From: Copromyces sp. CBS 386.78
Taxonomy: Eukaryota > Ascomycota > Sordariomycetes > Sordariales > Sordariaceae
DNA: 64,000 bases
Assembly (NCBI GenBank): GCA_030685235.1
Contig: MU839177.1
Span: 1-64,000 of the forward strand
Reading direction: 5' to 3'
In this document: positions 1 to 64,000 of the stretch, in pieces
Position numbering within the stretch: position 1 is the first letter of the stretch
How the letters are laid out: the number at the start of each line of letters is the position of its first letter
Notes under the pieces: model-generated
Seen by the model: only the letters and a program-made list of their open reading frames with translations
What the model was told of the DNA's origin: nothing
Databases searched by the model: none
Program-made: the position numbers and the translations under genes

Positions 1-2390
1 GGCCATTCCTTGACTTACGAAAACAAACAAACCGTTTTCGGAATCCCTGGGATCCGAGGAATTCAACGGAGAAAACCGTTCGTTCATAGGATGGACGGTT
101 GGCCCAGAAATCTATAAGAAGGGTAGTCCCCCTCGAGGAAAGAAAAGGTTTTCTATAGCTCATCAGACACTTCCTAATATCTTTACCAATATAAAACCTA
201 TCTACCTATACTAAATATCGTTTTACTCGTTTTGAACAGCTCTACGCAACTGTATCAACCTTTTAAAGGTATTCACAACCCTCGTCGATCGATACCCTCC
301 AACACTAACGCTATTATTCTACAAACTTATAAAATACCTGCTTATAATCCAGGTCGTCGGTTTTATAAAAATACTTACGAAAATTTTCTAAGGGCGTAGA
401 AGTAGGTGGTTTACACTAACGACGAAGGTTATTTTAAAAGGGTATAGTAATTAATAGTTAACGAATTTAGACAATAGACTCGTACGTATTATCCTACCTA
501 CCCCCCCCCCCCCCCCACCCCCTATAAAAAATTATATATCTTTTTCGCTAACTAATAACCGTTTATTATAGCTCTTCTATAGTATCTATATATATACTAC
601 CTGCCCTAGATTAACGAATTTAGTAACTATATTATATTTAGCTATAGAAATTATAGTATTAAAATAACTAGTAGAATCGAATTAGTATATAGAACTATTA
701 AACGGCTATTCAAGAATCGCCTCTCCTCTTTAAACTAATTATATATATATATACAATCTTTCTGCCGCGCTTAAAAACAAAATTATAAATCCAAATATAC
801 AAAAGCGAAGCAGGAGATCTTATATAAATATAAGAAGGTTAGGATATTCGAAGATCTAATATTGAAAGTACGTAAATCACCTCCGATAATTCTCAGGTTT
901 TTACCGAAAAGCTTCAAACTTCCTCCAAAGAATCTATCTATAAAGCCAATTAACTATTCCTTCGTCTTCATTTTTATAAGTTACACTATATACCTTCAAA
1001 CTATTATAATTTCAATACTACTACGTATATAACGACTAACTTAGAAACCCAGCTCAAAATCCGTACGCTACTTATAAAAAGGAATTTACTACTTAATATA
1101 ACCTACCCTATAAGCATTTTATATTAAAATTACTATAAATAGACCCGCCGCTAGTACTATTAAAAGAGAATATAAACCGGTACTAATAATTAAATAATAT
1201 AATAATAAAAATTAAATGCCGTATTCACACTATTTAAAATCCTATAACTTTACTTAGCCGCCGACGTAAAACGGCTACCCCCGATCCAAACCTTATAGAA
1301 TATATATATAGAATATCGGCTCGAAACCTTATAAACCCAGAAATTTATAAGCCGCGTAATATAGAAGTTAGCTATACTCTACTTACCTAGCCCGCCGCTA
1401 CTATGCCTATCGACTATAATTAATACAATAACGTTTATATACCCTTTTACAACAAAGACAGGGCGCCCCGCTAAATAATACTATACAATATAAAAAGAAA
1501 TAGAAATAGGGGGGGGAGGGTAGGTATATAGCGAACGGGTATATAACGAATGAAAACTTCTCGTACCTATAATGTTACTTAAACGGATTTAAAATAGGCA
1601 ATTTTAGAAGCAATTAATAATACGGCTAATAATACAACTAAAATTATTATTATACGGCTAAATATACTTACACCCTCTCTAATACCCTCATAGAAAACTC
1701 TAGCGCCCTCCTTATCCCCTTATCCCCAACCAATTTATTAAAATTAGCAATAGCTATTAAATAATTAAATATAGCCGCCTCATAATTATCTACCAACTCC
1801 TATCAACTCTAGTCAACCTAGTTATAGGGTGCCAATAATTATTAGGCAACCGTTATAATCTCTTATACCTAATTTAGGCAGTCATTAGAATTAGTATAGG
1901 GATTAAGTACTAAATACGGCTAAACTAAAGGGTTTTATACTTATACAACTAGAATTTAAAAATTTATATACCTCCTAATCTATTTACTTACGTAGTAATC
2001 CTATTAACAACCTAGTAAATTAGGCACTTCCTCGTAACCTCCCCCCCCTCCTTTTTAACCAACTGCAATATAGCTTACAAAGCTTCGTTATACTTACAAC
2101 GTAGTACAACCAAACCCTAGCGGCTATACTACTACCTCTATTACCCTTATAAAGATAAGGAGGAGGAGGAGGAGGGTAGGCTCTAGGAGATTTAAATAAG
2201 CGGGCGAACTTCTATAAAGCTCCCTAGCACTTATATAGTAGGCATTAGAATTAGGGTGGGCACGTATACTCTAGGCAGCAAGTATAACCTTAATAAGGAC
2301 AGTAGTTGCAGTAGCAGGAACTATATCAACCCTCTCAGCAATAAATAATTAACTAGATTAATAACTCTGAATAGCTTCACGTAAAAAAGC
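1..2390. mobile_element. AT-rich RIP-like repeat relic
   Basis: The sequence is strongly AT-rich, full of TATA/TAA runs, with no open frame of useful length on either strand. It contains a 16-base C run (501-516), a G run near 1510 and a GGA microsatellite near 2157-2175. Composition returns abruptly to the genomic norm near 2390-2480. In Neurospora-type fungi such blocks are repeats mutated C-to-T by RIP, so I infer an ancient transposon or nested transposons. No family can be named because no protein fragment survives, and the left end lies outside the window. Confidence 0.7.
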
Positions 2391-4286
2391 GACATAGATT
2401 TGGTGATGTGCGCGCGCAGCGATTGTTAGTATACTAGCTGGGCGGCTGGGCTTACTCAGCTGTAAAAGTAGGGATAGTCTACGTATGCAGGAATTTTACT
2501 CTACGTGGCCAGGAAATACGAACCGAGGGTGAAATGGATGTCCAAATAGGGTAATGGAAACGCTGATTCGCTTGGCATCTTGCCGGTTGTGCGGAATTGA
2601 AGACAGGAACCCTTGCCTTGAGGTTTTATACATCAATGCTTGGAAGTTTGTTAGCGCGGTTCGCGTGACAGGGGTATGCAAAACTTCACAATAAGATAAT
2701 GGGATAACCACATTGAAAGGGGAAAATTAGAGAGCATGTATAAACCGGGCAAAACGCATCAGGTTAGTACTAACTTCTTGCATGAAAATTGATGGTATGT
2801 TCGTTGAGATGCGATGAGTACCTCTTATGAAGTCCCGCGCTACTGAACTTTAATGGATATCTTTTTTTTTTTCCCGGTACCCTGGCGTCTCTGCCTCTCT
2901 CTCTCTTTTGACTACTTGGCGCCCAGAATCCTCCAAGCAAAGACCTCAAGATGCAGTTCTTGCTTTCGTAGGTAAATGTCCGGTTTGGAACGGCAAAATC
3001 GCAAACGGATCGAACCTGTTTGCGTTCCCGTCCAGGTCCAGTTCAAGTTCGTGTTAAGGAGTCAGACGGTGGCCACTTGGTGGATATCGTTTGCCTGGGA
3101 GTTGGAGAAAAATGCGAGACGAACGGGAGCTATTAACAAGGGACTCCTTTCTTAGATACATGAGTAGAGACATATGTAAACCACTTTTGTAAAAGCAGCG
3201 ATGTCCCTTCTTGGGTCGGTTGGAGTCTTTTGCCTAATGGAGGTTTAGTTTGTCGCAACACGCCACAATCCCCTTGTTCATCCCATCGTGCCGCCACGGG
3301 GAACCGGAATCCAGTGTTTGGTAATTTGCCGAGCTCTGTTTCGCGGAAACGAGGTGTTGATAATGGTACGTTGCAAATTGCGGAGTTGGGTTGAACATGT
3401 TCAAAGATCGACAGAAATTCGAAGGTGACGCGCAGGAGCAAAAAGAGGAAGAAGGAAAATCAGGAACGAGCACCCCCAAAGAGGAATGGAAAACTGATTG
3501 CCCGAGGTTGTCGGTGCTGGTGTATTTTCGTAAGTTCGGGAAAAGAACAGTGCAGTACCGGATACGTGACACTCCCGGCGACAGTACTTAACACTGGCGA
3601 CAGCGGGCACTGGCACTGTAACTACAGTGTACGTGTAGAGAGTGAACCCTACAACATGGAGCAGGGCATTTCCGGAAGTGGAACTCGGTTGAAAACGAGG
3701 CGGTCGTTCGGTGATGGAGTTGAAAAGCACACCATGACAAAACACGCAACAAAACGGCTCTGCAAGTCTGCATCGACTGCCCTGGTAATTGGTGCGCCCC
3801 TGGCTGGCGTTGCATTATACTATACCGAACCAGTAATGATCGGCCAACGGTTCATCATTTTGACCTGCAGCTGCCAGAGTAAGCCTTGGCAGGTGGCTGT
3901 CAGCTGGCCAACCAATCCGGCTTCATCACCGCCTGTCAACTGACCCAACTGACACCTCATCACTCCGCGATAACACCGGCAACTCGACAAGCTAAAAGCC
4001 CCCTACTCCCCCACGCGAGTCCGTGTCCCACGCGCCAAACGTCCCCCAACCCGGTGACCGTGGCCTTCTTTTATTGCCTTGGCCCTATCCCCCTTGGCCT
4101 CGTGTTATCCTCGTGCCATCTCGATTCCCCTTCCCCATCCTCTACATATGTCCGCCCCCCCATGACTCCATCCACTTCGGTGTTCAGCCTACGTGTTCGG
4201 TTCAGACTTCCCCTTTCCCCTCCCAAAAAAACACACACAGCTGCAAGACCGTTTGAAAAGATCTCACCGCATCAAGACAAACCACA
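2391..4286. other. Intergenic region, upstream of MFS permease
   Basis: This spacer has normal base composition. Overlapping short frames occur on both strands around 3130-3940, but none shows recognisable protein features, convincing intron borders or conservation-like motifs. The last 300 bases are pyrimidine-rich, with long C/T tracts between about 3960 and 4220, a common feature of fungal promoters, and would hold the promoter and leader of the permease that starts at 4287. Confidence 0.5.
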
Positions 4287-7118
4287 ATGTCGTCATTGCC
4301 GCAAGATGGTGGACACCAACCTTCGGGCTCGCTCAGTGAGGGGAAGGATGCCCCCGCCGCTACTAACACCGCCTTTGAGAATACCCCGTTGCTGTCCGTC
4401 GGTCGTCAAAGTTCCAGGTGCACCGACCTCAACACCAGCATCAGAAGCAGAAACGACCCTGGGCCTAGTGAGTCCAACGGTTTTTACAGGGTCAGGCAGG
4501 CACATGGCGCCGACGAGGACCATGATGATCTCGCTGAGGCGGGCTCACCGTTGGAGCCCCACGCGCGCCAATTAGACCACCCTCGTCAGGAACAAAGGTT
4601 GAATGCCAAACCACCTCGAGCCTTGTCGACAAAGCAGCGGCTATGGAACACCATCTCCAAACCACTCGTTTTCTTGCAACGGGATGGTGAGAATGAACGG
4701 TCGCCGTTGGAGAAGGACCTGGTGCGGAGGTTGGATGTCTTTCTTTTGACTTTTGGGTGCATCTCGCAAGGTAAATAACTCTACAGTAGGGATGATGGGT
4801 GACTTTGTGAAGACGACTTGAGGTTGATGATGGTGATGTTTGCGACTTAGTAATCAAGTGAGACTTCCAATTCTGTTCTGTCTGGTGGTCTGAAAAAGGT
4901 CGTAGTTGACAATGGGTTCTAGATACCTCGACCAAACCAACATCAGTTCTGCCTACGTCTCTGGCATGAAAGAAGACTTGCAACTCAACGGCAATGAGTT
5001 AAACTAGTGAGGCCACACAGAACAGACTCCGTAGATAGTGACACAGCAGAACTGACTTGATGCATTGTTGTCACATCCAGCTTCCTCACCTTCTTCAGCA
5101 TCTCCTACTGTCTCATGCTTATCCCCTCCCAAGTCATCATCACCTACGTCCGTCCCAGCTACTGGCTTCCCGGCCTCGAGATCGGATGGGGCTTTGTGAC
5201 CGCTCTCATTGCCTTCGCCCAAAATGCGAACCAAATCTACGCTTTGCGAGTCTTGCTCGGTTTGTTTGAAAGCAGTGCATGGCCGGGCATGATGACTCTT
5301 TTCAGTCAGTTTAGTTTCTTTTTGGTCTTTCCTTTCTCTTGCTTTCTCTACCACTATCCCACTCCCTTTCCGACTTTATCGGTGCCATATGTTACCTGCA
5401 AGTAATACCATGGAGAGCATGGCAAATTTGTTCATGCAAGGTACGAATGTAACCATGACAGGATACGATAGCTGACAACTTGACTACTGGGTTGAAACCG
5501 AAAAAGTGTACTGGTACACTCCCCTGGAACTCGCCAAGCGCATGGGCTTTTACCATTCTTGCCAAGCACTGGGATCGATGATGTCTGGGGCTTTACAGGT
5601 TGCTGTGCTTGAGTCCCTTGAGGGGAAATGGGGGCTTAGGGGTTGGCGGTTAGTAGTTTGTTTGTTTGTTTACTTCACCCTTTCTCTTCTCTTTCCCATC
5701 TTCTGTTTTCCTTTACCCCCTTTTGTTTCCATCTTCATCCAGCCTCAATCGGTCACCTCCCATATTCCTTCCATTGCATATCTGCTCGCAAACTCAAAGG
5801 TTATCTATCTCAAGCTAACGACCATTAATTACCACATAAAAAGATGGCTCTTCATAATAAACGGCCTCCTAACCCTCCTCATCGGCTTCACCGGCTTCTT
5901 CCTCATCCCGGACTATCCCAACTCCCCCAACCCACGTTCTCTCTCTTCTCCTCACTCACGTTACGGGGGGTGGTTATCCAACAAACACGTTGAAATTGCC
6001 GAGGACCGCCTCAAACGCCACGGTCGAACAGACTCCAAGAAAATCACCTGGCGCGCCGCCAAACGGACTTTCCGCATGTGGATTGCCTACTTTATCCCGA
6101 TGCTCTACATCGCATCCGTGCTGGCGCCGTATGGGTATAACTACTTTAATATTTTCTTGAAGGAACTCAAGAGCGAAAATGGGAGGCCGAGGTGGAGTGT
6201 TGAGGAGGTTAATTCGATTCCGATTTTGGGAAATGGGGTGAATGTTGTTTTTGGTGAGTACTGCCAGGAGTGTTGAGTGAGGTGGGGGTAGGTGAGAGGG
6301 TGCGAGAGCAGCTGGCTGATGAGTGAAACAGTTTGGATCTGGGCGATTTTATCGGATTTGTTGCAGACTCGGTGGACGTTGTTGGTTGCTCAAGGTGAGT
6401 CTTGGACGTCTTCTGCACATTAATCGGGATCCTCATGATGCTAACACCAGTGCTTATCAACCTGAAAGGCGTGATCGGACTGATACCATGCATCATCATG
6501 AGCGTCTGGACCTCTCGTCCGGACACGACCCCTGTTTCTGCTGCCTACGCCAGTTACTTCATGACTTACATGAGTCTAGGAACGGCGCCGTTGATTATGT
6601 CTTGGCTGTCTGATATGTAAGTGGCACCCTGCCTGTATCAAGCTTGTCAAGTCAATGGAGAAGCGCGATTACTGACTGACACTGATCATATACAGACTAC
6701 CCCAAGACTCGGAAGCTCGCACCTTGATAGTCGGGTACTCCATAGCCGGAGTCTATGCCATCTTGACCTGGTCTCAGGTCCTTATATGGCCGGCTTCACA
6801 GGCTCCTTACTGTGCGTCTCTCTCCCCTTCGATATTGCATGGGTCTAACAGCTGATCTCTCTTTCCACACAGACCATTATGCCTGGCAGATATCCATCGT
6901 GCTTTGGATACTCGTCATCATCATGTGTTGGCTGCTAAACATTATCGATGTCCGTATTTTACTGTAAGTTCCAACACCTGATCATTTTAAACCCCTGCTG
7001 GACACTCTCAGCCGACCCTAACTCACTCCATCTCAGCCCGGAACGTCTCGCAGCAAAAAGCAGAGCCTCCCGCCAAGGGCTACTCTCTTCAACCGAGACC
7101 CCAGAAGATGATGAATAA
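4287..7118 (+). CDS. MFS transporter, allantoate/pantothenate permease type
   Basis: This is a major facilitator superfamily permease of the anion:cation symporter family (Dal5/Vht1/Liz1 relatives), which import small organic anions or vitamins across the plasma membrane. The exact substrate is unknown. Exons: 4287-4770, 4851-4857, 4923-5006, 5081-5304, 5507-5648, 5844-6253, 6332-6394, 6451-6616, 6696-6811, 6873-6963, 7037-7118; together 1869 nt, closing in frame as 622 residues. The family signature KYLDQTN followed by [10 protein letters not shown] is intact. It is restored only by including a 7-nt exon at 4851-4857 that supplies the bases between the Q and Y of CISQ-VIK-YLDQ. Further hallmarks are [30 protein letters not shown] and [18 protein letters not shown]. 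The first about 160 residues are a hydrophilic cytoplasmic tail. Start: first ATG in a CACAATG context. The stop lies only 23 bases from the stop of the convergent oxidoreductase. The intron ending at 5506 and that ending at 5843 have A-rich (AAAAAG) acceptors. Confidence 0.92.
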
Positions 7119-7141
7119 TCACTCACCACACTCACACCCAC

Positions 7142-8490
7142 TCAAGCCTCAACAGCCTTAACAACCCCCTTCCCCTCTCCCGACTCCAACAGCCTCTGCA
7201 CCACCTCCAAATCCCTCAACGCCTCCTCGGGCGTCTGATTCTTCTCCGTCTTCCCTTGCTCAATTGCCTTGGCGAAAGCCGCCATCTCCTCCTTCACACC
7301 CGAGCTCCTCTCAAACTCCTCCGTCTTCTCACCGTCCTTCGTCTTGGTCTTGACCTGGGTCGGGTTCCAGTAGACGGACCCCTGGGTGGTAACCACCTCG
7401 ACCTCGAGCCCGGACTTGAACTGCGTGCCGAACGAGATGCTGATGGTGCCGGACTTGCCGTCGTTGGTCAGAGCGACGGCGTGCACCGTGTCGACAGGCA
7501 ACAAACGCTCTTCCAGGAGGTGGCTGAAGCCGACGACTTGGCTGATTTCTTGGTTGACTTCCGAGAGAAGGAGGCGCAGGCCGGCGATGAAGTGGACGCC
7601 GCCGTCGAGGAGGAAACCGCCTTGGTAGGAGGGGACTTTGCGCCCTGTTTTTTGTTTTGTTTCGTCAGTCTCATCCACGCCAAAAGGTAACGAATACAAG
7701 GGGCCGGGGGGGGACTCACACTCAGTCTTGAAATACTTATTCTCCTCCTCCACCCACCCATTCATGTTCAGCCGAAACGTAGTCAACTTCCCCCCAATCT
7801 CCTTGACCTTTTCCGCAGCAGCCACCAGACTAGGCGTATACCTAAAGTTTTCCCCGACCGCCCACAACGGCTTCTTTTCTCGCGTCTCAAGTGCCTCATA
7901 AAACTGCACCAACTTCTTCGCCTCTTCCACATCCTTCGCCACCGGCTTCTCGCTCAACACATGTTTACCGGCCTTGAGCGCCTTCTGGATGACAGCCGGC
8001 TGGGCGAGGATGGGCAGAGCAATCACCACGGCATCGATGTCGGTGCGCGCGAGCAAAGCGTCGAGAGTCTTCTCTTGGGGGCCGATGCCGGCTTCGCCAG
8101 TGCTGCCGGTGGGCACGTCGTAGTAGACGTCAACGGGGGCGGAAGCGGCGGAGGCGAGCGTGTTGGCGGAGGATTCGGAGCGGGAGTAGATGGCTTTGAG
8201 GGAGAGGGAGGGTACGGATTCGATCGCGGGTAGGTGTTCTGGTCAGTGGGTTGAGGGGTTATCAGCTTGGATCGTATTTCTTGAGTGCAGGGTGGTACAT
8301 TGCGATATGTATCATTGCCATTGAGGGATATGGTGAAGTTGTGATGTGGTTATGTGGTGGTGATGGTGTCGTGGTCGTGGTGTCCACAAAAAAGTGATGA
8401 CATCAGTGAGGGGTGAAATTGGGGAATGGGGGACGATGACTTACGCTCTCGGGCAAAGATGCCAGCTCCTAGAAGTGCGACTCCGACCAT
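7142..8490 (-). CDS. GFO/IDH/MocA family NAD(P)-dependent oxidoreductase
   Basis: This is a Rossmann-fold dehydrogenase of the Gfo/Idh/MocA family, likely cytosolic and acting on a sugar or polyol derivative; the substrate is unknown. Exons on the minus strand: 8490-8445, 8238-7720, 7644-7142; 1068 nt, 355 residues, in frame. Residues 1-15 give the dinucleotide-binding strand and turn VALLGAGIFARE. The middle has the family motif GKHVLSEKPVAKD (the EKP lysine is conserved across the family). The second domain begins near WRKVPSYQGGFLLDGGVH, where D and H of the family catalytic region are present. The W of that motif is created across the 7645-7719 intron, supporting the splice. It is tail-to-tail with the MFS permease, 23 bases apart, so their 3' ends very likely overlap in the transcripts. 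Confidence 0.9.
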
Positions 8491-9344
8491 TTTGACAAAG
8501 GTACAAGGATGATACAGTTCTTTTCTTTGTGCTTGGAGTAGTTTTTGAGTGCGCCCGTGTCGGTGACGATGTTGTTGACGACCAAAGATTCCCAAGAAGA
8601 TGGTGACTGTTTATGGTGGTGATGCGGGGAATCTAATCTCTTGAAGAGTGGGGATTTATAGTCACTCTGTCACTATGTCGGGTCCGATACGAACGGGGGA
8701 ACAGTGGATCACGATCGCAACGGAACCAACTTGAGCTGTTCGGCCCTTTTGCTTTTGATGTTGATAATCGGCCCGTTAGGTATCGCCGGTCTTCCGTCTG
8801 TATATCCTGAATTTCTATACCCTTGACCTCGGATATAGCACAGCCACTTGTCTTCTGCGTAAGTGGTGATAGAATCCGAAGCGACCGTCGAGTCATCTAT
8901 CGCACACTCAACCCAATGTGCGGGGCCGGAGCTCCAAGAACCAAGGAACGACTCCGGCAGTTGATATTCAAAACCTCGGCGACACATATTTGAATACTCG
9001 CGAGTATTCACCGCCGATTACATTCATCACTGTTACCTACGTCGAAATGCTAGCACATCATTCAGAATTTTGGGTGTGAAAGGAGCACGCGGTTGCACAT
9101 ATGATGGCAGTTCTCGCACCCTTCCTATGACATGCCTCATCAGTACACCCTCGTGTGGCAAACCTCGCCCTTCGACTATAACGATGATCTATAAATACAT
9201 TTTCTCTCCGGAAACGCCATTTCCCCATATTCTTGAACATGTGAGCATAAACTAGCCGAAATCACCGAACCAAAAAGCTAACAGTCTAGCAAAGCAGCAG
9301 CCCCACTACATTATCCTACACTACGTCAACCTCCCTCTTTTTCT
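8491..9344. other. Intergenic region with a 20-bp palindrome
   Basis: This is the spacer between the start of the oxidoreductase and the 3' end of the helicase gene. No supportable ORF is present. It holds a perfect 20-bp palindrome at 8991-9010 (see separate entry). The part next to 8490 would be the oxidoreductase promoter. Confidence 0.5.
8991..9010. repeat. Perfect 20-bp palindrome
   Basis: TGAATACTCG followed directly by its exact reverse complement, with no spacer, about 500 bases upstream of the oxidoreductase start and 340 bases past the helicase stop. A symmetric site of this length suits a dimeric DNA-binding protein or a cruciform, but no known consensus is claimed. Confidence 0.75.
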
Positions 9345-12300
9345 TCATACAAAGGTTACAAAACCTCGAAGCATATCGACAACTCCAGGGTCCATGGTCG
9401 ATACCCACTCCGGCTCACCCTCTTCTATCTTTGGATTCTGGTCTTTTGCCTCATTACTCTTGACACCGTTGGGTGTCTGGGGGCTGCCATGTGCAATCAC
9501 ATGAGCTGAAGGAGCTTCGATGGTGTAAGCAACAGATTTTTCCTCGTGCATAAGATCGTTGCCTCCCATGGGCACGTCGTCCCAGTCGAGATCAATCACG
9601 GTGGCTGGCTGGTTGATATTCCCAGCTGACTGTAGAATGGGCGGAACGAGTTCATCAAAGTTCATGTCAGCCCCGAGAGACTGGCTGGAAGGAGTCTGGT
9701 AGAAAACTTGGTCCTTCCCCCCAATACTGAAGGGCGATTTGGTTGTCTGCCTGTTGCTCACCTCCACCATCATACCATCGAGGATTGCAAGATCGCCGGT
9801 GTCAAATGGGTCATCCCCATCGAATTGGGTTGACAATGGAAATGTGGTGCTCTGATCTGCCACCATGCTCTGTGCTGATAACGCTGCCGGACCTCTTGCA
9901 CCTTCACCTTGGTTTTGAGTGACCGCCCAAGCCTCATTGTGTGAATACTGGCTCACATTGCTGGTGCGTTGCCCCTTGTTGGCAGTGGTTGTTGCGGTTG
10001 TCTTTCGCTGAGCACTGTCCGCAATATCCGGAAACTCGTCATCATCAAATGAAAGGTCGATGTAGTCAAAATCAACGCCGTCGATGTTTTGTTTCCGCAT
10101 GGGCAGTTCGATCTTGGGCTTCTTGTTTACCGGCTCGTATGGCTTTTCGGCGGCTTGCTTTTGTGTTGTGGGACGTGGAAGTGTCTTGTTGGCGGTCGCT
10201 TGACTTCCAGTGGATGATGTCTTTTTCAACGCCTCAAAAGACGATTGAGTAAGTACACCCTGAGACTCGGTCTTCTGATCCCCTTGCTCTGGCTCCTTCC
10301 GCTTCTTGGTAGATCGCTTTCTTGGCTTCTCGAGGCCCTCGTGACAGCACTTGTGGCTACAGGGCTTGCCAGATTTTGTAGGTGCTCCTCCGCTGCAAGC
10401 GTGGTTGCACTGCCATTTACCGTTTGGCAACTGAACAGGCTCTCGGTCTAAAATCTGGCTGTTGTCCATGTCGCCAGAATCGTCGGCCTCATTCACGGCC
10501 AGATACCTGTCAAACTTCTGATGCTCTGGCTCGCTCGCCTGTGTCACGACTTCCATGAGCTCTTCCACCTCAGGATACTCGTCGGGATCTGACTCTGATT
10601 CGTGCTTGGCTCCTTGAATGACAGGAACACAAAAGGTTGCTTCGTCAGCTGCCTGGAGCAGGTCCGAGTCGTCTATTCCATCATTATCCATGTATTCTTC
10701 GGATTTTTCTTTCAGCAGTCGCTGTGTTTGCCCTCCGTTTGTGGGTGTTGTTCTGCCCTGCCGAGATTGCTGGGATGGAAACGCCGCTAGGGGTACCTCG
10801 TGCTTCAGCATCTTCGATACGAGTGTTCCAACAATTTCCTCACAACTAAGATGGCAGACGATGCGTTCATCCGGGCTTTTTAAAGGAACGGGAAATGAAA
10901 GTACGAGACCGATCTGTTTGTCGATCTTCCTGAGACTTCCGCGCCAAAAGTATAGCAAAGTCCCATTAGAAGACTCGATCATGAATGTGAGCATCGGGCA
11001 CCTGCCCAGCCAGTTAGGGGGGCCAGTCTGGTTGAGGTACCGAAGCGTTGCTTGGACGTTGAGCGTTACATCTTCATTGCGTCTTTTCGGGGTGATGTAT
11101 TTGACGACCGACACGTCAATATCGAGACGAGGAAATTTGTCAAGATCTGCTTTCAGTTTCTTGCCAAACGGCGGCTGTCGGGACATGAGTCGCTCGAGTT
11201 CGATGCTGTCTTTCTCTGCAAACTCCAACACTGTCCGAATCCCCTTGCTTGCCAACTTCCTCATACCAACTGGTCCAATGTTGGGGATTTGGGTAAGTTG
11301 TGTTGGGCGGCCTTCCCAAGACTCGGCTGAAAGTGCCCTAGCCAGTTCCAACGCACTCTTCACTCCGGGGGCATCACGATCGAAGCCCTTGCAATCAATA
11401 ACAGCACGGACAAGACGCTGGAGTCTCTCGAATATCATCTTTTTCTCCATCATGAGCTGTCTTCTGAGCTTGGCTGCCTCAGAGGAATCCGGATACTGAA
11501 CACTCCCAAGGTGAACCTGCACAATCAGAGAGATTTTGTGTTGAGTATGCTGGACTTGCTCCTTCAGCGGATACATAATGAGCGGGTTCTTGTTGATTTC
11601 TCGGAAGAGTGTTCTTTCAGCGGGCTTTATGCGGAAGTCTTTGAACTCCACTGCTTCAGCGAGAGCATTGATCTACAGTTGGTTAGTTACTTCTTGGAAG
11701 AACGTTTGAGAAGACAAACATACCAAAACCGCAATGCCGGCAGCTCGCGGAATCTCCAAAATCAACTTCATCGTCTCAAACTCCACCATGTACTTGGACA
11801 TTGCGCGGCCATACTCTGTACATTTGAACTTTGCGTCTGCAGTCACTAACTGAGTGTTCTGCAGAAGCTTTATGTCACGCTCGCAAATCTCCTCGAGCTT
11901 ATCGTCAATCTGAGCAGGATTGGAGATGTCCCCGGTGAGTCGATAGTGGTCAGGATTTCGTCTGAGACGAACGCTCAAGAAGGTCCCGCCAAGCCACAAC
12001 TTTGCTGAAGAGATATCGCTGATTGTTCCAAGACATATCTCAGAGTTAAGATGCTCAATGAGGTTGAGATGTAGAGTGCTTTCGAGTATCTCCTGACCGG
12101 AGACCATCTTTTCGTAGCGTTGCTTGTTTGCAGCACGGGTCAGAATGACAGCGGTAGCGCTGGTATCAAACTGCGGCCGACCCGCTCGTCCTAACATCTG
12201 CATAACCTCAAGATCCGAATACTCTTGAAGCTTGTCGTCCACGAAAGCGACAGTCCCCTTCATCACCACCGTATGACAGGGGAGATTGACGCCAACGGCC

Positions 12301-14205
12301 AACGTCGAGGTGCAGCAGATGACGCTCAACTCCCCGTTCAGAAAATGCTGCTCAATGGCAACTCTGTCTTGAGCATCAACACCCGCATGATGAAAGGCAA
12401 CGCCAAACTGAACAATCTCCTGCAGTTCGCGACTGACAACTGGAATCCTCTTTTTTGGAATCGGCCACAGAGCGTTGCTTTCCGACAACCCTGAGGCATT
12501 CTCCGCCAGCATGATGGCCGTGGATTCGCATGACTTCCTCGTAAAGCAAAATACTAGAATTGGTTTCCGTTGACTGTGTTTGGAGAGCAACATGGGGAGC
12601 TTGGAGTCCAGAAACTTGTCAAAAATGAAGTCGTTTCCATTGCATTCGTATCCGTAGACAAACTTCTGCAGCTTGACAGGGCGGAACTCTTCGCCAAAGA
12701 CCTCACGGTGAGCAGGTAGCTGTTGAGTGGTTTGGTTGCGTCCCAACCATTTGGCAATGTCATCGGAGTTGGGAACAGTGGCGCTTAGTGCAACGAAACG
12801 AACATTGGCCCCGATAGTTTTCATCCGTGACACCACAGCCTCAAGGGTAGCACCACGGACGTCCTTGAGAATGTGAACTTCGTCGATGAGGAATAGCTCG
12901 ACAAGTTGGAGGAGCTTACGATGGTCCTGCCACTTGCGTGTTATGGAATCCCACTTCTCGGGAGTGGTGACGATAATGGAGGCTTCCCCGACTCGCCTCA
13001 TCTCGGCTTGAGAGGTGTCGCCAGTCAGCTCGGCACATTTCATGCCCATATGGCTGAATTTCTTCACCCAGTCCCTAGCCTTCTCGGAACAAAGAGCTTT
13101 GGTTGGAGCTTGATAGACAATCTTGAAGTTCTCGTTACCTCGATCGAGGGCAAGTTTGCAGATGGCGAGCTCCAGGATGGCCGTTTTGCCACTTCCTGTT
13201 GGTGCAGATATGACCACGTTGTCGGTGGAACCGTAGACAACTCCGAAACATTTAGATTGTACGGCATTGAGCAACTCGTAAGGGAAGACTTCCTGGAACC
13301 TGCTTGGCAAGGCCTGTCGTACACTCACTAGCCGTATACCGTGGACGATGGGGGTCGACTGAGCAGGGGTTGTGTGGGTAGCTTGGGATGGCTGCAATGA
13401 CTGAGATGTTTCCATAGGCTCTTCGGCCAGATATGACATCTGCCGGGCGCGCCTAGAGGCACTTTGCTTCTTGTGCGCGCTGGCTCGGATGGTAGGACTG
13501 GAGCTGTTTAGGCTATGAAGAGTCCCTTTGGCGGACGCTTGACTCGTGGGACTGTGTGTGTATGAAGCTGATGGGCAGGGTCAGACCGACTACTATATAT
13601 TCGGTGGGAGAACAAGACTAACAGGAATGCATCGGAGGAGTTGGCTGTTGGTGTGGGCCACACAACTCCCTGAGGCGATTATTTGGTTCACGGCTGATAA
13701 TGTCCAGTGTCCTTGGAGTCGGAATGAGGTGGTCGTCGGGAGCATGTACGCTGCTGGAGGGAGGCGGACCAGCAGACATAGGCTGGGACATCGTGGCGGC
13801 CATGTACGAGCTGTATCCGGGAGAGATGTGAGGCTGGGCATGTCTTCTAAGATGCGAGAGCGCGATCTCATATTGTTCGTCGTCACGAGTTTGCGGAGCA
13901 GGGTGGGCAAGAAGGTGGCGATATAGGATGTGTTAGACGATGGAAAGACAGAGTTCGGACCTTATTCACATACCGAAATCATCCAAAACTAGCTCGTCTG
14001 CGTATGGCTGAGGTGTTTCGGCATAGTAACTTGTTGGTGGTTCAAGCTGTCCACGGTCGTGTTCATCGCGATAGCGTTCCGGATAATAGCCTGGACGAGG
14101 TGACATGGCAAGCTCATCGCGGTCATTGAGGATTTCAGGCCTGTGCCTTTCTCGCTGTCTTTGGGCTATTCTTTGGCGTGCCGACTCGCGCCAACGTCCC
14201 GTCAT
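9345..14205 (-). CDS. mer3: ATP-dependent DNA helicase MER3/HFM1
   Basis: This is a meiotic Ski2-like DNA helicase that stabilises recombination intermediates for interfering crossovers (ZMM group); it acts in the nucleus during meiosis. Secure exons: to 13623 (second exon), 13567-11724 and 11672-9345; the introns 13622-13568 and 11723-11673 close in frame. Visible motifs: Walker A SAPTGSGKT near 13200, DEVH box near 12880, SAT near 12780, and motif VI GRAGRPQ near 12180. They are followed by winged-helix and Sec63/Brl helix-hairpin regions, then a Cys/His cluster (CNHAC, CSHKCC) near 10340-10410, typical of HFM1, and a long acidic disordered C-terminus. The 5' end is less certain. A coding-like exon 14205-13974 with a strong GTATGT donor precedes, but no AG acceptor in the right phase joins it to the next exon. 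Starting at the ATG at 13803 gives 1450 residues in frame without that exon. Confidence 0.9.
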
Positions 14206-15291
14206 GGCTACTTGACTTCGCGATGGGTAGGCGTTCACGATAAGACGAGATTTGAATAATAGAGCAATGAACATGAGACAGTATCGAGCGATGGCGAAGT
14301 GAAGGCAGACGGACAAAGCTCGTTTGGAAGCTGAGGCGGGTTGACTTGAGGAGAATTCTGTGCGCGGTCGAAGCCCTTGGATGAAAGCCGCTCCCATCAA
14401 GGGAAGGAGCTTCAAGCACTCGTCGGTATGACGCGATGAAGAATTTTTTTGATAGAAAACGGAAGGAACCACTGAGCCATAATCGGAAAGAAGCAGTGAG
14501 AGATGTCCGGAACCAACCGCGGGATGACTGCCGATGCGGCGGGCAATCACATCGAACAGCGAGGGTCCGACGACGTGCCTTCCCTCGCAACACCGATCCG
14601 GAGGGGTCGTTTGGAAATTACCCACCGCCCCTTCCGTACCAGATGCCCAACTCGAAAGGTTTGCCCAGCCAGACCTGGGATCTTTTGGTTGAACTGCAGG
14701 AGGCGACTGGCCTCCTTGCTTGATCCAAGAGCATCGAAGTTCAGGTTGACTCATAACAGGACAGGACAGGACAGGACAGGACAGGACAATCTCAGGAACG
14801 TGAAATGAGAGAAAAGAATGTTTGTATACAAAATGTAGTGTAAGACTACATGCAAGTCGCTTCCAAGTTTTTCAATGTTCTTCTTGTGAACGAGGGGATC
14901 GGGTTCCTCCCATGCCTAGAATAGAAGGAACCTGCGCTGACCGAACCCGAACCCCATCCTCATTCTTGCAACTCCTTTTTCCCTCTTAAGCATCGGTCGT
15001 GTTTCCAGAGCGCCGGTTCTGCTCGCGCAGATGCATATACAAACCCCAAAAAAGTTCATGTCCTGGTATCTCTCATTCGCTCATGCCATCATAACGAAGC
15101 CTCCATCAATCCCAAGTTATTCCGGAGTGCTATTGTAGCATCACAGCAGCCATTGCCTAGTAGCCTCGGCATGTCGCTTGTTTTTGTTTGCGCGGACGAC
15201 CCTTTTCTCCAAATTGCAGTCGTCCTCCGGAGTAAACCCAACGTGGGTCTCTCCTACGTCCGATTATGTGTTCGCCCTTCTACCTTCACAT
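14206..15291. other. Intergenic region between mer3 and sugar transporter
   Basis: This is the promoter side of mer3 and the 3' side of the nucleotide-sugar transporter. The mer3 frame remains open upstream to 14754, but the extra segment has no recognisable features. The region contains the (ACAGG)6 tandem repeat listed separately; the rest shows nothing identifiable. Confidence 0.45.
14756..14785. repeat. (ACAGG)6 tandem repeat
   Basis: Six exact head-to-tail copies of the pentamer ACAGG, followed by a diverged ACAAT. A short minisatellite in the spacer upstream of mer3, likely polymorphic between strains. Confidence 0.9.
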
Positions 15292-16956
15292 TCACTCGTC
15301 CACGAACTTGCCCCTAGACGATGGCGTACGGGCTAATGGCGATGGGGAGGCCGGCCTCGAGGTTGCCTTGGCGGAATCCATCGGGTTCACATTCAGCAGG
15401 TTCTGATCCAACAATCTTGGAGTGCGGTCGATCGTGGTCTTTTCGTAGTCCACAATGTTAATGGGAGGGGGCCGAGACCGCTTTCTGTCGGGTGTGCTGT
15501 AGAGGTAGGTAGATCCGATCACAAGGGCGGTGCCGATGATGACCTGCAGAGAAAACGAGTTAGCGCCAGGTCGGCAGAGTCCTTTACAAAGAGAGAAAAC
15601 TTACCGAAGAGGTCATGTCAAAGTTAAAGAAGAAGACGCTGAACACACAGCTAATGACAATGCTAATGCTGGTAGCGAAGTTCTTTGCGATGTTGTCGGC
15701 GTAGTTGATGCAGATTGAGGACAGCAACCCCCCGACAGCCTGGAAGACAATGGCAGTCCAAACGATGCCATTGTACCCATCAAAGAACCCGTGCTTCGCA
15801 ATCTCTTCGCCGTCGTTGTAGATGACCCCGACAAAGAGGGCGGGGAAAAGTGAATAGAAGGAGAGCTGGATGTTGCGAGTCCAAACAGACACGTTGGTCG
15901 ATGAGTCCTTGAGAACCTTCTCAAAGTAAACACCGGTCACGCCTGAGACGACAGCAGCGACCAGGCAGGCGGTCAATCCAGCGGAGTAGTTCATCACCAA
16001 GTTTCGGCCATCTTGGTCCTCCTTGATACCCTCGTATGTTGCCGAGCGCTTGGTGAGCTCCGTAGCCAAGCCTTCCATACCCCTCTTTGTCAACTCTCGC
16101 GCCACATCAAAGGTCGCGCCAGCGGCTTGGCCCAGCTCGTGGACGGATCGGGGGAAGAAGTGGTCGCTGAAGTCGTGGATCGTCAAGGAGTTGTCGTTCG
16201 ACGAAGGGAGGGAGACAATGGAAACACCGAATGTGAGCACGACAAGGGATAGCCAGCGCTTGACGCCCAGTGTGCGGCCGAGCATAACGACGCTAAAGAA
16301 GGCAGTAGTGATGATCTAGATAATGTCAGTTCCTCTCGTCCCTCTAACGCGCTCTCAACCCAACGCCTCAGGGCGCATACCTTGAGCTGGAAGAGAATCT
16401 GGAAATGGACGGGATCCAGATTTCCCAGAGCTACGTATTGTAGCGTGTTCTCCAATGTGTACAACACGGCAGCAATAGCCAGCTTCCATCCATCTCCAGC
16501 AAAGACCGAGTTGTAGATTTGTTCCAGGATGACCGTCAAAGGTGTTTGCGGAGCTAGGGTATTCGAGACCTCGTAGATGGAGCAGGTCAAAGAGATGGCG
16601 AGCTTGATAACTTCGTTAAGGAGGACGGCGGTCGAGGCAAAGTATCGATGGTCGCCAGGTGGTGTCATGATTCGCGAGTAATGCATGATCTATTCGGGGT
16701 GTGGTGTTAGTCGATACCGCCCACTGAGGGCATCCGCGCCAGCCTGGCCAGCAAGGTACACATACCAGTATAAGTGCCGAGTTTTGAAATGTCAACTACA
16801 ACACAAATTCGGGCGCGTTAGCAAACTTCCCGCCCTTTTGACAAACGAATCCGAACAGGTCTCTCCTACGGTGATCAATGAAGCCTGCTTCATAGGAATG
16901 CCGAACAGAGTTGGACCGCTCGCGGCGAGCGCGGGCGGGACGGTGGACGGAGCCAT
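15292..16956 (-). CDS. UDP-galactose-type nucleotide-sugar transporter
   Basis: This is a Golgi-membrane antiporter of the SLC35A family (UDP-galactose/CMP-sialic acid transporters, Gms1-like), which brings nucleotide sugars into the Golgi lumen for glycosylation. Exons on the minus strand: 16956-16870 (87 nt), 16795-16766 (30 nt), 16689-16381, 16315-15605, 15543-15292; total 1389 nt, 462 residues. All four introns are in phase 0. Family signatures: GIPMKQASLITLTFQNSALIL across the first two exons, LQYVALGNLDPVHFQILFQLK before the third intron, GVYFEKVLKDS, and NYADNIAKNFATSISIV near the C-terminus. About ten membrane segments are visible. An insertion of roughly 80 hydrophilic residues follows the segment ending in SIVSLPSS, and a proline/serine-rich cytosolic tail follows STYLYS. 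The start ATG is the first in frame with a clean hydrophobic exon 1. Confidence 0.93.
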
Positions 16957-19361
16957 AATTGCGACGGTTTTCGGCGACGGCGACAGCAACCACTCGTCAG
17001 TACAAGTGTTCTTTGGTGGTGATGCCCGCGGTTCGATCGATAGACGTGCAGGTTATATACGAAGAAAAGAGAAAGTTGCTGCAAGGTGTGCACGAGTTGC
17101 GGGCGACGGCGTGTGGGCGTGTCTGGCCTTGAGGCTCCCGGGGAGAGGGGGGGATAGTCAAGGGTGGTTGGACCTTTTGCCGATACTTGTTGGTTGGTTT
17201 GCGACCACAAGTGGGAATACCGACGTCACGGCCACGAAAAAGAAAAGCTGGAGCTGGAGATGCCAAAGAAAATGGCCAGCCAACTTGATACGTTCGGCAG
17301 CACGGTCGCGCTTTGCAACCTTGTACCTATAGGTACCCCTGGAAGCCCTGGCACGTTGGCAGCTCTTTCTCTGAGTGTTTGAAGCGGATGGAAAGTCTCA
17401 AGCAACACTGCTGCCCTGCGAAACTCGATCAAATGGGCGCATGAAAGGTTCATGTCCTGCAACCTAACTCGTCAAGTCTTGTCATACTCTCTTTGTACGC
17501 CAACACCACAGCTTGTGTTTGGTTAAGAATCGATCCAGCTTTTGGCTTGCCAGAAGGCGGGGGAATTGTGCCGTGCAGCGTCATAGCAGTTATTCACCTC
17601 CAGCTGTTTCGCTCGGGGATTCTCTGCCTGCTTGACTGTTCGCGGACAACCAACGACCAACAACGACCGTTTTCGTCGACAGACTGGTCGATACCAACAC
17701 GCTTTTGTAAAGCAACAATCCTGAAAGGATTCTTGGCTGGCGGCTGGTTGGAAGAATCGATGGTGCCCCTGACAGCAGCTCTCCAAAATGGCACAGCGGG
17801 GCCTTTTCTGCAGTACAGTACACCTCTGAAACCCGGGCCGGAAAAGTGTCAGGTCGACTGGCTACCCTGACTTCTTTTGTTGCTTCCACGATACGTCTCA
17901 AACAATATCGCAGGTCACATCATCTCCCTACGCACTTAATAAGAGACGAGTGATCCAGACACCAGACAACTCGATGTAGGAAATTAAAGTTCCACGTTTT
18001 CGGGTGTTCATTCCAGAAGGAAACTCATGGTCTCTTGCCCTGGGCCATCTCCGGTCGCCAGGAACGAACAATCGACGCTTCCATTTCGCCAAGACCACTT
18101 TTCGGACCAATGACGTGGTATTGTTGTTGACAATCTACTAGAAGCCTGTACAAGGAATTCATCTTTATCCCACTAGTAGATCATTTCCAGAACTAATATT
18201 TTGTCCACACCTTTCTGCTCTTGCTGCACTAGGTACACTACACCGCCTGGGTACGTACCTTGCGGAGACTGACCTCCAAGCTGCATTCCCCACAGTGGAA
18301 GCAATGCCCCTGCGCGGTGCAGGGGCAAGCGCATCTCCAACTGAAGTCTAAAATCCAATCGAACTCCAACAAAACACCACCCAACATCACACTCGCACCA
18401 TGTGACAAGAAAGGAATATTTCAAGTTGACCCAACCTGACCATATGAGAGGCTTGTGGCTGGCATCCGTGATCTAGTGGCCTCACTCGCCAACGCCGTGT
18501 AACTACCCACTTTCCAACTCCTTCTTCCACAAGCGACAAATTCTTTCTTGGAAGAAGATCGAACACTCGGGCCTCCCCCGCATTTCTCTCGATTCCAGAT
18601 CCAATGATTGGACCTTTTTGTCCATTCTTCTCCACAAAATCTCCAAGCTTAACTTCCACTTGGTTCGCTTGGCCCGACTTGGCCTGCTTTTTGGTGTCCC
18701 CTTGGGATTTCGATTTTGATTTCGATCCCAGCTGAGCACGTTCAACTCCAAAAACAGAACTTGCGATCGAGTGATGGAAACGCCGTCGAATGAAGAAACG
18801 AAACGGGACAGGAAGCCGGCAAGATCGCCAAGCTTGGGCTGCGAGCACCGAGCTCAGCTTGCCTTGTTTGTTTCACCTCGGCGCCGGTGCTCAGTCCTCG
18901 GCCTCACATGTGCGTCTGTATGGCGTGTGCAACCGTACCCGGCCCCGGACCGGACCGGAAATCCCACTTATTGCGGTTGAAATCCGGAGCCGGTGCCAGA
19001 TCCTCGTGTCCCGGTGTCGGGGGATCCACTCGGCCACTCCCTTCGGTCTGTCTTGTATCAGCCGATTACAGCCCGAGTACTGCCGTGTTGAAGATTTCAA
19101 TACAACGTATATTGTCAGGTTAAGTTCCGTTTCTCGTGCCCATAAAATACGCTGTCTAGACTGTATCTCTAACTTGATGACGTCTGTGATCATGATGCGC
19201 TTGAACCAGTCAGTTCAAAACAACAACCTCATCCAGCGTTCGCGGTAATCAATCCATTCCATTCCTTCTCAGAGCTCAGTCACAAACCCATTCCCGTTTG
19301 AGGAACTTGGTTATCAGGTCGAAGAGTCCGACTCAATCTCTATCGCACCTGAGTGATCAGA
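16957..19361. other. Gene-poor spacer, 2.4 kb
   Basis: This is the promoter side of the nucleotide-sugar transporter and the 3' side of the kinase-like gene. Several frames of 60-215 codons overlap on both strands. One at 18387-18848 (-) begins with an Arg-rich, mitochondrial-presequence-like stretch and continues Lys/Ser-rich, but has no family resemblance and shares the region with frames on the other strand. I do not call a gene here. Confidence 0.4.
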
Positions 19362-21146
19362 CTAGGAACTCTTCATCTCGACATCGACCACCGAAACATC
19401 GACCTGGGGATCTTCCTTCTCAAGAACTAGGGGGCTTTCCATTTCCACATCAGTAGCCGAATCATCGGCATCCTCAGGACTTCCCACCATCTCGAGAGTG
19501 CCCCGGAGACTGGCAGCCTTAGCAGCAGCCACTTGTTGTGCTGTAATATCCATGGCATTCTGGATGGCAACGGTTATGTCATGAGCCTTTGCCCTCTTAT
19601 TCGGATCGAGGTGTAGCATAGGCCGCAGGAACCCCAGCTTCTGATACTCAGAGTTGCGTATTCCAGCGGTGTCTTGCTGCCAAACTTCTTCGACAGCTTC
19701 CGAGAATAACCCTTGCTCCACCTTATCCCACACGACGTGCGGTATGGTCGTTGCGTGCGGTCTTCTTGCGACACACACCATAGTCATGGCCAACGCCCAC
19801 ACATCGGCTGGCGGTTGCGTTACTTGCGTGCCGCCCTCTTTTTCTTCGAGAAGGCCCGTCCACTCAGGTGGACGAAATAGCGGCCTGTAGAAGTCGTCTT
19901 GGCGAACCCATGATTTTCCGCGAGCCCATGATCTTCCGCTGTTGCCGAAATCAGCCAGTCGAAAGTTGACATCGCCGTTGCTGGATCGCTTGTACAGAAT
20001 GTTCCCCGGGTTAACATCCTCGTGGACGATGTTCCTTTTCGCCAGATAGTCAAGTGCGAGAAGCATCTGAAAGAGGAGGGAACTCCACAAGTCTTTAGGT
20101 GACAAGAGGCCTGTGGCGTCAAACTTCATGCCTGCGATATCCCTTCCCTCCATTCAGCCCAAGAATACATCGTTTCTGTCCGTGTCCAAGTGGTGCCCCA
20201 AGTACTCAACGATGTGAACGATGTGAGGCTAATATATGAGACCATACGTTAGTTGATCTGCTTCAACTCCCAGTGACCATGCGATCTGGAAACTCACGTG
20301 ATGTATCAACTCTAAGTGCTTGAGTTCGTTTAGGGCTGCTTTTCGATTGCGCCATGGATTGGACTCGGTGAATCTCTTGATGGCGACCTGTTTGCGCGAA
20401 TCCGCGTCCATGCCCATCATTACCGAAGCCTCTTTCCCTCTGCGGTCATGCCCTGAGGGACCAGTGTAAACAATCGCGAACGGGGGGCGACCAGGCAAAT
20501 TCGCCGTTGGGCCATGGGACAACCTCTGCTTTTGTTTGACAAACGCCGACTGGATCTTGTCCGATATCTTCCAAGCGGGTGCATCCTCCCACACAACGTC
20601 AAATGTATAGACAACGCACGCTTCGTCATGTCGAGTATTCACCGTCAGGCTGTACTCCGCGCCGGGCACCAGGGCCGCCGTCTCTCCTCCCTTGAGGCTG
20701 GTATGTTGGGCTGTAGGGGGGGAAAAACCTTGGTGCCCAGGTAGGTTGCCTTCAGGGATATGGTGAGTGACGACGACGCCGCCCGTTTGTAGACTTCCAT
20801 TGGCACGTATGAGAAGGACGTGGGTTTCGGGGTCGATCACAACCGAAAATAATTGCGCATCATCGGTAGGGAGCCAGAGGTCACCGTCTCTGCCTACTGT
20901 AACCACGACATCGGCGCTCCCGTGTGAAGTTTCAGATCGTTGTACATGGTAGCCGATGTCGAGAAGGAACTCATGATAGAGCTCACCTGGGACAACGGTA
21001 CAGAAGTTTCGGTTAAGCTCATAGATGTCCCTGGGCGGAGCCAGGATGCCAGAGCGAGTTCGGAGAAGAAAGATTGATTCCGGGTGAAATACGGTCGAAT
21101 TGGATATAAAGGCGAACGACTGACTAGAAGATGGTGCCTCAGCCAT
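19362..21146 (-). pseudogene. Protein kinase-like gene with in-frame stop
   Basis: Two exons, 21146-20298 and 20228-19362, joined by a canonical phase-0 intron (GTGAGT donor, CTAAC branch, TAG acceptor). The N-terminal about 200 residues include a stretch VGRDGDLWLPTDD that may be an FHA-like fold. A Ser/Thr kinase domain follows: VAIKRF (ATP lysine), HPHIVHIVEYLG across the splice, VHEDVNPGNILY (catalytic loop with HED instead of HRD), ADFGNSG, and APE-like PPEWTG with ADVWALAMTM. A TGA at 20156-20154 lies in frame between VFLG and MEGRDIAG, in the hinge between the two lobes. No GT-AG splice removes it without deleting essential strands. Possibilities: a recent inactivation, a strain-specific or base-calling change, readthrough, or two separate products (the downstream frame has an ATG directly after the stop, at 20153). 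The rest is intact, so any loss is recent. Confidence 0.75.
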
Positions 21147-22002
21147 TGTTTCGGTATCTGAAGATGAGCGTATATCTTATGAAGTGGTAAGGCCGATTTC
21201 GTCGCTGGCGTTTCCAATAACAAGTTGCTTAACGTCAACCTGGAGTCCGTTGCTTTATGTACGGGTTATCCTAGACCTGCCCGAGGGACTGATGCATTAT
21301 GAAATTGCGATGGAAAGGCTAAGGTAGCTGAGCAAGTAAGTATGAATGCGCGGTCACCACTTAACTTTAGTGCCCTCTCAACCTGCCATGTTAACCATGA
21401 TTTACCACGCAGCAGGCGCACTCGAGCCTTCGACAGTAGTCACCATTGCGGACTTTCTTCAACGTTCAAGGCGAGAACTAAAGGCTAAGATGGAGTCAGC
21501 GGGAGAAGACCAGGCAGGTCACTATGGAAAAGCCGAATTACTTAGGTTGTGTCTCAACACTTCCGACAGGAACACACAGCCAGGGATCGATGAACGCTTG
21601 AATATCTCAAATCCCATGAGAAAGTCTCGACTGGCTTGACCAAGTCGGTGTTGGCCAGGGGCACTCTTCCACTAGCATCGCGAAACGTACCTGCCTTCCA
21701 CACTTTGTATATCTGGAGATATACAGGTGGAAGGAAGTCACGACAGGCTTCACTTGAACATGAAGTAACAGCACATGACTGGGTGCAGCATGACGCCAAA
21801 CATCCAGATGATTCTTTCTCTGCTGTAGCGGGAGATTAGATGAGCATACTGTCACCGCTCAACTGAGCCGCATGAGCCTTGAGGTAGTTCGCAATAAGCT
21901 AGTCCCAACTTGCCTGAGTAAAGCGTCAGCAAAGAGCTAACCGGGTGTTGCCAGCAGTACACAGGTAGTACCGCCGCATTTGCAAATTTGCATTGATGAA
22001 GG
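21147..22002. other. Intergenic region upstream of kinase-like gene
   Basis: A frame of 97 codons at 21346-21639 (+) carries a plausible soluble sequence but has no recognisable family and overlaps minus-strand frames of similar length. It is not supported as a gene. Otherwise nothing identifiable is seen up to the inverted-repeat element at 22003. Confidence 0.4.
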
Positions 22003-23074
22003 CCGTACTGGGAGGAGGGGGGTAGAAGTTGCCGTCAATTGAGCGTAAAATAACCATTGGGAATTTTAGACGTTTATAGGTAGGGAAATAATCCAAGTCC
22101 TATACGGAAATTTAAAAACGTTAACACGGGCCAATGACAAAACCCTGCGAAACGTCCGAAAATGCAAACGTCTAACATAGGCCTACCATCAATTAACTAT
22201 TAATTAACCGTCGGGGCAAATCCTAACAACTATCTAAATTAGGGCGTTTAATATAAGAATACGCTATACAAAAATAATAATAGGCTTAGATCTAAACAAT
22301 ACGCCCTAATTCTACTAATCCTAACCCTACCCTCGCTTACCCTCCTACCCTCCCACCCGCACCCAATTATCGCACGCCCGTATACGAACCTTAGCGCACC
22401 CGACCACTACACGCCCAACCCTAAAAATCTAATATACTAGAAATTCCTATCGTCGCAAAGTTAGCAAAATAAAACCATCACCAAATGACAAAATGAAGCC
22501 ATCACCAAATAACAAAATAAAACCATTACCAAATAACAAAATAATGTAACACATACCTACTCGTATAGGTTCGAATCGCCTATTACAACTCACACCCCTT
22601 AATATTAAATTACGAATGTACATTAAATCGCAAAAGAATTTCGGTATATAACCAACTCTATATTTTGTTAGCAAATCGATATACTACCGTTCTTTTCATA
22701 GGGTTACCTTCTTTAAGGCAATAGGGTTGGTAGGAAGGGTAATAGAAGTTGGAAAAAGAAGAGAAACGGAAACTGGGCAAGGCGGGGCGGCCTAAAATAC
22801 TTAGAATTTTAGTACTAAGCCTGTAATCAAGACGGGCGCTAAGTACCTCGCCTACCAAATTAAGCAGTAGCGGTACCTCCTTAGCGTCTAACCCCTCTAA
22901 ACGTCCGAAAACTACTAGACGTTAGAAATTGGTAACCGTTATTTAACCCTCATTTGCGCACAGACGTCCTAATATTCTAATGTCTGTAATTTTCAACGTT
23001 ATTTTGATTTTTACAGTTAAATAATAATAGACGGTCAATTGACGACAACTTCTACCCCCCTCCTCCCAGTACGG
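22003..23074. mobile_element. 1.07-kb RIP-degraded inverted-repeat DNA transposon
   Basis: The left end CCGTACTGGGAGGAGGGG (22003 on) recurs as its reverse complement at the right end (to 23074). About 44 bases match with only two mismatches, and further similarity follows after an insertion. The interior is AT-rich with no coding capacity. The outermost bases read CCG-TA-CTGGG and CCCAG-TA-CGG, so the inverted ends could be bounded by a duplicated TA (element 22008-23069), as in Tc1/mariner/pogo elements inserted in a CCGTACGG-like site. Alternatively, the CCGTA itself is part of the terminal repeat. Flanking composition is normal on both sides. This is a non-autonomous relic; the superfamily is uncertain. 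Confidence 0.85.
22465..22544. repeat. 24-bp tandem repeat, three copies
   Basis: Three consecutive 24-base units (22465-22488, 22489-22512, 22513-22536) plus a partial fourth, beginning CAAAATAAAACCATCACCAA and differing mainly by C/T or A/G transitions. It lies inside the inverted-repeat element. About 25 bases further on, GGTTCGAATCG (22568-22578) resembles a Pol III B box in 10 of 11 positions. Confidence 0.85.
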
Positions 23075-23230
23075 GGATTCCAGGTTAGGAATCTCTGTGC
23101 CTTTCTTTCTTCCACTTGTTCCCAAAGGGTGCTTTCACGTCGTCAAAGGGGGAAAGGATAAACTGCATCGATCTCGGGCGGCAGGTGAAGCAGGGCGGTA
23201 ACCACTGTGACTTGGCTTGCCACGCCTGCC

Positions 23231-23721
23231 CAGTGGTCTCCATAATTCAAATCAATTCAAGATGGGTCTCAAACTAGATTATCTTACATAAAATCTTCCA
23301 GAATTAATTGAAGTAACCCTGAAATTGTATTATATTATTGGTCTTGCATTATTCTGGGAAAAAATCTTTCCGGGCCGCTAACGAGCTTTCTAAACACCAG
23401 AAAAATTAGCGGACTTAGTTGGGGGGGCTCCAAAACCTTTAACACTATCGAAGTTAATTACGAATTAACAATACGAGCACGCACTGACCCGAGATACGAA
23501 CGCACGGTTCCACACGCAGGCTTGAGAAAGTTAATACCTATACTAAAATTAGTGCGACCGTATGTCGAGGAGTAATAACCTACCTATATGACGAAACAAT
23601 ATCTTCAAGATAAGATGGGGTTGCAATTGAATTACACTTGACGATTTTTACCCCCGTTTGAATTGAGCCGCCAGAACTCGATTTGAATTGTTTTATTTGT
23701 CTTAAATTATGGGGACCGCTG
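23231..23721. mobile_element. hAT-type miniature transposon, 491 bp
   Basis: The left terminus CAGTGGTCTCCATAATTCAA and the reverse complement of the right terminus, CAGCGGTCCCCATAATTTAA, match at 17 of 20 positions. All three differences are C/T, as RIP would leave. The element is flanked by a perfect 8-bp direct duplication CGCCTGCC (23223-23230 and 23722-23729). Inverted ends beginning CAG-GG and an 8-bp target duplication are the defining marks of the hAT superfamily. The interior encodes no protein, so this is a non-autonomous MITE-like copy. The unoccupied site would read CACGCCTGCCCACTAG. Confidence 0.88.
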
Positions 23722-24974
23722 CGCCTGCCCACTAGTCTGTATCGGCCAGACTATGATAATAGGGGGAATGTGCAGGTGAAACCATGAGACGGGCAATCTA
23801 TATAGCGGACGACGCACGTTTATGGTCGTTGCCAGACGTGATGTGCGCGATGTTTGGTGAATGGTGATTGAAGTTGAAAGTGCAAGATGGAGCGACTCGA
23901 GCTCTTGGCAGGTGTCTTTTGGGTATCAAGGGGGCCCACAAAAGGTCCACATTTTGTGCCAATTGGCATCTATGATTGGTCAAGCTGCCGCAAGGAGGCA
24001 ACGACATGGTCCCCCTTTTGCCTGGGTCCCCCAATGCTGCCTCGTCGCCTTTCTCCAGGATGAAATATGCTCAGGTTCCAAAGTGCAGTCATGTTCCAGA
24101 ATCCCGCAGCAAGCCATCGCCGCGCGTCAATGACTGCGACTGTCCATCCGCCCAGACGAATACGATTAGCGAATATGTATCCTAGGCGAAGCTTAATCCG
24201 GATCTGTCACAGGGAGCTTGATCTAATCTGGGAGTCTGGCTTCTCAGCATGTCTTGGAGCCATGGCATGGACAAGGTCGCCAGCGCAAACACCAAGGCGG
24301 CTGAATAAGGTCCATGGATGGTCTCGACACAGGAATTGATGCTAACTCGGTCCCAAAACCCAGACCTCTTCTACTTATACCATTTCCTCAACCCGCTTGT
24401 GTCTTCTCAGCCATGCTTTGCTGACTTCTATACTGGTTTTCTCACCTGATCTCTTCGCCCCTCATCCGTTCGTTCTATTACGCCCTGGTGGCTGTTGTTT
24501 GTGATACCCCTTTCATCGTAGAGGTGTAGGAGCCAGTGGCTGTCCTTCTCTACATTGATTTGTTTGTTCTTGCATCCGGTTGTTTCACGTATCAGCTCAG
24601 AACTCCCTCGAACACCAACGGAGAACGCCATCTTTAGTAGTTCTTGCAGTGTTGTTGGATATCCAAGCACTTGAAAGGCCTGGCCAGAGGTTCTCACCAA
24701 ACGGGAAATCACAATTAGTTTGTTCACCCCATCGGTCAGACTCGTTATCCAACCACTGACACATTATAGGCACTTACATCTCCAACCAGATCCTGGCATC
24801 AGTGATTCACTCCGTTGCAAAACTGTTATAACAGTCACCGCGGGTGTTGGTGTCTGCTCGTTCTCTTATATTAAGTCGAGCCTTTTTGGCAGCCCAAGGT
24901 CCCAATTTTTTTGGCCAACCTCACACCCCAAGAGGTCTTCTCAACGCCACTTTCTAATATCTTCTTCCTCAACA
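23722..24974. other. Promoter-side spacer of the multidomain oxidoreductase
   Basis: Normal composition resumes after the hAT duplication. Short overlapping frames on both strands show no features. The final 200 bases, with C/T-rich tracts, would be promoter and leader of the gene starting at 24975. Confidence 0.4.
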
Positions 24975-27900
24975 ATGCAGTCATGTCCTGTGTCTGGTAT
25001 GGCTGGTGCTCAATGCCCCGCCGGTTCCATGTCTAGCCAGGGTAGGTCCAGCAGCCGTCTTGGACCCCGTGGTTGCTCGTTCTCGGGATACTCTCAACCT
25101 GGTGATATCCATGCCGCCTTCGATATCCCGCGTGGAGTTGATGCGGAGGAGTGGCTTCGTATGAGGTTCGTTCCCATCAATCCCCTATATTAACCTTGGC
25201 TTTCAGACAAGAAAATCGCTGACAGCCGGCTTTATCCAGGGAGCGCAAGTCCATCAATGACTTGCTATACAAAAACATACCATCAGCTCGCGAGAGTAGA
25301 GCTGTCAAAAATATTGACACCCTCACAGCCTCCGAGCACGATGTCCTTGCAGCAGCCTTAGGTGCGCCGGCGAGACAAGTCATGTTACGGGCTGAGGAGA
25401 TAGGTCCGGCAACGGGTTGGAAGGACGGTTATCTCAGTGCCGAACATGGCTTTTGCCCTCCCGACTACAACGAGGCCGCCGGAGCCCTCGCCAACTCCCC
25501 CGGAAGAATATGGTCTGACCTATGCGAACGCATGCCTGGTTGTTTCGCAAGGGGTCGTGGCCGCGAGTCGATCGCTGCCTTGCCGCTGGTTGAAGCGACA
25601 GCGGATATCATTCCAGACAAGGCGCTCTGGGCCGCCCATATCACTCTTGGACTGTTGTGTCACACGTACCGCTACGAGGAAAAGTACGACGGCAACCAAG
25701 GCGTCACGGTCAATCCTACAAAGTTCAAACCCAACTGCGAGATGGGCGATGACCTCGGTGACGAGTTTATCGGGATACCGCGATGCATCGCTCTCCCATT
25801 TCTTCAGGTTTCCCACCGAATCGGCCGACCCATCCCACATCTCACCTTTTTCGACCAGACTTCCTTCAACATGAAGCTCAAAGATCCTAATTCTACGTAT
25901 CCCTATATCGGCAGATTCGATAACATGGAAACCCGGTGGCCCATCTTTGGCGAGAGAACAGAAATGGCCTTCCAGAAGGGCTGTGCGGATACTTCGGCCT
26001 CTTTTCAACATGGTCCCGATGCCATTGCCAGCTGCCAGGAACATGTGATAAACAGAAACTCGGAAGGCCTGTTACGAGAACTAGTACGCCTGAAGGAAAT
26101 CCTCGAACGCATGCCGAACGCATTTCACACCATCAACACCAACCCGAACTCTGGAGAGAATTACGTACCAGGTCACCAGTGGGTGCGGTACGCAAGGTTT
26201 TCGGCATCCCTGAGCAAACGTTGCCCGGCCTCATCTGGCTTGCAGTCCCCCCCATACCTGGTCATGGATGCCTTCTTGGGTCGCAAAAAATACAACTCCT
26301 TCTTGGGCGCCGAAGGAATTCACCTGCGCGCATGGTTGCCTTCCAACTGGAGAGCTTTTATTGCTGCCATTGAGTATCACCACCGTATTCCCGAGTTTGT
26401 TCAACAGTCAGGAGACCCAAGGCTGATGGGTGTGCTTGATGGCATTGTCGAAGCCTACACTGGCGAACGAGGTTTCATGGGTACCCATCGATATAAGGTA
26501 TTCGGTCTTCTTGAGGTTGCCGGCAAGACTGGCCGGAGCGAAACCAATGGATTATCGGGCGCACCGGACTCAAACGCTAGGCCTTGGGAGGAAACGCACA
26601 AGCAGTTCTCGGAGGCCATGAAAGAGCGCCTCGAGCCCTATCGCGGCAATATTTCCGTTGAACCTCATGAGATGCGTGGCACCTTTGAGGAATGCCGGTA
26701 CAGGTCTCGAGTTCTGAGCCGTTCCTTTGTTGATTCGGACCCCAGTCGTTCTCTCGCCATGGTAACGTTGGACATCCAGAACACCGGCATCACTTGGCAA
26801 CCAGGCGATAGACTTGCTGTGATGCCTCTAAACAGCTGGGAAGAATGCGCCAAGGTTGCCGCGGCACTTGGGCTAGGAGACTACCTTGAGACTCGAGTTG
26901 CGTTGAGCCAGAAGTGGGAACGCTTCTCGCAGCACTTGGGCGCGGTCACTCATTCATCTCCTCCAGAGCTGACAGTCAAGGATATCTTGAGGAGAGGCCA
27001 TATTGCCCCAATCACCAAGGAACTTGCTCTCATGGTCCACGACCTTCTTCGGGCGTCATCTAATACGGTACTCCAGGTTCTTGCCACTGAGGAATGGCCT
27101 GTCAGGGGAACGCTGGGCGACTTGCTCCAGCGTGCGGTGGCTGATACCAATCCTACCATTTGGGATCGTGCATTTGACCTGACAGGTGATCTGTCGTGGC
27201 TAGCCGATCTCATTGCTGTCGAAGTACCTAGGACTTACTCAATTTCCACTTATTCGCGGGATTTGCTTCCGTCCACTGTCGACTTGACTATTTCCCGTGC
27301 TGAGTACAAGCTTTGCTCTACATTTGCTGGCGACAAGGAAATTACCTGTGCAGGTGTCGGAAGTGGTTTCCTCAACCCCTTTGTTTCATCCAGCGATGAG
27401 TTTATCAAGGCAGAAGAAGAGATCCTCATTGGGGTGTCTAGGCCCCTTAACTTCCAACTTCCTATCGACCGTGCAGCACCCTGTGCCTACTTTGCTGGTG
27501 GCAGCGGCATTGCGCCATTCCGCAGCTTCTGGCAGGCAAGGCTCGCTTCTCACCAGAACTCAGCTGGAAGGGACCTGCTCTATCTCGGAGTTCAGTCACG
27601 CGACAAATTCTGCTATGAAGATGAGTTACGAGACTACATTGATGCCGGCCTTATGGAGGTTCATCTGGCATTTTCCCGCGACACGAGGGGTCTGGTCTAC
27701 GACAAGCGGACCCACGATCTGGTCGAGAATGACATGCCGCCCCGGTATATCGATGCTCTCATAGTCGAGCAAGCTGCCACAATTTCCGAGCTTGTCATGT
27801 CCAAAAAACAAGGAGGGCTTGGAGGTTATTTGTACGTTTGCGGGTCTGTTGCTGTCTTTGACTCGGTTATGAACGGCATTCGCAAGGCCTTGTACAACCA

Positions 27901-30081
27901 CTGCAGCGCTACGATGGAGACTGTTGAGGTAATCATCAACAAGGCTTTTGCTGAACGTCGCTTTATGCTTGATGTTTTCATGACGCCCAAGCCACTGCCC
28001 TGCAACCTTCCTACCATTCCACTTTCCCAGTTAGCCCGTCAAACTGGCCATCGTCCTGGTGGTCGCATCTGGATCGGCGTACATGGCAGCGCTTATGATG
28101 TCACAGATTTCTGTCCTATGCACCCGGGAGGCACACTCATCCTCAAATCCAACGCTGGCGGCGACTGCTCCAAATCGTTTGACAATTTGGCGCATACCAA
28201 CAACCCGGAGGTCAATAGCTTGCTCACAAAGTATTTCGTTGGCCAACTCACGCCCAAGCCCGAGTTTCACGGCTGCCAAGAGCTCGGTGACCTGTATGAT
28301 CTCTGGGCTGCATATCTGCGGACGGCGGTGGAAACACTGGTGGCTCACCAGTTCCAGATGCACGAGATCATGGGCGTGGATGATGATGGGACAAATGACA
28401 ATTTCTTCCGGGGCGCTGTCAACATATGGTCCCGCGAGCATCTGGTCAATGTCGGCTTGGGTGTTCGAACTTTCTACGAGTATCAGTCACGTCTACTTCA
28501 AGGCGGATTCTCCGCGCTGTTTGGGCCCAAGCTTCAGGAACTGGTTTTGAAGCTCTCGTTCATTCTTGCAGACTCAGCGGCTGTTGGCGCGGAATCCAGG
28601 CTCCCAGATGTGCTCGGTACGATTGCACGAGCAAAAACATCGCCGGACGCGGTTGCCACATCACAGGAAGTGACATTCATTGGACAATTTGTCGGTGATA
28701 ATAACGGTGCTCGTTTTGCAGAAAGGGGCATCATGAACTATGCGGCCAAGAGTGTCGAACTTGATATCGAGTTGCTAGAGGATATTCGTGAGGAAGCGTG
28801 TCACGGCATGGACGCCTTTGGAAGCATTATGGCGATGGATGTGGCTACTGATGATCAATGGGTGACTGTCCTTTCCAGCTTCCTCATGCAGACCCTCGAA
28901 CGTATGGCGAAGCGACTCGAGATCTTCTACGCCAAACTTGCCCAACATAAGGTCTACCAACCGGAAATCGAGCGGAACCCGGCCAGGACACGATGGAACT
29001 TGGTGCGCAGAAAGATTCAGGACGGCTCATTCTTCATCTTGACTCAAGAGGCTGTCTTGGGCGCTGCGCCAGCGTTTATTCCTGCTCAGCGTCAAAATGC
29101 GGGTGTCAACTTCGATGCGGTTATGAGCCGAGTCCAAGCGAGTGATCGCAATGCTTCCCAGCCTAAGCCTCATCCCCAATCGCTTAACGCAATGCACATG
29201 GCGAGAGCGAGTGCGCCGCCCACGGAGACTACGGCAATGGCTACACATGATAACAGCATGGCGGTCCGGGCCATGTCGACGTTCATCGATAAGAACAGGC
29301 GGGCGATTAGGCGACTGAGCAAAATGCCTTCAATGCCGATGACCTTTGAGCAGTTGCAGGCCACCGTGGAGCAACGAGAACAGGAGCAGCAGCAACAAGC
29401 GGCGATGATGCAAGCCGGCGGTCGACCACCCACACCGCCCTCCAGCGGAGGATCAACCAGGTCACCATCCGTGAAAGCGGGCATGCGAACACCCCTAACC
29501 GCAGACAGAGCCTCTACGCATGCAATAACCGGTCACGAGCATCGTCAATGGAAAGACTGATGAGCGGGAGAGGTCTCAACAGAAGAAGTTCCACCGCCTC
29601 AGTCACTTCCTCTTCTCCCTTCCCCGTCCTGCCGAGCGGTGGTCACAATGTCAACAGCCACGACACGCGATATCCCCTTCGAGCACCGCCCACTCCGCCT
29701 CCTCCTGCTCCTGTTGATGCCGCGACTGCGATGAATGTGATGATGGGCAAGCTTAATGTGCGTTCTAGAGGAACCTCAATGCCGCCTGCTCCTTTGTCAT
29801 CTATGTCTGCGCAGAGCAGCGGTGGTATGAACGGTATGCTGAGTAGGACGATGAGTATGAGGTCGGTGCCAGGGCAGTTGGCGGGTCAGGGTCAGGGTCA
29901 AGGTATGGAGCTAGGACAAGCGCCAGGGCAAGGGCTATCGCGGAGTAATACTCATGCGAGCAACAAGCTGTCGACGAACTCGTTGAGGGCGTTTAGGTTG
30001 GGAACCGGTACCACTGGTGCCGGTGCGAATGGGATGGGGGAGAGAGGGAGGATGAGTACGAGGATTGCCCCTACTTTTTGA
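24975..30081 (+). CDS. Fusion: PrnB/IDO-like dioxygenase, FAD/NADPH reductase, cytochrome b5
   Basis: Exon 1 is 24975-25165 and exon 2 starts at 25240 (MR-ERKSINDLLYKN across the splice). Residues about 65-490 resemble the PrnB branch of the indoleamine 2,3-dioxygenase superfamily (IGRPIPHLTFFDQ, late GTHRYKVFG). About 540-950 is a ferredoxin-reductase module of the P450-reductase type: RTYSISTYS binds FAD near 728 and GGSGIAPFRSFW binds NADPH near 816. No FMN flavodoxin domain is visible. About 985-1060 is cytochrome b5, with HPGG near 1025 and AHTNNPEV giving the two heme histidines. About 1065-1330 is a helical region I do not recognise, then a disordered tail. The simplest inference is a self-sufficient heme oxygenase fed by NADPH through FAD and b5. 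The frame stops at 29560 (1503 residues), but a coding-like frame continues in another phase to 30081. A possible 44-nt intron 29461-29504 joins them in frame (1662 residues), with a weak donor. Substrate unknown. Confidence 0.85.
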
Positions 30082-30266
30082 GTGAAGATGATGCATTCAG
30101 GGTAATGTTAGCTCATTCATAGGTGGTGCGTTAGAAGAGCTGTATATATCAGCGATGTTTTCCTCTTGCAAAGTCGAGGTGTTTAACGGTGATGACATTG
30201 CGCTTTGTGTACAGCCAGTATGGGTTGATATACACTATTGCCCGCTAAAACATGATATCCGCGATT

Positions 30267-30340
30267 GGTCCGATGGTGTAGTTGGTTATCACGTCAGTCT
30301 AACACACTGAAGGTCCTGAGATCGAGCCTCAGTCGGATCA
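30267..30340 (+). tRNA. tRNA-Val (AAC)
   Basis: A full cloverleaf is visible. Acceptor GGTCCGA pairs with TCGGATC, the D arm is GTGTAGTTGGTTATCAC, and anticodon stem TCAGT/ACTGA encloses loop CTAACAC with anticodon AAC. The T arm is CTGAG/CTCAG with loop ATCGAGC, followed by discriminator A. No intron; 74 bases. Confidence 0.95.
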
Positions 30341-30947
30341 CACAACTTTGATTTTTTGCGTGCCTTTCCCGCTGTCCACATTTTCCCGTTCTACTACATG
30401 CTTTCTAGTTATGGATGCACCCATTTTATGGGAATGGTTTGACGACAATATTGCCATTCATTGTCTGGTGGTATTCTTTTTTGCAATGGTTGTGGTTACT
30501 GCGTATAGGACAGTTCCATTCGAAGCAGTACATGGTGTTCACAGGATTTGGAAACAACGTCCAGGTCAGCAATCAATGAGAGGGTTGAAATGTAGGAGCT
30601 TCATTCGCCGAGCATAAAGACAGAAAAGGAGAGAAATAATCAATATTTCAATAGATATCATAATGAAGTCCATTCAAAGGTGCAAGCAAAAGGCCTACGT
30701 GCAGCTTGAACCTTGGAGCAACAAAAATTTTGGTTGTAAAACCTTGCTTTTCCTTCAACTTAACGCAACCAAAGCATCATCGTCTTCCATGAGTGTTCTC
30801 GCAGCGTATGAACAACTCGGATGCACTTATAAAAATTTCCATCTGGACGAGGTTATATCATGCATGCATTTTACTGATGCGCAAATGGGAAGAGAAAAAG
30901 AGAGGAATGAGTGGAAAGGAAGAAAAAAGAAATTTGCACAAAAGAAG
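30341..30947. other. Spacer between tRNA genes
   Basis: About 600 bases without a supportable gene. The region just after the Val tRNA has short T runs (around 30347-30357) that could serve as Pol III terminators. Confidence 0.4.
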
Positions 30948-31032
30948 TGGACGAGCTGGGAATCGAACCCAGGACCTTTCGCATGCGGTGAAACATGCTA
31001 AGCGAACGCTCTACCAACTGAGCCACACGCCC
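30948..31032 (-). tRNA. tRNA-Ala (AGC) with intron
   Basis: On the minus strand: acceptor GGGCGTG with CTCGTCC (wobble pairs), D arm GCTCAGTTGGTAGAGC, and anticodon stem TTCGC/GCGAA. The anticodon AGC is followed after A37 by a 12-nt intron (TGTTTCACCGCA). The T arm CTGGG/CCCAG has loop TTCGATT, and the discriminator is A. The total of 85 bases equals 73 plus the intron. An intron directly 3' of position 37 is the normal nuclear tRNA position. Confidence 0.95.
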
Positions 31033-31938
31033 TTGTGATTGGTTGTTGAAGAGAGGCCAAGGTAGCCTACTTATGAATGACAAGGAAGAGCATTGTAGTA
31101 ACAGGAGGATGTACCACCCAGTTTGCGGACATGACGATGGCAACAACAACGCATATTTTGGGGATGGAATCCATTCCGTTAAATTGATTACTTGCATTGG
31201 AGATATAGGCACCCTCAAATATATCCCCGCGGTCTCCTATAATATGTTGTCATTTGGACCCGGTATAACACCAACACCGGTCATTGTCGTTTTGGCGTGC
31301 ACAAGATCATCAGTTTCTGTTGTTGGCAAGATCCGTCTGTCCGTCACCCAACGGTTATCTTTGTGGCATCCAACAATGAGACAATCACTTCTTCTTGGAA
31401 CCTGCTTATGGCTAAAAACAAAGCGTTTTCTCTTTGGGGAGTAGGAGAAAGACGAACAATGCAGGAGAGAAACGGTCGGACAATGCAACACATGGCCAAC
31501 AAACGCTTTTTACACCGGCGATAGCGGCTTCGCTATTTCCTATATTTGGGTTTCCTTTTGATGAACTTGTGTCATAACGGCGCATTCAGTCATTGTGATT
31601 ATGAGCGAAGTAGCAAGAAACCTCCGACTTTTGCCAGGCGATCAGTACAAGTCAGTGTCCTTGTTCGCAAGCAGTTCCAACCCCAGGCTGACGCTCAGCG
31701 CTCACTCGTACCGGCGAATAGACAGATATCGGGTCAGGAGTCCCCTTCCTCACCTTCTTGTCTGTGGGTAACTTTGTGTGTAAAAAGCACGGGGTAAGTC
31801 CAGTTTCGAACCAAGAACCCGTAAACCTGGCCTTGCAAAGCCGTATGACATTCGGGCAATACATATTCCAAGGACCAGGCTAACCAACAACAGCTACCTA
31901 CTTTCTCCCCCTGACTCCTCTTGCACAATCCAAACAAA
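31033..31938. other. Intergenic spacer
   Basis: No supportable gene. Frames of about 80-130 codons overlap on both strands without features. Confidence 0.4.
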
Positions 31939-32178
31939 ATGTGCTGGACAATCTTCAAAGGCTCCGTCCACCATGCCTGCTCCCACACCGAGACCTACCC
32001 CCTTTTCACAGAAGCCATCAACGCCCGACCAGGAGACTGCGACTGCGACTACACGGTGATGGAACGCGGCGGCCCTTCTGGCATTCCGTGCCAAAGGTGC
32101 ATTAAGCTTGGGAGATGGAGGTATAGCAGGGGGTATGTTATGTGGATGAAGAAGAACAAGAAAAGGCTGGAGTCTTGA
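31939..32178 (+). CDS. Small Cys-rich hypothetical protein
   Basis: A 79-residue frame starting at an AAAATG context. It has CSH near the start, then CDCDYTV and CQRCIKLGRW, a spacing of Cys and His reminiscent of short fungal zinc-binding-type proteins that begin MC and contain a C-x-H motif. No family can be named. No signal peptide is apparent and the C-terminus is basic. The gene is isolated, with no splice signals needed. It could be a real small gene or a chance frame; the regular cysteine pattern favours the former slightly. Confidence 0.45.
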   Translation: MCWTIFKGSVHHACSHTETYPLFTEAINARPGDCDCDYTVMERGGPSGIPCQRCIKLGRWRYSRGYVMWMKKNKKRLES

Positions 32179-34746
32179 TCCTCATGTGGGGTCATGTCAC
32201 CGAGTGGCCTAGAGTTCCTAATGTTTATTTTGAGGGAGACTTTGGGGGGAGTGGAATGTAGTTGTCTCAACGTTCCGTCTGACGCGCTGTGTGTCGTAGT
32301 GTTGTGATGTTTTAGTCATGGAATGTGCTTTCTATTTAAGTCCGGTCAGTATCCCGAAAGATGTTATGGCAGTTATTCCCGTTTTTTCTCATGCCGAGAG
32401 CCAAATCTATACAATGATCAATATTGGAACCTGAGAATTCAACGTTGATGTGCCATCGGCCGGATTCGGCAATATCACTGCGGCTCTTGATAAAAAGCAC
32501 ATGCATCGTCTACAGTGCTTGGGAACCCGGGTGAATGACAGATGCCCACGGCGCTCATGACTGAATGGATCCGCCGTTCCCAATATTGGGATTCCGCCGT
32601 GTCACGACAATGGAATTCCCTACAAAACTAGATGTTTGCTCCGGAAACCCGATTTTCTGTGGCAAAAGATCTTGCATCGCACCTTCCCCATGAGTGAGCG
32701 GGGTGGAGCCGCGGGAGCAATCAACGGCAACGACTTCCCGAGTGTTAAGACCTTCATTCTCGTGAGGCCCCCTCAGTAGGAGAAAAAAAAAAAAAAAAAA
32801 AAAAAAAACCATTCCGGACTTCAACCCCGCGACCCGGCACTGGGGCTGAAGCCGTCCTCCCATCATGAATTGAGGTAACACAACCCCCGCTTGCTGTTCT
32901 ACCAAACCAATGCAGGAACTGAATGATGCACAGAAGACGCATCATGAAAAACTTGATTGGGCTTTGCGACTTTCATGCATTGTGAATCATCTTCGGAACC
33001 CGGAGCGGCAAAATGATTGGTAGGCACATGAACTTCGCGATGATGGCCGCCGGGACGAACTTCCGAGGTGGCTTTTTACCTTACGGTAGTCTCAAGACAT
33101 GCGTGCTGATTTGATGTCGACCGCGCAAGGACGCCATATCTCTCACTTTGGTGCTGAAGTTGGATCAGGAACTTGCAAGTCGATGACGTGACTCGCAGAA
33201 AAAACCCGACCACGTTTGCTCACTCGTGTCGACTTGAGCAGCACAGCTTGAAGCCACGAAGGGAGTGAAGTTGCCAAAACTTGGTAAAGTTAACCCACAA
33301 CGGAACCTCATCGGCTTCTCCTTGCCTTTGGCAGTGGCTTCACAGTGTCGCCGAATCACCCTCCGAGCCCGCGATGCGCCACTCCCATCACGGGTTGTTC
33401 CCATCCGCCTTCAATGGGTGTAGGTGTGTGAAGCGGGCAGTACACATCACATACGCCTTAAATAAACACGAACTCCCACCTTGAGGCAAAGCGGCCAAGA
33501 ATTGCCATTATGCCATCCTGCCCACTAGTCAGAAGACGTCGTCTCTCCCTCGAAGTGACGTCTTTTTCTCAAAATGACAAATCGAAGCCCAAAAAGCATC
33601 GTGCCATGCATGAGAAAAGACCAAGAAAGCACAGCACAAAACAAAGAAAAAAAATGATGCAACAACACGCGTACCTGAGTGAGTTGCAAGCCTCTTTCCC
33701 CTCTCACAACAAAGATGGGCCCTGTAAAATTACCAAGAAAAGCGTACCCAATATTTGTCGACCTCATTCTCGCCCAGAAACTTTGCGAGCCTGTTGATCA
33801 AAAGGAGGTCTGCGGCCGGTCCCTATTGGTCGAAGTAGACACGGGACTGTGTTCCTGAGCAGCCCCGCGTCTGTGGTGTCCAAGTCGAATCCCTGTCCAT
33901 CGCTAACCCCTGTCTCATTCACCACTCCCTTGTCACTAATCTTAACTTTCTTTATTTCCCCATTGACACCGATGAGATCTCTTTCGGAATAGCTTTCCTT
34001 CCTTCGGCTTCATGGCTTGGGACCTCTTGGGACCGGTTGGGAAGACTTGTGGCTGGCTTATTAACCCTGGGAAAATGACATACTATGTGGGCGGGATGGA
34101 TCTCGAATTTCCACGAGGTCGGTTATAAGCGTAGATGATGAAAGCGACTTCGTATGACAGGCCTTTGAAAGCCCACCAAACATGTGAAGGGATTTGCAGC
34201 TGGATTGCTTTTCCTCTTTCTTTTTTTCTCCGAGAGCATGCAAATATGCAGGGGTGGTTGAAGGTGATCGACAATCGCCCACACCAACACGGGCCAAGTG
34301 CCTGAGCTGAGCTGAGGTGTGGTGGACGTAATGGACGGGACCTGCATTCATTGTCACCATGTCCACATGCGTCCTTTCGACGCTTGTTAGGCATGGAGCT
34401 GAGATTTGTATATCATCTCCTCTCCGTTCCGTTCCCATGGTGACTGCCCTGCCATTGAAATTCTGGCCCATGCCATGCCCATGCCCATTGTCTCGAATTC
34501 CACTCTTCGATAAGTTCCTTCCCCGGACCGATCATTGCTGGGTGGGCGACTTCCCCATGGGCAACCTGCGCGCATCAGTGATCCGCTAAATCTCCTTTAA
34601 AGCCATGTAGGACCCACCCCTTTTCAGTTCCTGATCAAGAGAGCCGATCATCTCTGGTCTTTACCAGGAGTAAGGGCCTCGTTTCTTCATGCTAACCAAA
34701 TAGTTCCCTCGTCGCATCCAGTCACTCTTTGCACACTTTCTTCAGG
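32179..34746. other. Gene-poor spacer, 2.6 kb
   Basis: No supportable gene. It holds the 26-base A tract listed separately. Short frames at 33165-33800 and 34061-34590 overlap on both strands and lack features. The last 150 bases are the presumed glucanase promoter and leader. Confidence 0.45.
32783..32808. repeat. 26-base poly(A) tract
   Basis: An uninterrupted A homopolymer. Read on the minus strand it is a long T run that could end a Pol III transcript. Read on the plus strand it could be the tail of a retroposed sequence. Neither is supported further: the sequence next to it on the minus strand has tRNA-like D-loop and B-box fragments but does not fold as a tRNA. Confidence 0.85.
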
Positions 34747-37518
34747 ATGCGCAGCCACTCGTTCTTCCCTGCCCTAATAGGGCTTCTCCCTCTTGTTCCA
34801 GTTTCGGGTGTGGTTGCCTCTCCCTGCCACCCGCACGGTCCTGGCAATCATGGCGTGGGTCATCATGCTGGTGGTGCCCATGGTGGTGCTCCCGGAGGAG
34901 GAGACCATCATACTGGAACTGGCGATGGCTATGGCCCGGGGGGCAGCCATGGCGGCCCCCCCGGATTCCCTCCCAACGGCACCCACGGCTATCCCCCGTT
35001 CAACGGCAACGGTACCCATGGTGGCGGTTTCCCTCCGTACAATGGCAATGGAAGTTCACCCATAACTACCACCACCACCACCACCACCGCCGCCGGTGCT
35101 ACCACGACCACAACCACCGGCACGACTACCACCACCGGCACCACCACCACCACCTCCGCCACGTCTACTGCCAGCCCGACTGCTTGCAGCGACTACTGGC
35201 TCGAAAACATTGCCCACCAGGGCCTCGCTCCCTATGCCACCGTTCCGGAATATAGGGTCTTCCGCAGCGTCAAGGAGTTTGGCGCCCGAGGCGATGGCAT
35301 CAATGATGACACCGACGCCATCAACGCCGCCATCAGCTCCGGAAACCGATGCGGCCCGGGATGTGATGGTTCTACCACGACCCCGGCTACCGTCTACTTC
35401 CCGCCTGGCACCTATCTCGTCTCCCGACCCATCAGAGACTTCTACTACACCCAGATCATCGGTAACGCAAGATGCCGGCCCGTGATCAAGGCCAGCGGAA
35501 ACTTCACTGGCCTTTATGTCATTGACAGCAACCCATATCAGAACACTGGTAAACTAGCCTGGACCGCTACCAACGTCTTCTGGCGCCAGATTTCCAACTT
35601 CGTCATTGACATGACAGCTGCGCCACCAACCACAGATCCTAGGGCAGGTCTGGCAGGTATCCATTGGCCTTCTTCGCAGGCCACCTCCATCACCAACGTC
35701 GAGTTCGTTATGTCCATGGACACCGCGACAACACAGCAGGGCATTTTTATGGAGGAGGGATCCGGTGGCTACCTTGGCGACCTGACCTTCAACCATGGCC
35801 GCTATGGCCTTCAAGTTGGTAACCAGCAGTTTACCATGCGCAACCTGGTGTTCAACAACGTCCAGACCGCCATCAGGCAGATCTGGTCTTGGGGATGGAC
35901 GTACCAAGGCATCAGCATCAACAACTGCAGCGTTGGCTTTGACTTCACCGCAGTTAGCGACGATCCCAACACATTGGGTCTATACTCGGTCGGCTCCATC
36001 ACCATCCTCGACAGCTCCATTAGCAACACCCCCATTGGTATGCGGATTGGCAATGCCAACGCCACCATCGACACGCGATCCGTCAACAACTTCATCTTCG
36101 AGAACATTGCTCTCAACAACGTCCCCGTCGCCATCCGCAACGAAAACGGCGCCGGCAGCGACGCCCTCGTCGGCACGCCCACCAACACCGTCATCCGCGC
36201 CTGGGGCAAGGGCAAAGAGTACAACACGGCCACCACCTTCAATAACACCGCCGGCACTCCCATCCCGGGCACCTTTACCCCCTTCGCGCGCCCCGCCAGT
36301 CTGCTCGGCCCCGACGGCCGCTACTACGCCCGCTCCAAGCCTCTCTACACCGACCTGCCCGCCTCCTCTTTCCTCAGCGCGCGCTCCTTCGGCGCTGTCG
36401 GCGACGGACAGAAAGACGACACCCAGGCGCTCAACCGGCTCTTCGCCGCCGCCGCCCTACAAGGCAAGGTCGCCTACATCGACCACGGACAATACATCGT
36501 CACCCGTACCATCTTCATCCAGCCTGGCACCCGCATCACGGGCGAGTCGTACCCGCAGATCGTTTCCGCCGGCAACTACTTCAACGACGTCCTCAACCCC
36601 AAGCCTGTTGTGCAGATTGGTACGCCAGGCCAGCTAGGCAGCATCGAGTGGTCCGACACCATCGTCTCCACGCGCGGGCAGCAGGCCGGCGCCATCGGTA
36701 TCCAGTACAACCTCGACAGCGCCGCCGGCGGTGCTCAGTTGGGTCCTTCGGGCATGTGGGATGTGCACGTCCGCATCGGCGGATTCAGGGGCTCCAACCT
36801 TCAGCTGGCGCAGTGTGCGAAGACCCCCACGATCAACGCCAACGTTCCCACCAACATCAAGCAGGAGTGCATCGCCGCCTTCATGAGCATGCACATCACC
36901 ACCAGGTCATCCGGTCTGTACATGGAGAACTGCTGGTTCTGGGTAGCGGACCACGACATCGAGGACGAAGCCAATAACTCGCAGATCACCGTGTACGCCG
37001 GCCGCGGGCTATTGATCGAGTCCCTCGCGGGCCGGATCTGGCTGGTCGGCACCAGCGTCGAACATCATCAGATGTACGAGTACCAGCTCTGGGAGACGAA
37101 TAACATTGAGATGGGCCAGATCCAGACCGAGACGGCGTATTACCAGCCCAACCCGGATGCCAGGTTGCCGTTCCCTGTCGATCTGCGGTTCCATGACCCC
37201 CTGTTTGGCCCCGGCCAGGACGGATGGGGTTTGAGGATCGTGAACAGCAGAGGCGTTAGGGTGTATGGTGCTGGCCTTTACAGTTTCTTTAATAACTATG
37301 ACCAGGACACGTGCATTCCGGGAAGGAACTGCCAGAGAAATATTTTCTCATTGCAGGGCCCGCTGAATGATGTCTCGGTGTATAACCTGAATACGGTCGG
37401 CACGACGTATATGGCGACGGTGGGTGGGCTCCGGGATATCATCCCGAGCGCGGATAATGTGGGCATGTTTGTTGCTGCTGTTGCGTATGTCCATACCTCT
37501 TCTGCCAACTGGACGTGA
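34747..37518 (+). CDS. Secreted GH55 exo-beta-1,3-glucanase
   Basis: A glycoside hydrolase family 55 enzyme, which releases glucose from beta-1,3-glucan and is used on the fungus's own wall or on other fungi. It is secreted: signal peptide MRSHSFFPALIGLLPLVPVSG at the first ATG. Residues about 25-105 are a His/Gly/Pro-rich segment and about 105-145 a Thr-rich linker encoded by ACC repeats, probably O-glycosylated. The two parallel beta-helix halves follow. Each begins with the family hallmark: VKEFGARGDGINDDTDAIN in the first, and ARSFGAVGDGQKDDTQALN in the second, with YFPPGTYLV and YIDHGQYIV. The single exon encodes 923 residues, within the family's range once the extra N-terminal linker is discounted. 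The linker is unusual, since most GH55 proteins go from signal peptide to catalytic module directly. Confidence 0.93.
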   Translation: MRSHSFFPALIGLLPLVPVSGVVASPCHPHGPGNHGVGHHAGGAHGGAPGGGDHHTGTGDGYGPGGSHGGPPGFPPNGTHGYPPFNGNGTHGGGFPPYNGNGSSPITTTTTTTTAAGATTTTTTGTTTTTGTTTTTSATSTASPTACSDYWLENIAHQGLAPYATVPEYRVFRSVKEFGARGDGINDDTDAINAAISSGNRCGPGCDGSTTTPATVYFPPGTYLVSRPIRDFYYTQIIGNARCRPVIKASGNFTGLYVIDSNPYQNTGKLAWTATNVFWRQISNFVIDMTAAPPTTDPRAGLAGIHWPSSQATSITNVEFVMSMDTATTQQGIFMEEGSGGYLGDLTFNHGRYGLQVGNQQFTMRNLVFNNVQTAIRQIWSWGWTYQGISINNCSVGFDFTAVSDDPNTLGLYSVGSITILDSSISNTPIGMRIGNANATIDTRSVNNFIFENIALNNVPVAIRNENGAGSDALVGTPTNTVIRAWGKGKEYNTATTFNNTAGTPIPGTFTPFARPASLLGPDGRYYARSKPLYTDLPASSFLSARSFGAVGDGQKDDTQALNRLFAAAALQGKVAYIDHGQYIVTRTIFIQPGTRITGESYPQIVSAGNYFNDVLNPKPVVQIGTPGQLGSIEWSDTIVSTRGQQAGAIGIQYNLDSAAGGAQLGPSGMWDVHVRIGGFRGSNLQLAQCAKTPTINANVPTNIKQECIAAFMSMHITTRSSGLYMENCWFWVADHDIEDEANNSQITVYAGRGLLIESLAGRIWLVGTSVEHHQMYEYQLWETNNIEMGQIQTETAYYQPNPDARLPFPVDLRFHDPLFGPGQDGWGLRIVNSRGVRVYGAGLYSFFNNYDQDTCIPGRNCQRNIFSLQGPLNDVSVYNLNTVGTTYMATVGGLRDIIPSADNVGMFVAAVAYVHTSSANWT

Positions 37519-38001
37519 GAGGAATGGATGTATGTGGGAGGAGGATGATGATGATGATGATGATGGAGGGAGATGGAAGGGACGTTGAAAACTTTGGATA
37601 TTTTTTAAAAAAAAAAATTTTCTCTCGAGGGGGGTTGTTTTGTTGGTTGTTGGTTGGATCTCCTGTTAGTTTGAGCCCCGACGAGGGTTATGAAGTGATG
37701 ACTAGCTACTATAAACGAATGTTAGTTTCTGGTGCTCTTTAGTTTTTGTGGAGGTCACTTCTTACCCTTTTGTGCTGTGAAGCTGCCTGAGAGCCAGCAC
37801 CTCTAACATCAGTAAAGTACACTATAGCTGTGTGACTGCAAGGATGAATTGAACAAGTGGTTGGTTATATCTGTTCTAGTTAAGACTGGTCGCACCAGGC
37901 CCATTGGTTGTAGGTATACACTTACATGTCCGCCACACCTGCCAGCCATGCCACGCGCCGTCCATATGGCCGTTTAACAATGTCGTAACTTGTGAGAGTC
38001 C
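37519..38001. other. Convergent 3' spacer with GAT microsatellite
   Basis: Region between the stops of the glucanase and the beta-propeller gene. It contains a (GAT)n run at about 37543-37565 and an A9-10 tract near 37608. No gene seen. Confidence 0.5.
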
Positions 38002-39678
38002 CTAGTTCACAGACATCACATAGAATGATCCGGGAATCACCCCACGAAACCCCGTCCCAAAGAGCAGATTCTTTCCAGCCACTGCAATCCCGCCAGTGAA
38101 ATGAGAATCAAGGCGTTTATCCAAGATAATATCCCCAGTGGACTTCCGCAACACCACAAGCTGACCTTCAGCTGGCGTGTCCACTTTCCTCCCAAGGAGT
38201 ACCAAATCCCCCACAACAGTCGGCGGATTCCCAGCCAACCAATTATCCGGCGCCGGAGTCTCCCACAGTATCTCCCCCGTCTCCAAGTCAGCAGCCCCAT
38301 ACGCGCTCCCATTGGTACTCCTCTCCGACCCCGACCCCGGTCCCGACCCCAGTTGCGGCGCAGGAGTCCACGTCTTACCCTCCGAGTTTACCGCAACGTA
38401 ATAAACTCTCTTATCATCAACCGCAATACCCCATGTTAATCCGCCCGTTACGCCTCCTGGCCCGGTAGACACCGCCCACTCGACATGGCCCGTGTCAGCG
38501 GCCAAGCTGTACAGATTCCCGTTCTTCTGCCCGACTACAACAACGTCCTTGCCTTTCTTTCCTCCGCGGGGCACGAAAGCAGGCGCCATACCGAAATCTG
38601 CGTCTGGACCGGGCGTTTGCGGACACAGACCTGCGTCAAAGGTGGCGTTTAGACAGGCGATGCTCCATGCGTCTAGGACGCCAAGGCGGTGCACCCATTT
38701 TACGTTTCCGGTTTTTAGGTCCAAGGCGACTACTGCTTCTTGCCAGATTCTCGAGGGGAGCTCGCACGTGGGGTGAGCTGGGTCAGCAGTGCAAGCTAGC
38801 CATGGGTCGGGAACACTGTAGAGGTTACCGGTTGCGTAGAAGATGGTGTTGCGTTTGGGATCAATGGAGGGCTGACTTCCCCATATGGCGCTGCCGGACC
38901 AGAAGCCTGGCTCGGAGGGGTCATCGTTGGTAGGCATCATGGGAACGTCCCAGAGGGTGGTGAACTTGCGGGCTTTGCGGTTGAAGCGCACGGCGATGGC
39001 GTTGCCGATGAAGGTGCAGCATGTGTAGTTAACGCCGGGGAGGAAGCCGAGGCTTTCTTCGGCGGAGGCGGCGCCGGAGTAGATGGTGTCGCCTAGGAGC
39101 GTGGGGGATTGGGTGACTTGGGCTAAGGGGTGGGCGTTGATTCGGTGCTTGGCGAGGACTTTGCCTGTTTCGAGGTCGGCGGCGACGAGGAGGGCGTTCC
39201 AGAGGGTGGCGAAGTAGATGATGTTGTTGTCTAGGTCAAGCTGGGGGGTAGTCCGGGAGATTGGATAAGGCGCAACGGCGGCTTGGAGGGGGTCGACAGG
39301 CGCGTAGTCGAGGATCACTTGGGTTACGTTGATGTCCCATTTGACTTTGCAGGAGGTGTAGTCGAAGGCCACGAGAGAGCCGTTCCAGGCAGGAAAATAG
39401 GCAATTCCTTGGGCAACGGAAGGCGTTGCAGTTATGCCACCTCCATAGCCAGGGATATGGCAATGCTCGGAGATGGTGCGGATGTTGGAAGAAGAGATCT
39501 TGGTGTTAGTCGAAGCCCAACGGTTGTTGTGGTTATTGCCACCCCAGCCGATCCATGGAGTTTCTCTGGCCTCGTTAGCTGTGGTCGCGATGGCCAGGAG
39601 GGGAGCGGCCAAGAAGATCAGAGCTGTGTGTGTCAAGGCCGACAAGCGGCAAGACCACGAACAGTGTGGTTTGCCCAT
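38002..39678 (-). CDS. Secreted PQQ-type beta-propeller oxidoreductase-like protein
   Basis: A predicted secreted quinoprotein alcohol dehydrogenase/polyvinyl-alcohol-dehydrogenase-like protein. Single exon, 558 residues, with a signal peptide (hydrophobic LTHTALIFLAAPLLAIATT after a short N-region). Repeating W-type blades are visible: WIGWGGNNHNNRWAS, AFDYTSCKVKWD, ALDLKTGNVKWVHRLG, AADTGHVEWAVSTG, ADLETGEILWETPAP. This is the pattern of an 8-bladed PQQ propeller. An adjacent CysCys pair (NYTCCTF) resembles the vicinal cysteines seen in bacterial quinoprotein dehydrogenases. A cofactor is inferred, not proven; fungi acquire PQQ from outside. The propeller lacks a cytochrome c domain. A TATATATA stretch lies about 75 bases upstream of the start. 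Confidence 0.85.
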   Translation of the reverse strand: MGKPHCSWSCRLSALTHTALIFLAAPLLAIATTANEARETPWIGWGGNNHNNRWASTNTKISSSNIRTISEHCHIPGYGGGITATPSVAQGIAYFPAWNGSLVAFDYTSCKVKWDINVTQVILDYAPVDPLQAAVAPYPISRTTPQLDLDNNIIYFATLWNALLVAADLETGKVLAKHRINAHPLAQVTQSPTLLGDTIYSGAASAEESLGFLPGVNYTCCTFIGNAIAVRFNRKARKFTTLWDVPMMPTNDDPSEPGFWSGSAIWGSQPSIDPKRNTIFYATGNLYSVPDPWLACTADPAHPTCELPSRIWQEAVVALDLKTGNVKWVHRLGVLDAWSIACLNATFDAGLCPQTPGPDADFGMAPAFVPRGGKKGKDVVVVGQKNGNLYSLAADTGHVEWAVSTGPGGVTGGLTWGIAVDDKRVYYVAVNSEGKTWTPAPQLGSGPGSGSERSTNGSAYGAADLETGEILWETPAPDNWLAGNPPTVVGDLVLLGRKVDTPAEGQLVVLRKSTGDIILDKRLDSHFTGGIAVAGKNLLFGTGFRGVIPGSFYVMSVN

Positions 39679-39748
39679 GTTGAGTCCAAGTTTCCGTGAG
39701 CGCTGTTTATGGGGCCATATTCAGAGGGGGAGAGACGGCTGGTCCGCA

Positions 39749-39758
39749 TATATATACT
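39749..39758 (-). promoter_or_regulatory. TATA-like element of the PQQ-propeller gene
   Basis: A TATATATA run about 75 bases before the ATG at 39678 on the minus strand, at a spacing suitable for a core promoter. Only position and sequence support it. Confidence 0.4.
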
Positions 39759-40851
39759 CGACGCGAGGAATCCGAGGCCGTCAGCATCAAGTCCGATTGG
39801 CTTTAAGCGAGTTGTGGTACATGATGATGTCTGCCTGCTTCCGTTTTAAGCATATTGTTGATTCAGCCCCAATATCTCCGACTGTGGTTCCGGGCCAAGC
39901 AAGAATGTGGCACTGATAAAGTGAATATGGTTGGAACCCGTGGGAAGCATTGTGACCGGGCCATGGTGACTGTTGGCCCCTCAAATGTAACACGACTTCT
40001 ATATCATCCCGCCTTCCCCGCAGGCAAGCTCGGGTTGATACCGTTGGCACGTATCGGGGCATTTTGAGTACCTCTTCACTTGCCAAGTTGTGAGGACGGG
40101 CAACGTGTTGTTTCGAAGAATAATTGACACGTGGTCAATTGACTGCACCACTTGAAAACTTGGCTGACCATTCAAATTGGATGGGCAATCTTGAGAGAGA
40201 AGAACCTGGTGGGTGAAGAAGTTGCGGGAACTGGAGAAGATGGGCGGGATTTGGAGTTTTTGAGATGAAGGAGTGGAGGTCAAGTTGAGGTGGAATTGGT
40301 GGGTGGGCGTTGGGCGTCTGGTGGGTCCCTGGAGCCAAATCCACCCGCGGTTACTTATCGACTGAGTGGGGCGATTGTGCTCTTCTTGCGCACATGATTG
40401 GACAGATTTAAGGAGCCAGGTACAACAGAGCTGAGTGAACAGACATCCAGAAAGACAAACGCCGCCCAGCTGCTGCATTGCATCTTGGCGACGACATCTC
40501 GGGGGGGAAATTCACAGAAGGGTCGCGTCCATCTAAACACCAACATCTATATGCGCCCAAGTCATAAGCACACAACTGGCTCCACGGATATCTCGGGAAT
40601 CCTTCAGCTTTGTGATCTTCAGGGGAATACAACTTTTATCGATTATTGACCACCATCACGAGTCTCGTACTTCCGGAAGCGAACGGCAACGCGTTGCCCC
40701 CTGGTGGTCCGTGCCATTATATATCCTCTCAATACAGTACACAGGCTGACAGAAACAACCAGGGCAATTTGGATCTTTGACCAGCTCAGATTTAGACGGC
40801 AACCGTACAGAACCTGACGGGGCTTTGAGGATACTTCACACAACACACACA
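39759..40851. other. Divergent promoter region
   Basis: Spacer between two divergently transcribed genes (PQQ-propeller, minus; DUF3716-like, plus). No supportable gene. Frames on the minus strand between 40000 and 40480 read through simple Pro/Gln/Ser-rich sequence. Confidence 0.4.
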
Positions 40852-42319
40852 ATGCCGCCACCACTACCGCAAGGGTCCGATGAGAGTTCCTCCGAGGATG
40901 AGGCCTCGGGCTCGGGTTCAGTTAAAGTGGAGGCCGCTCCGCAATCCGACTCACTCCAGCTGCTACGGGAAAGTGCAATGGGTGTCCTGGCCTCACGCTT
41001 GACTGCTCAGAATGCTGGAACATCCGGGAACCATGTCACAGGCCAGCTCATCAACAACGCCAAAAGAGCACCGGCGGATGACCTCACAAAGGATATGATC
41101 GCAAAGTATCCCAGACTTGATCAATCAACAGAGGCCCAGGACGAAGAGGAATCTGGGGAAGAGGAAGATTCAAGCTCCGAGGAGGACGAGGAGGACGAGG
41201 AGGACGAGGACGAAGACGATGAAGGCCAAGGTAAGCATCCCGTCATCTGGATTGCTGAGCTCCGAGATCCCAGCTAACCAAGTAACGTCTGAAGTAGCAT
41301 TTGGCTCTTTCCCTAACCTCACCGCGTCAGGACGATTTGTTGTGTCAGAAGGCACCACCCCTTTTATACCTCCCTGTCCTTCAGCAGATAAATTTCCTTT
41401 ACACCCAGATCTTGTAGGAATGAGTGAGTAACCACTCCCCAATGTGTCATCAACATACTAACGTGTAACGCCAGCGGCGCTCGAGTTGTTCCCACACGCT
41501 CTACCAAACTTTCAGCTGCCCCAATACCTCGCGCCCCTCGCTCGATATTTGGCTGAGCGTCCCATAAAACGAACGCCCGTTTTCAAGAAACCTTTTGTGG
41601 ACAACAAACCGGACAATTTCAGCGCCTATTTCTTGCAAGCCACTGGCCATTTAGTGCCGGACGAGCATGCTTGCGCACGCTGCAAAGGATTCAAAATCAA
41701 GAAGAGTAACGTGGGCGGAACGTTTGTTGGCTGTGTGGTATTGGCAGACCCAGAAGAGGCTAAACTAACGGGTGGTGCCTGTGCCAACTGCTGGTATGGC
41801 CGCCAGGGTTCGTTGTGCAGTTTTCGCAACCCACCTGGCAAGCTCGCGAGAAAGTCAAAAGAAGCATACGAACAACCGAGGTCGCAGATGTCGAATCCCT
41901 CGCTCATGTCCCCACCGCCACCACCAGAAGGACAGCCGATGGAGTATGGACAGCAGTTTGGGAATGCCGGCCAAGTGCATCCGGCATTCCTCGCATCTGT
42001 CTCATCCGCTTCTCCGGCGGCTTATACACCTTCTGAGTACCCACACATTGAAGCCCAAATAGTCCATCAGAGGAACGGCGAACCTCCGGTCCTGCCACGC
42101 CCAGGCCTCCCAGGCATCGATGCCAACACACCTCATGCGAACAGGATCGCGGCCTGGGAGACGCGATACAGAAAGATGGAGACCAAGAAACTCAGGGCTA
42201 CTCAAAGGAACTTGATCGAGTGGCAGGAAGACTTGAGCACGCGATTGATCGCCATGAACAAGGTCCTGCTGGACAGGTTGGAAAAGAGGGAAGAGTCATC
42301 CTCTCTACCTCGCCCTTGA
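40852..42319 (+). CDS. DUF3716-like cysteine-motif protein
   Basis: Exons 40852-41230, 41298-41423 and 41475-42319; 1350 nt, 449 residues, in frame. Residues about 85-125 are a long Glu/Asp/Ser acidic tract. The core near residues 200-255 has a four-cysteine arrangement, CARC-KGF, FVGCVV, GGACANCWYG, LCSF, matching the fungal DUF3716 type, thought to be a small zinc-binding module in putative nuclear proteins. A Pro/Ser-rich region and a C-terminal helix rich in Arg/Lys/Glu/Leu follow (RKMETKKLRATQRNLIEWQ), a likely coiled coil. No signal peptide. Probably nuclear and protein- or DNA-binding; the function is unknown. Start chosen at a CACAATG context; upstream in-frame codons lack a better ATG. 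Confidence 0.85.
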
Positions 42320-43186
42320 ACAAAACCAACCGCGGTATCTACTAGCTCATCGTGGTGCTCGATACACAACTGGCCAGCGCAAGGTTCTGACAAACAGTCA
42401 AAGGCCAGAACATGTCAGTGATGTGTTGTATCAACCTCGAACTCTCAACGTGGACAAAGAGAAGGTATGGGAAGGAGTCAAGCGTGCGATAAAAATCATT
42501 GGAGGAGCCGTTACATAAAAGGTCAGCCATTGGCCAATCACATGTCTGATATCACTTTAGCCACCAGTTCATCCAACTCCACCTCCTTTACCGAACGGAG
42601 ACGTAGGTCCCTTGGCTAAACCTGAGTGTGGACGTGCTCAGGGCTGTCTCTTTTTATTATTAGGGCGTTAGGAGTTTGGGGGAAAGGAAACCCACTGGCG
42701 CAGTACAGTATCGCATGAAGCGCTCATATCGAGCTTGGAGCTGAATGGAAGAAGAAGTCGTGACAGTTTTGCTTCGTACGTGCAACTGAGAAATACAACT
42801 TGGTCTTGAAATCCGATGTGGTTACAGCATTCACGTACTAACATGTGCTTCAGCGCTGACGGTGGACATGGGCCGGGAAGTCAAACTGTTATGTCAAGAG
42901 CGATACCTATGAGTCAAGTTTTGGCACTCAGCCTCCGATAAGAAACCCCAAGCGCCTAAACCGCGCTGGAAGAACCCCACCCCCGCAATTGAAATCTTTT
43001 GCAAGTGGGCGAGGGCCTTTTCTACCTAGACTTTAAGCCGGTCCGCCCGCCGCGCCATTTCTCTTTCCCGCTCGTCTTTCGGTTTCGTCGTTTGAACTCC
43101 GTTCCGTACCTTGAGGGTGACCTGAAGGTGCTAATACTAACTAAACTATCATACCACTTGGTTACTTTGTTCAATAATCCATCAAG
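42320..43186. other. Promoter region of adenylosuccinate synthetase
   Basis: No supportable gene. The last 150 bases include a pyrimidine-rich tract (43020-43090), consistent with the leader of a highly expressed gene. Confidence 0.45.
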
Positions 43187-44999
43187 ATGGCCACTATCAT
43201 TCTTGGTTCCCAGTGGGGGTAAGTTGAACCCACTTCTGTTCTCGAGCTGCTCAAGTCTGGCGCATATGACTGATGTTGTTGTGTTGTTATAGCGACGAGG
43301 GTAAAGGTACGATATAAACAAACATCCAGTCAACACATCACACACGTCCGATACACGACCCCGATCTCGAACCTATCCTTACCGATATCTACCCCTTCGA
43401 CACAACGAGCGCTATTATGGATCGATACACGATGACTGACCTACCCGACGCACAGGAAAGCTTACCGATATCCTCTGCCCCAAGGCCCAGATCTGCGCCA
43501 GAGCCGCTGGCGGCCATAACGCTGGCCACTCCATCGGTACGTGAACCTTGATGGCTTCCCGTCCCGGATGCACCTCGGTGCTCCAGGGACACAATGTGCT
43601 CCCACAGAATACTGACATTGCCGCCGTGCCACAGTCGCCAATGGCGTCGAGTACGACTTCCACCTCCTCCCCTCCGGTCTTGTCAACCCCAACTGCATGA
43701 ACCTCATCGGTTCCTCTGTTGTCTTCCATGTCCCCAGCTTCTTCAGCGAGCTCAGCAAGCTCGAGCAGAAGGGCCTCACCGATGTCCACAACCGCATCCT
43801 CGTCTCCGACCGCTGCCACGTCGACTTTGACCTTCACGCTGCCGTCGATGGTCTCGAGGAGGTTGAGCTCGGTGACCGCAAGATCGGCACCACCGGCCGT
43901 GGTATCGGTCCCTCTTACAGCACCAAGATGGCGGTAGGGTAGCCCCAATACACCCCAACCAGGGCGAATGCGCTGACAAGAACATGTCACACACAGAGAT
44001 CCGGTGTCAGAATCCACGAGATCTTCAACGAGGAGATCTTCGAGCGCAAGCTCAGGCAACTCGCCGCCGGCTACAAGAAGAGATTCGGTGATCTCCTCAA
44101 GTACGATGTCGAGGAGGAGATTGCCCGCTTCAAGGAGTACCGCGTCAAGCTCGCCCCCTATACCGTCGATGCCGTTCAGTACATGAAACAGGCCCAGGAC
44201 CGCGGCTACAAGATCCTCATCGAGGGTGCCAACGCCCTCATGCTGGATATCGACTATGGCACCTACCCCTACGTCACCTCCAGTAACACCGGTCTCGGTG
44301 GCATCATCACTGGTCTTGCCATCAACCCTACCAAGATTGACAACATCGTCGGTGTCGTCAAGGCCTACGTGAGTTTTATCTCCTTTTGAAGTGCTTCGAG
44401 ATATGACGTCATTGTCAGATTTGCTAACCGATTCTTCCGTGACAACAGACTACTCGTGTCGGTGGTGGTCCCTTCAAGACCGAGGACCTCGGGGAGGCCG
44501 GTACCAAGCTCCAGGAGATTGGTCGCGAGTGGGGTGTCAGCACTGGTCGCAAGCGTCGTTGCGGCTGGCTCGATCTTGTCGTCCTCAAGTACTCGACTGC
44601 CATCAACAACTACACCGCCCTCAACCTTACCAAGCTCGACATTCTCGACACCTTTGAGACCATCAAGGTCGCCGTTGCCTACAAGGACCCCCAGACTGGT
44701 GAGGAAGTCGAGTACTTCCCTGCCGACCTCGGCATCCTCGATACACTTGAGGTTGTCTACAAGGAGCTTCCCGGCTGGAACAAGCCTATCACCCACTGCA
44801 AGACCTACGTAAGTCTAATCGATCACTTCATCGCAATCGTCGAGTTGCTGACCACCGCATACAGTACGATCTCCCTAAGGAGGCTCGCGCCTACGTCGAG
44901 TTCATCGAGGAGTTTGTCGGTGTCCCCATTTGCTACATCGGCACCGGCCCCAAGCGTGAGGACATGATTGTCCGCAAGGCCTCCGCCATCAAGGAGTAA
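43187..44999 (+). CDS. ad-8: Adenylosuccinate synthetase
   Basis: Catalyses the GTP-dependent joining of IMP and aspartate to adenylosuccinate, the first committed step from IMP to AMP; cytosolic. Exons: 43187-43218, 43293-43306 (14 nt), 43456-43536, 43635-43933, 43997-44368, 44449-44808, 44865-44999; 1293 nt, 430 residues, the normal fungal length. Signatures: ILGSQWGDEGKGKLTD spans the first three exons (the P-loop and catalytic Asp), [10 protein letters not shown] with the catalytic His, [54 protein letters not shown], and [12 protein letters not shown]. The name ad-8 is the Neurospora locus for this enzyme and ADE12 is the yeast name; orthology is certain, the locus name assumes a Neurospora-like host. 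Early clustering of small exons is typical of the fungal gene. Confidence 0.97.
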
Positions 45000-45722
45000 A
45001 TCACTTGAATTACAAAAAGGCGTTTCTGTTTTGGTTTATGGGTTTTATAAAGAACAACTCTCGTCAACGATACCATGGACGGGGAACGGAAATGATATTA
45101 CAAACAATCATGATTCACAACAACAACAACCACAACACCAAATGAGCGAAACAGCGACAGAGAAAAAAGCGAGAGCGTTTTTATCTTTGATGATGATCTC
45201 ACCCGGTCATTTTTTGCCTTTATTTCCATTTGCGCTGCGCTACATAGAACATCAGGGACAGTGATACCCCACCCCTATATACTACACATCACATCACATC
45301 ACATCATTTAAACGGCTTCGGATGAGAGATTCGGAATCATTTAAAAGTATAGAGAGGTTGTTCGTTGGCTCTGACGGTGTGGTTAGTTTGTTAGGAGCCT
45401 TTGTCTTTTTTTCTTTTTCTTCTTCTTTCGGTTGTTGGAAAAATAGAACGTTGGTTTCCTTTTAATCAGGTGTTCCCCGTTGACTAATATCATCAAGTGT
45501 TTTGCACAGATCACACCTCACTTCTCACCTCATCAACCACAGGCACAAACGAACGACACCCTTCTTTCACATTATTCCATTTCCTCATTATATACAGGAC
45601 TATATCCATCATGTCATGTTATACGTTATATCCCCCCGAAAAATTCCATCGCACCTAAAAAGCCCGACAGACAAAGTCACACCACATCACATCACACCCC
45701 CATCAAGCTCGTTTAAGCTCAC
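45000..45722. other. 3' spacer with ATCAC repeats
   Basis: Convergent spacer between the adenylosuccinate synthetase and nuclease stops. It contains an imperfect (ATCAC)n array at about 45284-45306 and a shorter one near 45680. No gene seen. Confidence 0.45.
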
Positions 45723-47774
45723 TTAAAGCTTAGAAATCTTCTTCTTGGACTTCGTGGAAATCCTCTTCTTGGAGTTCGTGGATCCGCACACATCGAACAG
45801 CGCAACGCTAGGATCGTGGTCCGAAACGACAGCAGAAGCAGTCACCCACGAGCTAACGTGGACGTGCTGAAACTTGCTCTTGGAGGAGGTGGCGAGGACG
45901 GGGGAGATGTACATGTGGTCGAGGGCTTGGGCGTTCATGTCATACGTACTAAATGGTCTGTCAGCTCCTGAATCTGGAAAAGGGCGTGGACGAAAACAAG
46001 GTGGGGGGGGGGGGAGGAGGAGGGCTTACTAAGTATAACGGTTCTCAACAGGCGTGTTCAAGGCCTCATCAAGCTCCATCAGTCCCGAAACCGAAGCAAA
46101 GGTGGTCAAAGGCTTGACGAAGGCGAACTCGTTAAAGTCACCAGCAGCAATAACACTCGCCGACGGATCAGCCTTCAAGATCTTGGAGATGAACGAAGCA
46201 GTGATCTCCGCCTGCTGGGTCCTCTTCTCAACAACCCCATTAATCGGCGGCCTCACGTCTCCATGCAGACTCGTGCTGCCACTCCTTGACGAAAAGTGCA
46301 CGTTCACCGTGAAGAAGCTCTTCTTGCTGTCCTTGGCAATCCACTCGGCAACCAGCGGCTTGCGGGTATAGTCCCACACAGCGTTAGTAGGCTCAATACG
46401 GCCGGGGTTGTACTTGAGGCTGGGAGCGCCGGTCTTGGCGTCGACGATCACCTCGTTCGCGTCCGTGCTGCTGCCGGGGTTGGGGTTCTTGAGAGACAAA
46501 GTGGAGGGGTTGTACAAGTAGGCGACGCGGATGTTACCACCGGGCTGACCACCGTCTTCGTCGTTGACGGGCTCGATGGTGACAAAGTCGTACGTCGGGC
46601 CTCCCGCGGACTGGATGGCCGAGACGAGGTTGGTCAAAGTCTGGTTAGCGGACACGACGCCGTCGTCAGTAGGGCCGGTATCATCCTGGACTTCCTGGAT
46701 GAACACAAGGTCGGGGCTCTTGAGGTAGGTGACGATTTGGGAGGCGACCTTGGGCATGTGGGCGCTGGTGGGGCCCAAGTTCTTGACGTTGTAGGAGCCT
46801 ACCGTCAAGCCCTCGCACTCGCCTGAGGAGACCAAAGTGGTGGGAGGCGGGGTAAGGGGAGAAACGGTCTTGATTTGGACAGCGGTCAGGGGGAGGATGG
46901 CGTAGAAGCCATAGGTGTTGGTTACTACGCCGGTGATGTCCTCGAGGAGGTCGCCGAGCTTGGTGGTGGTGGGGTTTTTGGTGGAGTCGAGGGGGGAGCC
47001 GATGATGATTGCTTCGGGGTTGGAGTCTGTTTTGAAGGGGGTTAGACATACAGTTTTGGGGGTAGTTGAAGCGGGATGAGGGAAGGAGAGGAAAGGCTTA
47101 CCCTTGGCGCTCATGGTGAGAGAACCAGCATCGTTCTTGCCAGTGACATTCCAGTCACCGATGACCCAAGTATCGCGGTAGTAGCTGGGGATCTTAAGGG
47201 CGGTAGGCGCCTTGACGGTGACCAGCTCGCCGGTGAGAGACTCCCAGAAGTCGAGGCCATACTGCGCAGGCTGCAGAACAGGGTTGACGGCAGAAATGTT
47301 CTGTTGAGCGTTGGGCACGCTATAGATGTCGCCTCCGTCGAGGCTGGTGTACTGCTCGGTGGGAGGAGCGAGAGTGTCCTTGCCAATCACCAAGGGAGTC
47401 ACGGCGTTGTTGCTGGACACAACGGTGATGCCGGTCGGGTTGGTGAGCTCGGTCAGGTACATGTACGTGTTGGAGGACCGGTACTCGGACACCTTGGCGG
47501 AGCCGAGGGTGATGATGTCGCCGACGTTGACGGTCTTGCTGATGGTGCTGCTGTAGACGTAGATGGACTCGGAAGTGGCCTCGTCGTCGTCGGGGGTCGT
47601 CGAGCGGATGTAGAAGCCGGCCGAGGACTTGGCAGTGACGAGACCGGTGACGTCGCTGACGGTCTGGCCGTTGTAGGACGAGATGAACTTGTTGCCGTTG
47701 ATCTCGGCGATGGTCAAGGCCGCGGAGAGGAGAGGCTGCAAGCCGGCGACGGCCCAGCAGAGAGCGCCCTTCAT
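45723..47774 (-). CDS. Secreted endonuclease/exonuclease/phosphatase-family nuclease
   Basis: A predicted extracellular nuclease with an EEP (DNase I-like) domain. Exons on the minus strand: 47774-47102, 47026-46030, 45948-45723; 1896 nt, 631 residues, in frame. Residues 1-20 are a signal peptide (MKGALCWAVAGLQPLLSAAL). Residues about 20-240 resemble the OB-fold and linker region found before the EEP domain in bacterial ExeM/NucH-like extracellular nucleases (VTGLVTAKSSAGFYIRS, VGDIITLGSAKVSEY). The catalytic domain shows GLTVGSYNVKNLGP, PDLVFIQEVQD (metal-binding Glu), NIRVAYLYNP, FTVNVHFSSRSG, AAGDFNEF (Asp/Asn) and, after the last intron, SDHDPSVAL (His of the active site). The last residues are Lys/Arg/Ser-rich. 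A role in scavenging phosphate or nucleotides from external DNA is inferred. The second intron's acceptor was chosen because it is the one keeping frame. Confidence 0.9.
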
Positions 47775-50700
47775 CTTGTTAGATGGGAGGTTGAAGAGTG
47801 ACGGAGGATGAGATAGACACTTCCGCAGGGCAAACCACTGATGCTCTCTCTGGCTCGGTCATTGTCGATCGGAGCGGCAGCCCATTTAGGTCTTATAAAC
47901 AGATTTCCCCAGGCTACTACACTACAACTACCCATCTCTTTGAGTGATACCGAGGGCCAGGCCGAGCCGGCCCCGAAAATGCCGCGGGATGCTACACGTG
48001 GGGACCAGAATGCGAAATGCCTGGATGGTTTACTGAAAAAAACAAAATCAAGCATCCGGCGATGTTACAATCTTGACCAATTCAGGGGTATTGCAGCCGA
48101 CTAACAGGGAACACCCGCAAAAGGCCGCTGTCCCACTTGCTGTAATCAGCAACGTCGTGACTCAGGCGGCCGCGTTGATTGGTGAGATGGCTGACACGTT
48201 CTCTGTGGTGGTGTGGATTTCACCTTCCCGAATGGACAGGTGCGAACACACTATTGCCGCCAGGGGGGTTGCAGAGCTAAACTAGCAGAATGGACAAGCT
48301 TCGCCGCCGCAACCTAAGGTAACGCCGCATGTACGGACGGACGCAGGACACAAAGCAAATTACAGTACCGGCAGATAGTTCCTGCAGATGAAAGCAGCAG
48401 GTACGCGCGTTGCGTGATGCACTCCATAATAGCACTTGCTATTGTCGCAGATCCCCGGCGAGCCTCGGCAAGATCAGATAGGTAAGTGACAACGTGGACG
48501 GCAGAGTGCCGGAGTGGCCAAGAGTCTTTTGAGAGGGCTAGATCGAGGACGGGACCGACCGAGAGAAGCTCTGATAGGCCGGTGGATCCGACCATTGAGA
48601 TATCGGAGACATTTCTCCTGCTTGCTTGCTTGCTTTGGATGTCAAGGAAGTGGCAGACCTGGCGGACCAGACTACCTCCACTACAACCGGCGATTGATAG
48701 GAACGACTAGGAAGTCTGTCTGACTTTACGTACTGACAACCTTAACAGATGACCTGAAGAGTTCTTGTTGCTCGAAGATAAGAGGTGAAGTAAGAAATGG
48801 AATAGTGGGAGATAGGGTACTGTGTTGGAGAAAACTAGCTCGGGGAAATCGACAGGGGATATGATGAGAGGCGGATAAGAATGGAGGGAGAGGAAGACAA
48901 AAAAGAGAAAGACAGAAGCCAACTCACTCACTGATGGGACGATATGGGGCTTGAAATCGAAAGCCGCTTGACCCGCGATTGTTCTGTTCAAGATAGAGGA
49001 TAGCATGAGGGGAGACTGAGATTTTGATCATGTTCGCGACAAACCTTGATCGTTCCCAAATTAACATGGCCGCCGTCTTAGGTATTCCCATCCAGGTTAC
49101 AACTTGTGACATGTGGAGAAATTATCTCGTCCCCAGATGCCAAGGGCTCAAATTGCATATGCGACGCATCGGCCAATGTGCTGCAAAGCTGCGCGAACTG
49201 ATGTTGACCATCAACAGCCCTATAGTTGCAGAGCGCCGCAGAGCGTTGCAGATGGCTTGGCGTCGCGATGCGCTAGGGAGAAAAGAGGGTTGAGTTGCGG
49301 TGATTTGGAGATTGGATTTTGGATTTGGGGGAATGGAGAACAGTGACCGATGTCGGAACCAAACTGCTTACTGTACAAGGCGGAGAAGTGGAGGAGGAAC
49401 AGCAATGGAGAGAGTGCCGAATCTGGAGATGGGACGGGGAGCGAGGTCGCCGGGAAGAGCGGGGCCGATCTGGACTTGTGTAACCGGTCTTGGGACTTGG
49501 GAGTGATGTTCATTGAAGGAATGATGTGGCGGGATGCGGAGATGGTGCCCAAGGACGGAACGACACTAAAATACCGCACCGGAGCCCCGGAAGTCCGGTA
49601 GCGGCTACCACGGAGCCGAAAAGGTGGAGTAGGCCCGGCCAACCGAGTCAGGCGGGAACGACGCCAATTCGGATCCGGTATGGCGGAACCGAACCCCATT
49701 TAATTTCAAGCTCTTCTTAACAGCTTTTGCTGCAAGCCCCACGCACTTCTGTTACTACCAGCTCCAGCTGCCCCTGAGCATATCGGATACGATGCTCGAT
49801 TTCGTTTCGCGCGACGGACGCGTGTGAACCCCGGAGTGTAAAATTCCCGGACGAATGAGCGATTATCCAAACCACGCCTTTTGTTTCGTCATCTGGTAGT
49901 CAACCGCCGATCGTCCTCCTCCAGATGTCCAAAACGTGCTGACGATGTTGGTGACCCTGATAGGGAAACAGGGGCTTTTGGTTATCACAATCTCACGATC
50001 CACCCCTCTGCATTTCGGCATCGGTCTGGATTTCCACCTGCGAACTCAAAATAGCTTTGCGGAGGAGAAGCAGAAGAAGAAAAGAGGACACACGCGAAGC
50101 ATCGCTTGTGTTTAAAGCTAGGAGGCAAGATCGATCAAAGGGGGACTGGCCGAGTTTCTCCAATGTTGTAGCGAGTGTTGCTTGATGTGGTGAGGTGGCT
50201 TTGGGTATCCCTAAATAAAACCGTAAAGTTGCCGATCCCAAAGTCCCAATACACGAGCTTCCACTTACAGATAGTAACCTCAAAGAGAGGTGCGGTTGTC
50301 GACATGCCATCCATGCGGTTGCATGCATATAAATATAATGAGAATGGGGCAGGACTTTCTCATGATCTGTCGGTCACCTGTCGATCCCCCATGGCAGGGC
50401 ACGATGGTGGCATGAAGGGCTTGTCCGAGTGCAAAGGATGGATCGTGTCAAAAGGCCGATGATGACCCAGCTCATCTCGGTAGCAACCGGCCCTAGTCAC
50501 GACTAGGCAACTTGTTGAGGATGAGTCCAGCAGGAGCTGTGGTGTAGGGCCAAATCGGTCCGTGCTCTCAGTCCTCACTTCTCTATGAAGAGCAACAGGG
50601 GCTTCAGGAGTTTGTTGTCGTATCGCGTGTTTTGGATAACACGGGGAAATTTGTTTCATGCGAAGAAACAAAAACAGAGTGAGCGAGGGTCTGGTGGTGG

Positions 50701-53226
50701 ATGTGGTGGGTGGATTAAACTCAGCGTGCCAATGTTGGTCAGTGCTGCGACTTTTGATGAGGACTGGGGCTCGATGCAACGCTGCGATTGTTGCCGTCTA
50801 AAATGTTATGATGTTGAGATTCAGAGAGTGTCGCTGTGATGATGATTATGCGAGTGTTCGGGGTTTAATCTTGATTTTCAGCCTCTTTTGGGACTCGATA
50901 TTCATCGAGCTGCAAATAGCTGATGAGGTGTCTGTGATGGTTGGTGTTCAGAATGATTATTGCAACGTGTAATGGAAGACGGTGAAATCAACAACCTGGA
51001 AAGCACGGGCACTGTCCGAGATGTCGACCCGGGCTGAATTGCGGCACCTGCCGGCATATGACCGCCGGCATTGAGCCCGCCCGATGACAACTGAAAGATC
51101 ACCGGACGGACCAGTCGCGTCGGGTACTGTGGTTCCGAGCTAAAGTAAAACCCCCCTGTCAGGTACCCAGCACGGACCACCACGGCCAAAATTTCGGGGT
51201 TGTGTAATGTTCGGTACTTTACCCCTCCTATTAAACTTAGCCATCATACCAAGACCTGTGTTACAGGTGGCCTTTGTTAATTGTTAGTGCACTTTCTTCA
51301 AACCTCCTACCTTACCTTAGCTTTCCTCGACTTCGATTTGCACCTGCTCCTGGCCTGGCTTTGAGTTAGAGAAGGGAATGTGCCTGCCCCTTGCATAAAC
51401 AGCGAGGGACCTGGACTTCCAGTTCAGGCACCAGGGGCATCAAGGGACACCACTGCTTCCAGTGACATCACAGCGGGGTTGAGCCTGCCCCAACTACCTT
51501 ACCTACCTTACACTAAGGTACCTTAAAGAAGTCGCCTGAAAGGAAATCTAAAATTCCCCATTCTCCCAGCGGCTATCTCGAGATTCAAGTCGGGCTCATC
51601 TCTTTTTAGAACACCAAGACCTCGCAATATCCCCTCAGTTCACGCCGGTCAACCTCACGTGTCCCACAGTGCCCGATTACATTGGTCAACTTCATCTCCA
51701 CGATCTTGTTTTCCTTTCTTTTTCACTTGTTGGTTGACTTGCACCACGACATCGCCGTCCCTCTGGATCTTCCTCCAGGGTGTTCATGATATTAATTGTT
51801 AGTGATCAGCACTCAGGTCCACCAGGGGCAGAAACAGTCACCATCAACTCGCCATGGTCGGTGTAAAGCCAACTGCTCTAGGGGCCACGAGCACATCAGA
51901 AAAGTAGAAGCAGAAAGCCTGTATGTCAACAAATTCTGCTCAAGGATTTCCTTGTGGAAAAACAAAGAAAAAAGGATACGGGGACCAGCACTACGATACC
52001 CATGAGGCAAATCTCCAGGGGCTTCGGCTAGTGACCGCAATCCTCTTCGACGCTACCCCCCTTCAATAGGTACCGCGTACTGTGTACTGCGAATGGCGTC
52101 CATCCCTCGAGCTTCCGTCCTCCTTCTGTGCAGCTTACTTTTTGCAGGCACACATTCAACATCACAAATAGCCGTTCCAGGAAAATGCTGCCGACGAATA
52201 ACCAAAAGGGTGGCACCCATGCCAGCAAATTCCAAGGTACACGGCAAACACTGCTTGGTCTTTTGCCTCCTCGGGACCCAATGGCATTCGAGATATGCTA
52301 CCAGACTGCCAGATGCTTCGACGCTGTGTCACCTCCGATTCTTCAACGCCGTCTTGTAATCGCCGATGAGATACCAAGTGAGATTCCCATATTGGAGGAA
52401 TCGCCAAATGTCACACCTATCTTACTACACGCTAATACTTGTATCAGAGTACACAGTACGCGTGTTTCCTATGTACATAGCCGACCAGGGGGGTAAGCAT
52501 GGTGAGATATCTCCCTCTACCACCACCACCCCGGCACCACAAAGGAAACCACGTTTTGGACAATTTTGGAGCATCATTCTCGGTGGAGCCCCCGACTCCA
52601 AAACCGCTACCGGCCGGGGATCCTGTCCACTGCCACTCCCGGGGGCCAGGACAGCAATGATTTGCGCATGCTCCCGGCCAAGGAAAAAAAGGAGGACAAG
52701 GGAGCAGACTTCTCGGGACCTCATTCCTCATATTTTCTGCCTCTCCCACACCACTGACGTACATACCCGATCCTATCTTTCTTTCGTTTGTTTTTGCTTC
52801 CTGTCAGGCTGTCCCTTGCCCCCAAGAGATGACAGCATGCCTAGATCGGAATTACCGGGACGCCTCTTTTCACCTCCGACCGACTTCGACGATACTTGTT
52901 GCTGCTGGCTCCCGGAATTGCAGTCTTTGATGCAAACCTTTTGAGTGACATATCCCACCCGCCTTACCTTGACAGTTCTGCATCTTGCGCGACTTGGGAA
53001 CAGTCATTTTTACCGGGCTTTTCTCCAACACCCAAAAGAAAAGAAAAAAAATCTTCACCGCCGCACCGACTTCACACCGACCAAGCCTCACGTCTCATGA
53101 TTTTCTCTCGGTGATCAGCCCTCTCGACCTTAAGGCCTGGGTCTGCTTGGAGTTTTGCGCCCTGGAACCCGGAAACTGCATATCAACCTCCAGAGTCTCC
53201 ATTGTTCCACAGCAGCAAAATCCATC
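47775..53226. other. 5.4-kb gene-poor region
   Basis: The longest gene-free interval of normal composition in the window. Between the nuclease start and the disordered-protein start, only short overlapping frames occur on both strands (up to about 190 codons, e.g. 52366-52944), none with family features or consistent splice sites. It contains CTTACC/TACCTTA-type repeats around 51310 and 51495-51525, including a perfect 7-bp-stem hairpin at 51504-51520. It may hold a long 5' leader and promoter for the gene at 53227, or unrecognised non-coding RNA. Confidence 0.5.
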
Positions 53227-55863
53227 ATGGGCCACCGATCAAAGTTCCCCTTTTCCATACCGGGCCGGAAAGCCAAGCCGGTGCCTCCGCCTCCTCCACC
53301 ACCACCACTACCCTCTGGCGCACCGTTAACCAAGGCACAAAAGATCCTTGGCACAGGGGAGATCAACATCGATTCTCCATGGGAAATCAGAGCCAGCCCG
53401 GCCATCAACAACGCCCCTGTTTCGAGCGCAGCTCATCATAACGAGAGAGATGTTGGTCGGCGAAGGACTCATCACATTGAGGCATCCGCTTCCCACGAGA
53501 GGCGATGGGATGACGAGCCAGAAGCTGCCCCGAGGAATACGGGCTGGCAGCATAACGATGGGCCAGAAACCATGAACTACGCAGTTGCCAACACCTCTCA
53601 TCAACAACGACGACAGTCTAGCTCTACAACTGCCTCGTACTACGACCAACAGCAGCACCAGCTACAAAGGCAACAAACACAAAACTCGACCATGTCCAAA
53701 TCCCAACTACCCTCCAAGGCCCAGCAACTACTTGATTTCGATAACGGCATTCAAGAGACCACGCCCGAAGTGAGAATGAAGAAGAAGAAGTCATCGATGC
53801 TCGACATTTCTTCCCGATTACTCAAATCCAAGTCTTCCAAACAACTGAAGCCGGATTTGGTTGACTACAGCGCCCATGTTCTCGGAGCAGATATGATTAC
53901 CAACTCGCCAGTCATGCCGACAGCGCCGGACATGAGCCAGCAGCCGATGAAGCGCCGGGCGGAGAGGACGGATTACGAACGCTACCAACAGGAATCCTAT
54001 GCCAACTCGGCCGGGCAGGAGATGTATGAGGCACCGAATTTGAATGAGGGCCCGGCACCTGATGAAGAAGTCTCCTCCTTCCCGGCACCGCCTTTGAATC
54101 CTTCTGCAAGGACGGTCTCCTTGTCTCTGTTCCCGCCAGCCTCGAGCGGCCGACCAGTTCAAACACCCAAGCAGCCCGAGGGCCCACCATCCAGTGCTCT
54201 TACACCTTCCAGCTTGGCATCGCCTCTCGCGGACAGTGAGAGTATCTCCAGTCGTCACACCAGGACCTCCAAGGCCTCGAAGCGAACAGATCGTAGCATG
54301 ACCGAGCTTGACCTACAAATGAACAGCGTCTTGTCCCTTTCATCAGATTCAGAGGAGGATAGCTACGAGTCATCTACACAAAAATCGCTGGCCGTGCCAA
54401 TAGGGTTGGGCGAGCAGGGACCATTGAGCCCAGCCAGCACTCTTTCCACAACCTCGCAACCTTCCCCGTCAACAGCCGATTATGGTCGGGCCTCCAGATC
54501 AGCAAAGCGGCTACAGCAGTACGGCACACAAACACAGTTTCTGCCTATTCCTGAAGGTGCCGCGGCAGCTGATGTTTCGAGGAGAAGCGCGAGAGGCACT
54601 TCTCAGAAGACAAGCTCATCCAAGAAGCAGGCATCATCATTGCTTCATCAGACTTCCCGTCTTTCCATAGGCAGTACCTCCACCTCCCAGACCGCGATGC
54701 ATGGCAAGCCTTCGCAGTCGAAGAAGGAAGCCTACAACGACGACGATGACGATTTGCAGTTCGAAGACTTCCCAGCTCCCCCGCCCAGCATCCGGAGCGC
54801 ACGAAACTCGATGGCCTCGCATAACTCCGGAAACGCCACGCCACCACTGTCGCCCACCAGCGTCGACGCCGAATTCTACCTCCAAAACCGCAGCAGCGAG
54901 GCATTCGGGGCATACGCGCCGGACAACCGATCCGTGTACAGCGGCCGAAGCCTGGGAAGCGATGGATTCGGGGGTCCGGGACGGCGGGGAAGCACCACCA
55001 GCAGCATCCAGGACAACGCCAGCGGGCGGTTCATGGCCGTCACGCGCCAGGAGGAGATGTTGCTGGCCGCCCTGCGCCAGAAGCGCGCCCGCATGCGCGA
55101 AGACATCCTGGCCGAGTACGGAGACAACAACCGGGACGGCAGCGACCTCGATCCGCGACTTGATCCGCGAGATGCGCGCCACACCATGATGAGCGAAAGC
55201 ACCACCAGCAGCAGCAGGGTTTCGAGGCAGTCTTCGGCCAGCACGATGCGGCTGATGGAGGCTAATGCTTTGAACGCGCGGCCGCACGGGCATCAGCGAC
55301 CGCAGATTCGCATCAGCACGGGGTCTGTCGATAAGAGATCGGACAGGACTTTGTCGGAGTCTTCGGGACAGATTCTGGTCATGATGGATAGGCCGCTTAG
55401 GCAATCGTCGGGAGGCTGCGGGGACGAGTCGGAGCCCAGCCCGGATCTGGATGGGTTCATGCACTTTGACGACGGTGCCGGCGGCGAGATGTTGACGAGG
55501 GGCGCGTTTGGTGGGCCTTACGAAAGCGGCGATTACAGGCGTAATAGCCGGTCAAGTCTGGGTGGCCACTCGACTTCCGAGTCCCACAAGGCTCAGAGGA
55601 CTCCTTCCTCCCGCTCGAAGGCTTCGTCGCGGTCGGACAATAGCGTTCCCCACAGGATCTCGGATCACGTCAGCCCCAAGACTTTTGGTCATCTGGCCCG
55701 CGAGGCGGAGCGCCGGAACAGGATTGTTGAAGCGCCCGAGGAGGATGATATGGAGGATGATGGGATTCCCCGCCCTGATTCACCTATTTCGCCTGGTGAT
55801 TTTCCAGTGCCGGTTTCGATGCTGAAGAAGAATGTTAGGTTGAGCGCTGTTGGTCATTACTAA
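53227..55863 (+). CDS. Large disordered hypothetical protein
   Basis: A single exon of 878 residues. It is mostly low-complexity Ser/Pro/Gln/Arg sequence predicted to be disordered. An N-terminal basic segment precedes a poly-proline run (residues about 18-28), followed by KAQKILG. Short conserved-looking islands remain: SKAQQLLDFDNGIQETTPEVRMKKKKSSMLD, a Ser/Asp/Glu acidic patch LSLSSDSEEDSYESS, and near residue 610 the charged helix RQEEMLLAALRQKRARMREDILAEY, a motif I recognise only as recurrent in fungal hypothetical proteins. No membrane segment or enzyme domain. A scaffold or cytoskeleton-associated role is a guess. Start chosen at the ATG followed by GHRSKFPFS; the frame is open for a further 24 codons upstream. 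Confidence 0.8.
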   Translation: MGHRSKFPFSIPGRKAKPVPPPPPPPPLPSGAPLTKAQKILGTGEINIDSPWEIRASPAINNAPVSSAAHHNERDVGRRRTHHIEASASHERRWDDEPEAAPRNTGWQHNDGPETMNYAVANTSHQQRRQSSSTTASYYDQQQHQLQRQQTQNSTMSKSQLPSKAQQLLDFDNGIQETTPEVRMKKKKSSMLDISSRLLKSKSSKQLKPDLVDYSAHVLGADMITNSPVMPTAPDMSQQPMKRRAERTDYERYQQESYANSAGQEMYEAPNLNEGPAPDEEVSSFPAPPLNPSARTVSLSLFPPASSGRPVQTPKQPEGPPSSALTPSSLASPLADSESISSRHTRTSKASKRTDRSMTELDLQMNSVLSLSSDSEEDSYESSTQKSLAVPIGLGEQGPLSPASTLSTTSQPSPSTADYGRASRSAKRLQQYGTQTQFLPIPEGAAAADVSRRSARGTSQKTSSSKKQASSLLHQTSRLSIGSTSTSQTAMHGKPSQSKKEAYNDDDDDLQFEDFPAPPPSIRSARNSMASHNSGNATPPLSPTSVDAEFYLQNRSSEAFGAYAPDNRSVYSGRSLGSDGFGGPGRRGSTTSSIQDNASGRFMAVTRQEEMLLAALRQKRARMREDILAEYGDNNRDGSDLDPRLDPRDARHTMMSESTTSSSRVSRQSSASTMRLMEANALNARPHGHQRPQIRISTGSVDKRSDRTLSESSGQILVMMDRPLRQSSGGCGDESEPSPDLDGFMHFDDGAGGEMLTRGAFGGPYESGDYRRNSRSSLGGHSTSESHKAQRTPSSRSKASSRSDNSVPHRISDHVSPKTFGHLAREAERRNRIVEAPEEDDMEDDGIPRPDSPISPGDFPVPVSMLKKNVRLSAVGHY

Positions 55864-57471
55864 ACAAACAAACAACAATTGGATATGACAAGGAGGGACG
55901 CATAGCTTTGCATTTTTTTCATGTTCACATAGTATGAGGAAGGGAACGGAGAAGTCAAGTCAGAGATACCACAAAGGGGGCAGGACAAGGGAGCATACTA
56001 AGGGTTGGTACGGGAAAACCAATGAACTTGTTATCATGATTTGGCTGGGCAATGGATCAGCGACACCTACACCAACAAACAACACATACTCGAAAGAGGA
56101 GTGTTCTTTGTCTTTTTTTTCGATTCAGATGTTGCGGCTTGGGATGGAAAGAAAGAGGCAGGTTCCCACACGGAAAGTCCCTGGCATTTATACGAAGGTG
56201 TTGTCTCGTCATGACGACGCACAACAAGTCTTCTGTACATGGTCTTTTAATGGTGGCTGCTGATCATATTGTTGATGATGAACATAAATAAGCTCTCTGA
56301 GAGTTGTATTATATACCACACCACAAACATCCCGCTTGGTAAGAGGGCGAGGATATGTAACATAGATAGCAAACTTACTTACAACTTAATGATACGCGCG
56401 ACTGACGCGAATAACTTCCTCGGATGAGGATAGTTAACACATACAAGATTGATGCTGTTCCTTTGATTCTCACGATGGCTTCAATTTATGCATCATCCGT
56501 CAGGACCGACGGACACACCTCGTGGGGAAGGTAGCGATATATGGTAATGTGGAAGGCGCAAAGCTGTACCTAAAAAGAGGCCAAACGATGCCAGGTGAAG
56601 GAGACAGACCGTCAACAGCTGTACGGAATTTCGGGGGAATTTGCACTCGTGCACAGACCCTCGAATCCCTCTATTTAACACAGGTTCTCCCCAATTCTTT
56701 CTCTTTTTTTCTTCATACTTACCTTGACCAACTACGCGGAGATCAAGAAAACCGCCGTAGTACGGTGGTGGGCCTGCATTGCACATCGTGGTTGCTAGCT
56801 GTCGTGATTGGTGCCTTCGGTGCCGTTCTGGTCGTAATTTTTGATGCCAACCAAACCTATGATTGCGAATGGAAGCAAACCCATCTTTTTCAATGTGTGC
56901 TCGGCCTAATAGGTCGTGCCATGGGGAAGGAGAATCATCAACTGCGCCGGGAACAGTCTTTTCACTAGGTACCTACCTCAGGTGGTCACTTATTGTCAAT
57001 GGTGAGCCGGAGTGAAGGAGGGCATTCCCAGATCCCCGCAACGGGAGGAGGCCAAGTTGGGCATGTTAGAATATAAAGATATGTACAAGTACCCGTCTTT
57101 GCCTAACACTATCAAAATACGGGTGTTATCGTGTTAACTGAGCACCAGAAATATAAGCGCTAAATTGCTAATGCAATATCATAAAAGTCCTCAGCCCTAA
57201 CACTAGCGTTCAACTGCCCCACCAGAAAGTTGTCGTCAGCAGCGTCATTCTTTCTCCCTCGTCTTCTTCCAATGCACCATCTCAACACCAACGCACACGA
57301 AGACACGACAAGACAACAGCTCAATTACTGTCGATCAACCTCCACGCAGACAATGCTCTATAAACCACCATGACCAATCATCGTATTGCGATCCTCTTCG
57401 ACCCACCGACCTGCGCCCTCCTCCTGAACCGCATCACAGCCGCAACTCCCGGCCATGGCTCGCCATCGTGA
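55864..57471. other. Convergent spacer, 1.6 kb
   Basis: No supportable gene. Frames at 55934-56263 and 56522-56968 (+) have no recognisable features. Confidence 0.45.
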
Positions 57472-58804
57472 TCAGAGTCGGTCCTCTCTCGCCCTCTCCT
57501 GCCTCTGCACCTCGGCCCGGAACACATTGGGCTCCCCGCCCAACCTCGCACTAGTCGGACTCGTAGGCGACCAACTCTCCCGATCCGTCAACTCGAAACC
57601 ACCACCGCCGCCGCTCTTGGTATTTGTCACAATACCCTCCTCGACACCCACCATGCCCTTCTTCCCAACCCTCTCCGAATAACTCTTCCTGACTCCGTAC
57701 CCGCTCCCACCACCACCACGACCGCCAGGTCCTCCTCTCCTCTTCCCGAAGAGTCCACCAACAAATGGGACAGTCCCGTTCTTCCTATAACCCCATACCG
57801 CAAAAGCTATGAGTCCGCCGAGAACCAGCAAAGACACAATGGCGACGGGGATCGAGATGGCGATTTTTTTCCCCTTTGATAGACCAGGGTCGCCGACTAG
57901 ACCGTCGTCGTCGTCGTCATGATCGCCATCTTCATCATCCGAGTCCTCGGCGTCGGAGTCGTAATCATCGGTTACATAAACGACGGGCCCTTTTTTGACT
58001 TCGGTCGGAGGGCCTTCGTCGTCGTTACCGCTGGCCCAGACGGCCATGGTGATGTTTAGTCTCGCCAGTTGGTTTCGGTGCAAGGTGGGGTCAAAGAAGG
58101 ATTCGGGGAGAGGGAGGAAGGCGAAGCCTTGGTCGGCGGGGAGGATGGGGAAGTCGGGGAGGGTTGGGGTTGCGGGCTTTGGGGAAGAGGGGTCGTTGTG
58201 GGAGAGGGAGTCGGGCCCGTCGTCGGTGGTTTGGAGAATGATTCGGATGCGTTGGTTGGGCGAGCCGAAGTATAAGGTGTTCCATGTTACTATTATCCCC
58301 GGGGGTACACATTAGCATGGTGAACGCAAGGTGAATATGGGCCAAAGGGGGAAGGGGAAACTCACTGTAGTAACCCCGACCAGGTCTCAGGATCGCATCC
58401 CGCTTCGGAGCGCAGAACGGCTCATCGAGCGATTGCTGCGGTAGACAGGCGAGGAACTCGCCGCGGGGGTCGTCAACGCCCGAGATCCCCGAGGCGGTCG
58501 GAGCAGGGTTGAGGCTGGTGAAAGTCGCCAGAACCCCATCGTCTTTGAGGCTGCTGTATGCTTTAGACTGGGTGAGATACGCGGGGGGCGCGTTGTCGGT
58601 GTTTTTGGCTCCGCTGGCGTCGGTCGTCACAGTGGGCGTGATGGTGGCGCCTTTGGTTGTGGCATCGACGTGTACCCAGACTTTGGGCGAAGGGGCGACG
58701 GTCTCTTGGGCTTGAGGTGCTGGTTGTGGTAGGGCGTTGGCGACCAGCGCAAAGCCGGCGAGTGTTGTCGCGAGGATGTCCCGGAGGGTTGATGGGCGAC
58801 TCAT
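57472..58804 (-). CDS. Single-pass membrane protein, hypothetical
   Basis: Exons on the minus strand 58804-58366 and 58289-57472; 1257 nt, 418 residues, in frame (YYITWNTLYF spans the splice). The N-terminus carries a signal peptide (ATTLAGFALVANALP). The lumenal/outer half has the ordered segment GEFLACLPQQSLDEPFCAPK, then GRGYYITWNTLYFGSPNQRIRIILQTTDDG. It ends in a very acidic Asp/Glu tract just before one transmembrane helix (IAISIPVAIVSLLVLGGLIAFAVWG). The cytosolic tail is Gly/Arg/Lys-rich and contains GGRGGGGSGYGVRKSYSE. The arrangement, with an outer beta-rich domain, one helix and a short basic tail, recalls fungal cell-surface or secretory-pathway proteins. No family is recognised. 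Confidence 0.85.
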
Positions 58805-60576
58805 TTTGGAGATGAGATGATCGCCCGAGAAAAACGGACTATGGCAAATCGCCTTTGTGGCTTATATCTTGTGGAATAACCCCGCGATACACGCTATACC
58901 GGTGGTTAGAGGTTTTCTCTGCTACGTCACGATCAGTCCAACTGCACAGCATTTGCTTGGACGTGGTTGGAAGACTGCTTACCTTATAAAACGCTGTCGG
59001 CCGCCGACGACAGCCGTCGACCAGTTTGCGATCAAAGAACTCGGCAGCCTGGAGCGTAACCGAATTTCTTCACACTTTACCCGTCGCAATCCGGACTTCA
59101 ATTCTCCAGCACGAGGCTGGGCTTCGTACGCCGTACAAGTTGTAGTTGATATTGAGAGCAGGTCTACGATGGAAACAGGTGCGTATAAGCTGGCATGAGG
59201 ATGGGCCGTCTGGACTCGACTACATATTTGGCAGCGGGCAAGGCAAAGATGTCTCCGCGGGTCACGTACATGATCTATCTCTCTGCAGCACAAGAGCTGC
59301 CGCGGCTGGCCAGTTCCCATCCATCGGCTTGGACAAGAAGGTTCTCTCTTTGCAATGGTGTGTGGGGGGTGGGAGATGTGGGTTTTTCCTTTCATTCACT
59401 CGTTCTTCGTTTTCGTTCCATTCAGCCTTTCGTCCTATCTCATCAGCTTGCCACCCTCCATCACTTGCACGTCTGTTTCTGTCCCAATTGGGATAAAAAG
59501 CAAGGTTCACTAATGCTATTTGGGCTTCCAGCTTCTTTCTGTTCCCTGTCTTTGACATCTTCCCCCGTACACAGCGCTACACTGGGAGTGGCTTGGCATG
59601 GTCCCCTCCAGCTCGGTCTAGAGCCCTATCGGTTCCTGTCGGAGACCCGTTTGGGTGCCGAAACGACGGTGTTACATATGTCACAGTACCAGAGTATTGT
59701 TGGTGATGGCTGCCAGTAGCGTTCACCTTGTTTGTCTATAAGCCGTGCGGGGAGCCCACCATCACGCCGTCAGACTCTTTCCATTCTTTTTTCCGCTGTT
59801 TCGATACCCGCCACTCGATATATATATCACGGGAAACCAGACTGATTGGCCCAATACTACCTTCTATGCGCAGATTAATGCAGGGTTTGACGGTTGGTGA
59901 TGGCACAGCAATAAATGGCGTGAAGGACGGCCTGAAGCCTGAGGACATACCGGACAGCTTTCCACCCGCGTCTGGATGCTACACTATTGGATTCAATATG
60001 TAGGATGTTATATGGGGTGTCCTTGGTGTTGACGAGGAGCGGCGACGGTTTCACACCCCAACTTTGCCCAGCACGAGCCGAATAAGGCACGTCCTGACTA
60101 CCGAACGCCTCTGGCTGTTACGTACAGAGCTGAAGAGCTTTCGTGGGGATCTGGTGGGTGGCCAACACCCTTTCGGATGCACTACGACCGCTCCGGCCTC
60201 TTATCGTTGCTTTGTGGCGTTTTGTGCGGTAAGTCGGAGCTATGGAAATGGCCTCCTCCTCTTCAGCAGCCGAATCCTCCTGGTGGTCGTCACTGGCCTG
60301 ATGTATGTATGTTACCGCCCATGTTGTTCGAGATGTTCTTTAGGAGCCCTTTATAACCCGCCTCGAATGCGCCCCTTCTACATGTGTGCTCACATGGCCC
60401 ATCTACTACCTTGTTGAACCCGATTTCCCATCCATTTGTCTGTCCATCTGACACCTCTTTCTCCTCACTATTCCAGTCTATCCCGGGCCGTCCCTTCCTG
60501 AGACAAGACACAACGATATCTTCCACTTGCTTAGTTGATATTCAGTCGCTGCGTGTTTCACTCTGATACCAGCACA
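58805..60576. other. Intergenic region, divergent promoters
   Basis: Spacer between the membrane-protein gene (minus) and the pyranose-dehydrogenase-like gene (plus). Frames of 70-175 codons overlap on both strands with no features. A TATATATA stretch occurs at about 59819-59827 but is 750 bases from the plus-strand start and is not assigned. Confidence 0.4.
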
Positions 60577-62135
60577 ATGAAGACCAACGGAGTTGCCAAA
60601 GCAGCTCTTGCAGTCGGACTCTCAGCCACTGCCCTCGCCCAGAATTGTGGCAAAGTTCTTGTCCCATCATATGACCTCCCCGTTGTTGCGGCAGGATGGC
60701 AGGCCCAACTGATCGCCGGCGAGTTGACCAAGCCCCGAAGCCTTCAGTTTGATAGCTCGGGTGCGCTGCTGGTTGTTGAGAGCGGAAAGGGTATTACTCG
60801 CCATACGCTCAAAGACAATGGAGGCACTTGTATCTCGGTCTCTGAGTCCAAGACACTCATCGATGAGAAGACGGTACGTTTCCATTGAGCTATGGAAGAA
60901 ACAAAGTAGCTAACAATTCACAGCTGAACCATGGCATTGCCCTCTCCAAAGATGGCAAGACCCTCTACGCATCTTCCGCCTCGGCCGTCTATGCCTGGGA
61001 CTACGACTCCAAGGCCGGCACCGCCAGCGGCAAGCGCGAGATCGTCACCAACATGAGCAACAACGACCTCGTGACCCGCACCCTCCTCCTCTCGAAAAAG
61101 GAAGACGGCTACCTGCTAGTCTCGCGCGGCAGCGCCGACGGCAACGAGGCCCAAGCCGAGGTGCTCAACAACGGCCTGTCGCAGATCCGCGCCTTTGACA
61201 TCTCCAACTTGACTAGCTCCACCAAGGCCTACAACTACAACGAAGACGGTGTCGTGCTCGGCTGGGGCCTGCGCAACTCGGTGGGAGTCGGCGAGCACCC
61301 CACCACGGGCGGCATCTACGCCGTGGAAAACTCCATCGACGGCGTCACCCGCAACGGCAAGGACATCCACGAGAACAACCCGGGCGAGGAGCTCAACTTC
61401 TTGGGCTACCTCAACGGCACCAAGACCGCCAACCAGGGCCGCAACTACGGCTACCCCAAGTGCTTCGCCGTCTGGGACGTTTCGGAAATCCCCGAGAACG
61501 ACAACCTGAAGGTCGGCTCGCAGTTTGCCATCACCGAGGAAAACGCCCAGACCGTCTCGGGCAATAAGTTGACAGACGAAACCTGCGCCTCCGACTACGT
61601 CGCGCCCCGCCTCACTTTCCCGGCCCACTACGCCCCCATCGACATCAAGTTCGCTCCCAAGGGCGACGTCGCCTACGTCACGTTCAGGGGCTCCTTCGAC
61701 AAGGCCGACCCCGTCGGTTACCGTTTGTCCGCCATCTCCTTTGACTCTTCGACAGGCGAACCTACCGTCAGTGCTGAAAACAGCCGTGACGCTCTCAAGG
61801 ACATCATCACGAATCAAGACAACAGCGTCTGTCCCGATAAGTGCTTCCGCCCTGTCGGGATGGCGTTTGATTCGGAGGAAAGATTGTGGATGACGAGCGA
61901 TAGCACGGGCGAGATTTATGTTTTGTTGAAGAAGGAGGACAGCCCAACAAGCACGGAGGATGGGACGATTGTTACGGGGACGGGTAGCCCCGAGAGCTCT
62001 GCGAGCCCGACGAAGGCGGGTGGTAATGGGGATGATGACAGTGCTGCGAGCAGCCTTTTGGGTGGTGGGTGGGAGACGAGGGCTTGGCTGTGGGCGGGGG
62101 TTGTGGGTGTTGCTGGGGTTTTGGCGCTGATGTAG
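60577..62135 (+). CDS. Secreted AA12 pyranose dehydrogenase/sorbosone dehydrogenase-like protein
   Basis: A predicted PQQ-dependent sugar dehydrogenase of the L-sorbosone-dehydrogenase/AA12 type, which oxidises aldoses or aldonic-type sugars outside the cell, possibly feeding electrons to other secreted redox enzymes. Exons 60577-60873 and 60924-62135; 1509 nt, 502 residues, phase-0 intron with CTAAC branch. A signal peptide is at the start (AALAVGLSATALAQ). The propeller shows KPRSLQFDSSGALLVVESG, LNHGIALSKDGKTLYASS, GWGLRNSVGVGEHPTTGGIYAVENSIDGV, NNPGEELNFLG, ANQGRNYGYPKCFAVWD, LTFPAHYAPIDIKFAP, and GDVAYVTFRGSFD. A Ser/Thr/Asp linker and a final hydrophobic segment (WLWAGVVGVAGVLALM) indicate a GPI anchor or membrane tail. 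With the beta-propeller at 38002-39678 this makes two PQQ-type proteins in one window. Confidence 0.9.
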
Positions 62136-63344
62136 GTGAGGTGACGAGGAGGAAGGGAAAGGGGAGGATGTGCAGGGGTTGTATTTTGGGTGCAACACAT
62201 GAGAAGAAGCCGTGGTCATGGAGATGAGAATGATTTCATGAGAATGAGTGATGATTACCTACCATGATGTTTTTTGAGCGCACTATTACCACCAAAGCTA
62301 CATATATCGAGAACGAAACCATGATATCAAATTGCCTTCTATTTGGTATACACTGTACAGGAAGTAAACCCGGAACCCGGGAAGCGATGCTCATGCAATG
62401 CTCATGGAGCAAAATAAAGGAAGAGCAAACAATGGGATATGACGAGAGGTATGTAATGAGTTCCTGACCCGGTCGATTGGCGACTGCAAGGGAGGGAAGT
62501 CTGAGCCGTAGTACATGTACAGATGTGTCTGTGGCGGGTCGCAAAGAAAGGCTGAAATTGACTGACTCCGGTGTGCAGAGTCGAAAATGCAGTTGGGGGA
62601 AGAGTTTCCGGATTTCGTGTGAAGCTCTCAATGGACGGAGATAAGCTGAGGATGAGTGTCATGGTGTGTAAACCTCGTTTGTCAGAGAAACCATCAAGTC
62701 TTCTCCCATCTTGGCGTGCTGGGTGGGAGAACGGGATGATATGGCGTGCTTCATCCAGAAAGGGTTGTCTACTCCCATTTCTACCACACCAATGAATGAA
62801 TGCCCTGCTCACACCAGTCCCGATTGTCATCAGACGAGGTTGTCGGAATGCCTCTTCTGGAACGCCTTCTGGAGAAGATGAATCGAGGAGAACAACTCTT
62901 GGTATCGTGTTCTTCCGGGGCCCCGAAGATGGTGTGTGATAATCCGAGGAGAAACAGGTTCAGAGTTCTTCGACTATAAAAGTCGGTGGCTTGGAGAAAA
63001 CCTAGCATGCGGGGGAAAACTCTCGCCAATCTCGTAGGATTTGCGTACCATCCTTCCGGCTTCCGCGTCTTTGCATATGCAGCTCGCTCGTCTCATCCCG
63101 TCCTGTCGAGGCGACTGGGCGGGTGTGGTGAGGGTGTGTGGGGGTGGTGTGTGAGGAGCCCATCGCATATCCGTTCGGCAGATGTTCAGACTTAGCTGGC
63201 CCCTAGATGATTGGGTACCAAACTGTTTGCAACATTCCTGTCTTATAGTTGTCGACAGATGGAAGACGGTAAAGCTCGTCTCCTCTAGAGGCATGCAACT
63301 CCAACTTTCTTTCCGTGTAACTCCTTACCCCCAAGACTCACCAC
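62136..63344. other. Convergent spacer, 1.2 kb
   Basis: No supportable gene. Frames on the minus strand at 62236-63294 have no features. Confidence 0.45.
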
Positions 63345-64000
63345 TTAACAATGTCCACATCTCGTCTTCAACTCGCTTGGCAAGCCACGAATTGCCTCCC
63401 TCTCTTTTCTCGTAAGCACAATACCGAAATACCTCTCCAACGCCTTGACTCTCTGCTCTTCTGACTCAAAATGCTCGATAAACTCGGCCTTGTTGCCTAT
63501 CCTCCTCTTGACATAATCCTTGTGCAGAATCAGCAAGCCTATAGGCTCCGGCTGTTGTCCTTTCTTCTCGTTGTCAAGCAAAAGCCACATGCACATGACG
63601 GTCTGCACAAAGAAGCTTTGCGGGCTGGTCATAGTCGACAGGTTCATGACTTCGAAATCGGCCGGGAAGAACTCCATGTCGGCGACAAAACAGTACATTT
63701 CCTTCCAGGGCGCGGACTCGTTTTCCTGGGTTGAGTAGACCCATATCCTTTGGTTGAACGGGTCGGTGTGTTGTGAGAGGCTTTTGTATTCGAGTCGTCC
63801 TCGTACTGGGGAGACGGTGGTAAAGATGTGGTTGTGCTCCAGGGGGACTGGATTTACCGAGCCGTGGGAACCGAATCCTACGTCAACAAGATATCGGGTG
63901 TTGTTGATGGTCACGATGTTGACCATGTGGTTCCTGGGATTGTTCGTTAGTGCATGTTTTTCTTCTCTCTAGAGGGGTTCGTTCGGTACCACCAACCATC
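63345..64000 (-). CDS. Arylamine N-acetyltransferase, 5' end beyond window
   Basis: The terminal exon 63933-63345 (minus) of an arylamine N-acetyltransferase, which transfers acetyl from acetyl-CoA to arylamines and hydrazines; in fungi this can detoxify plant or microbial compounds. The exon opens after a canonical acceptor (CCCAG) with NHMVNIVTI, where the His is the second member of the Cys-His-Asp triad. RYLVDVGFG carries the Asp, followed by a long C-terminal domain ending LKTRCGHC. The catalytic Cys should lie in an upstream exon outside the window. The intron starts at 63934 and extends to at least about 63985; bases near 64000 may be the previous exon's end, so the partial 5' border is not fixed. 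Confidence 0.88.

Follow-up and report, generated by a model that had tools for sequence, protein, structure and literature searches.

To our knowledge, the known indoleamine 2,3-dioxygenases (IDOs) are single-domain proteins. Flavohaemoglobin consists of an oxygen-binding heme domain, a globin, and an FAD/NAD reductase, and NCB5OR and nitrate reductase are cytochrome b5-reductase fusions. Further b5-reductase fusions, with FAD and b5 in one chain, are described for fungi in the available excerpt of PMC4557397. IDO1 assays usually depend on ascorbate and methylene blue, which are artificial reductants; what reduces the enzyme physiologically is regarded as unsettled (PMC13142367, excerpt). According to the same excerpt, human IDO1 takes electrons from NADPH-CPR in vitro, with or without cytochrome b5, and the in vivo role of CPR and b5 is called unclear. 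Yeast and human cells have been proposed to use cytochrome b5 as the major reductant of IDO1 (PMC4191572, excerpt; titles cited in PMC13142367), and the activity of human IDO1 with b5 was lower than that obtained with methylene blue (PMC4191572). In the accessible part of PMC11791213, b5 plus CPR yielded no PrnB product. IDO turnover is started by one reducing equivalent whereas P450s are re-reduced in each turnover, and IDO, MarE and PrnB are credited with the ability to monooxygenate (PMC12921851, excerpt).

In a window of 64,000 nucleotides from the fungus Copromyces sp. CBS 386.78 (assembly size 49.8 Mb), an IDO-fold domain, an FAD/NADPH reductase and a cytochrome b5 are encoded in one polypeptide. 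The open reading frame spans positions 25262-29560 of the plus strand (1432 codons), and residue numbers are counted from position 25262. A Pfam scan matched IDO to residues 58-387 (53.4 bits, cut-off 26), FAD_binding_1 (PF00667) to residues 480-679 (42.8 bits), NAD_binding_1 (PF00175) to residues 745-792 (30.0 bits) and Cyt-b5 (PF00173) to residues 930-996 (50.1 bits), the last three likewise above their cut-offs. No other family was found in the ORF at E≤1. The domain set proposed in an earlier sequence-only reading was therefore confirmed, and all motifs quoted there are present in the translation. We regard the fold and cofactor domains of the fusion protein as near certain.

To place the protein among its relatives, we used the best 120 of 372 matches (E≤0.001) obtained with the window protein and the best 120 of 343 matches (E≤0.001) obtained with the relative P0102. 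Both searches pooled gave 166 distinct proteins among the matches listed. All four Pfam domains occur together in 158 of them according to precomputed annotation, the other eight being without one or two. This repetition shows that the arrangement is neither due to chance nor to a chimeric gene model. The closest named match among the 120 listed was from Pseudoneurospora amorphoporcata (P0010; Sordariales; 89%), and two further records reached 96%. The fusion family is present in Sordariomycetes, Eurotiomycetes (Phaeomoniella), Leotiomycetes (Phlyctema) and Dothideomycetes (Zopfia), and some species, e.g. Colletotrichum sublineola and C. tofieldiae, are each represented by two distinct clusters. 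No confirmed relative was found on prokaryote contigs. Database names of the relatives include 'sulfite reductase alpha', 'NADPH-hemoprotein reductase' and 'related to nitric-oxide synthase'; P0149 is the sole one among the matches listed that is named 'putative indoleamine 2,3-dioxygenase'. A literature search that excluded most subscription journals, and in which sources were available in part, returned no description of an IDO-reductase-b5 fusion.

The gene most likely extends beyond the ORF at both ends. Its real start is most likely the ATG at 24975, predicted from the sequence together with a single GT..AG intron of 74 bases (25166..25239, plus strand). P0010 matches positions 24975-25166 at 98%, and the protein matches of P0010 and P0003 resume at 25238, downstream of the intron. 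Of four splice pairs that preserve the frame, 25166-25239 was chosen because its product, ...RMRERKSIN, agrees with P0010 and P0003; the P0001 model has a different start. Exon 1 (24975..25165, plus strand) would encode an N-terminus with two Cys-Pro motifs (MQSCPVSG..CPAG) followed by RGCSFSG. In 107 of the relatives' models, LGAPARQV is preceded by 85-125 residues; of these models, 87 contain CPx[STA]G, 81 a second CP and 92 GCxFS. At the other end, a low-complexity tail (29087..30081, plus strand) comprises a basic IRRLSK motif and a C-terminal SLRxFRL..APTF. The C-terminus of the relatives is encoded as far as position 30078 in a frame different from that of the ORF, which backs the gene end at 30081 given previously. 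The frame changes near 29504, within the low-complexity tail, and this change is either real or an assembly error. Models with a full tail carry an APTF-like end in 110 of 149 cases and an SLRxFKL-like motif in 124 of 149.

Conservation was counted in an alignment of 167 rows and in a wider set of 287, with gaps left out of the denominators. The FAD-binding domain (26699..27298, plus strand) is of the CPR/NOS/CysJ type with the motif RTYSIS, in which R657, Y659 and S660 were invariant (167/167 rows). Foldseek placed P450 BM3 FAD domains at the head of the list (4dqk, E 5.4e-16). The NADPH-binding domain (27419..27979, plus strand) contains GGSGIAPFR, FSRD, VCGS and the C-terminal F906; the NADPH residues S805 and R806 as well as C860 and F906 did not vary in 167 rows. 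nNOS (1f20) aligned to residues 650-906, and the FAD/NADPH half as a whole scored best with nNOS. Thus, both the FAD and the NADPH domain of a diflavin reductase are present. No FMN-binding flavodoxin domain was detected in the Pfam scan of the ORF, and the distance between RPWE in the C-terminal helix of the IDO domain and PGDR in the FAD domain is 71-72 residues in 132 of 133 measurable models, in line with the previous description of an FAD/NADPH module devoid of an FMN domain. The cytochrome b5 domain (28049..28249, plus strand) had also been recognized correctly. It is matched by cytochromes b5 in the PDB (best E 3.6e-11) and has two axial histidines, H954 (166/166 non-gap rows) and H978 (167/167), although the AF2 model of this domain is poor. 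The roles of the counted FAD, NADPH and b5 residues are those usual for these families.

Compared with P450 BM3 (CYP102A1) and CYP505, the fusion is alike in having an N-terminal heme domain, as we infer here, with a CPR-type FAD/NADPH part fused behind it. It differs by the position of b5 after the NADPH domain and by the absence of an FMN domain and of a P450 heme domain, for which no Pfam match was found at E≤1. Nitric oxide synthase resembles it in the FAD/NADPH half, up to the same terminal aromatic residue, but its oxygenase domain, like its FMN domain, had no Pfam counterpart here at E≤1. The b5-reductase fusions share an FAD domain and a b5 within one chain. In fungal CBRs, b5 is N-terminal (PMC4557397, excerpt), whereas here it lies C-terminal to a CPR-type flavin part and an IDO fold is added.

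Downstream of b5, residues 1003-1275 (28268..29086, plus strand) form an all-helical domain. AF2 predicted a bundle of helices (pLDDT 76.5; pTM 0.68 for 308 residues), and neither a Pfam family at its cut-off nor a Foldseek match at E≤0.001 or any other informative structural match was obtained, as anticipated by the sequence-only reading, which had listed a helical domain of unknown kind. The domain has a single match in its own genome and no second copy. With a mean majority-residue fraction of 0.69, it is less conserved than any other folded part (IDO 0.83, FAD 0.78, NADP 0.82 and b5 0.89). A docking or dimerising role therefore seems likelier than a catalytic one. By the same measure, the IDO domain is conserved as well as the reductase domains, which argues that it is not decaying.

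The IDO-fold domain covers residues 33-463 (25358..26650, plus strand). All PDB sequence matches and all listed fold matches were IDO1 or IDO2, with an identity of about 20% in the structural alignment. Sequence (Pfam, PDB) and predicted structure (AF2, mean pLDDT 66.4, modelled without heme) thus agree on the IDO fold, which is that of the heme-dependent aromatic oxygenase superfamily. Of the initial label 'PrnB/IDO-type', the IDO part is borne out by every listed match; PrnB is absent from the list, which excludes nothing. The alignment to human IDO1 (5ek2_A, 403 residues) placed Asp274, which is needed for heme binding in the superfamily, on D336 (codon 26267..26269, plus strand) and Tyr345 on F405. 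D336 is an aspartate in all non-gap rows (166/166; wider set 198/198). The equivalent of Arg343 is an arginine in 166/166 non-gap rows and in 192/194 of the wider set, with lysine in the remaining two.

The initial reading had located the proximal histidine in the MPxxHR segment and had taken its replacement by LPSNWRAF as a hint of lost catalysis. Neither point holds. MPPAHR occupies residues 299-304 of IDO1, so the histidine in question is His303; in IDO1 the heme iron is ligated by His346 (Littlejohn et al. 2003, by its title as cited in the excerpt of PMC13142367). The equivalent of His303, W363 (codon 26348..26350, plus strand), is not a heme ligand position and is uninformative about a loss of catalysis. 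It drifts within the family (L128, W19, H11, V4, M4 and one gap in 167 rows). A FastTree tree built from 164 rows and rooted at the midpoint requires 17 parsimony changes at this position, although the gap of P0010 may account for one change.

Printed IDO1 alignments stop at Tyr345 or one residue earlier, and in an ungapped IDO2 alignment the ligand histidine falls on M406. The corresponding column is hydrophobic throughout the wider set (M182, L6, F3 and I1 of 192 non-gap rows). Three residues further on, at H409 (codon 26486..26488, plus strand), every non-gap row of the 167 has a histidine (165/165; the gaps are P0010 and P0143). In the wider set of 287 it is retained in 190 of 191 non-gap rows, and the one row that differs, P0175, is no longer aligned from this point. 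H409 was kept even where its neighbours changed, as from GTHRYK to STHSFK in P0025 and P0027. The predicted model shows a helix broken at GERG (model residues 381-384) that resumes at 385, and such a break would permit a shift of the ligand position by one turn. Four residues past H409, V413 is invariant (166/166 non-gap rows; wider set 190/190); of the three other IDOs of the genome, two likewise have a valine at +4 relative to their ligand histidine and the third has an alanine. Conservation, helix break and V413 together make H409, short of proof, the leading candidate for axial ligation of a heme in the IDO-fold domain. GTHRYK, one alternative offered at first, therefore contains the better candidate, though the ungapped alignment puts M406 into the ligand column. 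H354 (195/195 non-gap rows) and H446 (184/184), both invariant, are also possible ligands within the domain, judged from conservation.

Our preferred explanation, to which we assign a probability of roughly one half, is a self-sufficient, NADPH-fed heme oxygenase of the IDO fold with a substrate that is probably not tryptophan. We infer that NADPH would reduce the FAD in the CPR-type half, which would hand single electrons straight to the fused cytochrome b5 as a stand-in for the missing FMN domain. The b5 would reduce a heme in the N-terminal IDO-fold domain, probably held by His409, and the ferrous heme would bind O2 and then oxidise an aromatic or indole-like substrate. Docking or localisation of the enzyme is the probable role of the helical domain and the tail. 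The built-in electron chain suggested before is thus backed as a plausible design. In its favour, IDO1 accepts electrons from CPR and b5, and the fusion unites exactly these parts. For a pure tryptophan dioxygenase, one electron is enough to prime the reaction; a tethered NADPH reductase therefore best fits electron use in every turnover, and the reaction would be a monooxygenation rather than tryptophan cleavage. Several points weigh against this explanation: M406 in the ligand column, the low pLDDT of the predicted model, the want of a secure Arg231 counterpart, the lower activity of human IDO1 with b5 than with methylene blue (PMC4191572), the doubt about CPR and b5 in vivo (PMC13142367) and the failure of b5 plus CPR to give a PrnB product (PMC11791213).

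The main rival is that the IDO-fold domain has lost its heme or its catalytic function and acts as a scaffold, binding or regulatory part. The working enzyme would then be an NADPH-cytochrome b5 reductase with an external electron acceptor such as a desaturase, a P450 or a sterol enzyme. The hydrophobic His346 column, the intact counted residues of the reductase and b5, and the existence of b5-reductase fusions in fungi (PMC4557397, excerpt) are all consistent with this. We nevertheless consider it unlikely, since the Asp274 equivalent and H409 are invariant in the non-gap rows, except in one truncated model, and since the IDO domain is conserved as well as the reductase.

Substrate use bears on a less probable explanation, a fourth tryptophan dioxygenase: an otherwise ordinary IDO of the kynurenine or NAD pathway that would be held in the ferrous state by the electron chain attached to it. 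The fold is that of IDO and CPR/b5 can support IDO1 in vitro (PMC13142367, excerpt), but three other, stand-alone IDO genes (L005, L006 and L008) are found elsewhere in the genome, which also counts for the self-sufficient oxygenase. In our reading they represent IDO alpha, beta and gamma, a naming used in the excerpt of PMC5786828. Compared with these three forms and with IDO1 and IDO2, the fusion protein brings its own reductase and b5, and its IDO domain combines the low identity of about 20% to IDO1 and IDO2 with a hydrophobic His346 column and an invariant histidine at +3. Moreover, the substrate-binding arginine of IDO1, Arg231, has no secure counterpart, and the position aligned to it by hand is mostly lysine (K142, L10, R5, Q3 and F1 of 161 non-gap rows). 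Least probable is a gas or redox sensor or an NO- or nitrite-handling enzyme whose IDO-fold heme would bind O2 or NO and be cycled by the reductase, in analogy to the globin of flavohaemoglobin. The parallel to the flavohaemoglobin architecture and the two N-terminal Cys-Pro motifs, which resemble heme regulatory motifs, speak for it; neither a globin nor a NOS oxygenase domain was found in the Pfam scan.

Going beyond the self-sufficient oxygenase as such, we tentatively propose a widespread ascomycete monooxygenase of the IDO fold, histidine-ligated and self-sufficient, in which b5 would take the place that the FMN domain has in P450 BM3 and the ligand may have moved by one helical turn to His409. 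A natural fusion of an IDO fold with a CPR-type reductase and a b5 would provide a model for the electron feeding of IDO-type hemes and possibly a one-protein, NADPH-driven biocatalyst. It would also call for other names than 'sulfite reductase' and 'NADPH-hemoprotein reductase' in a family found in four ascomycete classes.

Comparison of the fusion gene with its relatives revealed one frame switch near position 29504 of the window, in the low-complexity tail that follows the helical domain. This frame change may be shared, because the Pseudoneurospora amorphoporcata model (P0010) bridges the region differently from that of another relative (P0001). The tail (29300-30081) also carries the short motifs IRRLSK and SLRxFKL and a terminal APTF, which are kept in many relatives and are possible localisation signals.

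A tRNA-Val gene with the anticodon AAC (30267-30341, forward strand) lies immediately 3' of the fusion gene. Further downstream, the same strand encodes a pectate-lyase-like protein (34729-37518; PF12708 in two stretches) and a TrAA12-like protein (60885-62135; PF22807). On the reverse strand, two ORFs at 9348-13439 match DEAD helicase, SNRNP200_wHTH and Sec63 Brl domains. They are probably a single, split gene of the HFM1/MER3 type of meiotic helicase.

Elsewhere in the same genome, three further IDO genes, apparently of alpha, beta and gamma type, were located on contigs C161 (L005), C118 (L006, with loci L007 and L010) and C102 (L008).
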